From contig NZ_LMXH01000001.1 of assembly GCF_001541095.1 (NCBI RefSeq), forward strand, positions 1,438,048 through 1,502,047: 64,000 bases of DNA, in the 5' to 3' direction. Position 1 is the stretch's first letter. Each line of letters begins with the position of its first letter. Positions 1 through 64,000 of the stretch are shown in pieces. A program made the translations under genes and the position numbers. The DNA is from Paenibacillus sp. FJAT-26967. Lineage in GTDB: Bacteria > Bacillota > Bacilli > Paenibacillales > NBRC-103111. Under the pieces are notes generated by a model. That model did no database searches. It saw only the letters and a program-made list of their open reading frames with translations, and was not told where the DNA came from.

Positions 1-1070
1 CTCTGGCCATTGGTGAACAATGCCTTTCCGATCAGCCCCGTTCTGAATTTTTATATATAGGTACAAGTTCCGGCTTGGAGCGTGATATCGTTGCGCGCTC
101 CGGGCTGAACATGCCTTTTGAAGCCGTTGAAATTACAGGATTTCGCCGTAAACTCGCTTCTCTGGATAATGTGAAGACAGTTGTGCGCTTTTTGCGTGGT
201 GTTCAGCGTGCCAAAGGTATCTTGAAACAATACCGTCCAGACGCGGTTGTGGGCACGGGAGGCTACGTTTGCGGCCCTGTGCTGTTCGCTGCGGCCCGGC
301 TCGGCATTCCGACACTCATTCATGAGCAGAATGCTCTTCCGGGCCTTACGAACCGCTTTCTGAGCCGCTACGTGGATACAGTAGCAGTAAGCTTCCGGGG
401 GACTGAGGGGAAATTCCCCCATGCGGGGCGAGTTGTGTACACCGGTAATCCCCGAGCCACATCTATGGTCAAGGCGGACAAAACCAAAGGTCTGGCATCT
501 CTGGGTCTGCCTCAGGATGCCCAGCTAGTCATTGTCGTCGGCGGCAGCCGGGGCGCCAAAGCCATTAACGAAGCGATGATCGAACTCGCTCCGCTGGTCA
601 AGGGACTCCCCGGCACTCATTTCGTATTCGGGACAGGCCAGTCTTATTACGATTCGACCTCTGCCCGTATCGTGGAAGCTGCCGGAGCCCTGCCGGATAA
701 TCTTCAGGTGCTCCCGTATATCCATAATATGCCGGAAGTTCTGGCAGCTTCCAAACTGATCGTGAACCGTGCAGGCGCATCCCTGATGGCCGAGATTACC
801 GCCTTGGGCATTCCTTCGATCCTTATTCCGTCACCGAATGTGACAGACAATCATCAGGAGCATAATGCCCGCTCCCTTGCGGACGAAGGCGGTTCTGTCA
901 TGCTGCTGGAGAAGGATTTGAGCGGCTCCGCGCTTTTCGATCAAATCAATAAAATCATGACCGATCCGCTGCGCTGGGAACACATGGCGAAGCAATCTGC
1001 CCGCATGGGTCAGCGCGATTCGGCTTCTCTGGTTGTTCAGGAGCTGAACAGGATCGTCCGTAAATCTTAA
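1..1070 (+). CDS. murG: MurG, UDP-GlcNAc:lipid I N-acetylglucosaminyltransferase (5' end cut by window)
   Basis: Transfers GlcNAc from UDP-GlcNAc to lipid I on the inner face of the membrane, giving lipid II. The reading frame is open from the first bases of the window (phase from position 3), so the N-terminal part, including the first glycine-rich loop, lies outside. Visible motifs are ITGFRRKL, GTGGYVCGP, HEQNALPG, the second-domain loop GGSRGAKAINEAM and the nucleotide-sugar segment NRAGASLMAEITALG with the following IPSP. It ends 221 bp before murB, in the mur/fts order typical of Paenibacillus. An in-frame TTG at 75 is not the real start because the conserved sequence continues upstream of it. 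Identity is secure. Confidence 0.96.
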   Translation, partial: LAIGEQCLSDQPRSEFLYIGTSSGLERDIVARSGLNMPFEAVEITGFRRKLASLDNVKTVVRFLRGVQRAKGILKQYRPDAVVGTGGYVCGPVLFAAARLGIPTLIHEQNALPGLTNRFLSRYVDTVAVSFRGTEGKFPHAGRVVYTGNPRATSMVKADKTKGLASLGLPQDAQLVIVVGGSRGAKAINEAMIELAPLVKGLPGTHFVFGTGQSYYDSTSARIVEAAGALPDNLQVLPYIHNMPEVLAASKLIVNRAGASLMAEITALGIPSILIPSPNVTDNHQEHNARSLADEGGSVMLLEKDLSGSALFDQINKIMTDPLRWEHMAKQSARMGQRDSASLVVQELNRIVRKS

Positions 1071-1080
1071 AGGACCTGCC

Positions 1081-1113
1081 GTCTATGCGGTTTTGGCAAA
1101 CCGTATAGGCGAT
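1081..1113 (+). other. Stem-loop between murG and murB
   Basis: A 14-bp arm with two G-U wobbles faces its partner across a TGGC loop (arms about 1082-1095 and 1100-1113). No T-run follows, so it is not a standard intrinsic terminator. It may be an mRNA processing or stability element. The rest of 1114-1291 shows nothing recognisable. Confidence 0.4.
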
Positions 1114-1291
1114 TGTCACACTCTATCGACTTCTACATAAACTACACTATAACCGTGGCAGAAACCTAAGGCGAAGCCGTACCGGACCCGTTACGCTGTT
1201 ATTCATGTCGGATCCGGACCCGGCGCATCTGTATATTCAGAAGCCCGGCAAAGCTTCATCTCCCTTAAAGTTCTGTGAAGGAGGTTTTCCC

Positions 1292-2197
1292 ATGCACCAG
1301 TTAATATCAGACTTGCAAGCGGCCCAGGTGGGTGAAATCCTGACGAACGAAAAGCTGGCTCCGTATACGACCTGGAAAATCGGCGGTCCTGCCGATCTGC
1401 TCATCATCCCGGAAGATAAACAGAAGCTGGCGGCGACCGTCAGGCTCCTGAGGCAGCATGAGACGCCATGGACCATAATAGGGCGGGGATCGAACCTGCT
1501 TATTGGAGACAAAGGAATCCGTGGAGCCGTCATTAAATTAAGCCGGGATTTTGAGAACCTGCGTTTTGAAGGAGAAACGGCGTATGTAGGAGGAGCTTAT
1601 TCGTTTATCAAATTAACCGTAATGGCCGGCAAGGAAGGATTGACCGGGCTTGAATTCGCCGGAGGCATTCCGGGGTCAGTGGGAGGCGCCGTTTACATGA
1701 ACGCGGGAGCTCATGGGTCTGATGTGTCACGCATTCTTAAACAGGCTGAAGTGCTGCTGGACACAGGGGAATTGATAACCATGCGCAATAGCGACTTGCA
1801 GTATGCATACCGGCATTCGGTCCTGCATACGCTGCCCGGCATTGTGACCGAAGCGGTATTCGAACTGAAGTACGGCGACCGCAAGCAAATTGCGAGCGCG
1901 CTTGCTGCACACAAAGCCCGCCGTTTGAGAACGCAGCCCCTTCAGCTTGCTTGCGCCGGAAGTGTATTCCGTAATCCGGAAGGCAACCATGCCGCCAAGC
2001 TGATAGAAGAGGCCGGCCTCAAGGGAACGATGATAGGCGAAGCCGTCATTTCTCCGCTGCATGCGAATTTCATTGTGAACACCGGCGAAGCGTCGGCCGA
2101 GGATGTTCTTGCCCTCATTGCACTGGCTCAGCGCACCGTGCTGGAGAAATTCGGCGTGGAGCTGCAACCCGAAGTACTGGTGGTGGGTGAGAGGTAA
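1292..2197 (+). CDS. murB: MurB, UDP-N-acetylenolpyruvoylglucosamine reductase
   Basis: NADPH- and FAD-dependent reductase that turns UDP-GlcNAc-enolpyruvate into UDP-MurNAc in the cytoplasm, the second step of peptidoglycan precursor synthesis. ATG 1292 is chosen because GAAGGAGG stands 7 bases upstream at 1277-1284 and gives 301 residues, the usual length; the frame is open upstream to 1205 but that part is not MurB-like. Seen: TWKIGGPADLL near the N-terminus, FAD-loop GRGSNLLIGDKG, GLEFAGGIPGSVGGAVYMNAG, the catalytic-serine segment AGSVFRNPEGNHAAKLIEEA and the C-terminal glutamate in QPEVLVVGE. Only 15 bp separate it from murA, so both steps to UDP-MurNAc are encoded together. Confidence 0.95.
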   Translation: MHQLISDLQAAQVGEILTNEKLAPYTTWKIGGPADLLIIPEDKQKLAATVRLLRQHETPWTIIGRGSNLLIGDKGIRGAVIKLSRDFENLRFEGETAYVGGAYSFIKLTVMAGKEGLTGLEFAGGIPGSVGGAVYMNAGAHGSDVSRILKQAEVLLDTGELITMRNSDLQYAYRHSVLHTLPGIVTEAVFELKYGDRKQIASALAAHKARRLRTQPLQLACAGSVFRNPEGNHAAKLIEEAGLKGTMIGEAVISPLHANFIVNTGEASAEDVLALIALAQRTVLEKFGVELQPEVLVVGER

Positions 2198-2212
2198 TTC
2201 GGAGGTGAGACA

Positions 2213-3499
2213 TTGGAGAAGTTGGTAATCGAAGGTGGAAAACCCCTCTTGGGAGCCGTTCGGATCCAGGGCGCTAAAAATGCGGCGCTGCCTATTCTGG
2301 CGGCAAGCATCATGGCAGCCGGAACCCATACGCTGCGCAATGTCCCGAAACTGCTCGACATTGAAGTAATGCTGGGTATTCTGCGCTCTCTCGGGTGCAG
2401 CGCCGAACACGACGGCGATACAGTTGTGCTGGATACAACGCGTTTGAACAGCTCCCATGTTCCGGAAGAGCTGATGAAGCAGATGCGTTCGTCGATTTTC
2501 CTGATGGGCCCTCTGCTCACAAGATTCGGCAGTGTTCAGGTGTATCAACCCGGAGGCTGTGCAATCGGGGAACGTAAAATCGATCTGCATCTGAAAGGCC
2601 TGGAAGCTCTGGGTGTGGTAATTGAGGAGAAGGGGAATACCATCATTTGCACAGCAGATCGTTTAAGAGGGGCGGACATTACACTTGATTTTCCGAGTGT
2701 CGGCGCTACCGAGAATGTGATGATGGCCGCCGTGGTAGCCGACGGTATTACAACCATCTCCAACGCAGCCAGAGAACCGGAAATCCAGGACTTGCAGAAC
2801 TTTCTGAATGAGATGGGAGCCGATATTATCGGCGCCGGAACAGACACGATTACGATCAGGGGCGTTCAGACCCTTTCCGCCTGCAGTTACAGAATTATTC
2901 CGGACCGCATTGTAGCCGGTACTTTTATGGTAGCCGCAGCAGCCACACGGGGAAGTGTGACGCTGGAAGGCGTATGCCCGGCCCATCTGAACTCCGCTAT
3001 TCATGTGCTTCGCCGCGCAGGTGTTCAAATTACAGTTCACGATGATATAATAAATGTGCATGCTCCGATAAGGCCTAAGGCCGTGGAGCGTATCGTAACC
3101 GCGCCGCACCCGTCTTTCCCGACGGATCTGCAATCGCAGGTTATGGTACTTCTTTCCTTAGCCGACGGTGTCAGTATAATGAAGGAAACCATTTTCGAAA
3201 GCAGGTTCAAGCATGTAGATGAGTTGACCCGGATGGGGGCGGACATCCATGTTGATTTTAACGCTGCTTTCATAAAAGGAGTTCCAAGATTATACGGGGC
3301 AACCGTTGAAGCGACAGATCTTCGAGCGGGCGCTGCCCTTGTTATTGCGGGGCTGGCTGCTCACGGGACTACGGTCGTGGAACAGATTCATCATGTAGAC
3401 CGGGGATATGACCGTATTGAGGAAATGCTGACATGTCTTGGTGCGCGTATTCGCCGTCAGGCGCCAATTCTGGATGAAACGCCAATTACCAGTGAATAA
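2213..3499 (+). CDS. murA: MurA, UDP-N-acetylglucosamine 1-carboxyvinyltransferase
   Basis: Transfers enolpyruvate from PEP to UDP-GlcNAc, the first committed step of peptidoglycan synthesis and the target of fosfomycin. It starts at TTG 2213 behind GGAGGTGAG. It has 428 residues, the family length. The conserved lysine/asparagine segment is GAKNAALPILAAS (residues about 20-32), and the PEP-binding cysteine loop is PGGCAIGERKIDLHLKGLEALG, so it should be a fosfomycin-sensitive Cys-type enzyme. Later motifs are FPSVGATENVMMAA, PDRIVAGTF, HPSFPTDLQSQ and RAGAALVIAGLAA. Firmicutes often carry two MurA paralogues; which one this is cannot be settled here. Confidence 0.95.
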   Translation: MEKLVIEGGKPLLGAVRIQGAKNAALPILAASIMAAGTHTLRNVPKLLDIEVMLGILRSLGCSAEHDGDTVVLDTTRLNSSHVPEELMKQMRSSIFLMGPLLTRFGSVQVYQPGGCAIGERKIDLHLKGLEALGVVIEEKGNTIICTADRLRGADITLDFPSVGATENVMMAAVVADGITTISNAAREPEIQDLQNFLNEMGADIIGAGTDTITIRGVQTLSACSYRIIPDRIVAGTFMVAAAATRGSVTLEGVCPAHLNSAIHVLRRAGVQITVHDDIINVHAPIRPKAVERIVTAPHPSFPTDLQSQVMVLLSLADGVSIMKETIFESRFKHVDELTRMGADIHVDFNAAFIKGVPRLYGATVEATDLRAGAALVIAGLAAHGTTVVEQIHHVDRGYDRIEEMLTCLGARIRRQAPILDETPITSE

Positions 3500-3594
3500 T
3501 GCAGTGCCTCTAGTCCCTTCCTGCTTACAGGAGGGGATACGAGGTTTTCAGACTTTCACACATGCATAGGAAATGAGCAGGGGGGTGGTGTGGC

Positions 3595-4500
3595 TTGCCA
3601 GAAGATAATAGAGTCCCGGTTCTGCCGAACCCTAAACCAAGAAGAACACGGACGAACCGCAAACTGCTCATGTTGCTGTTCCTGTTCTTCATCACTATAC
3701 TAGCCGTGCTGTTCTTTCGTTCATCACTCAGCCGGATCAGTGAGATTCGCATAGAAGGGAACGAAATGCTGACTTCGGCGGAGATAGGACAAGCTGCTGC
3801 TGTTCAGGCGGGCGATCATTTCTTTGCAGTCAATACGGAGAGTGTGCGCCAGAAGGTAGCTGCTCTGCATATGGTCCAGACCGCTGAGGTGACCAAGCAT
3901 TTTCCGGGCGAGCTGCGGGTCGTTGTCCATGAGTACCCTCGTGTCGCTTTTCAAATTGGGGCGGACGGGTCGAGGCAGGCGGTCCTTGCCGATGGTTCTG
4001 CGGTTGCAGTTCCCGATGAAGATATTCCTGTTGACAAACCTATTCTGACGGGCTGGTCGGATAAAGACCCGAATAGGAAGGCGCTCTGCCTGGCTCTGTC
4101 TGCTATTCCTGCTGGTTATCTGTCGGACATCTCAGAGATTCGTCCGGACCCTTCCGAAGCCTATGGGGATAAAATCAAGATATATACCCGTTCCAAGTTT
4201 GAAGTGATTACAACGGTCGGCTATCTGCCGGATAAAATCAAGAATTTGTCCGCTTATATCACCAGCATGCAGGAAAGCAAAGTAACGTCAGGTGTGCTGG
4301 TACTACTGGAAACAGACGATCACTTACCGGGCAGCGGTACAGGAACAGGCGACAAGGATGCAAAAGTCAAAGCTCCCAAATCTTCGAATTCTGCTGACAA
4401 GCAGACAGAAGCTGCTCCTGGTAAAGCAAGTACAGGAACAAGTACAGGAACAAGTACAGGTAAAAGCTCCCCTCCGCCGGATCAGCGTAAGACAGAGTGA
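3595..4500 (+). CDS. divIB: DivIB/FtsQ-type cell division protein
   Basis: Bitopic divisome protein that connects DivIC/FtsL with septal wall synthesis. TTG 3595 follows a G-rich ribosome site. Layout of the 301 residues: a basic cytoplasmic tail rich in Arg/Lys/Pro (1-22), one membrane helix (about 23-42, LMLLFLFFITILAVLFF), a POTRA domain (about 45-115, starting ISEIRIEGNEMLTSAEIG), a beta domain with VVVHEYPRVAF, and a low-complexity C-terminal tail from about 240. The tail ends in tandem Gly-Thr-Ser-Thr units produced by a repeated ACAGGAACAAGT-type 12-mer, which could change copy number. Position between murA and ftsA agrees with the assignment. Confidence 0.9.
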   Translation: MPEDNRVPVLPNPKPRRTRTNRKLLMLLFLFFITILAVLFFRSSLSRISEIRIEGNEMLTSAEIGQAAAVQAGDHFFAVNTESVRQKVAALHMVQTAEVTKHFPGELRVVVHEYPRVAFQIGADGSRQAVLADGSAVAVPDEDIPVDKPILTGWSDKDPNRKALCLALSAIPAGYLSDISEIRPDPSEAYGDKIKIYTRSKFEVITTVGYLPDKIKNLSAYITSMQESKVTSGVLVLLETDDHLPGSGTGTGDKDAKVKAPKSSNSADKQTEAAPGKASTGTSTGTSTGKSSPPPDQRKTE

Positions 4501-4863
4501 TTCGGAAGGTTGTAATTCGGTTAACTGAACCTGTTATGGGCTCCGCAAAATGTCTCTAACAGACTAGAGATATTCTGCCGATAATGAAGGTGGAAGTTAG
4601 CGCAAAAGGCATCTGAACAGGGCTGTTTTCTAACCGTATCCTCAGGTAATTCTCAGGAAAATATTACTATCCAGCCTATTAAATTAGTGTTAGAATTGAT
4701 TTTATGGTATTCTATTTTTACGGTTCGTAAGTAGAAATTATAGACTATGAGGCTTCTTAAAAAAAATGTTGTAAAAAGAGGGAAACAAGCCGTCACGTTG
4801 AATAAATGTAAAAAGCAATGACGGGCAATGCCCTGATATCATTTCACAGGAGGTGCCAAGGGC
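4501..4863 (+). promoter_or_regulatory. divIB-ftsA intergenic region with candidate sigma-H promoter
   Basis: No gene in these 363 bp. AGGGAAA at 4779-4785 and GAAT at 4800-4803, 14 bases apart, fit the sigma-H pattern (AGGAWWT, then GAAT). In Bacillus subtilis ftsAZ has a sigma-H promoter used at the onset of sporulation, which makes the reading reasonable. A short palindrome GGGCAATGCCC lies at about 4824-4834. The strong AGGAGGTG ribosome site for ftsA is at 4849-4856. The promoter call is by eye. Confidence 0.4.
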
Positions 4864-6117
4864 TTGAGCAACAATGACATCATTGTTAGTTTAGACATCG
4901 GTACATCCAAGGTTCGTGCTATTATTGGGGAAGTCGTAAACGGAACCATTAATATAATAGGAGTAGGATCCGCCGATTCGGAAGGCGTTCGCAAGGGTGC
5001 CATCGTTGATATCGACCAGACTGTACAATCGATCCGCTCTGCGATCGATCATGCTGAAAGAATGGTTGGCATACAAATTACCGATGTTTACGTCGGGATT
5101 ACGGGGAACCATATCGCGCTTCAGGACAGTCACGGCGTCGTAGCCGTCTCCAATGAAGATCGCGAAATCGGCGAAGAAGACATCGAACGGGTTATACAAG
5201 CAGCGAAAGTAATAGCGCTGCCTCCTGAGCGCGAAATTATCGGAATTGTACCTAATCAATATCTGGTAGACGGACAAGAAGGCATACATGAGCCCAGGGG
5301 TATGATCGGAGTAAGACTGGAAGTTCAATCCACCATCATCACTGGCGCTAAGATGGGCATACATAATCTGCTCCGTGTTGTAGAAAAATCAGGCTTGAAA
5401 GTAGCGGGGTTGATTCTGATGTCACTGGCATCCGGTCAGCTGGCGTTATCGAAGGATGAGAAATCGATCGGAACTGTGCTCGTGGATATCGGAGCAGGCT
5501 CGACCACGATCGCAGTGTTCGATCAGGGCAATCTTGTAGCGACGTCTACACTGCCTATCGGCGGTGACTTCATAACCAACGATATTTCAATCGGACTTCG
5601 CACGCAAATGGATATTGCGGAGAAGATCAAATTGAAATATGGATGTGCAACGATACAGGATTCCGTTGCGGACCAGGTGTTTAAGGTAAACCGGATCGGT
5701 AGTCAGGTGGACAAAGAATTCTCGCAGATTGACTTGGCCAATATTATAGAGCCTCGCGTCCAAGAGATCTTCCACCTTATCCGCACGGAGACACATCGCC
5801 TTGGATATGGAGATCCGGCTGGCGGTTACGTCCTTACAGGAGGTACCGTATCTTTACCCGGGACGCTCATTATCGCCCAGGAAGAATTAGCTGCAACTGT
5901 TCGTATCGCAGTGCCTGATTATATCGGGGTACGCGATCCTGCGTATACAAGCGGAGTTGGAATCATCCAATTTGTATGTAAGTTTATGCGAAACCGCCCG
6001 GTCAGTGCAACGCCGAAGAAGCAGGCAGCTAAACCAGCTGCTGTCAAAACACCCCAGACTGAATCAAGCCCTGGCTGGTTTGACAAAGTCAAAAATTTTC
6101 TCAAAGAATTTATTTAA
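4864..6117 (+). CDS. ftsA: FtsA, actin-like FtsZ membrane anchor
   Basis: Actin-fold ATPase that tethers FtsZ filaments to the membrane and recruits later divisome proteins. TTG 4864 has AGGAGGTG 7 bases upstream. Phosphate-binding motif 1 is VSLDIGTSKVRAIIG at residues 8-22; the second is VLVDIGAGSTTIAVF; the adenosine motif is YVLTGGTVSLPG. The last residues, WFDKVKNFLKEFI, form the amphipathic membrane-targeting helix. A Lys/Ala/Pro linker precedes it. 417 residues, slightly shorter than B. subtilis FtsA (440). It is followed after 225 bp by ftsZ. Confidence 0.96.
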   Translation: MSNNDIIVSLDIGTSKVRAIIGEVVNGTINIIGVGSADSEGVRKGAIVDIDQTVQSIRSAIDHAERMVGIQITDVYVGITGNHIALQDSHGVVAVSNEDREIGEEDIERVIQAAKVIALPPEREIIGIVPNQYLVDGQEGIHEPRGMIGVRLEVQSTIITGAKMGIHNLLRVVEKSGLKVAGLILMSLASGQLALSKDEKSIGTVLVDIGAGSTTIAVFDQGNLVATSTLPIGGDFITNDISIGLRTQMDIAEKIKLKYGCATIQDSVADQVFKVNRIGSQVDKEFSQIDLANIIEPRVQEIFHLIRTETHRLGYGDPAGGYVLTGGTVSLPGTLIIAQEELAATVRIAVPDYIGVRDPAYTSGVGIIQFVCKFMRNRPVSATPKKQAAKPAAVKTPQTESSPGWFDKVKNFLKEFI

Positions 6118-6165
6118 CGGGACAAGATCAGCTGTTTCTTAGGCTTCTTTACCGGTTATGGATAC

Positions 6166-6212
6166 AAGTGTCCTGCCATAGACCGATGAGTGTTCAATGG
6201 CGGCGGGACAAG
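6166..6212 (+). other. Imperfect stem-loop between ftsA and ftsZ
   Basis: TGTCCTGCCAT at 6169-6179 can pair with ATGGCGGCGGGACA at 6197-6210, with an internal bulge. No T-run follows. It lies in the ftsZ leader and could affect mRNA stability or ftsA/ftsZ ratio; that is inference only. Confidence 0.3.
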
Positions 6213-6342
6213 CACACCATTATACATCCAACAGAATGACTCGAAGTGTGTGCAGCTCTTAAGAATGCCGTGCCTAATAGGCGCGTTACCCATTTTGAGC
6301 AGTAAGCTCACGGAAAGTTAAGTTAGGGGGACATTGACTGCT

Positions 6343-7485
6343 ATGTTTGAATTTGATCTGGATATAGAACAACTGGCCCAGATAAAAGTCATCGGTGTAG
6401 GCGGCGGCGGTAGTAATGCAGTTAACCGGATGATTGAAAATGGAGTGCAGGGTGTCGAATTCATTACGGTGAATACGGATGCCCAAGCCCTTCATCTGGC
6501 CAAATCGGAGCATAAGCTCCAAATCGGGGATAAATTGACTCGTGGATTAGGAGCGGGCGCTAATCCTGAGGTAGGTAAGAAAGCGGCAGAAGAATCACGT
6601 GATATTATCATGAACACCCTTAAGGGCGCTGATATGGTGTTTGTGACCGCAGGGATGGGCGGCGGCACAGGTACTGGTGCAGCTCCTGTAATTGCTGAGA
6701 TTGCCAAAGAGTGCGGCGCGCTTACGGTTGGTGTTGTAACTCGCCCGTTTACTTTTGAAGGACGCAAGCGTGCTTCACACGCAGAGCAGGGGATTGCCGC
6801 TCTGAGAGAAAAAGTAGATACTCTTATTGTCATTCCGAATGACCGGCTTCTTGAGATTGTCGATAAGAAAACACCGATGCTGGAAGCATTCCGCCAAGCG
6901 GATAACGTGCTTCGTCAAGGTGTGCAAGGCATCTCGGACCTGATTGCGGTACCGGGACTCATTAACCTTGACTTCGCTGACGTGAAGACGATTATGACGG
7001 AACGCGGTTCTGCTCTTATGGGAATCGGTGTAGCTACGGGCGAGAATCGTGCCGCTGAAGCTGCTAAGAAAGCGATTATGAGTCCGTTGCTTGAAACTTC
7101 GATTGAAGGCGCACGGGGCGTACTGATGAATATTACAGGCGGTAACAATCTTAGTCTGTATGAAGTGAATGAAGCTGCAGATATTGTCGCTTCTGCTTCT
7201 GATATTGAGGTAAACATGATCTTCGGTGCGGTAATTAACGAGAACCTCAAAGAAGAAATTATGGTTACGGTGATCGCGACCGGCTTTGAGCATAATCCGC
7301 AGCCGCCGCAGCCACAGAATCGCCGTCCGGGCACACAGCATATGACACAGCCCGAGACTCAGCAAACCCAGCAGCAGACCGAGCAGCAGCGAGTTAACAA
7401 CTTGCGGCCGTTTGGCGGACAGCCGGGGGATCTTGAAGTACCTACGTTCCTTCGGAACCGTGGACGCAATAACCTCGACAAATAA
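6343..7485 (+). CDS. ftsZ: FtsZ, tubulin-like division GTPase
   Basis: Polymerises into the Z-ring at mid-cell. ATG 6343 is preferred over the in-frame TTG 6334: the AGGGGG site (6325-6330) lies only 3 bases before TTG, and [23 protein letters not shown] aligns with the usual FtsZ N-terminus. 380 residues. Motifs: [14 protein letters not shown], the tubulin signature [17 protein letters not shown], the T7-loop region [11 protein letters not shown] with its catalytic aspartate, a Gln/Pro-rich disordered linker (about 310-355), and the C-terminal peptide [13 protein letters not shown] that binds FtsA, SepF and ZapA. A terminator follows, so the ftsAZ unit ends here. Confidence 0.97.
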
Positions 7486-7533
7486 TTCCTTTACGGACTT
7501 CTTTTATTCGGAGACATCATACATCTTCGGGCA

Positions 7534-7578
7534 AAAGCCGTTATAACCGAAATACTTCGGTTATGACGGCTTTTTTCT
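7534..7578 (+). terminator. Rho-independent terminator after ftsZ
   Basis: AAGCCGTTATAACCGAA and TTCGGTTATGACGGCTT form a long stem over a short ATAC loop, followed by a T-run. It separates ftsZ from spoIIGA. Confidence 0.9.
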
Positions 7579-7589
7579 TTTCCCCCAAC

Positions 7590-7657
7590 ATGCGACAAAA
7601 ATAGTTGGCCGTCTTCCGCACGTTTAGACAGACTTTGAAGTTACAGTTTAATATACT
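7590..7657 (+). promoter_or_regulatory. Putative Spo0A-activated spoIIG promoter
   Basis: A -10 candidate TATACT (7652-7657) is preceded by TTAGAC (7624-7629) with a 22-bp gap. The B. subtilis spoIIG promoter is known for the same abnormal 22-bp spacing, compensated by Spo0A. TTAGACA (7624-7630), read on the minus strand as TGTCTAA, resembles a 0A box (TGTCGAA) and overlaps the -35. A second candidate, TTTTGTCGCA on the minus strand, is at 7590-7599. Motif reading by eye, supported by context. Confidence 0.5.
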
Positions 7658-7685
7658 AGTTTCATCCGCTCGGGGGTGAGGAAAA

Positions 7686-8609
7686 TTGGTCGTTTACGCG
7701 GATCTGATTTTCCTGTTGAACGTCGTGATTGATGCGGCAATTTTATTCGTAACCGCTAGGACGCGCAGACTCTCCTTTAATCCATGGAGAATGGTTCTAT
7801 CTGCAGCGCTGGGTGCGTCTTACGTAGTCATGATGTTTGTACCGCCTTTGTCATTTTTGTTTACGTTTGTCATTAAGCTTTTCGTCTCCCTAGGTATGAT
7901 CTGGATCGCTTTCGGCTTTGGCAGTTTGCAGCAATTTCTACGTACTCTTGGCACTTTTTACTTGGTCAATTTTGCAGGAGCCGGCGGTATATTCGGTTTA
8001 AACTATGTGTTCCAAACTTCTGGAGATATCATGAATGGAATTTTATTCAGTCAGACCGGTACAGCGAGTTTTACTCTGAGAATCGAAACATGGACCGTGA
8101 TTCTGCTTGGCGGAGGCACCTTGGTGCTGTACCGGCTGATTTTTGCGGGCGTCAAACGAAAGGAGGAACTGACCACTCATTTAGCTGAAGTGACGGTTGT
8201 AATCGAAGGGGTAGTGTTTCAGTGTACAGGCTTAATTGATACGGGGAACCAGTTGTATGATCCGCTGACCCGTACGCCGGTTATGGTAATGGAAGCCTCA
8301 AGGTTATCGGCGCAGCTCCCGGATTCATGGCTGAAACGGATTCGCGCGGCTGAAGTAGAACAGATCATTACGGCAATGGGTACAGAAGGAGAGTTTGTGT
8401 GGCAGGACCGCTTGAGGCTGATACCGTATCGGGGAGTGAACCGCAGTACTCAATTTATGCTGGCGATTAAGCCGGATAAAGTAATCATCACTCAAAGCAG
8501 CGGCCAAGTAGAAGCAACGAAGGTACTGATTGGACTAGACGGCGGTCAATTGTCCGGGGACGGGGCATATCATGCCATTATTCATCCGAAGCTGGTGGAT
8601 GCCAGTTAA
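7686..8609 (+). CDS. spoIIGA: SpoIIGA, pro-sigma-E processing peptidase
   Basis: Septal-membrane aspartic protease that removes the pro-sequence of sigma-E in the mother cell after the forespore signal protein SpoIIR arrives. TTG 7686 lies behind GGGGGTGAGG. 307 residues: five membrane helices in the first about 155 residues, then a cytoplasmic protease domain with the retropepsin-like motif [13 protein letters not shown], the catalytic aspartate being residue 185. SpoIIGA works as a homodimer with one aspartate per chain. It sits 29 bp before sigE, its only known substrate. Confidence 0.93.
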
Positions 8610-8638
8610 AGAAAGGTTATGAGTGGGAGGAAGCTGTT

Positions 8639-9361
8639 ATGCGGGTCAAATGGAAATTACAGATGCTTATTTTTTACTACCGTTTTCTAATCTTATTAGG
8701 TCTAAAAGGGGAAGAAATTTATTACATAGGAGGAAGCGAAGCGCTGCCTCCGCCTTTGACAAGGGAAGAAGAAGAATATTTGCTGGGAAAACTGCCGTCC
8801 GGCGATGCCGCTATCCGCGCCATGCTGATCGAACGCAACCTCCGGCTGGTTGTCTATATAGCTCGCAAGTTTGAGAACACCGGAATCAATATTGAGGATC
8901 TTGTCTCCATTGGAGCCATCGGCCTCATAAAAGCGGTGAATACGTTCGATCCGGAAAAGAAAATCAAGCTGGCTACCTACGCATCACGCTGTATTGAAAA
9001 TGAAATTCTGATGTACCTGCGCCGCAACAGTAAAATCCGCTCCGAGGTTTCATTTGATGAGCCGCTCAATATTGATTGGGACGGCAACGAGCTTCTGCTC
9101 TCGGACGTTCTCGGTACGGAGAACGACACGATATACCGCAATATCGAAGAGCAGGTAGACCGCAAGCTGCTGCATAAAGCACTGGATAAGTTGACGGAGC
9201 GCGAACGTACGATCATGGAGCTTCGCTTTGGCCTTCAGGATGGCGAGGAGAAGACGCAGAAGGATGTCGCGGATCAGCTTGGTATATCCCAGTCCTATAT
9301 TTCCCGTCTGGAAAAGCGCATTATCAAACGTCTTCGTAAAGAGTTTAATAAAATGGTTTAA
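8639..9361 (+). CDS. sigE: RNA polymerase sigma-E, pro-form
   Basis: Early mother-cell sporulation sigma factor. ATG 8639 is preceded by GGGAGG. The 240-residue product begins with an amphipathic pro-sequence (about 1-28, ending near GEEIYYIGG) that ties it to the membrane until SpoIIGA cuts it. Region 2 shows [16 protein letters not shown] and [18 protein letters not shown]; region 4 ends with [20 protein letters not shown]. Length and both regions match the family. An imperfect stem-loop with a weak T-run follows at 9366-9396. Confidence 0.97.
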
Positions 9362-9365
9362 CCCC

Positions 9366-9396
9366 AAGCCTATCACATATGTGGTAGGCTTCTTTA
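9366..9396 (+). terminator. Weak terminator-like stem-loop after sigE
   Basis: AAGCCTATCACA and TGTGGTAGGCTT pair over a two-base loop, followed by CTTTAT. The T-run is poor, so termination may be partial and the downstream lipoprotein gene may be read from the sigE transcript. Confidence 0.5.
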
Positions 9397-9428
9397 TAAG
9401 AAGGAATAAGAAAGCGGGAAAGAGAAGG

Positions 9429-10367
9429 ATGAAGATTAGCGGAACAATACAATCAACCATAAAGGCCATTATTTTTATACTCCTGTTAAGTAGCTGTGCT
9501 TTTAAGCAAACAGATCCAAATCTTTTGGAAGAGAAATATACGGGCGAAGATTCGTGCGGAAACAAAATCGAGCAGAATTTGAAGCTGGAGCGAATGGTTC
9601 TGCTTTATGAAAATCAGGATGAATTGATGAATAGGTTGAATTTATCGTCCCGAATTATTCCATGGGATCGTGAGCAAGCGGGATTAAAAGCCTATGAATG
9701 GGCTGACTTAAATGAAATCCAAAAAGCCGAACCGGATGCAGTTATTGCCTTGTCAGACCATATCGATGAGAGAGCCTGCTTACTGTCCGACAAACTTGGT
9801 AATTCGGGCATCCAGCCCTTATTTTTTGAGGCTAAGAATATTCGCGAGCTGCAAGTAGCGATTCGGGAACTTGGCGTACTAACGGGCCGGGCAACTGAAG
9901 CGAAGCAATGGGTAGAGGAAGTGAACCAAAGCGTCCAGTACGTTAGGAACGTTGTAGAAAAGAATACTGTAAAGAAAGTTTACTGGGAACTTTCTTTTCA
10001 GCAGGATCAAGCAAATCATGCCGGTTATACAGGCTTGACATTGCCAGGCACTCATTGGCTGAATGATGTCATAAAGGTGGCAGGCGGCATTAATATCGCA
10101 GAGGATGAAAGCACGGGCAAGTCCAATCCCTATGTTCATCTGAATGAGAGCAACATCGTGGAGGAAGATCCGGATGTTATTTATACTGCTGATTATTCAA
10201 AAGCATCAACTTCTTTTATACATCCTGACAAACGTTCAGGCTGGTCCTCTATTAAAGCGGTAAAGAACCGTCAAATATTTGAAATTAAGGAGCAGGCGTA
10301 TCGCTTGGACAAACTGCCGGAAACAATAACCTGGCTGGCTGAACATTTACATCCTGAGGTCTTTTAA
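9429..10367 (+). CDS. Substrate-binding lipoprotein, iron-siderophore/cobalamin (BtuF/FecB) type
   Basis: Predicted extracellular receptor for an ABC importer of the class III binding-protein fold. ATG 9429 is used: a GAGAAGG site lies just upstream and the residues after it form a lipoprotein signal, with hydrophobic IIFILLLSSC giving Cys at about residue 23. The 201 bp of open frame upstream overlap sigE and are not coding. The mature part has two lobes joined by a helix, seen as EWADLNEIQKAEPDAVIALSDH, RELQVAIRELGVLTGRATEA and a second lobe with LPGTHWLNDVIKVAGGINIA and IVEEDPDVIYTAD. No permease or ATPase gene is nearby. The location between sigE and sigG, which are adjacent in Bacillus, is the odd point. 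The ligand cannot be inferred. Confidence 0.75.
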   Translation: MKISGTIQSTIKAIIFILLLSSCAFKQTDPNLLEEKYTGEDSCGNKIEQNLKLERMVLLYENQDELMNRLNLSSRIIPWDREQAGLKAYEWADLNEIQKAEPDAVIALSDHIDERACLLSDKLGNSGIQPLFFEAKNIRELQVAIRELGVLTGRATEAKQWVEEVNQSVQYVRNVVEKNTVKKVYWELSFQQDQANHAGYTGLTLPGTHWLNDVIKVAGGINIAEDESTGKSNPYVHLNESNIVEEDPDVIYTADYSKASTSFIHPDKRSGWSSIKAVKNRQIFEIKEQAYRLDKLPETITWLAEHLHPEVF

Positions 10368-10476
10368 TTTTTTTCAGAAAAAAATTCTCGATTCATGAAA
10401 GCGAATTCGAACCAACAAGGGCAGGAGAGAGCAATTTTTCCGCACTTGTCAAGCGTGTAAGACCACAGATTCAAGC

Positions 10477-10505
10477 GCATAAAAACACGGTCCCCGGAGA
10501 TAATT
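10477..10505 (+). promoter_or_regulatory. Candidate sigma-F/sigma-G promoter for sigG
   Basis: GCATA at 10477-10481 and GGAGATAATT at 10496-10505 resemble the forespore consensus (GYATA and GGNNANANT), with a 14-bp gap that is one or two bases short. sigG is transcribed by sigma-F and sigma-G in B. subtilis. Confidence 0.45.
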
Positions 10506-10538
10506 AACAGTAATGTTTCTCCTTGGGAGGTAATCACC

Positions 10539-11321
10539 GTGACCAGAAATAAAGTCGAAATATGTGGTGTCGATACCGCCAAACTACCTGTTCTTACAAA
10601 TGTAGAAATGCGTGAGCTTTTCGCTAACCTGCAAACGAAGAACGACAGATCTGCAAGGGAGAAACTGGTTAATGGCAACTTGAGACTGGTTCTCAGTGTC
10701 ATTCAGCGTTTCAATAACCGCGGCGAGTTCGTCGACGATCTTTTTCAGGTGGGTTGTATCGGTCTTATGAAAGCTATAGACAACTTTGATCTGGGCCAGA
10801 ATGTTAAGTTCTCTACTTATGCGGTGCCGATGATTATAGGTGAAATACGCAGATATTTACGGGACAATAACCCGATCCGTGTTTCCCGGTCGTTGCGGGA
10901 CATTGCCTATAAAGCTCTACAAGTACGCGATAATCTGACCAACATAAATTCACGCGAACCTACCGTCTACGAAATATCGGAGGCGCTGAATGTACCGAAA
11001 GAAGATGTCGTATTTGCACTGGATGCCATTCAGGACCCTGTATCGCTGTTTGAACCCATTTATCATGACGGTGGAGATCCTATTTATGTAATGGACCAGA
11101 TTAGCGATGAGCGCAACAAAGATATGTCTTGGATCGAAGGCATTGCGCTAAGAGAAGCCATGAGAAAGCTGGGCTCCCGTGAAAAAATGATTTTGTCGAT
11201 GCGGTTCTTCGAAGGTAAAACGCAAATGGAAGTCGCCGATGAGATCGGCATTTCTCAAGCTCAGGTATCCCGGTTAGAGAAATCGGCTATCTCACAGATG
11301 CAAAAGTACGTGAGAAGCTGA
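10539..11321 (+). CDS. sigG: RNA polymerase sigma-G, late forespore sigma factor
   Basis: Directs late forespore transcription (spore coat permeability, SASP and germination genes). GTG 10539 follows GGGAGG. 260 residues, the family length. The N-terminus MTRNKVEICGVDTAKLPVL is characteristic of sigma-G. Region 2: NLRLVLSVIQRFNNRGE and DDLFQVGCIGLMKAIDNFDL; region 3: RDIAYKALQVRDNL; region 4: ISQAQVSRLEKSAISQM. A terminator follows at 11360-11387. The usual partner sigE is displaced by about 1.2 kb because of the lipoprotein gene between them. Confidence 0.96.
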   Translation: MTRNKVEICGVDTAKLPVLTNVEMRELFANLQTKNDRSAREKLVNGNLRLVLSVIQRFNNRGEFVDDLFQVGCIGLMKAIDNFDLGQNVKFSTYAVPMIIGEIRRYLRDNNPIRVSRSLRDIAYKALQVRDNLTNINSREPTVYEISEALNVPKEDVVFALDAIQDPVSLFEPIYHDGGDPIYVMDQISDERNKDMSWIEGIALREAMRKLGSREKMILSMRFFEGKTQMEVADEIGISQAQVSRLEKSAISQMQKYVRS

Positions 11322-11359
11322 TTCCAGGTTTTGAAGCTACAAGTAAATGAACGAAATTG

Positions 11360-11387
11360 AAAGCCCGGGGCACCGGGCTTTTTTTGC
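11360..11387 (+). terminator. Rho-independent terminator after sigG
   Basis: AAGCCCGGGGCACCGGGCTT stem-loop followed by seven T residues. Confidence 0.92.
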
Positions 11388-11528
11388 AATTTATCTGTAC
11401 ACAGCAGTCCGCCTTTCTTCATTAATCCTACACAAGGAGGATTTCTTACGTTTAGCAGGACATTTTGACCGGGTCTTTCATATACTAGAGTAAACGGGCG
11501 AATAACCTGAAAGCGTGGGGACGGTACA

Positions 11529-11825
11529 ATGAAAATATCGGATTTTCAGACGAAAGACGTCATTAATATCGTCGACGGGAAGAAGCTCGGCCAAATCAGT
11601 GATCTGGAACTTGACCTCCGGCAGGGCAGGATCGACTCCATTGTAGTTCCTAATAACAGCAAGTTTTTTGGTTTGTTTGGCGGAGGGACGGATATTATCA
11701 TCCCTTGGAAACACATCGTCAAAATCGGCGCGGATGTGGTGCTCGTAAAGCTGGATGATGCCAAAACTCACCGGGCTGTAGAAGAAAGCGAAACAGTTGA
11801 TTATAATCGCAGCGGACGGGGGTAA
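11529..11825 (+). CDS. ylmC: YlmC/YmxH family PRC-barrel sporulation protein
   Basis: 98-residue PRC-barrel protein. ATG 11529 follows GTGGGGACGG. The N-terminus MKISDFQTKDVINIVDGKKLG and the segment DIIIPWKHIVKIGADVVLV match the YlmC/YmxH family, small proteins common in endospore formers with no established biochemical role. The C-terminal tail (about 80-98) is polar and variable. It opens the ylm cluster but is separated from pgeF by 219 bp without a clear promoter. Confidence 0.85.
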   Translation: MKISDFQTKDVINIVDGKKLGQISDLELDLRQGRIDSIVVPNNSKFFGLFGGGTDIIIPWKHIVKIGADVVLVKLDDAKTHRAVEESETVDYNRSGRG

Positions 11826-12044
11826 TAAAAGAAGATAAACGCTTCGGAGCTGTGATTACGTTCCTCTTAATACGGGGACAACAGGTGCAATAACGATACA
11901 GGGGAACTTGGATCATATAATAATTTCCAATAGGAAGCAGCCAACTGAGCTGAGTCCAGATAGATTTTTGTCGTTCCTTGACTGCTTGTGATACACTTGA
12001 ACAAGCACAAGGACGTTGCACGAGGCGAAACAGGAGGGACAAGC

Positions 12045-12899
12045 ATGGAACCGTTTGTACGTACGAGAACTAACGCAGGGGAGCCGGAGCTGTTTGTGCT
12101 TTCCGGGCTGCAGGAACGTTTTCCTTTTCTGCAGGCCGGATTCACTTCGCGGCACGGCGGTGTAAGCTCGGCGCCTTTTGATTCGCTGAACATGGGTCTT
12201 CATGTCAATGACGGGGAGGACGACGTCATTGACAACCGCAAGAAGCTCGCAGAGGCCCTGAATGTCCCTTTCGGAGCCCTCACTTTCGGCGAGCAGGTCC
12301 ACGGCAAAGATGTTGCCGTTGTCAGCGCAGAGATGAAAGGAAAAGGGCGATTGTCCCGGGCCGATGCTCTTCAGGATACGGACGCCTTCGTGACTGCCGA
12401 CAAAGGCGTTATGTTGTGTGCCTTGTTTGCGGACTGCGTGCCGATTTATTTGATTGATCCGGTAAACCGGGTTGTCGGTCTGGCTCATGCTGGCTGGAAA
12501 GGCACTGTGCTTAATATTGGGGCGGCGACACTGGCTTCCATGTCCCGGTCTTTCGGAAGTCGTCCTGACGAGGTGTACGCAGCCATAGGGCCCTCTATAG
12601 GGGCCTGCTGCTATGAAGTCGATGATACTGTTGCTGATCGCGTCTACAAGGCGCATGAGGAGATAGGTGCCCCGCAGGAAGATACAGATCGTGTCGTAAT
12701 GCCTCAAAATAAAGGTAAATACCAATTAAATCTTCAGGAATGCAACCGACAATTTCTTGAGAAAGCAGGAATTTTGTCGTCACGCATAGAAGTAACAAAG
12801 TTATGTACAAGCTGTGCAACCGATTCGTTTTATTCCCACCGTAAAGAAAAGGGATTAACAGGTCGGATGGCCGCTTGGATCGGTCTGAGAGAGGAATAA
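12045..12899 (+). CDS. pgeF: Purine nucleoside phosphorylase/laccase-domain protein PgeF (YlmD/YfiH)
   Basis: Multicopper-oxidase-fold protein of the YfiH family. Members have been shown to act as zinc-dependent purine nucleoside phosphorylases/adenosine deaminases and, in E. coli, to correct wrong residues in peptidoglycan precursors. ATG 12045 has CAGGAGGG 6 bases upstream and gives 284 residues; the open frame upstream to 11988 is dismissed. Seen: FTSRHGGVSSAPFDSLN, FGEQVHGKDV, DALQDTDAFVT, LFADCVPIYLID, GLAHAGWKGTV and IGPSIGACCYEV, holding the conserved His and Cys zinc ligands. First gene of a compact ylmD-ylmE-sepF-ylmG-ylmH run. Confidence 0.9.
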   Translation: MEPFVRTRTNAGEPELFVLSGLQERFPFLQAGFTSRHGGVSSAPFDSLNMGLHVNDGEDDVIDNRKKLAEALNVPFGALTFGEQVHGKDVAVVSAEMKGKGRLSRADALQDTDAFVTADKGVMLCALFADCVPIYLIDPVNRVVGLAHAGWKGTVLNIGAATLASMSRSFGSRPDEVYAAIGPSIGACCYEVDDTVADRVYKAHEEIGAPQEDTDRVVMPQNKGKYQLNLQECNRQFLEKAGILSSRIEVTKLCTSCATDSFYSHRKEKGLTGRMAAWIGLREE

Positions 12900-12953
12900 A
12901 CCGGCTTATACGGTTAGTCTTGAAGACAGCAAGAAAGGAGTGAACCGCAGCTG

Positions 12954-13637
12954 ATGAATTTGCAAGCCCGCATAGATGAAGTGGATCGGCGCGTGGAGGC
13001 AGCGTGCAGGCGGTCCGGCCGTAACTCTGCCGATGTGCGAGTAATTGCGGTCACTAAATATGTTTCATTGGAAGCGACACGCGAAGCTCTTGACCATGGG
13101 TTGAATCAGGTTGGTGAGAACCGCTGGCAGGATGCTAAGGAAAAGTGGGAAGCGTTGGGACAACGGGGGGAGTGGCACTTTATCGGTCATCTCCAGACCA
13201 ACAAAGTCAAAGAGGTTATAGGCAAGTTTGCTTATATTCATTCTTTGGACCGTTTATCGCTTGCTAAAGAGTTGGAGAAAGAAGCAGCCAAAAGAAATAT
13301 TACTGTGGATTGCTTTATTCAAGTGAATGTTTCCGGAGAAGAATCCAAATATGGGCTTCCGCCTCAGGAATTGGAAGCATTCGCGGAACAACTGCTTTCG
13401 TATTCTCATTTGCGCATCGTAGGCTTAATGACTATGGCTCCGCTGGAATCGGAAGCAGAGGCAACCCGTCCCGTATTCAGGCAGCTTAGAGAGCTGAGGG
13501 ATCAACTGAACGCGCGAGAAATCCTGCCTTATCCTGTCCCTCATTTGTCGATGGGGATGTCGGGAGACTTCGAAGTAGCCATTGAAGAGGGGGCGACTTG
13601 GGTTCGGCTCGGTTCGGTCCTAGTCGGCAAGTCTTAG
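12954..13637 (+). CDS. ylmE: YggS/PLPBP family pyridoxal-phosphate homeostasis protein (YlmE)
   Basis: Alanine-racemase-like TIM barrel that binds PLP but has no known catalytic activity; it buffers free PLP and affects amino-acid pools. ATG 12954 follows AAAGGAGTG. 227 residues. The PLP lysine is in VIAVTKYVS near residue 35; then QVGENRWQDAKEKWE, WHFIGHLQTNKVKEV, SLDRLSLAKEL, FIQVNVSGEESKYGL, GLMTMAPLES, LSMGMSGDFEVAIEEGATWVRLGS. Directly upstream of sepF as in B. subtilis. Confidence 0.93.
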   Translation: MNLQARIDEVDRRVEAACRRSGRNSADVRVIAVTKYVSLEATREALDHGLNQVGENRWQDAKEKWEALGQRGEWHFIGHLQTNKVKEVIGKFAYIHSLDRLSLAKELEKEAAKRNITVDCFIQVNVSGEESKYGLPPQELEAFAEQLLSYSHLRIVGLMTMAPLESEAEATRPVFRQLRELRDQLNAREILPYPVPHLSMGMSGDFEVAIEEGATWVRLGSVLVGKS

Positions 13638-13712
13638 CTTATAGGAATTTTAGTGCAGGTTCGTCGTTAGCGGCAACTACACCATCTTATCCATAAAAGG
13701 AGGAAAATCAGG

Positions 13713-14144
13713 ATGGGCGTTATGAACAAATTCATGAATTTTATCGGGCTGCAGGAGGAAGAAGAGATTGTGGAGCGTGAAAGAATCATCGAAACTCCAG
13801 AAGAACCTGAAACCCCTTTGCAGGAACAACGTACGAAACAACAGCAAAATAAAAATAACATTGTAAGTATTCATTCACAGAAGAACAGCCGGGTAGTACT
13901 CCATGAACCGCATTCCTTCGACGATTCGCAAGAAATTGCCGATCATCTGCGCTCACGCAGAACCGTTGTCGTTAATTTGCAAAGAGTTCGCCCCGAACAA
14001 GCCGTTCGGATTTTTGACTTTCTGAACGGAACCGTGTATGCGCTCAATGGTTCGATCTCCAAAATCGGACCGAATATATTCCTGTGCGCCCCGGATTCGG
14101 TTGAAATTCAAGGTTCCATTTCGGATTTTCTGCATGAAGCTTAG
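13713..14144 (+). CDS. sepF: SepF, cell division protein aligning FtsZ filaments
   Basis: Membrane-associated protein that bundles FtsZ and provides an alternative anchor to FtsA. ATG 13713 follows AAAGGAGG. 143 residues: an N-terminal amphipathic helix (MGVMNKFMNFIGLQ), an acidic/Gln-rich linker (about 16-50), and the SepF ring-forming domain (about 55-140) with HSFDDSQEIADHLRSRRTVVVNL and FLNGTVYALNGSISKIGPNIFLCAP. Fits the family in length and order. Confidence 0.94.
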   Translation: MGVMNKFMNFIGLQEEEEIVERERIIETPEEPETPLQEQRTKQQQNKNNIVSIHSQKNSRVVLHEPHSFDDSQEIADHLRSRRTVVVNLQRVRPEQAVRIFDFLNGTVYALNGSISKIGPNIFLCAPDSVEIQGSISDFLHEA

Positions 14145-14174
14145 CATTGGATAAAAAGGTTGAGGTGAAGGCGA

Positions 14175-14456
14175 TTGCTTTTTCAAATCTACTCATTAAT
14201 TGACACACTTGCTCAAATTTACTTCTACATGATTTTCGGCTATGTATTGTTATCCTGGTTCCCTAATGCCCGGGAAAGCTTTATTGGAGAAATGCTCGCC
14301 AAGCTGGTGGAACCTTACTTGAGCGCATTCCGCCGGTTTATCCCTCCAATCGGCCCGCTGGATATTTCGCCAATCGTAGCAATGGGTGTTTTCTGGCTAG
14401 TCGTCAATGGACTCAAAGTAGTCATCGGTTTTATCTATGGATGGATCGGTGGCTAA
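14175..14456 (+). CDS. ylmG: YggT family membrane protein (YlmG)
   Basis: Small membrane protein of 93 residues with two hydrophobic segments (about 8-28 and 66-90) separated by the conserved segment LVEPYLSAFRRFIPPIGPLDISPIVA. TTG 14175 follows GAGGTGAAGG. The family is linked to cell division and nucleoid organisation in cyanobacteria and chloroplasts, but its molecular role is unknown. It overlaps ylmH by 20 bp, so the two are probably translationally coupled. Confidence 0.9.
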   Translation: MLFQIYSLIDTLAQIYFYMIFGYVLLSWFPNARESFIGEMLAKLVEPYLSAFRRFIPPIGPLDISPIVAMGVFWLVVNGLKVVIGFIYGWIGG

Positions 14457-15228
14457 GGGAATCTACGGACATTTTCATCCGGATGAGCATGCGTTCGTAG
14501 ACCGGGCTCAGGAGTGGATCGAGAATGCGTCCCACCACAAAGTAAAACGGACCGATTTTCTGGATCCGAGGCAATCGTTTATCGTATCGACTTTAATAAA
14601 TCGGAATCCCGATGTGCAGATACGACTGGATGGCGGATTTCCGGATGCGGAGAGAAGAAGGGCGATAATCGGCCCGGATTATCTCGATATGGCTAGTGAG
14701 GACATGGGCCTCAGAGTTCTGTCGGTCGAGTCCGGAGACAGCAAATTCCAGACCCTTACTCACGGCGACTATATGGGCGCGATACTGGCGCTTGGCATGA
14801 AGCGGGATAAAGTAGGAGATATCCATGTTTCTCCGGAAGGCTGCCACTTTGTTGTAGCGGAAGAGGCTGCCGATTATTTGCATCTTCACCTGAGCCAGGT
14901 TCATCGTGTTCATGTCGTGACCGAAATTCTGCCCATCGACAAGCTGATAGCTTCACCTGTCAGGCTGGAAGAGATGACATTGTCTGTCGCATCTTTGCGC
15001 CTGGATGGTGTGGTTAGTGATGTTTTCAGACTAAGCCGGGCTAAAGTGCTGGTTCCTATTGGAGCGGGTAAATGCAAGGTGAACTGGAAGCCCGAGGAGA
15101 ATCCGAGTGTTCCGCTCAAAGAAGGAGACGTCGTTTCTTTACAAGGCTTTGGGCGATTCCGTGTGCTCGAAGTAGAGGGCACGACGAAAAAAGGCAGGAT
15201 GCGGATTAAGATAGGTAAATATGCTTAA
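14437..15228 (+). CDS. ylmH: YlmH, S4-domain RNA-binding protein
   Basis: RNA-binding protein with a C-terminal S4 domain; recent work on YlmH-family proteins links them to 50S ribosome quality control. 263 residues from ATG 14437; an in-frame GTG at 14449 is an alternative because conservation starts at about GIYGHFHPDEHAF. Seen: HHKVKRTDFLDPRQ, GDYMGAILALGMKRDKVGDI, ILPIDKLIASPVRLEEMTLS, then S4 domain LDGVVSDVFRLSRAKVLVPIGAGKCKVNWK and LKEGDVVSLQGFGRFRVLE. It lies just upstream of divIVA, as usual. Confidence 0.9.
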   Translation: MDGSVAKGIYGHFHPDEHAFVDRAQEWIENASHHKVKRTDFLDPRQSFIVSTLINRNPDVQIRLDGGFPDAERRRAIIGPDYLDMASEDMGLRVLSVESGDSKFQTLTHGDYMGAILALGMKRDKVGDIHVSPEGCHFVVAEEAADYLHLHLSQVHRVHVVTEILPIDKLIASPVRLEEMTLSVASLRLDGVVSDVFRLSRAKVLVPIGAGKCKVNWKPEENPSVPLKEGDVVSLQGFGRFRVLEVEGTTKKGRMRIKIGKYA

Positions 15229-15254
15229 CAGGGATAGATGCGAGAAATGAAGGA

Positions 15255-15284
15255 TTTCTGATCTTTCTGTCGAAAGCCTACAAT
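15255..15284 (+). promoter_or_regulatory. Possible divIVA promoter with a 0A-box-like site
   Basis: TACAAT (15279-15284) could be a -10 element with a poor -35 (TTTCTG, 15255-15260, 18-bp gap). A heptamer TGTCGAA at 15268-15274 matches the core 0A box. Weak on its own; DivIVA takes part in polar septation and chromosome anchoring in sporulation. Confidence 0.25.
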
Positions 15285-15347
15285 ACCCATCAATATTTTC
15301 ATAACCATACAAACGCTCCAACCGGTTAACATTTTAGGAGGTGCACC

Positions 15348-15833
15348 ATGCCCTTAACACCACTGGATATACATAATAAAGAGTTTGCACGCTCATTCCG
15401 GGGCTATGATGAGGATGCGGTCAATGAGTTTTTGGATCAGGTCATCAAAGATTATGAAGCGATTATCCGTGAAAACAAAGAGCTGCAGAATCAAATTTTG
15501 GCCCTTCAAGAACGATTGGACCATTTCTCCAATATCGAGGAAACGCTAAGTAAAACCATTATCGTCGCACAGGAAGCTGCCGATGAAGTGAGGAATAACG
15601 CGAAGAAAGAAGCACAGCTCGTTCTTAAGGAAGCAGAGAAGAACGCTGACCGGATCATTAACGAATCACTGACCCGCTCCCGCAAAATCTCTGTGGAGAC
15701 CGAAGAGCTTAAGAAGCAGGCTTCCATTTACCGTACCCGTTTCCGTACCCTTTTGGAAGCGCAGCTGGAACTGCTTCAAGATGACGGTTGGAAAACACTT
15801 GATCACGACAGAGTGCTGGAGCTGGAGAAATAA
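15348..15833 (+). CDS. divIVA: DivIVA, polar/septal coiled-coil protein
   Basis: Binds negatively curved membrane at poles and septa, and positions Min proteins and sporulation factors. ATG 15348 has AGGAGGTG upstream. 161 residues: N-terminal membrane-binding motif MPLTPLDIHNKEFARSFRGYD with the FxRxxRGYD signature, then a long coiled coil (about 30-140, with heptads through ENKELQNQILALQERLDHF and EEAADEVRNNAKKEAQ-type stretches), and a short acidic tail. A strong terminator stands 115 bp downstream, where ileS would be expected. Confidence 0.95.
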   Translation: MPLTPLDIHNKEFARSFRGYDEDAVNEFLDQVIKDYEAIIRENKELQNQILALQERLDHFSNIEETLSKTIIVAQEAADEVRNNAKKEAQLVLKEAEKNADRIINESLTRSRKISVETEELKKQASIYRTRFRTLLEAQLELLQDDGWKTLDHDRVLELEK

Positions 15834-16223
15834 CAATGTCCTAAGCCGGGTACGCGCGCTTTATTGATGTTCGTACTTGGAAGCGGCTAGGCTTCTATTT
15901 AACTGAATCTATGCAAAAGCGATGACTGGATTCAAGCCGCGAGCTCTAAACTTCTCATCCCTTTGGGATGCAGAAGTTTTTTCAATTCCGCAGGCCCTGT
16001 GTGGATACAGTCATACAAATATCCGTCGCTAATAGCGAGAATTGTAGAGGGGTTCCGGATAGTGACTGCTGGAATGGGGCACAACAAGGAGTATCCGACA
16101 CTTTGCCGGTACCATCTGCAGGTGTCGCATCTCAGTTCCTGGTAACGTAGTACAGGGGACAAGACCCTATGTTCCGCTGTTACATGAATAGGACTGAGCA
16201 CTGTGAAAGCAGGAGCGTACTCT
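15834..16223 (+). other. 390-bp gap where ileS normally sits; strong terminator only
   Basis: In B. subtilis a T-box and ileS follow divIVA. Here no ileS and no clear T-box (AGGGTGG-N-ACCGCG) can be found. CCGCGAGCTC at 15937-15946 immediately before the terminator resembles the 3' part of a T-box antiterminator, but the G-rich half is missing. After the terminator, CGGATA and TATCCG arms are visible at about 16056-16097 but no gene. Two overlapping 60-codon frames here have no ribosome site and look random. Confidence 0.5.
15948..15982 (+). terminator. Strong rho-independent terminator after divIVA
   Basis: AAACTTCT + CATCCC pair with GGGATG + AGAAGTTT around a TTT loop with one bulged C, followed by six T. 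The CCCTTTGGG core resembles terminators of T-box leaders. Confidence 0.85.
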
Positions 16224-16595
16224 ATGGACTTTATGGATAAAACCAGCACGGAAGAAAAAGACGAATCCTTGAACGATTCATCGGCAGAAGTTAGCGATAT
16301 CCGCTTGCTGAATCAAATTCATGCGAAGGTAACAGAAATTTCCGCAAACATAGAACGAACACAAATTGCGGATTATGTAGATCTGATGAACAAACCGCGC
16401 AAGCTCATTCTGGGCAATCTCATAGCGGGTGTAACCCGGGGAGTCGGATTGGGTCTAGGGATCACGGTATTTGCAGGAACGATTTTGTATGCGCTGAAAG
16501 CATTGGGGGCCCTTAATCTGCCGATTGTAGGAGAATACATTGCGGATATAGTGGAGTATGTGCAATTTCAGCTAGAAGGCCGCCGGTTCTATTAA
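16224..16595 (+). CDS. DUF5665-type membrane protein
   Basis: 123-residue protein with acidic N-terminus, a predicted amphipathic segment (IRLLNQIHAKVTEISANIE) and one Gly/Ala-rich hydrophobic region (about 75-105, from GNLIAGVTRGVGLGLGITV). ATG 16224 has AGGAG 8 bases upstream; an earlier in-frame GTG (16203) has no ribosome site. Similar small proteins annotated DUF5665 are widespread in Firmicutes with no known function. It stands where the 3' flank of ileS would be. Confidence 0.65.
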   Translation: MDFMDKTSTEEKDESLNDSSAEVSDIRLLNQIHAKVTEISANIERTQIADYVDLMNKPRKLILGNLIAGVTRGVGLGLGITVFAGTILYALKALGALNLPIVGEYIADIVEYVQFQLEGRRFY

Positions 16596-16624
16596 TTGGA
16601 GGAGAAAAACGCAGAGACTGGCCA

Positions 16625-17362
16625 TCAGCTCTGCGTATCCTCCGAATCATAGTCCGGTTCAAGAAGCGGGTCCCCTTCGTTGTTATCGAGATAAGACCGG
16701 TAAGCTTTATTCCGTATAATTGTGAGATGATTACCGTATATATCGGTGGCAAGAAAACTTTCGAAAGGTTCCACATACCCGTCCAATTCATCCGCTTCGA
16801 TGGCCATGTCGTTGTAATCCGATACCTGATTGTCTTCGGCCATAGCGGGGGAGTTGGAGGTTCCCCAACTTTCCACGATTTGCCAGGCGTCTTCTCCATC
16901 AAACTGATTTTGCTCAGGGAGTTCATCCAGGCTGGTCCGGCCAAAGGGAGGGGCTAGAACGGCTTCCTCTAAAGGCCGGCGGTCGGAGGCATAGCGATCC
17001 GGAACATGCTCATAGCAGTACAATGTCGTTGGAATGGCGCTTAGTCTTTCAAAAGGAATAGCTTTGCCGCATTCGGCACATAGACCATAGGTTCCTGCAT
17101 TCATTTTCTCGAGAGCCAGGTTGACCTGGTTCAAATGATTTTCTACATTCTCCAGCAGCGAGATATCTTTCTCCCGTTCAAAAAGCTCGGTTCCCAGATC
17201 GGCAGGATGGTTATCGTATGTGGATAATTCGCCCGTATTGTCCCGTAATGAATCACGCAACCCGAAGTGCTCGTCATTTTCAAGCTGCTTATTAAGTTCT
17301 TGCCGCTCTGTCATCAATTGTTGCCTGATTTGTCCGATTTGCTGCGTATTTAATGATAACAC
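16625..17362 (-). CDS. yteA: YteA/DksA-TraR-like zinc-finger protein
   Basis: 245 residues. GTG 17362 has GGGAG at a proper distance. The N-terminal third is a coiled-coil hairpin (IGQIRQQLMTERQELNKQLEN), followed by DNHPADLGTELFEREKDI and LALEKMNAGTYGLCAECGKAIPFERL, the DksA-type zinc finger. The last ligand is His rather than Cys (CAEC...CYEH), as in YteA-family sporulation proteins. The C-terminal half (140-245) is acidic and family specific. In B. subtilis a related gene (ylyA) lies between ileS and lspA and affects sigma-G-dependent transcription; here the gene is on the opposite strand to its neighbours. Confidence 0.8.
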   Translation of the reverse strand: MLSLNTQQIGQIRQQLMTERQELNKQLENDEHFGLRDSLRDNTGELSTYDNHPADLGTELFEREKDISLLENVENHLNQVNLALEKMNAGTYGLCAECGKAIPFERLSAIPTTLYCYEHVPDRYASDRRPLEEAVLAPPFGRTSLDELPEQNQFDGEDAWQIVESWGTSNSPAMAEDNQVSDYNDMAIEADELDGYVEPFESFLATDIYGNHLTIIRNKAYRSYLDNNEGDPLLEPDYDSEDTQS

Positions 17363-17516
17363 GGGGTTTACAACTCCCTTCGGAAGGTTGGCCTATACAG
17401 ATAGGGTTTACGAAGGGCTCTCTTTTTAAAGTGGAAATTCCAAGCATGGGACCCAGTCAACATCGTCACCCATCCAGGTGCAAATCCACACACTTATTTA
17501 GAGGAGGAATATTCGT

Positions 17517-17996
17517 TTGAGGTATTATATTATCGCCCTCATTGTTTTTTTATTAGACCAGGCAACCAAATGGCTTATTGTCAAAAATCTTGCACTTGGA
17601 GAAACCATTTCTGTTATCGGTGAGTTTTTCCAGATCACTTCTCATCGTAACCGCGGAGCAGCATTTAGTATCCTGCAGAATCAGCGCTGGTTTTTAATCG
17701 CTATGACTCTGATCATCGTCGTCGGCATTTTATTTTACTTAAACCGCACGCGCAAATTGGATCAAAAATGGCTTTCTATGGGGCTGGCTCTCGTTCTGGG
17801 AGGAGCTGTCGGTAATTTCTTGGACCGGTTGCTGTTTGGAGAAGTTGTGGATTTTCTGATGTTCCACTTTGAATTTATTAATTATACGTATCCAATCTTT
17901 AATATTGCAGATTCAGCGATTGTAATCGGAGTGATTTGTATTTTTATTGACTCCATTATTGCTTGGAAAAAAGAAAAAAGAGGGACGGCATCATGA
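17517..17996 (+). CDS. lspA: LspA, lipoprotein signal peptidase (signal peptidase II)
   Basis: Membrane aspartic protease that cuts the signal peptide of diacylated prolipoproteins; inhibited by globomycin. TTG 17517 follows GAGGAGGA. 159 residues with four membrane helices. The catalytic aspartates are in GNFLDRLLFGEVVDFL and FNIADSAIVIG. Early motifs DQATKWLIV and RNRGAAFSIL also fit. Its stop overlaps the ATG of the downstream pseudouridine synthase (ATGA), indicating coupling. Substrates in this window include the lipoproteins at 9429, 39431 and 61853. Confidence 0.95.
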   Translation: MRYYIIALIVFLLDQATKWLIVKNLALGETISVIGEFFQITSHRNRGAAFSILQNQRWFLIAMTLIIVVGILFYLNRTRKLDQKWLSMGLALVLGGAVGNFLDRLLFGEVVDFLMFHFEFINYTYPIFNIADSAIVIGVICIFIDSIIAWKKEKRGTAS

Positions 17997-18955
17997 GCGA
18001 AAACAGCGAGTACGAAAAGAACAATCTAAACGAAATGGATGAATCAGAGGCAGCCGAGTGGGTAGTTGAGGAGGTACAATCAGGGGAACGGATCGATAAG
18101 TTCCTGTCCGATTTGATGGATCAGGTATCCCGGACACAAATTCAACAGTGGATCAAGGACGGACATGCCCGGGTTGACGGACGCAGTGTGAAGCCTAATT
18201 ATAAGCTGGCCGAGGGCCAGACGATTGTGCTGAGCATCCCGGACCCGACGCCTATGGAGCTGACTCCCGAAGCCATTCCTCTGGAAATAGTCTATGAGGA
18301 TTCCGATGTGATTGTCGTGAACAAGCCGCGGGGACTCGTCGTTCATCCGGCTCCGGGACATTACAGCGGGACGCTGGTCAATGCGCTGCTGTATCACTGC
18401 AAGGACCTCTCGGGCATTAACGGCGTGCAAAGACCGGGAATCGTGCACCGCATCGACAAAGACACCTCAGGCCTTCTTATGGCGGCTAAAAACGATCAGG
18501 CCCACAGTCACTTGGCCGCGCAGCTCAAAGAACATTCGGTTACACGCAAATATATTGCGATTGTCCATGGAGTTCTTCACCATGATCACGGGACGATTGA
18601 CGCTCCGATCGGAAGAGATGCCAGTGACCGCAAGCTCTACACCGTTACGGAGAAGAACAGCAAGCGTGCCGTGACCCATTTTGTAGTGTTGGAGCGTTTT
18701 GACGGTTACACGCTGGTAGAGCTCAAGCTTGAAACCGGCCGTACTCATCAGATCCGCGTCCATATGAAATTCATCGGACATCCGCTTGTTGGCGATCCTG
18801 CTTACGGACGCAGCAAAGGAATGACGATGGACGGGCAGGCTCTGCACGCGCAAGTACTCGGGTTTACTCATCCGAAGTCAGGCGAGAGGCTGGAATTCGA
18901 GGCGCCGATACCAGAAGATATGATGGATTTGCTTCATCGGCTGAAGAACGTCTAA
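17993..18955 (+). CDS. ylyB: RluD-type 23S rRNA pseudouridine synthase (YlyB)
   Basis: Converts uridine to pseudouridine in large-subunit rRNA. The start at ATG 17993 overlaps the lspA stop; an open extension to 17963 inside lspA is rejected. 320 residues: S4 RNA-binding domain (about 25-85; GERIDKFLSDLMDQVSRTQI), catalytic domain with VVNKPRGLVVHPAPGH and the RluA/RluD motif HRIDKDTSGL, where Asp155 is the catalytic nucleophile, then LETGRTHQIRVHM. The exact modified positions cannot be read from sequence. Confidence 0.93.
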   Translation: MSENSEYEKNNLNEMDESEAAEWVVEEVQSGERIDKFLSDLMDQVSRTQIQQWIKDGHARVDGRSVKPNYKLAEGQTIVLSIPDPTPMELTPEAIPLEIVYEDSDVIVVNKPRGLVVHPAPGHYSGTLVNALLYHCKDLSGINGVQRPGIVHRIDKDTSGLLMAAKNDQAHSHLAAQLKEHSVTRKYIAIVHGVLHHDHGTIDAPIGRDASDRKLYTVTEKNSKRAVTHFVVLERFDGYTLVELKLETGRTHQIRVHMKFIGHPLVGDPAYGRSKGMTMDGQALHAQVLGFTHPKSGERLEFEAPIPEDMMDLLHRLKNV

Positions 18956-19008
18956 ACTGTTTTAATTTTAGAAGTGAGAACACTGCATGGGGAGGGGAAA
19001 CGATCGTC

Positions 19009-20166
19009 ATGGAATCGTTGATTAACCCGAAAGTCAAAGACATTCAAATATCCGGCATACGTAAAATCGCTAACAAAGTGGCTTCCATCCCGGATGCACT
19101 CGCGCTCACGATCGGACAGCCTGATTTTCCGACACCGCTGCATATTGTAGAAGCCGGGCAGCGTGCTCTTCAGGAAGGCAAGACCTTGTATACGCCTAAC
19201 GCCGGAGTGCTTGAGCTTAGGCAAGCGGCAGCCGATTTTGTCGGCACCCGATACGGACTGTCTTACGATCCTGTCACTGAAGTTATCGTGACCAACGGAG
19301 CCAGCGAAGCACTGGATATTACTCTGCGGACGATATTGACTCCCGGAGCTGAAGTGATTCTGCCTGGTCCTATTTATCCGGGGTATGAGCCGCTGATCAA
19401 GCTCTGCGGCGGAATACCCGTATACGTGGATACAAGGCCGCATGAGTTCAAACTGACCGCGGACGTATTGGAGCCATATTTGACCGAACGGACCCGCTGC
19501 GTCATTCTGGGCTATCCGAGCAATCCGACGGGGCAAATTTTAACGGCAGAAGAATTGAGCGGTCTTGCCGCACTTCTCCAAGACCGAGAGCTTTTTATCA
19601 TTTCGGATGAGATCTACAGCGAACTGGTGTACGGGACGAATCACTCATCGATCGCAGCCATTCCGGGTATGAAGGAAAAAACGATTGTCATAAACGGGTT
19701 GTCTAAGTCACATTCGATGACTGGCTGGCGTATCGGATATACGTTTGCTCCCGCATACTTATCTCAGCATATGTTGAAAGTTCATCAGTACAATGTGACC
19801 TGCGCGAGCTCGGTCAGCCAATACGCGGCGATTGAAGCTCTGACTGCGGGCCGTGACGATGCGCTGCCTATGAGAGTTTCATATGCCGAGCGCCTCCAGC
19901 ATACTTACGCGAGACTTCAAGAGATGGGGATTCAGGCGGTTAAGCCTCAAGGGGCATTCTATTTGTTTCCGTCGATTGAGCGATTCGGTCTGACTTCGGA
20001 AGAATTCGCCTATAGACTTCTTGAAGAACAACGCGTGGCGGTTGTGCCGGGCGATGCCTTCTCGCCGCTGGGCGAGGGGCATATCCGACTGTCTTACGCT
20101 TATTCCTTAGAAGTAATAGATGGAGCGCTGGATCGTCTTCAAGCCTTTATTCGCAAGCTGGATTAA
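19009..20166 (+). CDS. patA: Class I PLP aminotransferase, PatA-like
   Basis: Fold-type I aminotransferase. ATG 19009 follows GGAGGGG. 385 residues, with TIGQPDFPTP, TNGASEALDITLRT, GYPSNPTGQ, ISDEIYSELVYG and the PLP lysine in INGLSKSHSMTGWRIGY (Lys233). In B. subtilis PatA is the N-acetyl-LL-diaminopimelate aminotransferase of the acetylated lysine pathway. The convergent dapH-dapL genes right next to it encode the other acetyl-pathway steps, which supports that role here. Confidence 0.85.
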   Translation: MESLINPKVKDIQISGIRKIANKVASIPDALALTIGQPDFPTPLHIVEAGQRALQEGKTLYTPNAGVLELRQAAADFVGTRYGLSYDPVTEVIVTNGASEALDITLRTILTPGAEVILPGPIYPGYEPLIKLCGGIPVYVDTRPHEFKLTADVLEPYLTERTRCVILGYPSNPTGQILTAEELSGLAALLQDRELFIISDEIYSELVYGTNHSSIAAIPGMKEKTIVINGLSKSHSMTGWRIGYTFAPAYLSQHMLKVHQYNVTCASSVSQYAAIEALTAGRDDALPMRVSYAERLQHTYARLQEMGIQAVKPQGAFYLFPSIERFGLTSEEFAYRLLEEQRVAVVPGDAFSPLGEGHIRLSYAYSLEVIDGALDRLQAFIRKLD

Positions 20167-20221
20167 ACCGGCACGTAAGAGATGTTTGCGGAAGCTTGGG
20201 TCTGTCTTCAAAATTTATAAA

Positions 20222-20289
20222 TGAAATAACCCCTTGGAATAATCCGCTGCGGCCTTCAATGCCCTGGGATTATTCAAGGGGTTATTTGT
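20222..20289. terminator. Bidirectional terminator between patA and dapL
   Basis: AAATAACCCCTTG..GAATAATC and GATTATT..CAAGGGGTTATTT form a long interrupted stem with A-run on one side and T-rich sequence on the other. It serves convergent transcripts. Confidence 0.8.
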
Positions 20290-20302
20290 TGCAGCATGGC
20301 TG

Positions 20303-21460
20303 CTAACGATTGCCCGCAGGCGGTTCATCCGATGAACCCGATTTCCAGCGGAAGTAACGGCTGACGGTATCAATGGCTAAACCGATTGCCCGTTCATCCG
20401 GCTCAATTTTTGCATGGTGCAGACCATAGGGGGTTTCGGCACCAAGCCAGAACATGAAGCCAGGTATTTTCTCGAGAAAATAACCGTAGTCCTCTCCAGT
20501 CATGGCTTCCGTACATTCCACTAGCTGAACGCCTGAATCGGTCTCGCCGATTAACCATTCCATAAATTCACGAGTCAGTTCCTCTTGGTTGTACACCTGC
20601 AAGTAATTCGATCCGTAATCAATCGTAATTTGGCATTCGTAAGAAGCTTCAATCCCGCGGGCAACCGCTTCAATTCTTGATTTGATAAGCTGCATAGCTT
20701 CCGCGGAAAGAGTACGGATTGTTCCTTCAAGCCGCGCTTTTTCCGCAATGATGTTCTGTTTCGTTCCTGCTTCCATTTTGCCGATCGTCAACACTGCGGA
20801 ATCCAGCGGATTGATATTGCGCGCTACGATGGAATGGAGCTGGGAAACCATCTGAGAAGCGGCTACGATCATATCGTTCGCTTTATGCGGATAGGCTGCA
20901 TGTCCGCCTTTGCCGGCAAGATCGATGAATAGCTCGGAGGTATTGGCGAACAGGATGCCAGGCCGGGTTGCGATGACGCCGACGGGATACTCCGGGGCAA
21001 TATGAAGTGCCACGATCTGATCCGGCATCCAGTCGGCCAGTTCTTGAGCTGCCAGCATAGGCAGTGCCCCGCCGGGGCCTTCCTCCGCAGGCTGGAACAG
21101 CACGACGAGATCGTCCTTCATCGGCGTCTTGGCAAACTGCGTAACTATACCGGCTCCGATCGCCATATGAAGATCGTGGCCGCAGGCGTGCATATAGCCG
21201 GGATGCTCGGACTGGAAGTTATAGCCGGTTTCTTCGGGAATCGGAAGTCCGTCCATGTCTGCCCGGTAGCCGTATCGTTTGACCGGGTTTGTTCCTTTTA
21301 TATAGACAAGAATACCGGTCCGCCATGTTTGTATTTCCATGTTCTCCTGGGGGAGAGTCTCTAAATAATCGAGCAGCAGGCGCTGGGTCTTGAACTCTTG
21401 AAATCCGGGCTCCGGAATCCGGTGCAATTGGCGTCTTAACTCTACATAAGGGCTGGTCAC
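20303..21460 (-). CDS. dapL: DapL, N-acetyldiaminopimelate deacetylase
   Basis: M20-family metallohydrolase that removes the acetyl group from N-acetyl-LL-diaminopimelate, giving LL-DAP for lysine and cell wall. GTG 21460 ([19 protein letters not shown]) has AGGAG 8 bases upstream and is preferred to the longer TTG 21493 frame. 385 residues. Metal ligands and catalytic Glu are in HACGHDLHM and [10 protein letters not shown]; then [25 protein letters not shown] and [21 protein letters not shown]. It matches B. subtilis YkuR closely in motif content and length and lies downstream of dapH. Confidence 0.93.
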
Positions 21461-21593
21461 GTTAGCATCTCCTGCCTTTCTGCTGATCTGCAAGTATGAA
21501 AGTAAGGTTCAAGTGTGGAAAAAGCCCCGCGCATGCAGCGCAGGGCCGGGATGTGTATCTGCGCAAACCCTTCTATAAAAAGGGCAGCGGATC

Positions 21594-22304
21594 TTACAGC
21601 TCGCGAAGTTCTTTAAGAATTTCGGTTTTGGATTTCGTTTTGTCGTCCACACGTTTGATAACGCGGGCAGGGGTACCTGCTACTACAGTAAATTCAGGCA
21701 CGTCTTCAACCACGACAGCGCCTGCAGCTACTACGGAACCTTGTCCAATGCGTACACCTTCCAGGATAACGGCATTAGCGCCTACCAGTACATCGTCTTC
21801 TACTACACATGGCTGTGCGGATGGGGGCTCGATTACACCTGCAACGACTGCACCTGCGCCGATGTGACACATGTTGCCGATTTGTGCGCGTCCGCCGAGA
21901 ATGGCGTTCATATCGATCATCGTGCCTTCACCAATGGAAGCACCGATGTTGATCACTGCGCCCATCATAATAACGGCGTTATTCCCGATGGATACTTTGT
22001 CGCGGATAATGGAACCAGGCTCGATACGGGCATTGATTCCTTTCAGGTCTAGAAGAGGGATAGCCGAATTGCGGCGGTCGGATTCAACAACGAAGTCCTC
22101 AATGTCCGCTTTGTTTGCTTCAAGAACTTTTTGAATGTCAGTCCACTCTCCGAAAAGCACACCGCTTTTACCGGATACAAATGATTGGATTTCGGAGCCG
22201 AATTCAATCGCTTCTAGGTTTCCTTTTACGTATACTTTCACCGGGGTTTTCTTTTGGCTGTTCTTAATGAACTGGATGATTTCTTCTGTATTCATTTGAG
22301 TCAT
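21594..22304 (-). CDS. dapH: DapH, tetrahydrodipicolinate N-acetyltransferase
   Basis: Acetyl-CoA-dependent acetylation of tetrahydrodipicolinate, opening the acetylase branch of DAP/lysine synthesis. ATG 22304 ([13 protein letters not shown]) has AGGAGG upstream and gives 236 residues, exactly the family length; an upstream extension to 22397 is not conserved. Left-handed beta-helix hexapeptide repeats from about residue 90: [64 protein letters not shown]. Forms an operon with dapL (133 bp gap). Confidence 0.94.
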
Positions 22305-22468
22305 CTGTTCCACTCCTCCTGCATAGTAACTTATATCTTTACTATAATAGCAGAAGAAGAGGGGTTGCGCGATAGCATTGTCTAGAAAAAGCGACATTAA
22401 CTGCGCCTAAGGTTCTTTCATTCCTCATAAACAGGCGGTATACCTGGAAAAAACGTTGGAAATAACGA

Positions 22469-22497
22469 TTGACTTCTTTTGTCGAAAGTGGGATAAT
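22469..22497 (+). promoter_or_regulatory. pyr operon sigma-A promoter with an embedded 0A box
   Basis: TTGACT (22469-22474), 17-bp spacer, GATAAT (22492-22497): a good sigma-A promoter. The spacer contains TTTTGTCGAA (22477-22486), an exact match to the Spo0A box. Binding there would be expected to block RNA polymerase. Confidence 0.7.
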
Positions 22498-22514
22498 GGG
22501 CTACAAGTGAATAG

Positions 22515-24193
<1,679 letters not shown>

Positions 24194-24246
24194 GACAGAT
24201 TCTCACAGCGATTGCTAAACACAGTTAAGAGGAGAGGGTACGCAGC

Positions 24247-25539
24247 ATGGGAATTTGGATTCTAAACGGCACAACGCTGGATGCTTCCGGCCAAGAAGCG
24301 GTCAAGCATCTTTTTATAGAGAACGGGAAAATCGCACAGCGGCTGGACGGGCAAGAAACGCCGGATACTGCCGGTCATGAAGTGATTGAAGCGGCAGGCA
24401 AGCTGGTATCCCCCGGGTTTATCGATATGCATGTTCACTTGCGGGAGCCGGGCTTTGAGCATAAAGAAACCATTGCAAGCGGCACTCGCTCGGCTGCACG
24501 CGGCGGGTACACGACAATCGCTTGCATGCCGAATACGAAGCCGGTCATCGATACGGTCGATACGGTTAAATTCATCCAGGGCAAAGCTGAAACGGAAGGC
24601 AATGGAGTAAGAGTGCTGCCTTACGGCTGCATCAGCAAGAACCAGCTGGGCCGGGAACTGACTGACTTCGAAGGTCTTAAAGAGGCAGGCGTGGTAGCCT
24701 TCACCGATGACGGTGTCGGGGTCCAGAGCGCCCAGATGATGAAGGATGCTATGGCGCGCGCAGCGGCTCTTGGAATGCCGATCGTCGCGCACTGCGAGGA
24801 TGATACGATGGTGAAAGGCGCTCCCGTATCGGAAGGCACCTTCGCCGACAAGCATGGCTTGAAGGGCATCCCGAACGAGTCGGAGGCGATTCACGTCGGG
24901 CGCGACATCCTTCTCGCAGAAGCGACCGGGGTGCATTACCATGTGTGTCATGTGAGTACGGAGCAATCCGTAAGATTGATCCGCCTTGGTAAACAGATCG
25001 GTGTTAAAGTTACCGCTGAGGTTTGTCCGCATCATCTGCTGCTTTCAGAAGAAGATATTCCGGGAATGGATTCGAACTGGAAAATGAACCCGCCGCTTCG
25101 TTCCAAGCGCGATGTCGAGGCCGTCATCGAAGCTTTGGAGGACGGCACGATCGACATGATCGTAACGGACCATGCTCCTCACAGTGACGAAGAGAAAGCC
25201 AAGGGAATGCAGCTGGCACCATTTGGAATTGTAGGCTTCGAAACAGCTTTCCCGCTGCTTTACACTAAATTCGTGGCAACAGGCAAGTGGTCGCTTAGCT
25301 TCCTGATCGAGCGCATGACTTCGGTGCCGGCTGATGTGTTCGGCCTGCCATGGGGCCAGCTTGAGATCGGCAGTGAAGCGGATCTGACCCTTATCGATCT
25401 GGAGAAGGAAAAAGAAGTGGATCCGGCTGAATTCTTATCGAAGAGCCGCAATACGCCTTTTACAGGATGGAAGCTGAAAGGCTGGCCGGTGCTGACAATG
25501 GTTGCTGGGTCGGTAGCATGGACGGAATCAAGCGAATAG
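24247..25539 (+). CDS. pyrC: PyrC, dihydroorotase
   Basis: Zinc amidohydrolase that closes N-carbamoylaspartate to dihydroorotate. ATG 24247 is preceded by AGAGGAGAGG. 430 residues, class I type. Metal motif IDMHVHLREPGFEHKETI at about 58-75, then GGYTTIACMPNTKPV, AHCEDDTMVKGA, YHVCHVSTEQSVRLIR, TAEVCPHHLLLSEED, and IVTDHAPHSDEEKAKG. Lies 53 bp after pyrB. Confidence 0.95.
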   Translation: MGIWILNGTTLDASGQEAVKHLFIENGKIAQRLDGQETPDTAGHEVIEAAGKLVSPGFIDMHVHLREPGFEHKETIASGTRSAARGGYTTIACMPNTKPVIDTVDTVKFIQGKAETEGNGVRVLPYGCISKNQLGRELTDFEGLKEAGVVAFTDDGVGVQSAQMMKDAMARAAALGMPIVAHCEDDTMVKGAPVSEGTFADKHGLKGIPNESEAIHVGRDILLAEATGVHYHVCHVSTEQSVRLIRLGKQIGVKVTAEVCPHHLLLSEEDIPGMDSNWKMNPPLRSKRDVEAVIEALEDGTIDMIVTDHAPHSDEEKAKGMQLAPFGIVGFETAFPLLYTKFVATGKWSLSFLIERMTSVPADVFGLPWGQLEIGSEADLTLIDLEKEKEVDPAEFLSKSRNTPFTGWKLKGWPVLTMVAGSVAWTESSE

Positions 25540-25582
25540 AAAAACAGACAACTTTGAAGATATAGAGAAGGAGCTGAGGGGC

Positions 25583-26761
25583 ATGAAGGCAAAAGCAAGA
25601 CTGCTGCTGGAAGACGGTACGCTTTTTACAGGAAAATCGTTCGGTGCTGAAGGGAATTCAGTAGGAGAAGTCGTGTTCAACACAGGAATCACAGGTTACC
25701 AGGAGGTACTGTCCGACCCGTCGTACTGCGGGCAAATCGTAACGATGACATATCCGCTCATCGGTAACTACGGTATTTCCCGGGATGACTTTGAATCGGT
25801 GAAACCCTTCGTGCACGGCTTTGTGGTACGCCGTCATGAAGAGGCGCCGAGCAACTGGCGCGCACAATATACGCTGGGCAACCTGCTGAAGGAATACGGC
25901 ATTATCGGAATCAGCGACATCGATACCCGGATGCTGACCCGTAAAATCCGTCATCACGGCGTGATGAAGGGCATTCTGACGACGGGGGATCTGTCCATCG
26001 AAGAACTGAAAGAGCAGCTGCAAGCCACGCCTCTGATGTGCACTCAGGTTTCGACAGTATCTACGCCGACTGTGTTCAGCGCGCCGGGCAACCGCGAGCG
26101 TGTGGTTCTTGTAGACTATGGAGCTAAGAGCGGTATCGTCCGCGATTTGTCCAAACGCGGCTGTGACGTCGTCGTTGTGCCTCAAGATACAACGGCCGAG
26201 CAGATTATGCGGCTGGCACCGGACGGTGTCCTGCTGTCCAACGGTCCCGGGGACCCCAAAGATGTACCGCATGCAGTAGAAACGGTCCGCCAGCTGATGG
26301 GCCAAGTGCCGCTCTTCGGAATTTGTCTGGGCCACCAGCTGTTTGCACTTGCAAGCGGCGCGGATACCGAGAAACTTAAGTTCGGTCATCGCGGAGGCAA
26401 CCATCCGGTCAAAGATCTCATTTCCGGCCGCTGTTACATCACTTCGCAGAACCATGGCTACTCAGTTAAAGAAGATTCTATCGCCGGCACGGAGCTGACG
26501 GTTACACATATCAACAACAACGATCGTACGATCGAAGGACTCAAACATAATAAATACCCGGCTTTCTCGGTTCAATATCATCCGGAAGCAGCCCCAGGAC
26601 CTTTTGATTCCAGCTACTTGTTCGATGATTTCCTGGAAATGATCCGCAATCACCAAACAGATAATCCGCAGGCTCCACGCCAGGCGCAAATGCTTGCCGC
26701 ATGGAAAGCCGAGCAGTCAGACAGCAGCACGAAAGGAGAACTTCACTATGCCCAAAAATGA
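25583..26761 (+). CDS. carA: CarA (PyrAA), carbamoyl-phosphate synthase small subunit
   Basis: Glutaminase subunit that delivers ammonia to CarB. ATG 25583 follows GAAGGAGCTGAGGGG. 392 residues, with the N-terminal domain [28 protein letters not shown] and a class I amidotransferase domain from about 175: [13 protein letters not shown], nucleophile motif [15 protein letters not shown], and [15 protein letters not shown] with the catalytic His and Glu. A short C-terminal tail overlaps carB by 14 bp. Being in the pyr operon, it is the pyrimidine-specific enzyme; an arginine-specific one could lie elsewhere. Confidence 0.95.
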
Positions 26762-29700
26762 GAAGCTCAAAAAAATTCTGGTGATCGGATCCGGTCCGAT
26801 CGTAATCGGCCAGGCGGCGGAGTTTGACTACGCCGGTACACAAGCTTGCCAAGCACTCAAAGAAGAAGGCATGGAAGTTGTCCTGATCAACAGTAACCCG
26901 GCTACAATTATGACAGATACGAACATGGCTGATAAAGTCTATATCGAGCCGATCACACTCGAATTCGTGACTCAAATCATCCGCCAGGAACGCCCAGATG
27001 GACTTTTGCCGACACTAGGCGGACAAACTGGACTTAACATGGCAGTAGAGCTTGCCCGTGCAGGTGTGCTGGAGCAGGAGAACGTGAAACTGCTCGGAAC
27101 GCAGCTGACTGCCATTGAGAAAGCAGAAGACCGCGACTTGTTCCGTGATCTGATGCGTGAGCTCGAGCAGCCTGTTCCCGACAGTGTTATCGTTACGACT
27201 GTGCCGGAAGCCGTTGATTTTGCAAATGAGATTGGCTACCCGATCATCGTACGTCCAGCTTATACACTGGGCGGTACAGGCGGCGGAATCTGTCATAACG
27301 AAGAGGAACTGGTTGAAACGGTAGCTTCAGGTATCCGCTACAGTCCAATTTCCCAGTGTCTCGTCGAGAAAAGCATTGCAGGTATGAAAGAAGTCGAATA
27401 CGAAGTTATGCGTGACGCAAACGACAACTGTATCGTAGTCTGCAATATGGAAAACTTCGACCCGGTAGGGGTTCATACAGGAGACAGTATCGTCGTGGCT
27501 CCTAGCCAGACGCTTTCAGACCGCGAGTACCAGATGCTCCGCTCCGCTTCGCTCAAAATTATTCGTGCGCTGAATATCGAGGGCGGCTGCAACGTGCAGT
27601 TTGCGCTGGATCCGTTCAGTTTCCAATACTATGTGATTGAAGTTAACCCGCGTGTCAGCCGCTCTTCGGCGCTGGCTTCCAAAGCAACCGGATACCCGAT
27701 TGCCAAGATGGCCGCTAAGATCGCGATCGGCTATACACTGGACGAACTCATCAACCCGGTTACGGGACAGACTTACGCTTGCTTCGAGCCAACGCTCGAT
27801 TATATCGTATCGAAGATTCCCCGCTGGCCGTTTGACAAATTCATCTCGGCGAACCGCAAGCTCGGAACGCAGATGAAAGCAACGGGAGAAGTTATGGCGA
27901 TCGGACGTACGTTCGAAGAGTCCATTCATAAAGCAATCCGCTCTCTAGAGATCGGAGTACACCGTCTCTTCCTGAAAGAAACGGATCTGCTCGACAAGGA
28001 GACCCTGGAGCAGCGTCTGCAGAAGCCGGATGATGAGCGTCTCTTCCTGCTGGCAGAAGCCATCCGACGTGGATACACCATCGAACAACTCCAGGAGCTG
28101 ACTAAAATCGACTGGTGGTTCCTGCACAAACTGGACGGAATGATCCGCTACGAGCAGGAAATTGCGGCCAGCGAACTGGATCTGGAAGTTCTGTATGACG
28201 CTAAGCGGATGGGCTTTACGGATCGCGCAATTGCGGAGATTCGTACAATCGCGGGTTGTCAGACCTTCACGAACGAAGCTGAGATCCGTACGCATCGCCT
28301 GGCGCAAAACATTAAGCCCGTATACAAAATGGTTGATACGTGCGCGGCTGAGTTCGAAGCAACAACGCCTTATTACTACTCGACTTATGAGGTAGAAGAC
28401 GAAGTTCTGGAGACCTCCAAAGAGAAGGTTGTTGTCCTCGGTTCCGGTCCGATCCGTATCGGACAAGGCATTGAGTTCGATTACTCCACGGTTCACGCAG
28501 TCTGGGCTATCCAGGCAGCCGGTTATGAAGCGGTCATCATCAATAACAATCCGGAAACTGTCTCGACAGACTTCAATACATCCGACCGTCTTTACTTCGA
28601 ACCGCTGTTCTTCGAGGATGTCATGAACGTAATCGAACGCGAGAAGCCAATCGGTGTCATCGTACAGTTCGGCGGTCAGACCGCCATCAACCTGGCAGCT
28701 CCGCTTGCCAAAGCCGGCGTACGCATCCTTGGCAGCGACCTGGAAAGTATTGACCAGGCAGAAGACCGTAAGAAATTCGAAGCGCTGCTGCGTAAGCTTG
28801 ATGTGGCTCAACCTCCGGGCGGCACGGTAACCTCAGTGGATCAGGCTGTCGGGGTAGCTTCCCAATTCGGATACCCGGTTCTGGTTCGTCCTTCTTATGT
28901 ACTGGGTGGACGCGCAATGGAAATCGTGTACTCCGATGATGAACTTCTCAGCTACATGGAATATGCAGTCAAAATCAATCCGGAGCATCCGGTTCTGATT
29001 GACCGCTACATGCTTGGCAAGGAAGTAGAAGTGGATGCAATCTGTGATAAGGAAACGGTAGTTATTCCCGGAATCATGGAACATGTTGAGCGCGCGGGGG
29101 TCCATTCCGGCGACTCCATTGCGGTATATCCGCCTCAGTCGCTCTCCGATGAGATCAAGAGTCAAATCATCGACATTACAACTAAGATTGGTCTGGAACT
29201 TCAGGTAGTCGGTCTCGTCAACATCCAGTTCGTCATCCATAACGATCAGGTGTACGTGATTGAAGTGAATCCGCGCTCCTCGCGTACGGTTCCTTTCTTG
29301 AGCAAAGTGACTAATATTCCGATGGCGAATGTGGCAACCCGCGTTATTATGGGTCAAAAGCTGACAGAGCTTGGATACAAGAGCGGCCTATGGCCCGAAG
29401 ATGACTTTGTATCGGTTAAAGTGCCGGTATTCTCCTTTGCGAAGCTGCGCCGCGTAGATACAACCCTGGGACCTGAGATGAAGTCTACGGGTGAAGTTAT
29501 GGGCCGCGATGTGAACTTTGCTAAGGCGCTGTACAAAGGTTTGATCGGCGCGGGAATGAAAATTCCGGCAGCCGGGGCGATTATTGCGACAGTAGCCGAT
29601 AAGGATAAAGAAGAGGCTGTTGAGATCTTTGGAGGTTTCCAAAGACTCGGCTACAAGATTATTGCCACAGGCGGAACTGCAAAAGTACTTGAAGAAGCAG

Positions 29701-29957
29701 GTGTTCCGGTTACAACCGTTAACAAGCTGAGCGAAGGCTCGCCGAATATTCTGGATCTGATCCGCAGCGGGGAAGCGCACTTCGTCGTCAACACATTGAC
29801 GAAGGGTAAGACACCTCAGCGCGACGGATTCCGTATTCGCCGCGAAGCGGTAGAGAATGGCGTCGTTTGTATGACTTCGCTGGATACGGTTCGAGCACTG
29901 CTTCATATGCTCGAAGCGATTAACTTCTCTTCCCGCGCTATGCCGGTACACGCATAA
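26748..29957 (+). CDS. carB: CarB (PyrAB), carbamoyl-phosphate synthase large subunit
   Basis: Makes carbamoyl phosphate from bicarbonate, ammonia and two ATP. ATG 26748 lies inside the carA end, behind AAAGGAG; an upstream frame to 26694 is out of place. 1069 residues with two homologous ATP-grasp halves: [21 protein letters not shown] and [21 protein letters not shown] mark their beginnings; matching [20 protein letters not shown] and [20 protein letters not shown] segments follow. The C-terminal MGS-like domain (about 935-1069; [16 protein letters not shown]) binds allosteric UMP/PRPP. Confidence 0.96.
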
Positions 29958-30085
29958 GCACACGGATATAAACCAAATCAGGGGGATGTACGCCCAGCTT
30001 GCCCGTTCTATAACGGGGAGGCCGCGTGACATCCCCTCCTTATGGACAAAATGCAGACTAAGGAAGCGAATGGGGGCGGCAGTGA

Positions 30086-30826
30086 ATGGACCAGGCAGAA
30101 GTGAGAGAGGAAGCCGCGGCACGGATTATGGTAGCATTAGACTACCCCGATGCCGGGAAGGCAGAGATGCTGATCAAGCAGCTTGAAGGGATCCCATGTT
30201 GGATGAAGGTGGGCATGCAGCTTTTCTATGCGGCGGGTCCTGACTTTATCACGGGCCTGAAGCAGCGGGGATATCGTATTTTCCTGGACGTCAAAATGCA
30301 TGATATCCCGAATACCGTAAAAGGCGGTTCGGAAAGTGTAACTCGCTTAGGAGTGGATATGTTTAATGTCCATGCGGCTGGCGGCGTTCACATGATGGAG
30401 TACGCGCTGGAAGGCGTCGACAAGGCGATAAGCGGTTCTTCTGCCCTGCGGCCGCAAGTCATCGCGGTTACTCAGCTGACCAGTACCAGCCAAGCGGTGC
30501 TGAACGATGAAATCGGCATCTCGGGTCCGGTAGAAAATACGGTTGTCCGCTATGCCCAGCTCGCCCGCAGGGCCGGACTGCAAGGCGTTGTGGCATCCCC
30601 TCTTGAAGTGGCTGCCGTCAAAGCCGCTTGCGGCAAAGAATTCGTCACGGTGACACCCGGAATCAGGCCTGCAGGCGCAGACCTGGGCGATCAGTCACGG
30701 GTAATGACCCCGCCGGAAGCATTCGCTGCCGGGACAGATTATGTAGTAATCGGCCGACCGATTACTGGAGCGGCCGATCCGCGTGAAGCGATAGAGCGGA
30801 TTATAGACTCGGTTACGCAGCGTTAA
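30086..30826 (+). CDS. pyrF: PyrF, orotidine 5'-phosphate decarboxylase
   Basis: Final step to UMP. ATG 30086 is preceded by GGGGGCGG. 246 residues with a roughly 8-residue polar N-terminal extension before IMVALDYPDAG. The catalytic Asp-x-Lys-x-x-Asp motif is FLDVKMHDIPNTVKGG; later NVHAAGGVHMMEYALEG, AVTQLTSTS, VTPGIRPAGADLGDQSRV and YVVIGRPITGAADP. In B. subtilis pyrK and pyrD stand between carB and pyrF; here the gap is 128 bp of non-coding DNA. Confidence 0.95.
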   Translation: MDQAEVREEAAARIMVALDYPDAGKAEMLIKQLEGIPCWMKVGMQLFYAAGPDFITGLKQRGYRIFLDVKMHDIPNTVKGGSESVTRLGVDMFNVHAAGGVHMMEYALEGVDKAISGSSALRPQVIAVTQLTSTSQAVLNDEIGISGPVENTVVRYAQLARRAGLQGVVASPLEVAAVKAACGKEFVTVTPGIRPAGADLGDQSRVMTPPEAFAAGTDYVVIGRPITGAADPREAIERIIDSVTQR

Positions 30827-30892
30827 ACAGAGCGGGTAAACGAGTGAATGGGTGAACTGCATTTATAATATAAGAGACGGAGTGATTCAAGT

Positions 30893-31537
30893 ATGACAGT
30901 TGAAACTTCTAAAGAACGCCAAATCGCGGCAGGTCTTCTGAGCATCGGAGCTATTGCTCTGCGTCCGAACGAACCTTTTACATGGACGTCCGGTATCAAA
31001 TCACCGATCTATTGTGACAATCGTCTTACAATGTCCTATCCGGAAATTCGCGATGCGATTGCAGAAGGCTTTGCAGCTAAGATCCGTGCAGAGTATCCGG
31101 AAGCGGAGATCGTTGCAGGGACAGCAACGGCAGGTATTCCTCATGCAGCATGGGTAGCTCAAAAGCTGGGTCTGCCGATGATTTATATACGTGACAAGGC
31201 TAAAGGCCACGGGAAGCAGAATCTTATTGAGGGTGCGCTGAAACCGGGTCAGAAGGTTATCGTCATTGAGGATTTGATTTCCACGGGCGGAAGCTCCCTT
31301 AAAGCGGCTCAAGCGGTTAATGAAGCAGGAGGGCAGGCACTGGGTGTGCTGGCTATCTTCACGTACGGACTGGATCGCGGCAAAGCGGCTTTCTCGGAAG
31401 CCGGCATGCCGCTGGATACCCTGTCGAACTATGATGCGCTTTTAGAAGTGGCTGTGGAGCAGGGAGCGATCGCGTCAGAAGATTTGGAAAAGCTGCAGGC
31501 ATGGCGTAAAGACCCTTCTTCATTCGGACAGGCATAA
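30893..31537 (+). CDS. pyrE: PyrE, orotate phosphoribosyltransferase
   Basis: Adds PRPP to orotate, making OMP. ATG 30893 follows GACGGAG. 214 residues. Seen: [53 protein letters not shown], and the PRPP loop [21 protein letters not shown]. Last gene of the pyr operon; a terminator stands at 31620-31657. Confidence 0.95.
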
Positions 31538-31619
31538 TACCTGCTACAGCATATGGAATTGAGTTAAGAGTCAAGAACGAAGAAAACTGATCCTTGATGA
31601 GATAAAGCTAACACCAAAA

Positions 31620-31657
31620 AAGACCTTACCGTATCAAGTGCGGTAAGGTCTTTGTCT
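31620..31657. terminator. Terminator after pyrE, shared with the convergent GNAT gene
   Basis: AAAGACCTTACCG and CGGTAAGGTCTTT pair over a TATCAAGTG-type loop, flanked by an A-run and TTT, so it can act both ways. Confidence 0.88.
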
Positions 31658-31661
31658 GTAA

Positions 31662-32168
31662 TTAGCCTACGCGTTTGCCCATAATGATCAAATCGCGTTC
31701 TATTCCGTCCAGCTCCGCGATTCGCGGCAGTTCCGCCCACTTGCTGAAGCCGTAACGGTCAAACAGGGTTAAGCTGTGTGCATTGTGGCCGAAAATAAAT
31801 CCAAGCAGCGTTTTAATTCCAAGCTCCGGACATGCCGCGATTGCTTTCTCTAGCAGATGGGGTCCGAGTCCGAGTCCGCGGCAAGCTTCGTCCAGGTATA
31901 TGCTTACTTCGGCGGTGCCGTTATAGGCCGGGCGGCCATAAAAGGATTGGAAGCTCAGCCATCCCCAAACCTTCCCGTCTTTTTCCAGCACCCAGATGGG
32001 GCGAGTCTTTGGATTGTGCTCGGCAAACCAGTTTTCACGGCTTTGCACGGTCACAGGCTCAAGATCCGCTGTCACCATTCTTCCTGGGATGGTGGAATTG
32101 TAGATGTGCACGATCGTGGGAAGATCCTCCATGATAGCGTCCCTTAACTTGTATGTGTCCTGCTGCAT
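31662..32168 (-). CDS. GNAT-family N-acetyltransferase, phosphinothricin-acetyltransferase-like
   Basis: 168 residues from ATG 32168. The family transfers acetyl from acetyl-CoA to amines. N-terminal LRDAIMEDLPTIVHIYNSTI and the central YGRPAYNGTAEVSIYLDEACRGLGLG, which carries the acetyl-CoA pyrophosphate loop (RGLGLG), match the Pat/Bar-type subgroup; the C-terminal FGHNAHSLTLFDRYGFSKW also fits. This subgroup includes phosphinothricin and methionine-sulfoximine acetylases, but many members act on other substrates, so the substrate is open. Confidence 0.8.
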   Translation of the reverse strand: MQQDTYKLRDAIMEDLPTIVHIYNSTIPGRMVTADLEPVTVQSRENWFAEHNPKTRPIWVLEKDGKVWGWLSFQSFYGRPAYNGTAEVSIYLDEACRGLGLGPHLLEKAIAACPELGIKTLLGFIFGHNAHSLTLFDRYGFSKWAELPRIAELDGIERDLIIMGKRVG

Positions 32169-32255
32169 TGTGTCTCCTCCGTCATTTCAAATGCACCGCG
32201 GCTGCTCCTGCAGGCTCCGCAGTATGTCTGTTCTATTAAGATGATCTGCTCTAAC

Positions 32256-33635
32256 TTAGCATAACTTCTCAGAAGCCGCGAGTTTATCCCAGAATAGAGT
32301 GACCGTCTGAAGTCCTTTGTCGAAGTTATCCAAGTCAAAATGCTCGTTAGGCGCATGAAGATTTTCATCCGGAAGTCCGAATCCCATCATAACAACGGGT
32401 GCTTTCAACAACCGTTCGAAAACATCGACAATCGGAATAGAGCCGCCTCCGCGTGTTAAAGCCGTTTGCTCTCCATAGGCTAGTTTGAGTGCATCTGATG
32501 CAGCGACCATGATAGGGTGATCGGTGGGAGTCAAGAACGGGTTCCCTTGCAGAATCCTCGTTACAGACGCTTTAACACCTGGAGGGGTATGAGCGGCTAC
32601 ATGCTTCTCGATCAGCTCCATAATTTCTTCGGGCCGCTGATCTGCAACCAGCCGGCAGGCGATTTTGGCCTTTGCCTGCGCTGGAACAATCGGCTTGATG
32701 CCTTCGCCGGCAAAGCCGCCTGTAATGCCGGTAATTTCCAAGGTCGGCCTGGCGGTCGTTCGTTCTGTGAAGGTGTAACCTTCTTCCCCGTAGAGCTCGC
32801 TAAGTTCCAAATCTTTGCGGATCTTCTCTTCATTCTGTCCGACTCGTCCGAGCTCTTCCCGTTCCTTCTCTGTGAGGGTTACGATGCGGTCATAGAATCC
32901 TTCTACCGCGACACGCCCTTTCTCATCATGAAGCGAACCGAGAAGAGATACCAGCGCGTGCACCGCATTCGGAACACCGCCGCCATACAGACCGGAATGT
33001 AAGTCATTTTTGGCTGCCTGGACACTGATTTCTACACCGGCAACTCCGCGAAGACCGTAAATGAGCGCGGGTTTTCCTTTTTCCAGCATAGGAGTGTCGG
33101 AAATTATAACGGCATCCGCCTTTAATTTATCGGCATGCTGTTGAATGAAAGGAGCTAGAGAAGGACTGGTGATTTCTTCTTCGCCTTCCAGAATAAACTT
33201 AAGATTAAGGGGGAGAGTCCCTGCTGTTTTCAGTATCGTCTCAGCCGCTTTTACATGGATCCAGAGCTGTGCTTTATCGTCTGTGGCTCCTCTGGCATAG
33301 ATTTTTCCGTCCCTGATCTCAGGCTCAAAAGGTGGTGAATCCCATTGTTCCAGGGGGTCAGCCGGTTGTACGTCATAGTGGCCGTAGATCAGCAGGGTGG
33401 GTTTACCGGGGGCATGAAGCCAGTCTGCATATACGATAGGATGGCCGGCTGTCTGCATGACTTCCGCATGCTCCAGTCCCGAATCAGTTAAAGCTTCCGA
33501 GAGCCACTGGGCGCATCGGGTTACATCTCCTTTATGTTCAGAGAGCGTACTTATGCTCGGGATGCGCAGCAGTTCCTTTAGTTCTTCTAAGTGACGCTCT
33601 CTATGCTGTGCCGCATATTGTTCGGTTTTTGTCAT
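32256..33635 (-). CDS. M20-family dipeptidase
   Basis: 459-residue zinc peptidase of the M20 type with a carnosinase/DapE-like arrangement. ATG 33635 is preceded by AGGAGCT. Metal and catalytic residues: LLIYGHYDVQPADP (His, Asp), YARGATDDKAQ (bridging Asp), ILEGEEEITSPSL (catalytic Glu and metal Glu), ISDTPMLEKGKPALIYGLRG. The lid domain (about 200-360) starts with NDLHSGLYGGGVPNAVHAL. The end has the C-terminal His in FGLPDENLHAPNEHFDL. Probably hydrolyses di- or short peptides in the cytoplasm; substrate unknown. Confidence 0.88.
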   Translation of the reverse strand: MTKTEQYAAQHRERHLEELKELLRIPSISTLSEHKGDVTRCAQWLSEALTDSGLEHAEVMQTAGHPIVYADWLHAPGKPTLLIYGHYDVQPADPLEQWDSPPFEPEIRDGKIYARGATDDKAQLWIHVKAAETILKTAGTLPLNLKFILEGEEEITSPSLAPFIQQHADKLKADAVIISDTPMLEKGKPALIYGLRGVAGVEISVQAAKNDLHSGLYGGGVPNAVHALVSLLGSLHDEKGRVAVEGFYDRIVTLTEKEREELGRVGQNEEKIRKDLELSELYGEEGYTFTERTTARPTLEITGITGGFAGEGIKPIVPAQAKAKIACRLVADQRPEEIMELIEKHVAAHTPPGVKASVTRILQGNPFLTPTDHPIMVAASDALKLAYGEQTALTRGGGSIPIVDVFERLLKAPVVMMGFGLPDENLHAPNEHFDLDNFDKGLQTVTLFWDKLAASEKLC

Positions 33636-33897
33636 GTAATGAGCTCCTTTTTAACAACAGGTTAAAAAAACACTTCTTGATAATTTCCCCATTCCTGATT
33701 AAAATCCTGCAAGCTTTCGTGTGAGACTTGTGAGAAATGACCGTTTACAGTCCACAGCCAACAATTTGATAAATTTCATTCCATCGGAGAAACTTCCCGC
33801 CGCTTCATTCGTCTTATTTAGTGAGTCTTTATGGAAAAGATTTCATTTTTCAATCCGTACTCAAGTTCAAACAAACGTTCCTAGAGAGGTGAAAGCA

Positions 33898-36033
33898 ATG
33901 CGCAACAAAATGGCCGCACGGGCAACCGCTATGGCTCTCCTATTAACCCTTAGCACGGGGACTGCTATGAGTATGCTACCCCGCTCCGTACAAGCAGCAA
34001 GTGAACCGGCTATCGGAGCCGTATCCGTGAACGGCGGTTCTTCTTTTGAGCTTAAGAAAATTCAGATGCTGCCTGACCCGAGCGGCAACATCGTCACGTT
34101 TACCGTGAACATACATAACAAAGGGAATTCAGATTTATCTCTGGTGGATTACTGGTTCCGTCTTAAAGGCAAGTCAGGCAATGCATACTCGGTCAGGATG
34201 ATGCCCCAGGATAAAGTCGTCAAGCAGGTAGGCGCTCATTCAAACGAAGAAATTACGTATTATGCCAAAGTCGGCAGCGGTCTCAAACTTCAGGATCTGC
34301 AACTACAAATTATTAAATGGGATTCCAGTCAGGCAAATTTTGAAAAAGTGCTGGGCCAGGTCTCCATACCGGCTTCTTACACAGGTGTTACCCCTAAAGG
34401 GGAATCGGCAAGCTTCCAGACGGGCAGCAGCGAGTTGAAGCTGTCTACTCAGAAATTTACAAACGGCAAGAATGAGAAGTATTATTTGCCGGCGATCACT
34501 CTCAGACTGGAAAATACAGGCGGCTCGGCTGTCGTATTGCCGGATATCCAGTATTCGCTAAGAACCCCGGAAGGGCTTTTATATCCGCTGGAAGCTAAGA
34601 AAGCCAAGGACCTCACAATCAGTCCCAAGGACTCCAAGGATATTCAGCTCACAGGGACGATCCCGCTTAAAGCAGGCGAAAAGGGGTGGGAGCTTGTATT
34701 GACGCAGATACATCCGGAATTAAAATTCAATACACTCCTTGCCGCTCAGCAGTTGCCGGCTCCAAGTGAGACGACAGGCGGAGAAGCCGGGCGTGAGACG
34801 CAGTTTATGAACAAATCCGGTCTGTATACCGCTAACTTGAGCGGCATTTACCGCCTCCCATGGGAGGATCAGGATATTCTGACCGCTAACCTGAGGTTGT
34901 CTAACCAAGGGGAGCAGTCACTGCCGATTCCGGATATGACGGCTTACTTCCTGCTGGACAATGCTGTCAGAGTAGAAGCCAAAATCGTTCGTACTGACAA
35001 AGTAATCGGTATTGATCCGGGGGCTGTGCTTGCGGTTGAGATACTGGGCAAAATCCCTTATACCTATGAATACAAAGAAGTGAAACTTGTGCTGCAGGAG
35101 AAAGAAAGTGAGACGCAAATGAACGATTTGCTGGAACTGACAGCCAAATCGGAGTTGCAGAAGCTGCCATTTATCGGTTTAGGCTCTACGTACAAGCGAG
35201 AAGATACCGGCCGCAAAGCCAGTTATACCGTATCCGAGATTCATACATATGCGGGACTTAGCGGCAATATCGTTTCTGCCGAACTAGATATTGAGAATTT
35301 GGAAAAAAGATTTACACCTCTTACAGGACTTGTCGCTCATTTTCAACTGAAAGACGGCAAAGTTTATCCTGCAACCGTATCGGAAATCAAGAAATCAATC
35401 GCGCCTAACGGTAAAGCAAGAGCGAATGTGTGGACAACCATTCCAGAGGGTGTCGATATGGAGAACGTTCATCTTCTGCTCGGAGATGCAGTGACTCTTA
35501 CAGAAGGAACCGTCAAACAAACGGGTGCTCAACAAGCGGCCAAACCGGATGCGTATGTAAAACCTATGACTTTTGCGCTGCCTAAAGAAAAGAATGACGT
35601 GAAAGATAAGCTTAAGGATCTTGATTTATTTCCTTATATCGTATCGTTTAGCCGCATTAATACATCCATTAATACGGACGTTCTTAGTCTTAAGTTCGAT
35701 TATAATATCCGTAAAAAGCTGCTGACGGAGTCTTCTCCTGACGGCCACAAATTAGTGCTTGTCTTTGAAGATTTCAACGGCAAGAAATCGTTTGAGAAAT
35801 CCTATGACCTTAAAAACTGGGAGCCTAGAGAAGGTCAGACGGCGGAACAGGTAACGGAAGCCGAACTGAGAATTGGTTCAAAAGAACAGTTTGAAATCCG
35901 TGTCCAGGATGCCGACTTGATTTACAAACAGAGATTTCTTGAGAAATTTCATTTAAGTGTATATCATGAATTTCAAGGACAGCGCAAGATGATTGCACGG
36001 CAAAGTTTGGATTGGTTTGTCTTTTCAGATTGA
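33898..36033 (+). CDS. Secreted protein with four tandem beta-sandwich-like repeats
   Basis: 711 residues from ATG 33898 (GAGAGGTG upstream); the longer frame to 33721 lacks a ribosome site. Signal peptide about 1-34 ending VQAAS. Four repeats follow (about 45-160, 180-285, 318-405, 440-530), each with an Asn-rich strand such as VNIHNKGNSDLSLVDYWF, LRLENTGGSAVVLPDIQYSL, LRLSNQGEQSLPIPDMTAYF and LDIENLEKRFTPLTGLVAHF. A separate C-terminal domain covers about 570-711. No family is recognised with certainty; the repeats recall DUF4352-like extracellular folds. The gene at 40725 encodes a paralogue with the same repeat and the pair bracket an RND pump and its adaptor. Confidence 0.75.
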   Translation: MRNKMAARATAMALLLTLSTGTAMSMLPRSVQAASEPAIGAVSVNGGSSFELKKIQMLPDPSGNIVTFTVNIHNKGNSDLSLVDYWFRLKGKSGNAYSVRMMPQDKVVKQVGAHSNEEITYYAKVGSGLKLQDLQLQIIKWDSSQANFEKVLGQVSIPASYTGVTPKGESASFQTGSSELKLSTQKFTNGKNEKYYLPAITLRLENTGGSAVVLPDIQYSLRTPEGLLYPLEAKKAKDLTISPKDSKDIQLTGTIPLKAGEKGWELVLTQIHPELKFNTLLAAQQLPAPSETTGGEAGRETQFMNKSGLYTANLSGIYRLPWEDQDILTANLRLSNQGEQSLPIPDMTAYFLLDNAVRVEAKIVRTDKVIGIDPGAVLAVEILGKIPYTYEYKEVKLVLQEKESETQMNDLLELTAKSELQKLPFIGLGSTYKREDTGRKASYTVSEIHTYAGLSGNIVSAELDIENLEKRFTPLTGLVAHFQLKDGKVYPATVSEIKKSIAPNGKARANVWTTIPEGVDMENVHLLLGDAVTLTEGTVKQTGAQQAAKPDAYVKPMTFALPKEKNDVKDKLKDLDLFPYIVSFSRINTSINTDVLSLKFDYNIRKKLLTESSPDGHKLVLVFEDFNGKKSFEKSYDLKNWEPREGQTAEQVTEAELRIGSKEQFEIRVQDADLIYKQRFLEKFHLSVYHEFQGQRKMIARQSLDWFVFSD

Positions 36034-36074
36034 TAGACTCAAAGAAAGACAGTAAAATGCAAAAAAAAGATAAT

Positions 36075-36110
36075 ATGAGAAAAAGTTCCATTCTAGGATG
36101 GAACTTTTTC
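36075..36110 (+). terminator. Terminator between the first secreted protein and the RND gene
   Basis: GAAAAAGTTCCAT and ATGGAACTTTTTC pair over a TCTAGG loop, with a T-run. Transcription of the RND gene therefore probably has its own promoter, or the terminator is leaky. Confidence 0.8.
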
Positions 36111-36205
36111 CATTTATTCACGTACTGTCTGAAGGGAATGTCGCTGCTGCAGCGTCAAAATATAGGCATGCATCTACATAAAAAACATGCAGTTTATATT
36201 TTTTT

Positions 36206-36245
36206 AAGCTTTACGTTTTAAAATGATAATGTATGGGTAAAGCTT
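36206..36245 (+). promoter_or_regulatory. Inverted repeat upstream of the RND gene
   Basis: AAGCTTTAC (36206-36214) and GTAAAGCTT (36237-36245) are perfect 9-bp inverted arms separated by 22 bp that include AATGATAATGTA, a plausible -10 region. It could be an operator for a dimeric regulator; no promoter was firmly placed. Confidence 0.35.
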
Positions 36246-36290
36246 CCAGATTTAGAGAGGTTGTTATACGGGTGCGGAGGAGTAGAGTCG

Positions 36291-39200
36291 ATGAACAAAT
36301 TAACCAGTTTTTCAATGAAAAACGTAGCAGCCTTGTTTATTATCATGCTGCTGATTTTCGCGGGGGGGATTTATGCAACTAGTAAATTAAAAGTGGAGAG
36401 CATGCCGGATATTTCGTTTCCGATTGTTATGATCTCTACCCAATACACTGCCCCTCCCAAAGATGTGCTCGAACAAGTCACGGAACCGCTTGAAAAAGCC
36501 GTTGCCAGCTTTGAAGGGATCAAGAATTTAACATCTACTTCCAGTGATAATTTCTCCCAGATACTTATTGAACTGGAGCAGGATATTAAGCCTAAGGATG
36601 CCAAACAAGATTTGGAAGCGCTAATTTCCAATGTCAAGCTTCCGCAGCAGTCCGAGAAGCCTCAAGTGCTGACGGAGGGATTTTCATCCGCGCCGGTTTA
36701 TTATTTATCGGTGTACGGAAATGAAGGGATGAATCAGACAGAACTCGATAAAATTTACAAAGATACGATTTTACCAGGCTTTAACTCCCTTAAGGGAATC
36801 GACCATGTAGATTCGGTCGGCAATCAGGAGGCCGCGCTTTCCATTAAGCTGAATCAGAACACGATTGACAGCTACGGTATGACGCCTTCGGATGTCTCGA
36901 ACCACATTAGGGCCGCACTGACTTCCAGTCCCGCGGGGAGCGTTGAATTTAGCGGCAATACGCAGATGGTGCGTGTAACCGGTAAACTAGATACTATTTA
37001 CAACCTCGATAATTTGACCCTCACTACACCACGCGGCGATGTGGTGCAGTTGAAAGACCTCGGCAAAATTGAAGCAATCAGTGAATCCGAGTTTGTCGCA
37101 CGGCTTGATGGTAAACCTGCGATCGGTGTTCAATTGTTCAAAACTAAAACGGCTAACGCAGTTAACTTTGCGGATGAAGCGGACGCCATGATGGCAAAGT
37201 GGGAACAAACCCTGCCCGGCGTTAAATTCAAATCCATTTACAATACTGCAGATGATATCAAAAAATCCATTCATGGCATGGTGCAAGAGGGCGGGATGGG
37301 CGCACTGCTTGCTTCTATCATGATCTTGCTCTTCCTTAGAAATATTCGGATGACCCTGATTGTTTTGGTCTCGATTCCATTATCAATTCTTATTACTCTG
37401 TTAATGATGGTGCCGCTTGATATCTCACTGAACATTATGACCCTCGGCGGTATGGCGATTGCAGTCGGCCGGGTTGTGGACGATAGTATCGTGGTCATTG
37501 AGAATATTTACAGCCAGCTGCAAAAAGCGGAAGAACGCGGCGAATCCGTGATCAAGATGGCAACGGCACAGGTTGCAGGAGCAATTACATCCTCTACTCT
37601 GACGACAGTAGGCGTTTTTGGTCCCATTGCTCTCGTCAGCGGAATAATCGGAGAAATTTTCCGTCCGTTTGCTCTCACACTCGTTGTAGCGCTTCTTTCA
37701 TCGCTCCTGGTGGCGCTAACCGTTATTCCGATGCTTGCTAAATTAATGGTCCTCAAGAGCAAAAAACTAGGCAGTCACGAGGAGAACCATGAGGGCAGAA
37801 TTACTCAAGGGTATAGACGTGCCCTGGCTTGGTCGTTAAATAACCGCATTAAGACTTTAATTTTTTGCGGTTTGCTGTTTGCGGCTTCTCTTATCCTGAT
37901 TACTCCAAGACTGGGTGTAGCCTTTATGCCAGAGGATCAGGCGGCCCGCCAAATGCTTATCCAAATCCGTATGCCGAATGAAACATCTTTCGATACGATG
38001 GACGCCAAGTCCAAGCAAATCGAAGAAATGATGAGAAATGCGAAGGATCCGGCCGGAGACCCATTATTTACATACAACGAATCAATGGTAGGTTACAACA
38101 TGAGTAACGATGTAGTGCCTTACCGGACACTTATGTTTACTGAAACGAATGCGAACAGCGATGCGAAGCAGGTGCTTGAAGAGTATAAGCAGAAAATCTT
38201 GTATGAGCTTCCAAAGGGCTCCGAGGTAGAAGCGCAGCTTCTTGCGATGAGTGCAGGAGGAAGCGGCACCGATTTCTCTTATGCTCTTAAAGGCGACGAT
38301 ATCGTGTACCTGAAGCAGGCCGCCGAAATGGTCAAGAGCAAGATGAAGGAATTTCCAGAACTTAAGGAAATCAAAGATAATTTGAGTGAGTCTAAGAATG
38401 AAATAGAAGTGACGGTGGATCAGAACAAAGCCCGTCTTTACGGCCTGAGCTCCGCCCAGGTGCTTGAAATGGTGAATTCCTGGATCGGTGTCTCCAAGCT
38501 CGGGGATATCAAATTTGATAATGTCACCTATAAAACGAACGTAGAGCTGGATCCGATTCATAAAAATTCGGTAGCTAAGATTGGACAGTTTTTGTTCAAA
38601 ACTCCTACCGGGCAAATGGTTCAATTGAATGAAATTGCAAAAGTAACCGAGATCGAAGCCCCGACTTCGATCACACGCGAGAACCAGATGCAGACGCTCA
38701 AAGTAAGCGCCAAAATCGATGGCAGTGACAAAGGGGGCGTAAGCGGCCGCGTGGCTGAAGCGTTAGATGCTCTGAAGCTGCCTGCCGGGATAAGCCGTGA
38801 AGTGGCGGGTGTGTCCGATGACATTGCTTCCGGGTTTATGGATATGTTTATTGCGATGGGAGCCTCTATCTTTATCGTCTATCTTGTGATGGTGCTTGCC
38901 TTTGGGAATGCCAGTGCCCCGTTTGCGATTCTATTCTCCCTTCCGCTTGCGGTGATTGGTGGTCTGTTCGGACTTCTGGTAACAGGAGAATCACTGAATA
39001 TCACTTCTTTGATCGGCTTCTTGATGCTCATCGGTATTGTTGTAACGAACGCCATTGTTCTTATCGATCGGGTTCAGCAGCTGCGTGAGCAGGGCGTTAA
39101 TGTTAGGGATTCACTGCTTGAGGCAGGGATGTCGCGTCTTCGTCCGATTATTATGACAGCGGGCGCAACGGTTTTTGCGCTGATGCCGCTTGCACTGGGT

Positions 39201-39389
39201 CTGTCCCAAGGAACGATTATTTCGAAAGGTCTCGCGGTCGTGGTAATCGGAGGTCTCGTAACTTCGACGATCCTGACGCTTGTCGTGGTTCCTATTGTCT
39301 ATGAAATGATCGAATCTATCAAAAGCAGAACATCCAAAATGGTACACCGTAAATCGAATAAGAATGCAGCTACAGATGCTATAACGTAA
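36291..39389 (+). CDS. RND-family efflux permease (SwrC/AcrB superfamily)
   Basis: 1032-residue proton-driven exporter. ATG 36291 has GGAGG at 36276-36280; the in-frame extension to 36261 is not needed. TM1 is VAALFIIMLLIFAGGIYA, followed by a large extracellular loop, TM2-6 (about 325-490), a cytoplasmic linker, TM7, a second large loop (about 545-835) and TM8-12. The proton-relay acid pair is in GRVVDDSIVVIENI of TM4. The duplicated halves are clear (VESMPDISFPIV and FMPEDQAARQML). Closest functional precedent is B. subtilis SwrC (surfactin export, swarming). There is no outer membrane, so the partner is the lipoprotein adaptor downstream. Confidence 0.9.
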   Translation: MNKLTSFSMKNVAALFIIMLLIFAGGIYATSKLKVESMPDISFPIVMISTQYTAPPKDVLEQVTEPLEKAVASFEGIKNLTSTSSDNFSQILIELEQDIKPKDAKQDLEALISNVKLPQQSEKPQVLTEGFSSAPVYYLSVYGNEGMNQTELDKIYKDTILPGFNSLKGIDHVDSVGNQEAALSIKLNQNTIDSYGMTPSDVSNHIRAALTSSPAGSVEFSGNTQMVRVTGKLDTIYNLDNLTLTTPRGDVVQLKDLGKIEAISESEFVARLDGKPAIGVQLFKTKTANAVNFADEADAMMAKWEQTLPGVKFKSIYNTADDIKKSIHGMVQEGGMGALLASIMILLFLRNIRMTLIVLVSIPLSILITLLMMVPLDISLNIMTLGGMAIAVGRVVDDSIVVIENIYSQLQKAEERGESVIKMATAQVAGAITSSTLTTVGVFGPIALVSGIIGEIFRPFALTLVVALLSSLLVALTVIPMLAKLMVLKSKKLGSHEENHEGRITQGYRRALAWSLNNRIKTLIFCGLLFAASLILITPRLGVAFMPEDQAARQMLIQIRMPNETSFDTMDAKSKQIEEMMRNAKDPAGDPLFTYNESMVGYNMSNDVVPYRTLMFTETNANSDAKQVLEEYKQKILYELPKGSEVEAQLLAMSAGGSGTDFSYALKGDDIVYLKQAAEMVKSKMKEFPELKEIKDNLSESKNEIEVTVDQNKARLYGLSSAQVLEMVNSWIGVSKLGDIKFDNVTYKTNVELDPIHKNSVAKIGQFLFKTPTGQMVQLNEIAKVTEIEAPTSITRENQMQTLKVSAKIDGSDKGGVSGRVAEALDALKLPAGISREVAGVSDDIASGFMDMFIAMGASIFIVYLVMVLAFGNASAPFAILFSLPLAVIGGLFGLLVTGESLNITSLIGFLMLIGIVVTNAIVLIDRVQQLREQGVNVRDSLLEAGMSRLRPIIMTAGATVFALMPLALGLSQGTIISKGLAVVVIGGLVTSTILTLVVVPIVYEMIESIKSRTSKMVHRKSNKNAATDAIT

Positions 39390-39430
39390 GATCTGTACAA
39401 CTTAAAGTATAGAGAAGAGGAGATAAACCG

Positions 39431-40690
39431 ATGAAACGTCCCCTAGTCACATTGGTCCAAAGAAGTACGAAATTGGCTGTAATTGCTGCTTTAACTGCTG
39501 CAATTGCGGCCGGATGTTCCGATAAACCGCTAGCTGGTCCACAGGATCAGAAGCAAGGTCAGGAATCTCAAATTAAGACGGTCAAAACCGTTAAAGTAAC
39601 CAAGGAAAAAATTTCCGAGCCTTTGGAGCAGGTTGCCAATGTCATCTCGTCCATTCAAATGGACGTTGTGGCCAAAACGAGTGGCGATATCCTGCAGGTT
39701 TATAAGAAGAAGGGCGATAGCGTAAATAAAGGTGAAGTTTTATTCCGTATCGACGCGACTGATCTTCAAATGCAAAAGCAGCAGGGCCAGCTTGGCATTA
39801 AAAATATTCAAGCGCAAATGAAACAGGCTAAAGATGAACTGGCGAACAAGAAAACAGAGGTCGATAACAATATTACCAAAGCGGAACAAGGCATCAAAGA
39901 TGCGGAGAAAAGCTTTAACAAACTCCGGAATGATTACGATGAAGGTCTGATAACCAAGGTTGAACTCGACAAAGCTCAGACTCAGATAGATGGGCTGAAA
40001 CTTGATCTCAGCAGCATGAAACAGGCGCGTACGACTCTTGATAACACCGACGCACTGGCCTCCTTGCAAGTTCAGTTAGAGACTTCCGATCTTACTGTAC
40101 GTAAAGCAGAGCGCGAATTAAGTAATACGGAAGTAAAAGCGCCGATCAGCGGTATTCTCACCGATTTGGGAGTGGAAGCGGGAATGACGCTGGCACAGGG
40201 CACGAAAGCCGGACAAATCCAACAAATGAATCCGATCCGAATTACCGCCGACTTGACGGAAGAAACGGTAAAGCTCATCCGCGGCAAAAAAGAGTTGAAT
40301 TTCTATGTTCCCGGTGTTGAGGGACAGATGAAGGCTCCCGTAAGTTACTTGTCCGATGTTATGGATTCACAGACAAAAGCTTACACCCTCGAACTAGAAG
40401 TCGGGAATGCCGAGCATAAGCTGAAGCCTGGGCAGAAAGTCCAGATTCTGCTGACGGATGAGGCAGAGCAAATTGTTGTTGCCGTTCCGACACTGAGCAT
40501 TGTTAGAGAAGGCAGTGAATCATTTGTCTTCGTCCTGCAAGGGGATATTGTAGAGAAGCGGAAAGTTCAGCTTGGCCGTTTAAATGAAACGATGCAGGAA
40601 GTCATCTCGGGTGTTGCTGAAAATGATCTTCTTGTTATTTCCGGTCAGCATCAGCTAAAAGACAAGGAAAAAGTGACGGCAGGAAACTAA
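39431..40690 (+). CDS. RND adaptor (membrane-fusion) lipoprotein
   Basis: 419 residues; ATG 39431, ribosome site AGAGGAGA. The signal ends in a lipobox-like AIAAGC, with lipid Cys at about 29. Then a beta-barrel/lipoyl half-motif (VVAKTSGDILQVYKKKGDSVNKGEVLFRID), a long alpha-hairpin coiled coil (about 115-225), the second lipoyl half (EVKAPISGILTDLGVEAGM) and a membrane-proximal domain. Fits the HlyD/AcrA family. It starts 41 bp after the RND gene and should form a complex with it on the outer membrane leaflet. Confidence 0.88.
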   Translation: MKRPLVTLVQRSTKLAVIAALTAAIAAGCSDKPLAGPQDQKQGQESQIKTVKTVKVTKEKISEPLEQVANVISSIQMDVVAKTSGDILQVYKKKGDSVNKGEVLFRIDATDLQMQKQQGQLGIKNIQAQMKQAKDELANKKTEVDNNITKAEQGIKDAEKSFNKLRNDYDEGLITKVELDKAQTQIDGLKLDLSSMKQARTTLDNTDALASLQVQLETSDLTVRKAERELSNTEVKAPISGILTDLGVEAGMTLAQGTKAGQIQQMNPIRITADLTEETVKLIRGKKELNFYVPGVEGQMKAPVSYLSDVMDSQTKAYTLELEVGNAEHKLKPGQKVQILLTDEAEQIVVAVPTLSIVREGSESFVFVLQGDIVEKRKVQLGRLNETMQEVISGVAENDLLVISGQHQLKDKEKVTAGN

Positions 40691-40724
40691 CCCTGCTTAT
40701 CACCCAATTGGAGGAGAGAATATC

Positions 40725-42566
40725 TTGAAGAGCCCATGGAAATCTACCGCAACCACAGTCGTATTGACAGCCGCTCTGCTCGCATCAGCCACTCCGGCTT
40801 TGGCGGCAGCTGATTCCAAATCAGCTGTAGTCAAACCGGCCGTACAGGCACCGCTATCATATACATTGACACAAGATCTTCAGGTGGAAATTAAAACGGC
40901 TGTCAATGAGAAAACGCCCGATGGCACACGTTTAGGTGCAGTGGTCCGGATGAAGAATACAGGAGCCAAACTGGTACGTGTTCCGGAATACGAGGTTCGT
41001 TTGAAGACGAAAGAAGGGGTAGAGTATAAGCTTCAACCCAGCCTTGGAAGCCCCAAGTCGATCCAGCCTAAATCGCAAGCGGAACTTAGTTACCTGACTA
41101 CAGTAGACAGCGCAGGCGGTGTAGAGCTTGGCGAATTGACATGGGTAGACATTGATGTCTATGTTTATCCTAAGAAAGAAACACCCAAGCTAAGCATTCC
41201 CATAACCGAGGTGGCATGGAGCGGGACGGATAACGCAGAAATTCCATCGGCTTCCGTCAAAAAATGGGGAGAGTCGTTTACAATATCGTCTCTAGACACT
41301 CCGCTTGAGTTTAAACTGTCGAATATCAGCCGTAACTATGAAGGAAACAAAGCGTCTTCTATCATACAGGTACTGCTTACTAATCCTTCTAAGAAGCGCG
41401 AAAAGCTGCCTGATATCGTTCTGGAAGGGAAGAGCGGATTAAAGACTTATGACAGTGCGCTTGTAGAATCCGGGGTCGCACTAGAGCCTGGTGAGCAAAA
41501 GTATGTTCATTTTGTTATTCCGACCGAACTCAATACGGAACTGGATGCGTTCAATATAGTTACAACGGAGAAGTATATCAATGATCAGAAAGAACCCGTA
41601 ACTTATCGCGTCGGCAGAGTACATGTGCTGCTGCCTGATAAACAATCGGACGCCCTTCCTGTCCAAGGCAAGTATGCATTTGGCGAGGCCATGAAGATGG
41701 ATCCGTTGAATAATCTCATCCATCCCGATATGTCCGTGTCGCTGGTTGAACTGCACATGGAGGAGAATGAAGGAGATGGCTTCAACACAGCCATTGCGAA
41801 GTTCAGGCTGACGAACAAATCCTCTCGCCCCTTGGGAATTCCGTCTTTCGCAACCGATTTGGTGAGCAGCGACGGGTACACGTACAGCGGAAGCAGACAA
41901 GGACAGACGTCGGCTCGTGTACTTCCTAACGCTTCATATATCGTTAGCTACTCCTATGTACTTCCAGCCTCAGAAACAGGCGAGGAACTTAAGCTGGCTT
42001 TATATGAAGCTCAAGGATCAGCATCTCCTGCAGTAAAGGCACCTGCTTCAGATGCTTCGGCTGGCGGACCTGATAAAGACGGCAAAGAAGCATCAGCTTC
42101 GGATGCAGCAGCAGGAGCTTCGCTAAAAGGAGCGGTGTCATTCAAATCGCTTCTTACAGCCTATAAGGTAGATGTTCAGCCTCAGCCGGAAAGTAAGGAC
42201 CTGTTTGCCTTGTATCCTTTAAATGTTAAAGTAAACTTATGGGATATATCGGCCGTGTACAATTTGCAGCAAGGTTATAACTACAGGTTAAAATTGATGC
42301 TTGATATTAAGCAGGAGAAGGATGTTCTTATCGATCGGACCTTCTCGCAGCTACAGTTTGATATGTATGACAGCGGCGGGACACTGATCTCTTCCATCTC
42401 TCATCCTTTCTTTGGTCAAAATAAGCTCCAGAACGGCACTAATATTCTTAATTTCAGTCCTAACACCGAGGAACTAGGTTTCCCGATCACAATTAAAGTA
42501 TACGAAGCCTTTGAGAACGACAAGGGGGAGACGGTTAAACGTCTGCTCGGTTCTTTTAAGCAATAG
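40725..42566 (+). CDS. Secreted protein with tandem repeats, paralogous to the 33898 product
   Basis: 613 residues, TTG 40725 after GGAGGAGAG. Signal peptide about 1-28 (ending TPALAAA). Three repeats of the same kind as in the 33898 product: VRMKNTGAKLVRVPEYEVRL, VLLTNPSKKREKLPDIVL and FRLTNKSSRPLGIPSFATDL, each followed by a Pro/Gly turn and a second strand pair. Residues about 430-465 are an Ala/Ser/Gly/Asp linker; a C-terminal domain follows (about 470-613). Last gene of the RND unit, 34 bp after the adaptor. Role unknown; extracellular partner or substrate chaperone of the pump is a reasonable guess. Confidence 0.72.
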   Translation: MKSPWKSTATTVVLTAALLASATPALAAADSKSAVVKPAVQAPLSYTLTQDLQVEIKTAVNEKTPDGTRLGAVVRMKNTGAKLVRVPEYEVRLKTKEGVEYKLQPSLGSPKSIQPKSQAELSYLTTVDSAGGVELGELTWVDIDVYVYPKKETPKLSIPITEVAWSGTDNAEIPSASVKKWGESFTISSLDTPLEFKLSNISRNYEGNKASSIIQVLLTNPSKKREKLPDIVLEGKSGLKTYDSALVESGVALEPGEQKYVHFVIPTELNTELDAFNIVTTEKYINDQKEPVTYRVGRVHVLLPDKQSDALPVQGKYAFGEAMKMDPLNNLIHPDMSVSLVELHMEENEGDGFNTAIAKFRLTNKSSRPLGIPSFATDLVSSDGYTYSGSRQGQTSARVLPNASYIVSYSYVLPASETGEELKLALYEAQGSASPAVKAPASDASAGGPDKDGKEASASDAAAGASLKGAVSFKSLLTAYKVDVQPQPESKDLFALYPLNVKVNLWDISAVYNLQQGYNYRLKLMLDIKQEKDVLIDRTFSQLQFDMYDSGGTLISSISHPFFGQNKLQNGTNILNFSPNTEELGFPITIKVYEAFENDKGETVKRLLGSFKQ

Positions 42567-42581
42567 CCCGCATGTAACTGT

Positions 42582-42632
42582 AATAAAAGCCTTTATCAGC
42601 CTCTTAAAACGGCTGATAAAGGCTTTTATTGT
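42582..42632. terminator. Terminator after the RND unit, convergent with yjcG
   Basis: AATAAAAGCCTTTATCAGCC and GGCTGATAAAGGCTTTTATT are perfect 20-base arms around a TCTTAAAAC loop; works in both directions. Confidence 0.93.
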
Positions 42633-42654
42633 GGAATGAAACCTGAAGAGGGAA

Positions 42655-43167
42655 TTAACCCTTGAAAGGGAACGAGCGAATGACAGTCCACTCACCATTT
42701 TCCTGACGGCCTAACACATGCAGAGCATCTACCGTAAAGGAATAATCGACAGGCGTGTTTTTGAGGCTTGCCAGCACATCATGCAGCTCATCTGCACCCA
42801 TCTTCTGGCCGACCGTTAGATGCGGATGATAATTATAAGGTTTGCCCGAGTCTTCCAAAGGCCCTGTACAAACTTCGTCATGAAGATCGACAAGTGGCTG
42901 GGTTTCTTTAAAAGCCATATAAATTACATTGTTAACGGGATAATAGGAAGAAAAGCGGTTGAAATTAACTTGGAAAGGAGCTTGTGTCTCTGTTACATGC
43001 TGCAAATGAAGTGAAGCAGCCTGCAGTTGCTCTTCCGTCCAGTCTTCTTTTTCCCTAACGGTAATATGGGGCTGTATAGCCTTGTAATAAGGGTCAAAGC
43101 GTTTGCGATAGCTGTTGGCATCCTGTTGAATTTCATTTGGTGGAAGAATTGCAATTCCGTACAGCAT
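42655..43167 (-). CDS. yjcG: YjcG-like 2'-5' RNA ligase/phosphodiesterase superfamily protein
   Basis: 170 residues from ATG 43167 behind GGAGGG. The 2H phosphoesterase signature appears twice: PHITV (about 34-38) and PHLTV (about 116-120), each giving one catalytic His and a Thr. Members act on cyclic phosphodiesters or 2'-5' bonds in RNA/nucleotides; B. subtilis YjcG has a solved fold but no firm substrate. A promoter is visible upstream. Confidence 0.82.
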   Translation of the reverse strand: MLYGIAILPPNEIQQDANSYRKRFDPYYKAIQPHITVREKEDWTEEQLQAASLHLQHVTETQAPFQVNFNRFSSYYPVNNVIYMAFKETQPLVDLHDEVCTGPLEDSGKPYNYHPHLTVGQKMGADELHDVLASLKNTPVDYSFTVDALHVLGRQENGEWTVIRSFPFKG

Positions 43168-43215
43168 GTAGGTCCCTCCCTGGATATTAACGTATTGGAT
43201 TTGCGTAATACTTCT

Positions 43216-43245
43216 ATTATACCGCGTTTTGGTATCTTCTCACAA
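43216..43245 (-). promoter_or_regulatory. Sigma-A promoter for the yjcG-like gene
   Basis: On the minus strand TTGTGA (43245-43240), 18-bp spacer and a perfect TATAAT (43221-43216). Confidence 0.55.
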
Positions 43246-43342
43246 TTCTATCTGAATAAGTGCAATACAGCGGATGCCCATAACCTTTTTAGCGGCTTGT
43301 TCATATAGTGAACATAACGTGCTTATTAAGGGGAGAAGACAG

Positions 43343-43879
43343 GTGGAATCCAAACGACAAGTTCATAGTCATGAAATAAAAAGTGCCGTGATGCTGAAGC
43401 TTGCTGAAAGAGGTGTACAACTGGAAGATATTGCAGAGATCGTGTTTGCGATGCAAGCTCCGTATCATCCTCATTTAGCTATGGAAGCTTGTCTGCAATC
43501 CATTCATGCGGTACTCGGTAAAAGAGAGCTCCAGCATGCCATTCTGGTTGGAATTGAACTCGACATACTGACAGAGAAGAAGCAACTGTCGGAACCTTTG
43601 CAGTCTATTCTGGAGAATGATGAGAGTCTGTTTGGATGCGATGAAACGCTGGCCATCGGTTCTGTTTTCGGTTACGGTAGTATTGCCCTGACGACGTTCG
43701 GATATCTCGATAAAGAAAAGACAGGAATTATCCGCAGGTTGGATACGAAGACCGGCGGCGCTGTCCATACCTTTCTTGATGATATGGTTGCTGCCATCGC
43801 GGCCGCGGCATCGGGAAGGATTGCTCATAAAAGCAGGGACGAATCGGAGCGGGCAAGCGGCTCTGGAGAAGATGTTTGA
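43343..43879 (+). CDS. pgpA: Phosphatidylglycerophosphatase A-like protein (YutG family)
   Basis: 178 residues; GTG 43343 has GGGGAG 7 bases upstream, preferred to the longer frame at 43274. It shows EIKSAVMLKLAERGVQLEDIAEIV, KRELQHAILVGIELD, LSEPLQSILENDESLFGCDE and GGAVHTFLDDMVAAIAAAASGRIAHKSRD, the last holding conserved acidic residues. Bacillus YutG-type proteins are assigned to the PgpA family, which dephosphorylates PGP to phosphatidylglycerol, although soluble members lack the membrane helices of E. coli PgpA. Confidence 0.8.
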   Translation: MESKRQVHSHEIKSAVMLKLAERGVQLEDIAEIVFAMQAPYHPHLAMEACLQSIHAVLGKRELQHAILVGIELDILTEKKQLSEPLQSILENDESLFGCDETLAIGSVFGYGSIALTTFGYLDKEKTGIIRRLDTKTGGAVHTFLDDMVAAIAAAASGRIAHKSRDESERASGSGEDV

Positions 43880-43986
43880 AGGAATCTGCAAGAAGAATTC
43901 CGTAAAAGTAAATGTTCCATCAATAGCCGCAGGCTGTTTGGGTTATGCTATCCCTAGGCTAATAAACCGTTAACGGAGTGTGGAGC

Positions 43987-44154
43987 ATGCGCTGGATCTA
44001 TTGGGTGAAGCTGTACGACAGCAAATTCCAGGCAGGAGTTCTTGCCAGAAGGATGGAAGAAGACTGGTGGATTTACGGATATGAATGTCCGCGAGAAGTC
44101 GAGATTTTCAAATCCAGAAGAGGCCGATTCGGCGTCAGATATTCCGTGCAATAA
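43987..44154 (+). CDS. Small basic protein of 55 residues
   Basis: Short reading frame starting at ATG 43987, behind GGAGTGTGGAG: MRWIYWVKLYDSKFQAGVLA and, later, WWIYGYECPREVEIFKSRRGRF. It is rich in Trp, Tyr and Arg and has no membrane helix. It looks coding because of its ribosome site, lack of alternatives and protein-like composition, but no family is recognised. It precedes the tRNA cluster. Confidence 0.55.
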   Translation: MRWIYWVKLYDSKFQAGVLARRMEEDWWIYGYECPREVEIFKSRRGRFGVRYSVQ

Positions 44155-44190
44155 CCAAGGAAGAATTGGTCTATAAATTCGAAAAAAAGA

Positions 44191-44238
44191 TTGACTTTAT
44201 AGCTGATCATGTTGTATATTTATTTTTGTCGCTATAAT
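44191..44238 (+). promoter_or_regulatory. Promoter(s) of the tRNA cluster
   Basis: TTGACT (44191-44196) and TATATT (44215-44220) with an 18-bp gap. A perfect TATAAT lies at 44233-44238 with a weaker TTGTAT 15 bp before it, only 10 bp ahead of the first tRNA. Confidence 0.6.
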
Positions 44239-44248
44239 ATAAAATTGA

Positions 44249-44325
<77 letters not shown>

Positions 44326-44363
44326 AATTTTTTTTGCCTGTTTTTAGCGATACAAATTAGCAA

Positions 44364-44437
44364 GGGCCCTTAGCTCAGTTGGTTAGAGCGGTCGGCTCAT
44401 AACCGATTGGTCGGGGGTTCGAGTCCCTCAGGGCCCA
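44364..44437 (+). tRNA. tRNA-Ile with CAT anticodon (lysidine type), possibly elongator tRNA-Met
   Basis: GGGCCCT acceptor stem pairs with AGGGCCC; anticodon CAT; CCA not encoded. The D-arm TTAGCTCAGTTGGTTAGAGC and body resemble Firmicute tRNA-Ile2, whose C34 is changed to lysidine by TilS. Elongator Met cannot be fully excluded from sequence alone. Confidence 0.75.
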
Positions 44438-44443
44438 TTGTAA

Positions 44444-44529
44444 GCCGGAGTGGCGGAATTGGCAGACGCACAGGACTTAAAATCCTGCGGTAGGTGACTA
44501 CCGTACCGGTTCGACCCCGGTCTTCGGCA
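44444..44529 (+). tRNA. tRNA-Leu (TAA)
   Basis: Class II tRNA with a long variable arm (GGTAGGTGACTACC) and anticodon TAA in the loop CTTAAAA. Acceptor stem GCCGGAG/CTTCGGC. CCA is not encoded. Confidence 0.92.
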
Positions 44530-44544
44530 TCAGGGTGAAACCAT

Positions 44545-44599
44545 AAAAACTTCTTTATCTTACCGTGCATTATGCATAGGGGATAAAGAAGTTTTTATT
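44545..44599 (+). terminator. Terminator of the tRNA cluster
   Basis: AAAAACTTCTTTATC and GATAAAGAAGTTTTT form a 15-bp stem, with T-rich 3' flank. Confidence 0.88.
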
Positions 44600-44723
44600 A
44601 TTTTAAGAGATACAAGCAGCCGGATTAGTTTAGCTTGATCGCCTCACAAACATTTCCATGTTAGACTATACCTAGATGTTGGGTAAAGAAGATATAAAAA
44701 ATAGGCCAAAGGAGGCGTATTTG

Positions 44724-45665
44724 ATGTCGATCCCTTTTCGTATTGTATTGGACGAAAATAAAGCAATTCGCGGGGACTTTTATCCTGCGGCTTCCATTTC
44801 CAGAGGTGTACTCATTATCTCTCATGGATTTAAAGGTTTCAAAGACTGGGGGATGTTCCCATATGCGGCGGAGCGGCTAGCCAAAGATGTCGATGTAATC
44901 ACGTTTAATTTTACACATAATGGTGTAGGAGAAGATGGAGAGACGTTTAGTGAACTCGATAAATTCGCTAAGAATACGTACAGCTGCGAGTTAGATGATC
45001 TGTCCACCCTTATTTCAGTTCTTACGGACGAATTTGACTTTAAAAATAAGCTGCTGAGTTCAGACAAAATGCAGCCGGTTATTTTTTATCCGAATCACAG
45101 CCGTGGTCTTAATCTGTTAAATACGGGACCAGATCATGCAGGTTCAGCCAATCCGTTATCTAAGCTGCCGTTCTTTCTTTTAGGACACAGCCGGGGTGCA
45201 GGGGTAAGCCTTATTTACGCTCTTGATCATCCGTCTGAAATCGCAGGCGTCATCAGTTGGAACGGAATTACCCAAGTCGATATTTTTGATGAAGCGACCA
45301 AGAAGAAGATGCGCAAAGAAGGACGCGCATATTTGACCAATTCGAGAACAAATCAGGAAATGCCGCTTGATAAGGTGATTCTGGATGATATAGAAGCTAG
45401 ACAAGCCGATTACAACATCGTGGAAAGAATGCGCGGAGCCCAGTTCCCTGTGGTGCTGATTCAAGGAGAGGAAGACTATGCCCATCTCCGTAAAGGGTCC
45501 AAGAAGCTTGTGGACAGTAATTCCTGTGTGAGCTGGATACAAGTGCCCGGCGGCAATCATACCTTCGGAGCGGTTCACCCTTTTCAAGGTACGACAGATG
45601 CTCTGGAGAAGGCCATTGAACACACCTTGGAGTTTCTTCGCCAGAGGGTTGTTCCAACGGCATAA
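44724..45665 (+). CDS. Alpha/beta hydrolase
   Basis: 313 residues; ATG 44724 has AAAGGAGG 8 bases upstream, so the extension to 44676 is dropped. Alpha/beta-hydrolase fold with oxyanion segment ISHGFKGFKDWGMFPYAAE, nucleophile elbow LLGHSRGAG (Ser), acidic segment IQGEEDYAHLRKG and catalytic His in GGNHTFG. No signal peptide, so cytoplasmic. Resembles family S9-type/esterase-like hydrolases; substrate not known. Confidence 0.82.
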   Translation: MSIPFRIVLDENKAIRGDFYPAASISRGVLIISHGFKGFKDWGMFPYAAERLAKDVDVITFNFTHNGVGEDGETFSELDKFAKNTYSCELDDLSTLISVLTDEFDFKNKLLSSDKMQPVIFYPNHSRGLNLLNTGPDHAGSANPLSKLPFFLLGHSRGAGVSLIYALDHPSEIAGVISWNGITQVDIFDEATKKKMRKEGRAYLTNSRTNQEMPLDKVILDDIEARQADYNIVERMRGAQFPVVLIQGEEDYAHLRKGSKKLVDSNSCVSWIQVPGGNHTFGAVHPFQGTTDALEKAIEHTLEFLRQRVVPTA

Positions 45666-45764
45666 ACGGGAACTGTGACCGTGTGAATGATTATACCGAG
45701 GCTGATTAGGGCAACATAGATCAGTTTTGAAGAATTTATCAAATTTCCGGAGTTATTAAGCAGT

Positions 45765-45794
45765 AAAACCCTTGATTCCTCAAGGGTTCTTTTG
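45765..45794 (+). terminator. Terminator after the hydrolase; near-copy at 58365
   Basis: AACCCTTGA and TCAAGGGTT arms around TTCC, then CTTTT. The 26 bases from 45765 agree with those from 58365 except for two positions, in the same orientation, 12.6 kb apart. Confidence 0.75.
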
Positions 45795-45934
45795 TGTGAT
45801 CTGACCAGGATCGATACCGCAGTCAATTCTGTTAGTGATGCATGGACCCGGTTCCCGCGTTAAGCGGCTTGTTTAGATGTTGGCGTCAGTCTTGCGTTCC
45901 TATAGATACGTTCCAAAGTTTTTCTGGTTACTTA

Positions 45935-46426
45935 TTATTGGTTTAAAGACTCGGTCACTCTTTTATACTTAACAGCTTTACTAAATACATATCGAACAAG
46001 CGGTCCGACAATTAAGAGTTGTAGAGGGAAAGCAAAAATAAAATTTTTGACTACTAAAGAAAAGTAACTTGTCATTAATGGTTCACCGCTTAAGGCGTTG
46101 GAAAAGTAAGACATTCCCAATCCATAGAGGGACATAAAGAGAACCATTCCGCTCACCATAAAAAATGCAAGGGATAGAATCACATATTCTTTCTTAGATT
46201 TATCAAATGGCAGGGAGAAAGCTAGCTTCTTGGCTACAGGCCCGACAATAAATAATTCCAATAAAGCAGCCGTTATAAAGACAGCGATCAGTTGAATAAG
46301 TAGTTCTTTTAAAGAAATGGTGCTAATCATGCCCTGTGTAAGCAAGTTATAAAATGTCATGAATACAACCATTCCACAGCACATCATCAGGCCAAAATAG
46401 ACCTCTTCTTTCTTAGTTGTCGGCAA
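45935..46426 (-). CDS. DUF2798-type four-helix membrane protein
   Basis: 163 residues from TTG 46426 (AGAGGATG upstream). It contains an internal duplication: each half has the pair of helices plus a conserved ending, FIVGPVAKKLAF in the first and LIVGPLVRYVFS in the second. This arrangement is that of DUF2798 membrane proteins, common in Firmicutes with no known function. It is separated from the CPBP gene by a terminator. Confidence 0.72.
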   Translation of the reverse strand: MPTTKKEEVYFGLMMCCGMVVFMTFYNLLTQGMISTISLKELLIQLIAVFITAALLELFIVGPVAKKLAFSLPFDKSKKEYVILSLAFFMVSGMVLFMSLYGLGMSYFSNALSGEPLMTSYFSLVVKNFIFAFPLQLLIVGPLVRYVFSKAVKYKRVTESLNQ

Positions 46427-46523
46427 TTTACATCATCCTCTCTGATTACCTTTGTTATTATAAAGATAGTGGAGGTCTTCACATAAGTGAATATTTTGTG
46501 AACGTTCTGAATAGGGGCACACA

Positions 46524-46553
46524 AACAAAAAAGCCGACCCATATGGACCGGCT
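46524..46553 (-). terminator. Terminator after the CPBP gene (minus strand)
   Basis: AGCCGGTCCATATGGGTCGGCT followed by T-run, read on the minus strand. Confidence 0.85.
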
Positions 46554-46575
46554 AAAGGGAAACGCTACACATGTA

Positions 46576-47286
46576 CTAGAGAACACCTGGACCATAAGCA
46601 GATCGGTCGTTTTCGTTATTTAGTATCTTTTGTATCCCAATGATCTTCAGATCATACAAAATGTGCAAAATGACCGGAAGCAGCAGGCTGCCTGTTATAA
46701 AGTATAACCATGCCATCACAGCTCCGAATACAAAAGATGACAGAATGCCGGCCAGCCCTTGAGAAAAGTGTATAAGTCCAAACACAAGGCTTACTATAAC
46801 TGCACTGGCAAGGGAAGAGATTCCCCAGTGCTCCACTCCGTAGTTGTACAGGAAGCCCCGATATAAAATCTCCTCTGTTATGCCTACCGTGATCGATACC
46901 CATACAAATAGCCTGCGCTGGCGCTCTGTAGCAGGGAAGGTATGCAGCCTTTTCTCGTAACTCTTGGCTGCTTCTTTCCGTAAGTTTCTATTGTATCTTA
47001 GCAAGATCAGAGGAACCACATTGACTATGAGCAGGTATATAAGAGCTGCAGATAGCAGCGTGTGCCCCATCCAGCCCAGCTTTAAGGAATGCCGGACCCA
47101 ATAAACGGAAGGATCAATCAATAGAACAGGAAGTGCAGCTATCCAGTAAACACCATGAAGTATTAGGTATGCCTGCTCCTTGGAAGCCTTAGATGCCATA
47201 CGCTTGAGACGCCGCTGTTCAAGGAATCCGCTGATAGGAATAACCAAGCTTATATAGATTGCAATAAGATGCCAAGCAACATCCAT
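46576..47286 (-). CDS. CPBP-family intramembrane metalloprotease (MroQ/Abi type)
   Basis: 236 residues with about seven membrane helices. Family motifs: EEILYRGFLYNYG (motif 1, the Glu pair), FGLIHFSQGLAGILSSFVFGAVMAW (motif 2, catalytic His) and LLLPVILHILYD (motif 3, His). CPBP proteins process prenylated proteins or small peptides. In Staphylococcus aureus the CPBP protease MroQ is needed for AgrD processing and peptide signal output; here the gene is divergent from an agr-like cassette, with two shared palindromes between them. A matching role is a direct hypothesis. Confidence 0.85.
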   Translation of the reverse strand: MDVAWHLIAIYISLVIPISGFLEQRRLKRMASKASKEQAYLILHGVYWIAALPVLLIDPSVYWVRHSLKLGWMGHTLLSAALIYLLIVNVVPLILLRYNRNLRKEAAKSYEKRLHTFPATERQRRLFVWVSITVGITEEILYRGFLYNYGVEHWGISSLASAVIVSLVFGLIHFSQGLAGILSSFVFGAVMAWLYFITGSLLLPVILHILYDLKIIGIQKILNNENDRSAYGPGVL

Positions 47287-47313
47287 TTAAAGGGTCCTCT
47301 CTTGATCTAAAAT

Positions 47314-47365
47314 TAATACAATGTATTATAAATACAAGTGGCTTTATATAATACAAAGTATTATA
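47314..47365. promoter_or_regulatory. Pair of palindromic operators between the CPBP gene and the agr-like cassette
   Basis: Two copies of TAATAC-N3-GTATTA: one at 47314-47328 (centre AAT) and one at 47347-47365 (TATAATAC AAA GTATTATA). Their centres lie 35 bp apart. The second one includes a TATAAT (47362-47367) that can serve the rightward genes. Duplicated symmetrical sites in a divergent promoter region suggest a dimeric repressor or activator; the HTH protein at 47403 is the nearest candidate. Confidence 0.6.
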
Positions 47366-47402
47366 ATGCAGATATCAAATAAATGGAACAAGGGTGGTGT
47401 CA

Positions 47403-47621
47403 ATGAATAACGAGCGCCCTCGAATACCGCCATTGTGCGGCACTAAGGAAGTGGCTGAATTACTAGGGATAACTCGTCAGAACGTTCCAAACACAAGAAA
47501 AACAAAAGGGTTTCCAGATCCGATAACCCATATAGGCAAGAGGCCGTTTTGGCTTGAATCAGATATATTAGAATTCAGAGATAAAAGAAATCATCGTAAA
47601 AGTGAGGGTATCTTAAGATGA
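47403..47621 (+). CDS. Small HTH DNA-binding protein (AlpA/MerR-like)
   Basis: 72 residues. ATG 47403 lies 8 bases after AGGG; the GTG at 47394 is too close. The segment CGTKEVAELLGITRQNVPNTRKTKGFP followed by GKRPFWLESDILEF is a winged HTH of the AlpA/excisionase class. It overlaps the next gene by ATGA, so it is translated with the agr-like membrane protein. It may bind the palindromes upstream. An origin as a phage regulator is possible. Confidence 0.7.
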   Translation: MNNERPRIPPLCGTKEVAELLGITRQNVPNTRKTKGFPDPITHIGKRPFWLESDILEFRDKRNHRKSEGILR

Positions 47622-48319
47622 GTGTATACATGGGGAACTTATTGCTGCTAATTATCAAGATACTGGGTTTATCATCTTTTGTTATCATGACCTTCACAAT
47701 ATTCAAAATCCCCTTGCGGGAAAATCATAAAAGTATCGCTGCAATGGGAATGATTCTGGGGACAGTCGGTTACTACATCAAAAACATTTTAAATTCACCC
47801 TTGTACTTTATTTTCTTGATAGCTGGCTTTACTGTACTGCTCATGGTAATCAGGCGTTATCCCATCTTGTACTGTTTACTTATAAGTCTTATCGGATTCG
47901 GTGCTTCAACCATTGTGGATACGATAATATCTTTTACAAATATGGGCTTAAACTTGGCGACAATTGAACAAATGAAATACGATTTTAACACCAATATAGC
48001 TTTAAATATTGCTTATACAGGCTGCTGCTTACTCATAGCAACGATCTTGCATACATTTAAATTAGGATTTTCATTTATCGTTCGAAGGTTTTCAGGGACC
48101 AGAACCATTCTTAAGCCGCACAATTTTGTGTGGGCTATGCTGTTGATCGCAGGGGCTCTGCTCACACATATTTTTATTGTATCTAATAATGAAGAATACC
48201 ACACGTATCTCCTGGTTGGTATCTTAATCGTATTTGCGGCTAGTATCCTATACTCTTTCTTGCAGAATAAAAAAGTATTGAAAGACCGTTACCCTAAAAC
48301 TGGGGGAATTGATTCTTGA
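47618..48319 (+). CDS. Seven-helix membrane protein, AgrC-sensor-like but without kinase
   Basis: 233 residues. It has seven hydrophobic helices (about 6-30, 40-60, 65-82, 85-110, 126-148, 170-190, 195-215) and a short cytoplasmic tail. Its size and place just before agrB recall the sensor domain of AgrC, yet no DHp or ATP-binding kinase domain follows: the frame stops after KDRYPKTGGIDS. Start ATG 47618 and end overlap both neighbours, so the three genes form a tight unit. Function is inferred only from position and topology; it could be an immunity or transport factor. Confidence 0.6.
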   Translation: MSVYMGNLLLLIIKILGLSSFVIMTFTIFKIPLRENHKSIAAMGMILGTVGYYIKNILNSPLYFIFLIAGFTVLLMVIRRYPILYCLLISLIGFGASTIVDTIISFTNMGLNLATIEQMKYDFNTNIALNIAYTGCCLLIATILHTFKLGFSFIVRRFSGTRTILKPHNFVWAMLLIAGALLTHIFIVSNNEEYHTYLLVGILIVFAASILYSFLQNKKVLKDRYPKTGGIDS

Positions 48320-48846
48320 GCATGACTGAAAAAATAATCGGATTCGTCGAAAGCAATGCTGACAATCCTGAATCTACGGCAATTTTAAGATATGGTTTAC
48401 GTATTGCAATAGAAACAGCAGCGGTAGTGATCCCGGTAATCATTCTGAGTATAATAACCGGTCAATTTTTAGAAGGTCTGGTTTCGACAGCGGGGTTTTT
48501 AATTCTTCGCTATTTAAGCGGGGGGCTGCATTTTAAAAAAGCTTCTACATGCAATATCATTTCAATAATTATTTTAATAATTTCCATTTCAATACCTGTA
48601 CCATTTTACAATGTTGGTTGTATCATGACTGTAGCAGCAGGAATAATTTTGTTCCTTACAACTCCCAGTAATACGAACCGGAGGCGTCTTGACCCGAAGT
48701 ACAATCCTTTGCTTAAGATAATCGCCGCAGGAATGGTAAGCATTAATTTTATCGTTGAGTCGTCTGTCTTATCGTTAACTTTTTTTATTCAGGCTCTCAC
48801 TACACTTCCCCTCTTTTGGAAGCTATTCGATACATACAAAAACTAA
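48316..48846 (+). CDS. agrB: AgrB-family peptidase/exporter for cyclic peptide signal
   Basis: 176 residues from TTG 48316, whose TTGA overlaps the previous stop (ATG 48322 is an alternative). Membrane cysteine endopeptidase that trims the C-terminal tail of AgrD and closes the thiolactone. The family core is RYLSGGLHFKKASTC: catalytic His72 and Cys79 are seven residues apart, exactly as in S. aureus AgrB (77 and 84). Four or more helices surround it, and a basic stretch NRRRLDPKYNPL stands between helices. The AgrD-like peptide gene starts 19 bp downstream. Confidence 0.88.
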   Translation: MSMTEKIIGFVESNADNPESTAILRYGLRIAIETAAVVIPVIILSIITGQFLEGLVSTAGFLILRYLSGGLHFKKASTCNIISIIILIISISIPVPFYNVGCIMTVAAGIILFLTTPSNTNRRRLDPKYNPLLKIIAAGMVSINFIVESSVLSLTFFIQALTTLPLFWKLFDTYKN

Positions 48847-48865
48847 CGAGAGGAGGTTGTACGAA

Positions 48866-48991
48866 ATGAAAACATTTCTGGCGAATGCAGTTAACAAGGC
48901 TTTAAAGATGGTCGCGAGAAGAGCGACGGATACTGGCTGCACATTTATCTGCCATAATCCGGAAGCGCCTGATGAACTCTTTTCAAAGTAA
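48866..48991 (+). CDS. agrD: AgrD-like cyclic-peptide precursor
   Basis: 41-residue reading frame with AGGAGG 9 bases before ATG 48866. Three parts match AgrD: an amphipathic basic leader (MKTFLANAVNKALKMVARRA), a core ending in Cys25-Thr-Phe-Ile-Cys29, and an acidic tail HNPEAPDELFSK. The tail aligns residue for residue with the S. aureus tail DEVEVPKEL (P-x-E-L at the same place), which predicts a five-residue thiolactone CTFIC, equivalent to CDFIM of AIP-I. The last ring residue is a second Cys. The N-terminal cleavage site is not certain (perhaps near residues 19-23). Confidence 0.85.
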   Translation: MKTFLANAVNKALKMVARRATDTGCTFICHNPEAPDELFSK

Positions 48992-49093
48992 TCCCCAATA
49001 AGTTCCTGTCTGAAAGAGGCGGGCATCTGTAACTACAAAGCAGACTTCTTCTAAGGATGCGGGAAGACAGTGGAGATATCGATAATACGTTAG

Positions 49094-49146
49094 TCCAATA
49101 AGAAAAAGGAACACGCTCCCGAGGGAAGTGTTCCTTTTCTTATTGG
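49094..49146. terminator. Terminator after the agr-like cassette
   Basis: CCAATAAGAAAA..GGAACAC and GTGTTCC..TTTTCTTATTGG form a very long stem over a GCTCCCGAGGGAA loop. Works in both directions. Between 48992 and 49093 nothing else is visible. Confidence 0.85.
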
Positions 49147-49211
49147 CAGAGATTAAGTCTACCAGCAGAAGCATTCGTTGTGGCGCCGCTGTGGTTTATT
49201 TTGATTGATAT

Positions 49212-49544
49212 TCAAAAATTTTCTTCAAACTTAAAAAATTTGAGGAATGACTTATGTCGGGCTTTATTGGCCTGCTTTAAATCTTCCAGGTTAACCGCGT
49301 GCATAATCCCTTTGTGCGACATGTGGCGTTTTACAAGTTCGAAGCAGGCTTGCTCTTGAGTTTCCAGGTCTAGTTGTGCATTGAGCATAATCCGGTAAAC
49401 TCCTGGCAATGTCTCCATGTAAGAGCCTGCTATGATGTCCATATCATCCGGGCAACTGATCCGAATCCCCAGGTGCCTGGCCGCTCTATAGGGACAATTA
49501 ATCGATATCTCTTCAAATACGGCTTTAATAGATCTGTCAGACAT
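49212..49544 (-). CDS. Unknown 110-residue protein; may be a degenerate ImmA/IrrE-like partner of the XRE repressor
   Basis: Lies downstream of an XRE repressor gene on the same strand, the arrangement of immR-immA in mobile elements. The segment VYRIMLNAQLDLETQEQACFELVKRH resembles the strand-helix region that holds the HExxH motif in ImmA, but the first His is Phe and spacing differs, so it would be inactive as a metalloprotease. The relation is tentative. The C-terminus is basic and aromatic (ARHKSFLKFFKFEENF). Confidence 0.5.
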   Translation of the reverse strand: MSDRSIKAVFEEISINCPYRAARHLGIRISCPDDMDIIAGSYMETLPGVYRIMLNAQLDLETQEQACFELVKRHMSHKGIMHAVNLEDLKQANKARHKSFLKFFKFEENF

Positions 49545-49656
49545 AATTACACACTCCCCGGGTTATTGTTTTAAAACATCTGGTCATGATGATGATCTGG
49601 GAGCGTATCTACGACAAGATGTTAATACAATAGGTGTTAGTTAAATATAACACACG

Positions 49657-50067
49657 TTATTTAGAATTTCTTCCTTTTTTTTCTTCTTCTAGGTCATTTA
49701 AGAATGTATATCGCATATAACCCATAACTTGTCTTAGTTTTTCCTCTGTTACACCCTTCGAACGAAACAAATTTTCCGTCTCAGAAATAAATCTCTTATA
49801 CATCAGTTGTTCTTCCTCAGAAAGACCATCTACCGTATTTTCATCCCTAAGCGGTGATTCAGTTCGTCCTAGAAGGTAGTCGGTAGTTACATTAAATAAG
49901 TCTGCAGCTTTAACCAGTAACGGATATTTTGGGGTTGCGCCATTCTTGCCTTCAGTTTCATATTTTGAAATACTAACCCTTGAAACACCTAACATTTCAG
50001 CTAAATCATCTTGTGTCCAGCCGCGTTTTTCACGCATCTGTACAAAGCGTTCTGCAAATGAAGACAC
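49657..50067 (-). CDS. XRE/Cro-CI family repressor
   Basis: 136 residues; GTG 50067 behind TAGGAG. The HTH covers about 5-62: FVQMREKRGWTQDDLAEMLGVSRVSISKYE, followed by PLLVKAADLFNVTTDYLLGR, typical of phage and ICE repressors. The C-terminal half (SEEEQLMYKRFISETENLF) is predicted helical and may dimerise. The gene is read from a promoter at 50201-50229 with a palindrome inside it, so autoregulation is likely. Confidence 0.82.
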   Translation of the reverse strand: MSSFAERFVQMREKRGWTQDDLAEMLGVSRVSISKYETEGKNGATPKYPLLVKAADLFNVTTDYLLGRTESPLRDENTVDGLSEEEQLMYKRFISETENLFRSKGVTEEKLRQVMGYMRYTFLNDLEEEKKGRNSK

Positions 50068-50106
50068 TAGGACTCAACTCCTAAATTGAAATGTAAACGT
50101 TAGTTA

Positions 50107-50229
50107 TGGTTAGGTAACCAAAAGTAAAGTGCTATGATTCACTCATCCTTAACGAGTAAATTGAGTGTTCAAATAAATATATTTCCTAATTGATAATTTC
50201 ATTATATGACGTAACTTGTGGTTACGCAA
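50107..50229 (-). promoter_or_regulatory. Repressor promoter with two palindromic operators
   Basis: Minus strand: TTGCGT (50229-50224), 17-bp spacer, TATAAT (50206-50201). CGTAAC-N5-GTTACG (50210-50226) fills the spacer and -35, so a bound repressor would block RNA polymerase. A second palindrome TGGTTA-GG-TAACCA is at 50107-50120, inside the leader. Both share GTTA/TAAC half-sites. Confidence 0.6.
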
Positions 50230-50235
50230 TTGCGG

Positions 50236-50440
50236 TTTAGTGATCAAAAATACAATGCCGTCAGGCTATGCATATGCAACCGTTACAGGATGCGGTGATC
50301 GTTTTACTTCACCTAACGTTTCGGTACTAGCGGGCAATATACAACATCAATTTTTCTGAAAGCGGGCTGCTCTTATCAGGTTAATCTTTACAATTATTCG
50401 GGCGGCACCTCAAAAGCTTACCTGAATAACTGGTATAATT
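50236..50440 (+). pseudogene. Fragments of a phage structural-type gene
   Basis: Two short translated pieces in different frames (one with SGYAYATVTGCGDRF, the next with FLKAGCSYQVNLYNYSGGTS and an ending YLNNWYN) have a protein-like pattern but no start and are separated by a frame change near 50350. They look like the 3' remnant of a tail-fibre-like or surface gene. Low certainty. Confidence 0.3.
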
Positions 50441-50455
50441 AGTCCCTATACGAGG

Positions 50456-50487
50456 TGAAGGTCACTCAAATGAGTGGCCTTTTTTAT
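50456..50487 (+). terminator. Terminator in the phage remnant
   Basis: AGGTCACTC and GAGTGGCCT arms around AAAT, followed by six T. Confidence 0.8.
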
Positions 50488-50509
50488 ATTAGATCAGGAG
50501 GGGTTAAAA

Positions 50510-50635
50510 ATGGAGCAGCCGATAGGAATGATTATGAGGATGCTACTAGAGGGACAGATCACGATTAATCAAGCACGAGGGATAGCAGGGATGGAGCCTT
50601 TAAAGGAGACCGGCGCGGACCGGGTTTCTCCGTAA
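50510..50635 (+). CDS. Small ORF (41 residues), possible phage peptide
   Basis: ATG 50510 stands 7 bases after a strong AGGAGGGG. The sequence (MEQPIGMIMRMLLEGQITIN then ARGIAGMEPLKETG) is not recognised. It follows the 50456 terminator, as small late phage genes often do. From 50636 to 50839 nothing else is visible. Confidence 0.4.
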   Translation: MEQPIGMIMRMLLEGQITINQARGIAGMEPLKETGADRVSP

Positions 50636-50839
50636 GCATCCTTTATGCAAGCATTGCCATGACAACGGCAGGCTGACAGCGGCAACGCTGACGTTTAACC
50701 TCTGAATATGAGAATACCTCATCAAATAATAAAGTTGGTCAAATCATGGCTGTTTACTGTCACCGACACGAACAAAACGTTTCAGCGTTCTGCATATTCT
50801 TGTTAAACTAACGAGCAGTTTAGCTCAGAGATCTAGCAA

Positions 50840-50867
50840 TTGATAAGAAATATTAGAAGCATATTAA
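50840..50867 (+). promoter_or_regulatory. Putative promoter of the DUF1569-like gene
   Basis: TTGATA (50840-50845), 16-bp gap, TATTAA (50862-50867); a TATAAT also lies just after. Confidence 0.4.
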
Positions 50868-50910
50868 TATATAATGAAGAAGCTAGAACACACTAATGGA
50901 GGATTTTGTC

Positions 50911-51360
50911 ATGAATAATATTTTTAATCATATGCATGCAGTGGAAATTTTAAACCGTACCGACAGACTCGCCCCGAGTTCTCAACCGCAATGGGGAACA
51001 ATGAGTGTTGCTCAAATGCTGGCTCACTGTTCATCATTCCAAGACATTGCAATGGGGAATTCTTTTCCGCCGAGAGGTTGGTTAGGGTTATTTATAGGAC
51101 CATTTGTGAAGTCCGTTTTAACTAACGATAAGCCTTTGGCTCGTAATATGTCCACTATTCCAACTATTATGATAGTGGATGAAAGAGAGTTCGAACAAGA
51201 ACGGGAAATACTGAAGCAAAAAATTATTACCTTTCAATTTAATGGTCCTGAGAAGTGCACTACTCACCCTCATCCATTTTTCGGAAGGCTTACTTCAGAG
51301 CAATGGGGCAAAGGAATCTTTAAGCACCTAGACCACCACTTAAATCAGTTTGGAGTCTAA
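50911..51360 (+). CDS. DUF1569-type protein (DinB-like fold)
   Basis: 149 residues; ATG 50911 behind GGAGG (the in-frame ATG 50896 lies too far upstream). Sequence features: LNRTDRLAPSSQPQWGTMSVAQMLAHCSSFQDIAMG, THPHPFFGRLTSEQWGKGIFKHLDHHLNQFG. The spaced His residues (HCSSF, HPHPFFG, HLDHHLNQFG) resemble the metal-binding pattern of DinB-like helical bundles. No biochemical role is known. It appears intact, unlike its surroundings. Confidence 0.72.
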   Translation: MNNIFNHMHAVEILNRTDRLAPSSQPQWGTMSVAQMLAHCSSFQDIAMGNSFPPRGWLGLFIGPFVKSVLTNDKPLARNMSTIPTIMIVDEREFEQEREILKQKIITFQFNGPEKCTTHPHPFFGRLTSEQWGKGIFKHLDHHLNQFGV

Positions 51361-51651
51361 GATAACGTCTTGGACTGACAGGATCATTAAAAGGCGCATT
51401 AATGTTCACTAAGCTCACAAATGCAGCCGACCAGAACGCTCGCTCGACTCTGCTTCTTTACGAGTATTCAGAGAAGGACGATGATTGACGGTATAGCGTA
51501 AAAGTGATTAAGCTAAGTGGGAGACGAAAGCTCAATTAACCGCCTTTTCACAAAGGCGGTTTTCTTATGGTCACAAATCAACATTAGTATTTAACATAGC
51601 CTTAATCAAAAGGCAGGAGGGGGCAAATCCTTCCCGGACGTTTTCTGATAG
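51361..51651 (+). other. Non-coding stretch with one terminator
   Basis: No gene seen. A terminator at 51538-51566 (AACCGCCTTT and AAAGGCGGTT, then TTCTTA). From 51617 the G- and C-rich sequence with AGGAGGGGGC looks like the start of a phage gene cut off by a stop at 51649-51651. Confidence 0.6.
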
Positions 51652-51885
51652 ACCGCGTCCCCCTTAAATCGCGTAAAAACTCGTATTTTGAAATTTTCAG
51701 AGACTTTGCATATTCCAAATGAGATAATAAAGCAACTCGGAGATTCCTTGGATGGCCTATACAGAAAAGGTGTGATCACGGACTATAGCTGGGCTGAAAA
51801 AGCTTATACTCGGAAGCTCAAGAAATCGGAACTTACTTGGCTGAATACGATTATTACTGCTCGTAAAAATGGAGTTGAAGTATGA
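51652..51885 (+). pseudogene. C-terminal fragment of a phage-like gene
   Basis: Frame open from 51652, with TTG 51688 as the only possible start and no ribosome site. The product part (LGDSLDGLYRKGVITDYSWA, then KLKKSELTWLNTIITARKNG) is similar in layout to the fragment at 54165-54359 (LQDALSKLQKAGVIDSPDYW): a helix, a V-I-turn and a Trp/Tyr. Such segments end several phage lytic or structural proteins. Probably the remnant of a larger gene. Confidence 0.4.
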
Positions 51886-51935
51886 ACGAAGCCCCGTAAC
51901 CTTTATAGGTCGCGGGGCTTTTTATTTATTACGGC

Positions 51936-53300
51936 TCAATTATGATTACTTTTTTTAGATTTTCTAAAAAACACTATGGCGACACCTAATGTAAAAATAT
52001 CTGCTAATGGGATAGAAAAAAATATTGAAAATGGAGGGCTTATATTTAAAATGTTTTGTTTGCTAAAAATGTATGGTAATAAGATCATGAGTGGCACAAC
52101 TGCAATGACTTGTCTTGTAATTCCAAGTATTACGGCATGTATTTCTCTTCCAGTAACCTGTAATAATGTCATGATCGTATAAGTAATACCAAGTAGGGGA
52201 AATGTAATGAAAATTACCCTTATAACATCCATAGTCGACACTAGAATAGACATATCAGATGTAAATATATGAAGTAAGTGATTGCCGAACATATAAATTA
52301 CAAGAGTAATTCCAATACCATAAATAAAAGAATAGTGTATTGTTCTACTTACAGTCATATTCTTTTTTGCTAATTCCTTTTTACCATCATAGTAAGCAAT
52401 AATGGTTTGAACTGCTTGTGTAATTCCAATTATCGGCATTAACATAAGAATATACATCTTATTAGCAATATTCCAAACGGATATATGTGAATTTCCACCT
52501 ATCGTAATCAGCTGATGATTGACGATAAATGCAGAAACTCCAGCCAACATTTGTATAGTAGTTTGAGCAAAACCTATTTTAAACATCTTATAAGACATAA
52601 ATAAATGTTCTTTAACAGATAACCTAGTAATGGAAAACCATAATTTATTTTTAACAAGATAAACAACCGAGATAAAAGCACATACTAGTTCACTGATTAA
52701 CGTACCTAAAGCAATTCCAGTAATACCTAATTGAAAGCCGAATGTTAAAATTGCATTAAGAATAATATTTATTACAACTGAGAGAGTAATAATAATTGCT
52801 TCTGCTTTTGGTTTACCAAAAGCGCGGATAGAACTTGTCAAGGTATATCCAATTGAACTAAAAATATTACTGAATAGTATGATTTTTAAATAATCATGGG
52901 CAAGCATATATACTTCTTCTTTAGCACCTAGAATAAGTAATAACGGCTCCAAAAAAAATAATACTATTAGGGAAGTGCCTATACTAACAATTAAAGTCAT
53001 TATAAATCCACTCTGAAAGTATTTATTTAACTTCAGATTATCGCTACGGCCTAAATACTTTGAAATCATGATTGCTGTTGAAATAGCAAAGAGCGTCTGC
53101 AGCGATACAAAGATTGCAAGCAGGGGAGATAACAATCCTATTGCTGACAATGCACTTTCACTTTGATTTCCTAGATGACCTGCAAAAGAAGTATCAACAA
53201 CTGTGGTCATGGTTTCAATGATTAAGGAAAATATCGCCGGGAACGAAAAAGTAAATATTAATTTATTTACTGAATAGCTTTCATATATGCTCTTATTCAT
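51936..53300 (-). CDS. MATE-family multidrug efflux transporter
   Basis: 454 residues with twelve helices; ATG 53300 has GGAGGG upstream. MATE features: FTFSFPAIFSLIIETMTTVVDTSFAGHLG at the N-terminus and a similar repeat near residue 230 (FKIGFAQTTIQMLAGVSAFIVN), plus SSIRAFGKPKAEAIIITLSVVINI. Proton- or sodium-driven export of drugs or small metabolites. Base composition is clearly more AT-rich than in neighbouring core genes. The regulator gene upstream (53355) is on the same strand, 54 bp away; together they look like a transferred unit. Confidence 0.88.
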   Translation of the reverse strand: MNKSIYESYSVNKLIFTFSFPAIFSLIIETMTTVVDTSFAGHLGNQSESALSAIGLLSPLLAIFVSLQTLFAISTAIMISKYLGRSDNLKLNKYFQSGFIMTLIVSIGTSLIVLFFLEPLLLILGAKEEVYMLAHDYLKIILFSNIFSSIGYTLTSSIRAFGKPKAEAIIITLSVVINIILNAILTFGFQLGITGIALGTLISELVCAFISVVYLVKNKLWFSITRLSVKEHLFMSYKMFKIGFAQTTIQMLAGVSAFIVNHQLITIGGNSHISVWNIANKMYILMLMPIIGITQAVQTIIAYYDGKKELAKKNMTVSRTIHYSFIYGIGITLVIYMFGNHLLHIFTSDMSILVSTMDVIRVIFITFPLLGITYTIMTLLQVTGREIHAVILGITRQVIAVVPLMILLPYIFSKQNILNISPPFSIFFSIPLADIFTLGVAIVFFRKSKKSNHN

Positions 53301-53354
53301 ACTGCATCCCTCCAACAAATAAAATATATCACCCCAAACAAGACGTATAATGTC

Positions 53355-54008
53355 TTATTTGCTGTGTATCTTTTTATTTTTTTTGTAGGGAATAAAGTTC
53401 CGTTCAAACTCTACATCGGTTACCTGCGAGCTTTGAATATCAGATATCTTAATTAATATGTATTTTTCATCTAAAGCATAAAGATATAACCCATCGCTTC
53501 TTAATACATAGCTAATCGGTGCAACTACCATCGATTTATCATCAATTGATAGGCTAAGACAGTATTCTTCATCGAAACAATGATTTATGTTTTTATATAC
53601 AACTTCAGTCATATCGATCTTTTCATTTAAAATATCCACAACGAAATATTCATCGGAATCATGTGCGAATAAATAAACTAAATCAGGGGCAATTAACGCC
53701 AGTTTTTTCATTATGCTGTCTTTATGTTTTTTTGTTGAAATACTATCGTAAACAGATAATGCAAATGTAATATTTAGCAGATCTTCATTATCAAAGAAAC
53801 TTCTTGATAACTTGTAGTTCTCATCTATATATACTCCACCTTGATTTCCTTGTTTACAAGTGACAGGCACCCCCATCATAGATAATTTATCAACATCCCT
53901 CTGAATGGTTTTAATGCTCACCTCAAAAATATTTGCTAACTCCTCATGTGTTGTTTTTTTTACTTTAAGTAGGTAAAGCAAAATTTCAATTTGACGATTT
54001 CTAATCAT
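53355..54008 (-). CDS. DeoR-type HTH regulator with WYL-like domain (YobV type)
   Basis: 217 residues. N-terminal winged HTH (about 1-55: RQIEILLYLLKVKKTTHEELANIFEVSIKTIQRDVDKLS), a linker with QGGVYIDENYKLS, and a C-terminal ligand-binding part (about 130-200) with VVAPISYVLRSDGLYLYAL that corresponds to the WYL region. AT-rich like the MATE gene, which it may control. Such regulators respond to ligands or nucleic acids; nothing specific can be said. Confidence 0.78.
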   Translation of the reverse strand: MIRNRQIEILLYLLKVKKTTHEELANIFEVSIKTIQRDVDKLSMMGVPVTCKQGNQGGVYIDENYKLSRSFFDNEDLLNITFALSVYDSISTKKHKDSIMKKLALIAPDLVYLFAHDSDEYFVVDILNEKIDMTEVVYKNINHCFDEEYCLSLSIDDKSMVVAPISYVLRSDGLYLYALDEKYILIKISDIQSSQVTDVEFERNFIPYKKNKKIHSK

Positions 54009-54164
54009 CCTGCGCCCCCTGCTTTTCGTAAACTGAGTCTTTTGGTTAATCTAAGGTCTTATCATAGGATCTGATGCAAAAATAAAGCATTTATCATTTC
54101 ACTTCTAAATTAAATGATAACCTAAAGACCTGTTAATAATTCTAAACAATTTGCCATGTAATTT

Positions 54165-54359
54165 TTGAACCTGGCGGAAGCGTTTGGACTGCCCGCAGCT
54201 GCACCTGCAAATGATCCGCTGCAGGATGCTCTGAGCAAGCTGCAAAAGGCTGGTGTGATTGACTCACCAGATTACTGGGTAGTTAATGCCCGCGCCGGTG
54301 GAACGGTCAAAGGGGACTATGCCGCGCTGCTTATCAAACGGTTGGCAGATAAATTATAG
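54165..54359 (+). pseudogene. C-terminal fragment of a phage lysis or structural protein
   Basis: 64 codons opening right after a TAA with TTG and no ribosome site. Codons are GC-rich, in sharp contrast to the AT-rich MATE unit that ends just before, so the junction near 54160 is probably a recombination point. The text DPLQDALSKLQKAGVIDSPDYW and YAALLIKRLADKL is a typical C-terminal helical domain of Paenibacillus phage hydrolases. A second, short gene start (ATG 54375) is cut off by a hairpin at 54390-54418. Confidence 0.45.
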
Positions 54360-54425
54360 GGGAGGGTTTATTCGATGGCTCAACAAATTACCCCCGAGCC
54401 AATGGCCGGGGGCTTCTTTACTTAT

Positions 54426-54536
54426 CTATATAGACGCTGTTAAAAATAATCCACCGAATAGATATAACAATAAAAAGGCAGCTATTATAATGCTGCCTAA
54501 TTCCCCGTCCTGATCAAACTTCTTTCTTCGTTTCAT
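54426..54536 (-). CDS. Predicted 36-residue membrane peptide
   Basis: ATG 54536 with GGAG 7 bases before it. MKRRKKFDQDGELG then one hydrophobic helix (SIIIAAFLLLYLFGGLFLTA) and a short end. It has the size and charge pattern of small toxins or holin-like peptides, but that is only a resemblance. Confidence 0.4.
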   Translation of the reverse strand: MKRRKKFDQDGELGSIIIAAFLLLYLFGGLFLTASI

Positions 54537-54643
54537 TGCATATCTCCATTAATAGTATTTACAATTACTGTAAATTATACTTGTCTTATACGTCAAGTTT
54601 CGGCCCGAGAAAGGAGCAGATTTACCTGCTACCACCGTTTCCC

Positions 54644-54856
54644 CTAATCTTCAATCCACTCATATAAATCATCCATATTACAATCTAAAGCAACCGCAGA
54701 CATCTTCATTTTAATGACAGAAAGCTTTCTTTCTCCTGCGATGACTTTTGATATAAATGATTCCGAAAGCTTTATCCGTCGGGCTAATTCTGCTTGTGTC
54801 ATTTCTGCTTTCGTTAAGAGCTGAGGTAAACGGCTTCTCCCTATACGGAGCGCCAA
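54644..54856 (-). CDS. Small Cro/CI-type HTH protein
   Basis: 70 residues; TTG 54856 with GGGAGG 9 bases upstream. HTH: QLLTKAEMTQAELARRIKLSESFISKVIAGERKLS, followed by AVALDCNMDDLYEW, the pattern of short YozG/Cro-like regulators in phages. Appears complete. Confidence 0.72.
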   Translation of the reverse strand: MALRIGRSRLPQLLTKAEMTQAELARRIKLSESFISKVIAGERKLSVIKMKMSAVALDCNMDDLYEWIED

Positions 54857-55343
54857 AGAAGCGTACCTCCCTGCTGCTGATTATCTGACTCAAATTATAG
54901 GGCCTGCAGGTGTAAAGCAGCCGGTCCCGGCATTGCTTCCGTAGCGATCTTATCAACGACGATTACAATAAAGTGTAGGAATTAAAGACAAGACCACTGA
55001 GACAAAAGTCCCGATGGTCTTGTTTTTTAGTTGAGTCTATTTGTAATAACCATTAAGTGCGTAAAGCTTCCGCCTAATTTATTTTCGACTTCGGCTCTAC
55101 CAGTGACGTAACCTGTGATAGTTACGGTCTGATCGGTTTTAATTTTTGCTGAAGTTGATGGTACTTGCTATACATGTGAAGAACGCGGCTATATACGGTT
55201 ACGTGATGGTAGATGGACATGTTGGAACTGTGCTGAGATATGAGCGACAGAGCGGATTTATTATAGCAACCCCGTCAGCAAAGCAAAAAGAAGCCTTCCA
55301 ACAGTTGCGATAATGATACCTAACAACACTTTAAGGATGATAG
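54857..55343. other. Mosaic of phage gene fragments and a terminator
   Basis: 487 bp with no intact gene. Terminator at 54989-55028 (CAAGACCA and TGGTCTTG, then six T). On the minus strand 55027-55164 encodes a 45-residue truncated C-terminus (KIKTDQTVTITGYVTGRAE...). On the plus strand 55158-55313 gives MVLAIHVKNAAIYGYVMVDG and onwards (51 residues), while another frame at about 55160-55242 has CYTCEERGYIRLRDGRWTCWNC, a zinc-ribbon pattern. Only one of these two frames can be real. Confidence 0.45.
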
Positions 55344-55784
55344 CTTGTCTATATCGCTAGCTTTTCAATTACAGAGCGGACGTATTCTTCAAATATTAGT
55401 GACCAGACAGCAAACATTGCCGTTTATAACACGGACATGGTCAACATGCGCCTGGATTATTGTAACCGTATTGAGCAAGCGGTTCGGCGGCTGCCGCGGC
55501 TTGAGCAAAGGTTGATCGAATGCCGGTATATGGGGACGGATTCGGACTACATCACAAATTACAATGTCTTTAATGAGCAACTAAACCCACCTATGAGCGA
55601 GACAAAGTACACGGGTATAAGAGGCAGGGCATTTTATAAAATAGTACTTTTCCTGATTGATTCAAAGGTCATCAAACCGGAGGCAGTTTTTAAAGAAACT
55701 GAATCATTGGAGGTCAATATACGGAAACACTTGGCGAGCTGCTTGCTGTATATCGTGAGGAAGCGGATAAAATTCGCACTTTAG
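55344..55784 (+). pseudogene. ArpU-family phage regulator, truncated copy 1
   Basis: Continuous frame from 55344, with ATG 55437 as the first start. The segment SNISDQTANIAVYNTDMVN, then RLEQRLIECRYMGTDSDYIT and ERKY-like PPMSETKYTGIRGRAFYKI match ArpU-type late transcription regulators of phages. The expected N-terminal part is missing, and after 55643 the sequence differs from the second copy. The C-terminal residues (SLEVNIRKHLASC...) are probably read in the wrong frame of a following fragment. Confidence 0.6.
55371..55643 (+). repeat. 273-bp direct repeat, copy 1 (arpU)
   Basis: Nearly identical to 57855-58126, about 2.5 kb away and in the same direction. Differences are a few substitutions and one base fewer in copy 2. 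Confidence 0.9.
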
Positions 55785-55851
55785 TGTCAGCGCAAATTGA
55801 CGGTGAATTAGACGTGACTACTACGAATGAAGGTTCGAAAGGGGGAACGAA

Positions 55852-56347
55852 ATGATATCAAGTCCTAATTACATCAAACAGAAAGCTTTAGTGGAATTAG
55901 ACGAGCATATTAAAATCTTACGCTCAAAGGCTGGACCGTTTTGCAATCATAATTTTTCGGAACGAGAGATCAAGGCCTTGGTAAAGGAAGCGAGAACTTG
56001 TCAAGACGCATTAGCAACGACACTACTTGCTAAAGCAACTCTACTTATCGGTATGGTTGACGAGACTATCTCGCGCAGATTTGAGATGCCGAATAGTTTA
56101 GCCGGGGGACAACGTAAGAGAGTGTTTTGGGCAGAGGGGTCCTACAGCAGAAGTAAAGAAACCATCGTCTTCATTTCTCAGTATTAGCGAATTAACTACT
56201 GAAGACGAGGATGAAGCAAGTGGAATACGCCTTGTCATTGATCGGATTTATTATTATCTATCGGAAAAAGAAAATGAATCTTGGAAGGCGTTTAGGGTAA
56301 GGAAAAACTTAAAACGTGAGATTGGGGACGAATCAATTTCACCGTAA
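55852..56347 (+). pseudogene. Unknown phage-type gene with a frameshift
   Basis: ATG 55852 after GGGGGAACG opens a protein MISSPNYIKQKALVELDEHI, then KALVKEARTCQDALATTLL and ending FWAEG. Near 56136-56140 (a GGGG run) the frame moves: continuing in another frame gives PTAEVKKPSSSFLSISELTT and KENESWKAFRVRKNLKREIG up to a stop at 56345. Joined, it would be about 165 residues. The function is unknown. Confidence 0.5.
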
Positions 56348-56502
56348 GCTGCGATCAAGTTTGCGAAGCCGAAATCTTACGTAAGGATGGTTCCTGCCTA
56401 TACAACATACCCCACTTATAAACGCACTTTCAATCCTTGAGCGAACCTATAGGAAAAGGATGTAGACAGCCTTGTAACATATTGAATACGGAGGAACATG
56501 AC

Positions 56503-56666
56503 ATGTATGGACTGCGGCTAAAAGACGGAACAAAGGTAGCTGGTTTACATTACAAGCCAGCACTCAATGACATCATCCTAATTGACGAAACGTGGAAGTC
56601 TACAAGGTGACGGAGATCGTGGGCAGGGTAGCTTATGCTAGACAGACGATTGACCACCCAAAGTGA
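56503..56666 (+). pseudogene. Small phage-type gene with a frameshift
   Basis: GGAGGAAC precedes ATG 56503: MYGLRLKDGTKVAGLHYKPA up to LIDET, after which a one-base change near 56593 leads into VYKVTEIVGRVAYARQTIDH. About 54 residues if joined. A terminator follows at 56691-56729. Confidence 0.45.
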
Positions 56667-56690
56667 ATTATTCAACAAAGAAACAAGGAT

Positions 56691-56729
56691 GATCCCCGCA
56701 AACCGTGTGGATCTGCGGGGATTTTTTGT
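56691..56729. terminator. Terminator shared by convergent genes
   Basis: ATCCCCGCA and TGCGGGGAT arms, with T-run on the plus strand and A-rich flank for the minus strand. Confidence 0.85.
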
Positions 56730-56749
56730 TACTGTTTAATAACGACCTC

Positions 56750-57079
56750 TTATCTTGTTATTGCATATACGCTTACAACAAAGTTGGCTGTTGCGCCATT
56801 TGGTTTTGCAATATAAAGAGATCTATTTGCATAAACGTCGGTATACTTACCATTTACTACGTCAGAAAAAATAGTTGGATCACTGCCACCACTTACATCT
56901 TTCGCAACAGTGAAACTGATAGAGTTGGGATCATCGCTTCCAAAAGGCGTTATTTCCCATTGAAAATTGATTGTGTTGGCAGGAAGAGTATCCGTTGAAA
57001 AATTCCCACTGGAGCGGCTTGATTGGCCATCTTGAGGGGTTGGTGAAGAAGTAACGCTGGAAATAAGTATTCTGGACAT
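56750..57079 (-). CDS. Unknown 109-residue protein
   Basis: ATG 57079 with AAGGGATG upstream. MSRILISSVTSSPTPQDGQS, then FQWEITPFGSDDPNSISF and NRSLYIAKPNGATANFVVS. No signal peptide or helix; composition (Ser, Asn, Thr) and alternating hydrophobic residues suggest a small beta protein, as in coat or tail proteins. It seems intact. Between 57080 and 57307 only a 3' fragment (TAYLTEKGQAYYESLPEED, ending at 57261) and a palindrome GGGGAGG-ATAT-CCCTCCCC are seen. Confidence 0.6.
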   Translation of the reverse strand: MSRILISSVTSSPTPQDGQSSRSSGNFSTDTLPANTINFQWEITPFGSDDPNSISFTVAKDVSGGSDPTIFSDVVNGKYTDVYANRSLYIAKPNGATANFVVSVYAITR

Positions 57080-57307
57080 ACAATTATCATCCCTTCACTT
57101 TTGTGATGTCTTACAGTACAAGTCTATGGGTGAAATTATTATTTATTACAGCATAACTCGGAGCATGAAGAGTGGATGTCTCAGGATAGCCCGCGTGGGA
57201 ACGGCCTACTTAACTGAAAAAGGACAGGCGTATTACGAATCATTGCCAGAAGAGGATTAAACATCAAATAGGGGAGGATATCCCTCCCCTGATTATCTTA
57301 TTTATGC

Positions 57308-57820
57308 CTAGACACCTTTAGGACGTTTAATTTGAAGAGGCGGGGGAGAAGCCAGCCCTTTTCCTTACTCAATTGAAGAATCTTATAACCTAATGCAGTT
57401 TTAGTGACATGTATTTCGCACATAGTGCACCAATATCTTCTCTGATGGATTGCCTCATTACTTGGCTGCATGCAACCAACCCGAGTGCAGTATCTGCTGA
57501 TATTTTAGCTGCAATCTCAGGATCAGTAAATCTTGCTCCAACAGGAATGTCTTCGAGTTTAACCGATGGTCTATCAGGTAACTGAGGTGTGGTAGCAATT
57601 CCATTGTCAGTAAGCAATTTGTCGCACTCTTTAATTTCTAGTTTTGCCTGATCAATTTGAGCATCCAGCAAATTTTTCAAGTCTTTGTCTCCAGCGTGTG
57701 GTTTAGGAATGCTTGGTAGCAGGACACAGCTCCCTTAGCTACCATGGAAGCCTGCCAGACACTAAAGATTTCACCATAATGCATTGGTTCATCTTTTGGA
57801 TTACCGCTTAAAATTCCCAT
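57308..57820 (-). pseudogene. DUF3231 gene with three frameshifts
   Basis: ATG 57820 behind GAAGGAGC begins MGILSGNPKDEPMHYGEIFS and reads to CYQAFLNH. A shift near 57697 leads to DKDLKNLLDAQIDQAKLEIK and up to ALCAKYMSLK; a second near 57392 leads to ALGYKILQLSKEKGWL; a third near 57350 restores PPLQIKRPKGV and a stop at 57308. All three fit single-base losses, and the rebuilt product (about 171 residues) has the DUF3231 length. DUF3231 proteins are found in spore formers, some in spore coats. The internal ORF 57390-57680 is the middle part of this gene, not a separate one. Confidence 0.7.
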
Positions 57821-57851
57821 TTTATTGTCCGCTCCTTCTAATTTAGCGGGT

Positions 57852-58126
57852 TATACAGAGCGGACGTGTTCTTCAAATATTAGTGACCAGACAGCAAACA
57901 TTGCCGTTTATAACACGGGCATGGTCAACATGCGCCTGGATTATTGTAACCGTATTGAGCAAGCTGTTCGGGGCTGCCGCGGCTTGAGCAAAGGTTGATC
58001 GAATGCCGGTATATGGGGAAGGATTCGGACTACATCACAGATTACAATGTCTATAACGAGCAACTAAACCCACCTATGAGCGAGACAAAGTACACGGGGA
58101 TAAGAGGCAGGGCATTTTATAAAATA
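57852..58126 (+). pseudogene. ArpU-family fragment, copy 2, frameshifted
   Basis: Starts in frame as YTERTCSSNISDQTANIAVY, then loses one base around 57968-57971 (GGGGCTGC instead of GGCGGCTGC) and runs into a stop. It is followed directly by the excisionase-like fragment. Confidence 0.6.
57855..58126 (+). repeat. 272-bp direct repeat, copy 2 (arpU)
   Basis: Partner of 55371-55643. Both copies begin at ACAGAGCGGACGT and end at TTTTATAAAATA. Confidence 0.9.
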
Positions 58127-58277
58127 AACCAAAGGATGTAAAGGAGATTCTTGAAATCGGCGAGAAACAAACTTATGAATTTTTAAATCAGTCGCCTCCA
58201 CCCTTTCATATGGTCAGAGTGGGCAGGCAAATTAAAATATCAAGGATGTTTTTAAGCGATTGTTTGAAGGGGAATAG
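58127..58277 (+). pseudogene. Excisionase/AlpA-like HTH fragment, frameshifted
   Basis: Directly after repeat copy 2: KDVKEILEIGEKQTYEFLNQ, then VGRQIKIS, and after a one-base loss near 58240 KDVFKRLFEGE and stop. This is the usual HTH-plus-wing of excisionases encoded near the attachment end of prophages. The start is lost by fusion with the arpU piece. Confidence 0.5.
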
Positions 58278-58364
58278 GGTTTTCAAAAGCAAAGTATCCC
58301 AAAAGTATCCCAAATCATCATTTTGAGAAGTTCTCGCATAAAATGTATCACCCTATAAACAGCG

Positions 58365-58394
58365 AAAAACCCTTGATTTCTCAAGGGTTTTTCT
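58365..58394. terminator. Terminator beside tRNA-Val; near-copy of 45765
   Basis: AACCCTTGA and TCAAGGGTT arms around TTTC, A-run on the left and T-run on the right, so it ends both the tRNA transcript (minus) and phage transcripts (plus). Possible attachment site half. Confidence 0.75.
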
Positions 58395-58398
58395 TGGA

Positions 58399-58471
58399 TG
58401 ACCTGAGCCGGGCTCGAACCGACGACCCCCACCCTGTCAAGATGGTGCTCTCCCAGCTGAGCTATCAGGTC
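58399..58471 (-). tRNA. tRNA-Val (GAC)
   Basis: Minus-strand cloverleaf: acceptor GACCTGA/TCAGGTC, D-arm GCTC..GAGC, anticodon loop TTGACAG giving GAC, T-arm with GGTTCGAGC. A TCCA follows the discriminator instead of an exact CCA. Confidence 0.9.
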
Positions 58472-58641
58472 TTGTTTGTAAATTCAGTTGTTTCTGGCGA
58501 CAAGTAGTATCATACCAAGGAAAGCATCAACTGTCAACGCTATTTTTAATCAAATATTTGCATTAAAAAAAACTCCCCGAAAAGGGAGCTTGGTACCAGT
58601 AAATCGTATATGTTGGTCGAACTAAGTGTTGATAGCGAGGG

Positions 58642-58824
58642 TTATTTATCTTTTCTGGGTAGATCCTCATCACCGGCAAGTTTGTCCATGACTTTGCCAA
58701 CGACTCCACTAATTGGATCAGTTGCCGCTTTGTCTTCGCGCTCAGGCGGGGTGTTAATGCCACCTGCCGTATTTGAGATCTCATTATAATAGTCTTTCTT
58801 GTTCTTGTCATTTGATTGTGCCAT
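58642..58824 (-). CDS. Small hydrophilic protein (60 residues)
   Basis: ATG 58824 with AAAGGAGA upstream. MAQSNDKNKKDYYNEISNTA, then PPEREDKAATDPISGVVGKV. Highly charged, no Cys, no membrane segment; probably disordered. Not recognised. Divergent from the 59032 gene. Confidence 0.62.
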   Translation of the reverse strand: MAQSNDKNKKDYYNEISNTAGGINTPPEREDKAATDPISGVVGKVMDKLAGDEDLPRKDK

Positions 58825-58964
58825 GATTGTTCATTCTCCTTTCTTCTATCCGTTATAAGTATCTTGTACAAGAAGTTGAAATTTATCATTATCAGATAAA
58901 TTAACCGGACTAGCTGCAATTCAAACAAGAGTGCATAATTTATCTAAATTTTCTGATAATTATC

Positions 58965-58993
58965 TTGTGATATTTTTCTTCTTGTTTTATAAT
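58965..58993 (+). promoter_or_regulatory. Sigma-A promoter of the Gly/Ser-rich protein gene
   Basis: TTGTGA (58965-58970), 17-bp spacer, TATAAT (58988-58993). Upstream, several TTATC/GATAA half-sites (for example ATTTATC-N7-GATAAAT at about 58881-58901) lie between the two divergent genes. Confidence 0.6.
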
Positions 58994-59031
58994 GTAATCA
59001 GAAGATAAATGAAGAGAAAGGGTGATATTTC

Positions 59032-59265
59032 ATGACTGCACTGCTTTTCTTGGGGGGATTCATCTTTATTGGCTTTAAATTCGCGAATATGCTCTCTAAA
59101 CCAAATTATAACCATCGCAGCAAACGTAAGTCAGGCTATTCGAGTCATACGGATTCAAGTGGTTATTATTGGGGCGACAGCGGCTCAGATTGCAGCAGCG
59201 GCAGCTTGGGCGGCAGTGATTGTTCAGGCGGGGGAGATGGCGGTGGAGGCGGCGGAGGCGACTAA
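59032..59265 (+). CDS. Short membrane-anchored Gly/Ser/Cys-rich protein
   Basis: 77 residues; ATG 59032 after AAAGGGTG. One N-terminal helix (ALLFLGGFIFIGFKFANML), a basic stretch (NHRSKRKSGY), then a tail rich in Ser, Gly and Asp with two Cys (SDCSSGSLGGSDCSGGG) and a polyglycine end. Not recognised. The tail recalls low-complexity surface or coat proteins. A small hairpin GCGAC-TAA-GTCGC spans the stop codon and a T-run follows after AGCGC. Confidence 0.6.
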   Translation: MTALLFLGGFIFIGFKFANMLSKPNYNHRSKRKSGYSSHTDSSGYYWGDSGSDCSSGSLGGSDCSGGGDGGGGGGGD

Positions 59266-59403
59266 GTCGCACGAAGCGCTTTTTTTTATGTCTGAAAAGT
59301 TTATTAGCTGCTCGCCATAGGTAAAAATAGGGTTGCCTCTCCTTTATTTTTGTCACACAATAGGAGAGAATCTAATCAATCATACATAGCGGGAGGAATC
59401 CGA

Positions 59404-59790
59404 ATGCCGGTAAAAAAAGTTGAACATGTGGGAATCATGGTAAGCAGCATTGAGAAATCCGTTTCCTTCTATGAAAGGATCGTCGGCTTGAAGCTGAAGG
59501 GGTCTGAATCGAATGGTTCATTGAAGCTCGCTTTTCTTGGTTTCGATGCCCATGGCGAGACGGAGGTAGAACTCATTGAAGGTTACGGAGGACCTGTTAC
59601 GGAAGAAGGCCGAGTACATCATATTGCATTTACAGTGGACAGTATTGAAGAAGAATTTAAGCGGATCGGCCAGACGGACGTTAAGCTGATTGATTCCGAA
59701 ATAACGACACTGCCTAATGGTTCCCGATATTTCTTTTTTCATGGACCGGATGGAGAATGGATTGAATTTTTCGAAAGCACACGTGTATAA
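59404..59790 (+). CDS. VOC-superfamily (glyoxalase-like) protein
   Basis: 128 residues; ATG 59404 behind GGGAGGAA, upstream in-frame extension rejected. Two beta-alpha-beta-beta-beta modules: VEHVGIMVSSIEKSVSFYERIVG and VHHIAFTVDSIEEEFKRI; metal-ligand candidates are His8 (EHVG), Glu in TEVELIEG, His in VHHIAF and Glu in EWIEFFES. The full set suggests an active metal enzyme of the glyoxalase I/methylmalonyl-CoA epimerase sort; the exact reaction is unknown. Confidence 0.82.
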   Translation: MPVKKVEHVGIMVSSIEKSVSFYERIVGLKLKGSESNGSLKLAFLGFDAHGETEVELIEGYGGPVTEEGRVHHIAFTVDSIEEEFKRIGQTDVKLIDSEITTLPNGSRYFFFHGPDGEWIEFFESTRV

Positions 59791-59832
59791 GTTGGCGTAT
59801 TGTTCTGCCAGGAAACAAACCTTCGGATGGAG

Positions 59833-59861
59833 TTGACACGAATTTTAATTCGGGTTATTCT
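59833..59861 (+). promoter_or_regulatory. glpK sigma-A promoter with palindromic spacer
   Basis: TTGACA (59833-59838), 17-bp spacer, TATTCT (59856-59861). The spacer contains the perfect inverted repeat CGAATT-TT-AATTCG (59839-59852), a candidate operator. Confidence 0.75.
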
Positions 59862-59877
59862 ACTAAGAAGTTAATAG

Positions 59878-59962
59878 AAGTGACGGAGACGAGGAGATTT
59901 CATACGAAGCGCTTGATCCCTAGGGGATCCGGCTGGTTTGTCATGGGTCTCTTTTTTTCGTG
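59878..59962 (+). promoter_or_regulatory. Probable attenuator leader of glpK
   Basis: GGAGACGAGGAGAT-type sequence at 59883-59898 is complementary in part to a later GGGTCTC followed by seven T (59945-59957), and GATCCC-TA-GGGGATC (59916-59930) forms a hairpin between. This layout fits antitermination, as glp genes are controlled by GlpP in Bacillus. A second promoter-like pair TTGACT/TACATT is at 60006-60035. Confidence 0.4.
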
Positions 59963-60058
59963 TGTATGGTTCCGGAACACTGAGAAAATGCTTGGCTTCG
60001 GAGCCTTGACTGCTATAAACGGACACGCGTACATTTCAGCAGGTGATAGTGTTTTTAG

Positions 60059-61564
<1,506 letters not shown>

Positions 61565-61604
61565 GAAGGGCGGCTCAACTCTTTCAGGAGGATTACAAAT
61601 CATA

Positions 61605-61658
61605 CGAAGCTCCTTGTTATCCCAAACTGGGATTAAAACAGGGAGCTTTTATTTTTTT
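61605..61658 (+). terminator. Terminator after glpK
   Basis: AAGCTCC..CCC and GGG..GGAGCTT arms forming an interrupted stem, then TTTTATTTTTTT. Confidence 0.85.
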
Positions 61659-61763
61659 ACATGACACGCTTATTCGACAACCTTTCTAATGATTCTAATG
61701 AGATACTTAGTCAAGGAAACTAGTACAAACTGTCTGATTATAAGGAAAGGTTTGGTTACAGGC

Positions 61764-61793
61764 GGATACCGGGTAAGAAAAAAAGGATACCGG
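61764..61793 (+). promoter_or_regulatory. Direct repeat upstream of the Cu/Zn SOD gene
   Basis: GGATACCGG occurs at 61764-61772 and 61785-61793, 21 bp from start to start (two helical turns), with an A-rich stretch between. It could be a tandem site for a response regulator. The rest of 61659-61852 shows no gene. Confidence 0.4.
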
Positions 61794-61852
61794 CGCGTTT
61801 AGTCCGCGTCTTGTTGGCATATCCTACTATTATCGGATCAGGAGGTTTCAAC

Positions 61853-62491
61853 ATGCGAAAACCTATTCAAACCCTGCTGCTTACCGCGGCTGCACTTACG
61901 GCATTGGCCGGCTGCGGTAACAGCAACAACGAATCGACCGATTCTCTTACTTCACCGTCACCGGCGGCACTGCCGACAGCTTCGGCTGCGCCTTCGCCAT
62001 CCCCATCTGCCTCTCCTTCAGCTTCACCGGGTTCATCCGTGGTCGAGATAGGGCTTAAGAATGCAGAAGGTACCGCCATCGGAACGGCGCGCTTCTCCTC
62101 AGAAAATAGCGGAGTACGGTTAGAGGTCCAGGCAACGAAATTAACGCCGGGGGAGCATGGGATCCATATCCATGAATCGGGAGCTTGTGAAGGGCCGGAT
62201 TTCAAATCCGCCGGTTCTCATCTTAATCCCGAATCCCGAATGCACGGGACTGAGAATCCCCAGGGACCCCATCTCGGAGATCTTCCGAACCTGAAAGCGG
62301 AGGCAAACGGTGAAGCAAAATTGAATGTGCTTGTGGAAGGCTTCACGCTGGAGAAAGACAAGCCGGGTTCGCTGTTTAAGCAGGGAGGAACGTCGCTGGT
62401 CATCCATGAGAAGCAGGATGATATGAAGTCTGATCCGGCTGGAAACTCGGGCAATCGTATCGCATGCGGCACGATTTCGAGCGGCAAATAG
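61853..62491 (+). CDS. sodC: Cu/Zn superoxide dismutase-like lipoprotein
   Basis: 212 residues; ATG 61853 after GGAGG. Lipoprotein signal with LTALAGC (Cys about 22), a Ser/Pro/Ala linker (about 32-62), then a SodC domain. Copper and zinc ligands are all visible: HIHE, GSHLNP, MHG, PHLGDLP with its Asp, and VIHEKQDD; the disulphide cysteines are in GACEGP and RIACGT. B. subtilis YojM lacks some copper ligands, so this protein, in contrast, should be able to bind copper and dismutate superoxide outside the cell. Confidence 0.9.
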   Translation: MRKPIQTLLLTAAALTALAGCGNSNNESTDSLTSPSPAALPTASAAPSPSPSASPSASPGSSVVEIGLKNAEGTAIGTARFSSENSGVRLEVQATKLTPGEHGIHIHESGACEGPDFKSAGSHLNPESRMHGTENPQGPHLGDLPNLKAEANGEAKLNVLVEGFTLEKDKPGSLFKQGGTSLVIHEKQDDMKSDPAGNSGNRIACGTISSGK

Positions 62492-62525
62492 GCCATAATT
62501 GGCTAGCTGATGGAGGCAGGCAAGC

Positions 62526-63203
62526 ATGATCAAGACACAAGAACTCAAACAACAAATGGATGATTTATCCAGACAAAACGACATGCTGCTTGTAGAAGTG
62601 GAGCAGTTAAAGAAAATGATCCAGAACAACGAACAGCAAGGAAATAACGGGCAGGGTTCTGCGGATAGCCCGGATCGTTCGGACCGTCAGTCTTCCTCGA
62701 GCTCGTCCGGCTCAGGCGGGGCTGATCATTCTGCCGGCGGCTCGCAGGATGCCGGGAATAACGAGTCCGAGGCGGGCGATCTGGAGCAAGGGAATGATAA
62801 CCAGGCTCAGAGCTCATCAGGGCAGATGACCCGGCGCAGTTCATCGACTAGACAAAAACAATCCGCCCCGAATGAGAGTTCTTCATCCGGAAGCCAGCAG
62901 GGTTCTGCTCAAGATCAATCGGCTACAGGTCAGAACCAAGGACAGCAGCAGAGGGCGAATCAGGGGCAGAATCAGCAGAACGGCAGTCAAAGCTCCGGTT
63001 CCGGTGTATCCGCGATGGCAGACGATCTGAATGTCATCAAAAGCATGGTGGAGGAACTGGAAAGAAAAACAACGAGGCTGGTTTCGGATCAGACTAACGG
63101 ATCGCTGACGGAGAAGGATGTCGTTAATTTGATTTTGTATATGATGAATGGAATGATTGACTGGACTGCTGATTTTGTCAGTCAGAATAAGACATCTTCT
63201 TGA
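62526..63203 (+). CDS. Coiled-coil protein with long Ser/Gln/Gly-rich disordered middle
   Basis: 225 residues; ATG 62526 after GGAGG. N-terminal coiled coil (IKTQELKQQMDDLSRQNDML), a low-complexity middle (about 38-160) with Ser, Gln, Gly and Asn runs, and a conserved-looking helical end with DDLNVIKSMVEELERKTTRL and VVNLILYMMNGMIDWTADFV. No signal peptide. Such three-part proteins occur in spore coats and in adhesive granules; no family is recognised. Confidence 0.65.
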   Translation: MIKTQELKQQMDDLSRQNDMLLVEVEQLKKMIQNNEQQGNNGQGSADSPDRSDRQSSSSSSGSGGADHSAGGSQDAGNNESEAGDLEQGNDNQAQSSSGQMTRRSSSTRQKQSAPNESSSSGSQQGSAQDQSATGQNQGQQQRANQGQNQQNGSQSSGSGVSAMADDLNVIKSMVEELERKTTRLVSDQTNGSLTEKDVVNLILYMMNGMIDWTADFVSQNKTSS

Positions 63204-63219
63204 ACAATTCGACAGGTAT

Positions 63220-63245
63220 GAAGCCGTGAGAGCGGCTTTTTTTCT
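63220..63245 (+). terminator. Terminator after the Ser/Gln-rich protein gene
   Basis: AGCCG-TGAGAG-CGGCT then seven T. Confidence 0.88.
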
Positions 63246-63405
63246 TGGGAAAAAAGAGGGAAACTCATTGATCCATTCTTTAGAGAATTCGACAAGATAC
63301 ACTTATTTACAGTTCACGGAAGTCCATATAAAGTAATGATAGTGTTGTTTACTCGCTGGGGCTTGACCTGCCTGAACCGGACTATTGAGAGGATGAGCTG
63401 GGAGT

Positions 63406-63597
63406 ATGAGAAATTTGGATATTCGAATCATAAGCACACAGCTTGGATTACGCTCCGAATCGTTGGAGGCTTGGCTGGCAAAAGAACAGCAGACGAAATC
63501 AGAGCAGATTTACAAACCGGAAATGAGAAATCAGTGTCACGGATACGATCCGTATGAGAACAAACCTTCAGATGAAATGTCTATTATTTCTTTATAG
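63406..63597 (+). CDS. Possible small protein (63 residues)
   Basis: ATG 63406 with GGGAG only 2-4 bases upstream. MRNLDIRIISTQLGLRSESL then EAWLAKEQQTKSEQIYKPEM. It begins like a short HTH-type helix pair but no family fits. An overlapping frame at 63336-63557 is less protein-like. Weak. Confidence 0.3.
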   Translation: MRNLDIRIISTQLGLRSESLEAWLAKEQQTKSEQIYKPEMRNQCHGYDPYENKPSDEMSIISL

Positions 63598-63732
63598 TTA
63601 AGACTTATCCAGACGATTTGTACAGCACAGTGCGGATCGTCGCCCGGCTTCGGGTCCTCCCCTTACATATCTTCCGCCTCCTGCCTCCTGATTTCCATGT
63701 TAATTCCCACCAGAGTCAGGGTCCCTATAGAA

Positions 63733-63757
63733 AAAGCCTCTCAGAGAGAGGCGCCGG
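63733..63757 (-). terminator. Terminator of the CBS-domain gene (minus strand)
   Basis: GCCTCTCTCTGAGAGGC followed by TTTTTC on the minus strand. Confidence 0.8.
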
Positions 63758-63777
63758 CCAGTCGTCCCGTTAACAAA

Positions 63778-64000
63778 TTAAACGGGTGCTTGAAACATTT
63801 GTTTGGCACAATATTCGATAATATCGCTCCGTCTTACAATTCCGATAAAATTACCGGAGTCGTCTACGATCGGTACAAAGTTCTGCACCTTGGAGAGATC
63901 AATCAGATCTTCCATGTTAGCATGAATATGAACCGGTTTATTTTTCATACGAAGCGGTACTTCTTTAAGAGTATGCCGATGTGCATTATCGAATGTAACG
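63778..64000 (-). CDS. CBS-domain protein, C-terminal part (5' end outside the window)
   Basis: Open from the window edge to TAA at 63778 (74 residues visible). The CBS motif is clear: HANMEDLIDLSKVQNFVPIV, then DDSGNFIGIVRRSDIIEYCA, ending KQMFQAPV. CBS pairs bind adenosine nucleotides or c-di-AMP; the GIVRR-x-DI ending is of the type found in small stand-alone CBS proteins. The N-terminal CBS copy must lie beyond 64000. Confidence 0.8.
   Translation of the reverse strand, partial: VTFDNAHRHTLKEVPLRMKNKPVHIHANMEDLIDLSKVQNFVPIVDDSGNFIGIVRRSDIIEYCAKQMFQAPV

Follow-up and report, generated by a model that had tools for sequence, protein, structure and literature searches.

Quorum sensing of the classical agr type, as in Staphylococcus aureus, uses the AgrC kinase and AgrA alongside the peptidase AgrB and the peptide precursor AgrD. 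In SPbeta-like phages, the arbitrium system (AimR-AimP) relies on a cytosolic receptor, AimR, and a linear imported peptide, while ImmR/ImmA, CapH/CapP and IrrE are repressor-protease pairs. Excerpts of Hargreaves et al. 2014 (PMC3901668) note agr-like genes in the Brevibacillus phages Davies, Emery and Abouo, in which membrane proteins without a HATPase domain are possible AgrC homologues, and describe agr genes in the temperate Clostridium difficile phage phiCDHM1, including an AgrC with a HATPase domain. The HdrRM and BrsRM systems of Streptococcus mutans, which are not a known phosphosignalling system, consist of a regulator gene and, after it, the gene of a membrane protein, with an autoregulated promoter, the regulator being a LytTR activator that acts on direct repeats (excerpts of PMC6193735).

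Here we analyse a cassette within a 64,000-nucleotide stretch (the window) of the Paenibacillus sp. FJAT-26967 genome. It resembles classical agr with MroQ in its AgrB His/Cys pair, its AgrD-like precursor and a CPBP protease bearing EExxxR and FxxxH motifs (excerpts of PMC10482373), but no AgrC kinase or AgrA was found nearby; in their stead a small HTH gene overlaps the gene of a 7TM protein, and a C-x3-C peptide core and attached immunity-type genes set it further apart. The 7TM-AgrB-AgrD core recalls the temperate Brevibacillus phages, and the agr genes of phiCDHM1 are likewise carried by a temperate phage, which differs in encoding a HATPase-bearing AgrC (PMC3901668, in part). Among the titles and opening lines of abstracts that searches of open-licence papers returned, none describes such a cassette beyond the phage cassettes of PMC3901668. 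The features are as follows.

46576..47286, minus strand: CPBP (Rce1-like) intramembrane protease (Pfam Rce1-like, E = 5e-20)
47403..47621, plus strand: small HTH protein of 72 aa (75 aa if started at the GTG at 47394)
47618..48319, plus strand: 7TM protein (AlphaFold model, mean pLDDT 86.6)
48316..48846, plus strand: AgrB cysteine peptidase (Pfam AgrB, E = 2.3e-19)
48866..48991, plus strand: AgrD precursor (NCBIfam TIGR04223, 28.6 bits, cut-off 19)
49095..49146, no strand: strong hairpin (inverted repeats) where the AgrD and ImmA-like genes converge
49212..49544, minus strand: ImmA/IrrE-like protein without HExxH (profile, fold and PHROG comparisons)
49657..50067, minus strand: XRE (Cro/CI-type) repressor (Pfam HTH_3, E = 1.2e-13; PHROG transcriptional regulator, E = 1.2e-23)

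Open reading frame calls, made with a longest-ORF script, placed all five genes of the original prediction where it had put them: a divergent CPBP protease gene, followed on the other strand by the small HTH, 7TM, AgrB and AgrD genes. The tight packing it described also holds, with overlaps of 4 nt between the HTH and 7TM genes and again between the 7TM and AgrB genes, and AgrD starting 19 nt past the end of AgrB. Thirteen loci, here designated type-B and spread over 11 genomes with the window included, share this order (CPBP, small DNA-binding gene, 7TM, AgrB, AgrD); the five genes stand together in every one of them, and CPBP is always divergent (13/13). The fetched loci are mostly better matches, and some coincide: L002 is the same place as L004, which reappears as its IMG/VR copy in L036/L037, and L003, L007 and L041, with a contig of equal length, are likewise one place. 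Since the gene order recurs in 13 loci and comparison with P. lutrae shows purifying selection on the genes (below), the arrangement is not a matter of chance.

The unit had, however, been closed too early on its right side, where the hairpin and the ImmA-like and XRE genes, the latter two overlooked, also belong to what recurs. Both genes are convergent with the HTH-7TM-AgrB-AgrD run, and the ImmA-like gene is present in 12 of the 13 type-B loci, L047 having the cassette without it. For 49085-49160, which takes in the hairpin, the folding energy is -29.6 kcal/mol (z -5.6), and the hairpin is probably a two-way terminator; an Rfam scan of 43800-52000 returned three tRNAs and nothing else.

The original prediction also missed the origin of the cassette, which appears to be phage-derived and to lie in an island at a tRNA-Val gene, delimited as follows.

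45765..45819, minus strand: copy of the tRNA-Val 3' end, probably the att repeat at the left edge of the island (57 aligned columns, 82% identical, blastn E = 2e-8; query, tRNA-Val plus 150 nt downstream)
45935..46426, minus strand: 163-aa membrane protein within the island, kept in P. lutrae (90.8% identical)
54644..54856, minus strand: Cro-like HTH protein, a probable prophage remnant (Pfam HTH_26, E = 1.8e-9; PHROG repressor, E = 2.1e-8)
55437..55784, plus strand: phage transcriptional-activator-like gene, a probable prophage remnant (phrog_248, E = 4.3e-7; no Pfam match at E <= 0.01)
58399..58471, minus strand: tRNA-Val(GAC), probably the integration site and right edge (ARAGORN and the repeat)

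The tRNA-Val copy is absent from the sister stretches L216 (G061) and L217 (G060); repeat and cassette are both missing from two of three sister genomes, and G058 yielded no more than a fragment of CPBP. The island does not amount to a functional temperate phage with integrase, structural and replication genes: among the island proteins scanned, the clear phage-family matches are regulatory, besides the cassette, MATE-like and HTH_11 genes. Phage genes adjoin seven of the 13 type-B loci, the other six being the window, which was searched, and L041, L044, L045, L047 and L161, which lay outside the search.

The decayed look of the island, together with the lone CPBP fragment of G058, would suit a view in which these genes are leftovers of a decaying immunity region, carried as passengers without a present role. 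We consider this very improbable, as it is at odds with selection measured against P. lutrae in a single species pair, where all nine genes compared have dN/dS <= 0.21 and the cassette and immunity genes whose ratio is defined, seven in all, range from 0.014 to 0.21, among them ImmA-like 0.014, 7TM 0.030, small HTH 0.031, XRE 0.038, CPBP 0.209 and AgrB 0.21, with 0.127 for the 163-aa membrane protein. AgrD shows no amino-acid change over the 40 codons compared, and the P. lutrae island, at only about 5.4 kb, still holds the whole cassette.

His72 and Cys79 of AgrB, singled out in the original prediction, are invariant in a three-sequence alignment, and the AgrB proteins of all 13 type-B loci fall in one tree group (17 of 73 rows, support 98/97). 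The predicted 41-codon AgrD lies next to AgrB and exceeds the TIGR04223 cut-off, while its Pfam AgrD score of 14.9 bits is under the cut-off of 22.7; its predicted ring, CTFIC, is followed by HNPEAPDELFSK, and C-x3-C is found in AgrD of all 13 type-B loci. The window CPBP protein carries EExxxR as EEILYR and FxxxH as FGLIH, motifs retained in 12/12 aligned type-B copies, and would be expected from its family to remove the AgrD leader. With the NCBIfam MroQ equivalog, whose cut-off is 270 bits, it reaches 24.6 bits and is, by that model, a CPBP protein and not a MroQ orthologue.

The phages with a comparable core differ in these respects. In Davies, Emery and the Paenibacillus phage Harrison, which made up the comparison (Abouo being left out), AgrD has no Cys, AgrB lies elsewhere in the tree than the type-B group, and profiles detected no CPBP or ImmA-like gene beside the agr-like core. 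All three have, unlike the window, a LytTR-like gene after AgrD (Pfam LytTR above cut-off in Harrison and below it in Davies; Emery was outside the scan).

The small HTH protein matches Pfam HTH_17 at E = 0.0016, under the Pfam cut-off, and PHROG DNA-binding (1.4e-8) and excisionase/regulator (9.6e-7) families. Between its gene and CPBP lie predicted control sites.

47302..47329, plus strand: candidate promoter TTGATC-16-TATTAT from a consensus scan, its second hexamer overlapping operator 1
47314..47328, no strand: predicted operator 1, a palindrome, TAATACAATGTATTA, also in P. lutrae
47347..47365, no strand: predicted operator 2, TATAATACAAAGTATTATA, 35 bp from operator 1, also in P. lutrae

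The promoter scan gave no excess over shuffles, and the candidate is weak on its own. Across the type-B loci the sites vary with the small protein. ATACAAWGTAT-like palindromes accompany a PPLCG-type HTH (window/L041, L045, L046); pairs of GACCGNNNNCGGTC 35 bp apart accompany an MGTEEAA-type HTH (L042, L043, L044, L048, L051), with GACCGATATCGGTC sites as the predicted operators of the L042/L048 class; and L161 has a GCCCG operator variant, its pair 38 bp apart. One L042 site lies inside the 17 bp that separate TTGACG from TAGTAT, a placement repeated in L043, L044, L048 and L051. A repeated-palindrome test was passed by eight of the 13 regions, with at most 1/300 shuffles reaching the score, and failed by L004, L045, L047, L050 and L051; it set the limits of the L051 region wrongly, misled by an upstream start codon, and overlooked sites in L045. 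A matrix scan shows sites in both L045 and L051, its matrices being built from such sites, so that recovering those sites is circular (background, five single-base shuffles). In the other fetched loci, matrix scans gave no further sites clearly over shuffled background with two exceptions, a possible third site in L161 and two moderate ones in L045 far from the XRE gene; GACCGNNNNCGGTC was found once in a non-type-B locus, L081.

Because the promoter palindrome pairs differ with small-protein class, the small protein is probably an autorepressor of the cassette. Output had been proposed to run through this protein: it probably does regulate the cassette promoter, but its predicted operators cluster there, so it looks like an autoregulator and not a route to distant outputs. 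A role for the small HTH in controlling distant genes was rejected, the window 15-nt palindrome pattern matching exactly nowhere in the 5.46-Mb genome except at its own promoter; with one mismatch it occurs at nine other places, and a reversed control pattern is commoner. The search covered the whole genome for the window sites and the fetched loci for the other classes.

The PHROG matches could also be taken to mean that the small HTH is a phage excisionase and no cassette regulator, which we regard as hardly credible. Operator pairs in the cassette promoter that change with the small-protein class speak against it, as does the different small protein, ribbon-helix-helix-like by eye, in the same place in L004 and L047 (weak Pfam matches only; for the L045 small protein, Pfam found nothing at E <= 0.1), and none of the window ORFs that were examined stood out as an integrase.

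The XRE gene precedes the ImmA-like gene in the same orientation, the arrangement of the ImmR/ImmA, CapH/CapP and IrrE pairs. The ImmA-like protein has the ImmA/IrrE (Peptidase_M78) fold but departs from those pairs in having lost HExxH, absent from 12/12 aligned type-B copies and present in the ImmA-like proteins of L173-L175, which the same profile found (L173-L175 were outside the Pfam scan). Because of that loss, proteolysis of the repressor by this protein seems unlikely; it may act as a partner of the XRE repressor. A matrix scan found no operators clearly over shuffled background at the XRE or early promoters, and the link to the immunity switch is therefore positional only.

No kinase was found beside the cassette, as first noted: a GHKL-like kinase (query, half of one kinase) lies within 5 kb in none of the 13 type-B loci, and the window locus, with neither AgrC nor AgrA found in it, falls outside agr in the strict sense. 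Among 71 loci in which 7TM and AgrB genes are neighbours, one (L180) has such a kinase within 5 kb; both this set and a 70-locus set were picked for 7TM beside AgrB and are therefore silent on how constant that linkage is. The genome does encode, on another contig and unlinked to any AgrB, one GHKL kinase beside a LytTR response regulator. This pair could hear the peptide, with the 7TM protein assisting AgrB, whether in export or maturation, and the role of the HTH protein limited to setting expression. Retention of the orphan kinase in P. lutrae (94% identity) and in G051, G071 and G084 (74-79%) fits such a scheme, as do a weaker kinase-like match in G045 (E = 1.1e-9, C34:62173-63390) beside a LytTR gene (C34:63839) and a 7TM gene that runs into AgrB in the window and is its neighbour in most fetched loci. 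We nevertheless think it unlikely, given the scarcity of kinases near 7TM-AgrB pairs and two further genomes. In G013, which carries a pair of type-B cassettes, searches gave neither a HATPase_c_5 match at E <= 1e-15 nor a LytTR match at E <= 1e-8, and nothing matched the orphan kinase; G017 has no orphan-kinase match and no HATPase_c_5 at E <= 1e-15, though three LytTR proteins are present. The evidence on an agrCA-like pair elsewhere is thus mixed, the unlinked pair counting against a self-contained system and G013 in its favour; judged by the matches in G013, an unlinked AgrC-class kinase/LytTR pair is not a general requirement of type-B cassettes.

The window 7TM protein has no Pfam match better than E = 0.46 and no NCBIfam match, and matches a PHROG 'membrane protein' family at 1.5e-5. 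Matches to its family at E <= 0.001 occur in 236/392 genomes of the order and, in a further count, in 54/104, figures that represent genomes with any 7TM match and not cassettes. An hhalign comparison of the 7TM profile with the orphan kinase sensor, as one single sequence, gave no match, nor did comparison of the model with the PDB (Foldseek, VIA) give an informative one, results compatible with kinship to AgrC sensors. A tblastn search of phage records for close relatives of the L004 7TM protein found none; an AgrB query led to phages carrying divergent 7TM genes. The window 7TM protein may be a kinase-free peptide receptor or membrane regulator.

Other members of the family pair the core with a different regulator. 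In each of nine related loci that were tested, AgrD or AgrB is followed by the gene for a LytTR protein of ~112-134 aa with no other domain, and thus without a receiver, above the Pfam cut-off in seven (Pfam LytTR was run on eleven proteins; a similar start of other 600-aa proteins was judged by eye). The window regulator, being HTH_17-like, is not LytTR, which places the cassette outside the LytTR regulatory systems. It shares with HdrRM and BrsRM a regulator gene that immediately precedes the gene of a membrane protein, but differs in having a small HTH protein with palindromes in a repressor-like position and in including AgrBD (PMC6193735, in part). That layout, the LytTR partners, and 7TM genes that occur as extra copies in many loci, in tandem arrays, and without adjacent AgrB (L069, L072, L074, L076, L078) lend something to a doubtful alternative, in which the 7TM protein tethers and inhibits the DNA-binding protein and senses a cue other than AgrD, as in LytTR regulatory systems, while the AgrBD peptide acts on other cells or phages. 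Set against this, one 7TM copy often lies directly upstream of AgrB, a linkage most simply explained by a shared ligand.

We favour a kinase-free agr-type circuit, derived from a temperate phage, in which the 7TM protein directly controls its DNA-binding partner, a reading in which our confidence is about evenly balanced. It retains the originally proposed self-contained peptide system, with its genes together and no local kinase, and adds the immunity genes and phage origin left out of it. AgrB and CPBP would, from their families, mature AgrD to a small thiolactone probably centred on CTFIC. Operators that covary with regulator class suggest that the small HTH protein occupies the palindrome pair of the promoter region shared by CPBP and HTH and there acts as a repressor of its own operon, and probably of CPBP as well. 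The 7TM protein would perceive the peptide, whose binding would directly change HTH activity and so give positive feedback. In the parent phages the circuit adjoins XRE and pseudo-ImmA genes, a position from which it would most likely inform the lysogeny switch; in the window genome the phage would have decayed, with cassette and immunity pair kept by selection.

Taken more broadly, and somewhat more tentatively, this may be a kinase-free branch of agr, widespread in the Paenibacillus order, that temperate phages adopted as a thiolactone lysogeny signal, the 7TM protein acting on a receiver-less partner (small HTH, ribbon-helix-helix-like or LytTR) and the signal being wired to XRE/pseudo-ImmA. 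Its likeness to arbitrium would lie in phage-encoded peptide communication; no AimR-like receptor matched among the proteins scanned, in scans not specific to such receptors. If this reading is correct, agr-type quorum sensing can proceed without a histidine kinase, one membrane protein passing the signal straight to a repressor, and phages would have, besides arbitrium, another way to count lysogens, through a cyclic peptide made by agr-type enzymes. Its operators are clear, its genes small and its natural variants many, which makes the system directly testable in Bacillus subtilis.

The cassette lies in a genome of 5.46 Mb (18 contigs) whose close relative is Paenibacillus lutrae, and its CPBP gene and divergent HTH/7TM/AgrB/AgrD set occupy the interval proposed in the original prediction. 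The features discussed here are:

46576-48991, leftward: CPBP protease gene, first in the cassette
46576-48991, rightward: genes for a small HTH protein, a membrane protein of seven helices (7TM), AgrB and AgrD, in that order
49095-49146: very stable hairpin beyond AgrD (z -5.6)
past the hairpin, leftward: two-gene set, an XRE (Cro/CI-type repressor) gene, then the gene for a 110-aa ImmA/IrrE-like protein lacking HExxH (pseudo-ImmA)
58399-58471: tRNA-Val(GAC)

Overlaps of 4 nt join HTH to 7TM and 7TM to AgrB. The EExxxR and FxxxH motifs are kept in this CPBP protein and the other 11 aligned copies from loci of the same gene order (CPBP, small DNA-binding gene, 7TM, AgrB, AgrD; hereafter type B), AgrB keeps His72 and Cys79, and AgrD passes the NCBIfam cut-off; for the 7TM protein, Pfam gives nothing better than E 0.46. 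In P. lutrae the XRE gene is followed by an open reading frame for a secreted-looking 121-aa protein (L003 7125-7490), of which the window holds only a disrupted remnant at about 50216-50359.

Profile searches at family level (104 genomes) and order level (392 genomes), followed by neighbourhood tables of the fetched loci, gave 13 type-B loci in 11 genomes: the window, L041 (P. lutrae), L004, L042-L048, L050, L051 and L161, counting both the window and L041 (one locus in two species) and the near-copies L042 and L043. The predicted five genes stand as a unit, but the recurring unit is larger, extending to the 110-aa and XRE genes. All seven recur in L004, on another contig of the window's genome, at 33% (7TM), 39% (AgrB) and 40% (110-aa protein) identity. 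Among 71 loci with 7TM beside AgrB, the 110-aa gene adjoins 12 of the 13 type-B loci (the exception is L047) vs none of the 58 others; CPBP lies within 3.5 kb in 13/13, always divergently, vs 22/58, three of these divergent. A GHKL-like kinase occurs within 5 kb of none of the 13, as anticipated for a kinase-less cassette, and of one of the 58 (L180). In an AgrB tree of 73 rows, all type-B members fall within one group of 17 (98/97), together with L049, L052, L053 and L163. The 7TM gene is found without adjoining AgrB in L069, L072, L074, L076 and L078. Twelve of the 16 strong 110-aa matches (E < 1e-15) lie beside the cassette; the other four (L167-L170) lack it, with an XRE gene adjoining in L167 and L168, so that the immunity part also exists on its own.

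The cassette was proposed to be self-contained, a view that an agrCA pair responding from elsewhere would contradict. An unlinked pair is indeed present: the window's genome encodes one GHKL kinase adjoining a LytTR response regulator (L198 4135-6169, contig C14), far from any AgrB, both AgrB genes being on other contigs, and the P. lutrae counterpart of this orphan kinase shares 94% identity. Such a pair does not look like the general receptor, since strong matches are absent from some cassette-bearing genomes. G013 carries two type-B cassettes, yet the orphan kinase has no match there, nor does HATPase_c_5 at E <= 1e-15 or LytTR at E <= 1e-8. Strong HATPase_c_5 matches are likewise absent from G017, which has LytTR proteins, and from G081 and G045, which have weaker kinase matches, that of G045 beside a LytTR gene. 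In the window's own genome the pair could hear the peptide.

A C-x3-C core is present in 13/13 type-B AgrDs, that of the window (48866-48991) among them (CTFIC, CWWGC, CFLGC, CWFGC, CYIFC, CWFAC, CWIGC, CWLAC, CYWLC, CMFIC) and at one locus outside type B (L049, CAGIC); cores lacking the second Cys include CVIV (L099), CFFS (L066) and SISV (L083). A conserved second Cys at the C-terminal position of the ring seems unusual; it might engage in a disulfide or leave the product with a free thiol. No Cys occurs in the AgrD-like peptides encoded by phages Davies (L038 6516-6644), Emery (L039 5527-5643) and Harrison (L040 6444-6572), which may therefore form no thiolactone.

Palindromes at the divergent CPBP/HTH promoter point to the small DNA-binding protein as the probable repressor of its own cassette. 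In the window these are TAATACAATGTATTA and TATAATACAAAGTATTATA, spaced 35 bp apart; the 64-kb stretch contains two copies of AATACNNNGTATT vs 0.05 expected in shuffles, and TAATACNNNGTATTA has no second exact copy anywhere in the genome. Palindrome type varies with the class of small protein: PPLCG-type HTH proteins (window/L041, L045, L046) accompany ATACAAWGTAT-like sites and MGTEEAA-type HTH_17/HTH_59 proteins (L042, L043, L044, L048, L051) accompany GACCGNNNNCGGTC pairs 35 bp apart, while in L161 the pair is a GCCCG variant with 38-bp spacing and L050 shows a single degenerate site. One predicted L042 site falls between TTGACG and TAGTAT, within their 17-bp spacer, a repressor-like position shared by L043, L044, L048 and L051. 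Eight of the 13 regions pass a repeated-palindrome test (at most 1 of 300 shuffles); those failing are L045 and L051, where matrix scans find sites, L050, and L004 and L047, whose small protein is ribbon-helix-helix-like. Matrix scans of the XRE and early promoters revealed no sites that stood clearly above background, and so give no support to this protein directly controlling the lysogeny switch.

Phage genes adjoin 7/13 type-B loci, the search having covered eight (the window and these seven). RecT lies near L004, L043, L048, L050, L051 (PHROGs) and L042 (Pfam), a Bro-N/KilAC antirepressor in L046, RecE and DnaB in L004 (catalogued by IMG/VR as a viral contig), a gene for a tail fibre in L050 and one resembling a tail-protein gene in L051; on the cassette side opposite the XRE and early genes are DNA ligase (L042), Ku (L050) and amidase (L051). 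The window copy looks like part of a decayed prophage: two genes of its island, one Cro-like and one transcriptional-activator-like, have matches among phage families, PHROGs give no match for three other small ORFs, and a copy of the tRNA-Val(GAC) 3' end (57 aligned columns, 82%) follows the hydrolase gene. The flanking genes are common to three sister genomes, two of which (G060, G061) have neither tRNA repeat nor cassette in the fetched stretches. In that of the third (G058), two extra partial tRNA copies (L215 9123-9203 and 9698-9764) lie near a CPBP fragment, which suggests repeated integrations at tRNA-Val. The P. lutrae island measures about 5.4 kb and, besides the cassette and the XRE/ImmA-like pair, contains two or more small genes. 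Comparison of the two species gives dN/dS values of 0.014 (ImmA-like), 0.030 (7TM), 0.031 (HTH), 0.038 (XRE) and 0.21 (AgrB and CPBP), and 40 AgrD codons show three synonymous and zero amino-acid changes; in a decayed island, these values indicate that the cassette is under selection.

At other 7TM-AgrB loci, the next gene of appreciable size codes for a LytTR domain lacking a receiver (11 proteins scanned): alone in Harrison gp41 (1.2e-6), L171 (2.8e-13), L180 (1.5e-10), L080 (1.9e-8), L075 (4.2e-8), L179 (3.2e-5), L172 (4.4e-5) and, below cut-off, Davies gp48 and L178, and fused to GGDEF-EAL in L060 and L064. The common theme is 7TM and AgrB, usually with an AgrD-like ORF, plus a receiver-less DNA-binding protein, with no kinase found. 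It is reminiscent of LytTR regulatory systems, where the regulator is inhibited by a membrane protein and the regulator gene lies just upstream (PMC6193735). Kinase-less membrane proteins beside phage AgrB/AgrD were noted earlier by Hargreaves et al. 2014, in Davies, Emery and Abouo (PMC3901668). Some non-type-B loci (L063, L064, L066, L085, L093 and others) carry tandem arrays of several 7TM paralogues ahead of the 7TM-AgrB pair; these arrays may represent an enlarged set of receptors or immunity proteins. The LytTR-GGDEF-EAL gene follows AgrB/AgrD in L064 (4388-7565, itself followed by a NAGPA gene), L060 (6056-7903; Pfam in both) and similar loci, which raises the possibility of cyclic-di-GMP control by an agr-type peptide.

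Gene content, conservation, phage context, ImmA motif loss, regulator-class-linked palindromes and selection can be read from the sequence. Beyond these, CPBP and AgrB would mature AgrD to a CTFIC-centred thiolactone, the 7TM protein would be its receptor, acting on the HTH protein as repressor, and the circuit would inform the XRE/pseudo-ImmA switch; we regard this whole chain as having an even chance of being correct. With considerably greater confidence, the locus is very probably a kinase-free agr cassette that derives from a phage and has an autoregulator of its own.
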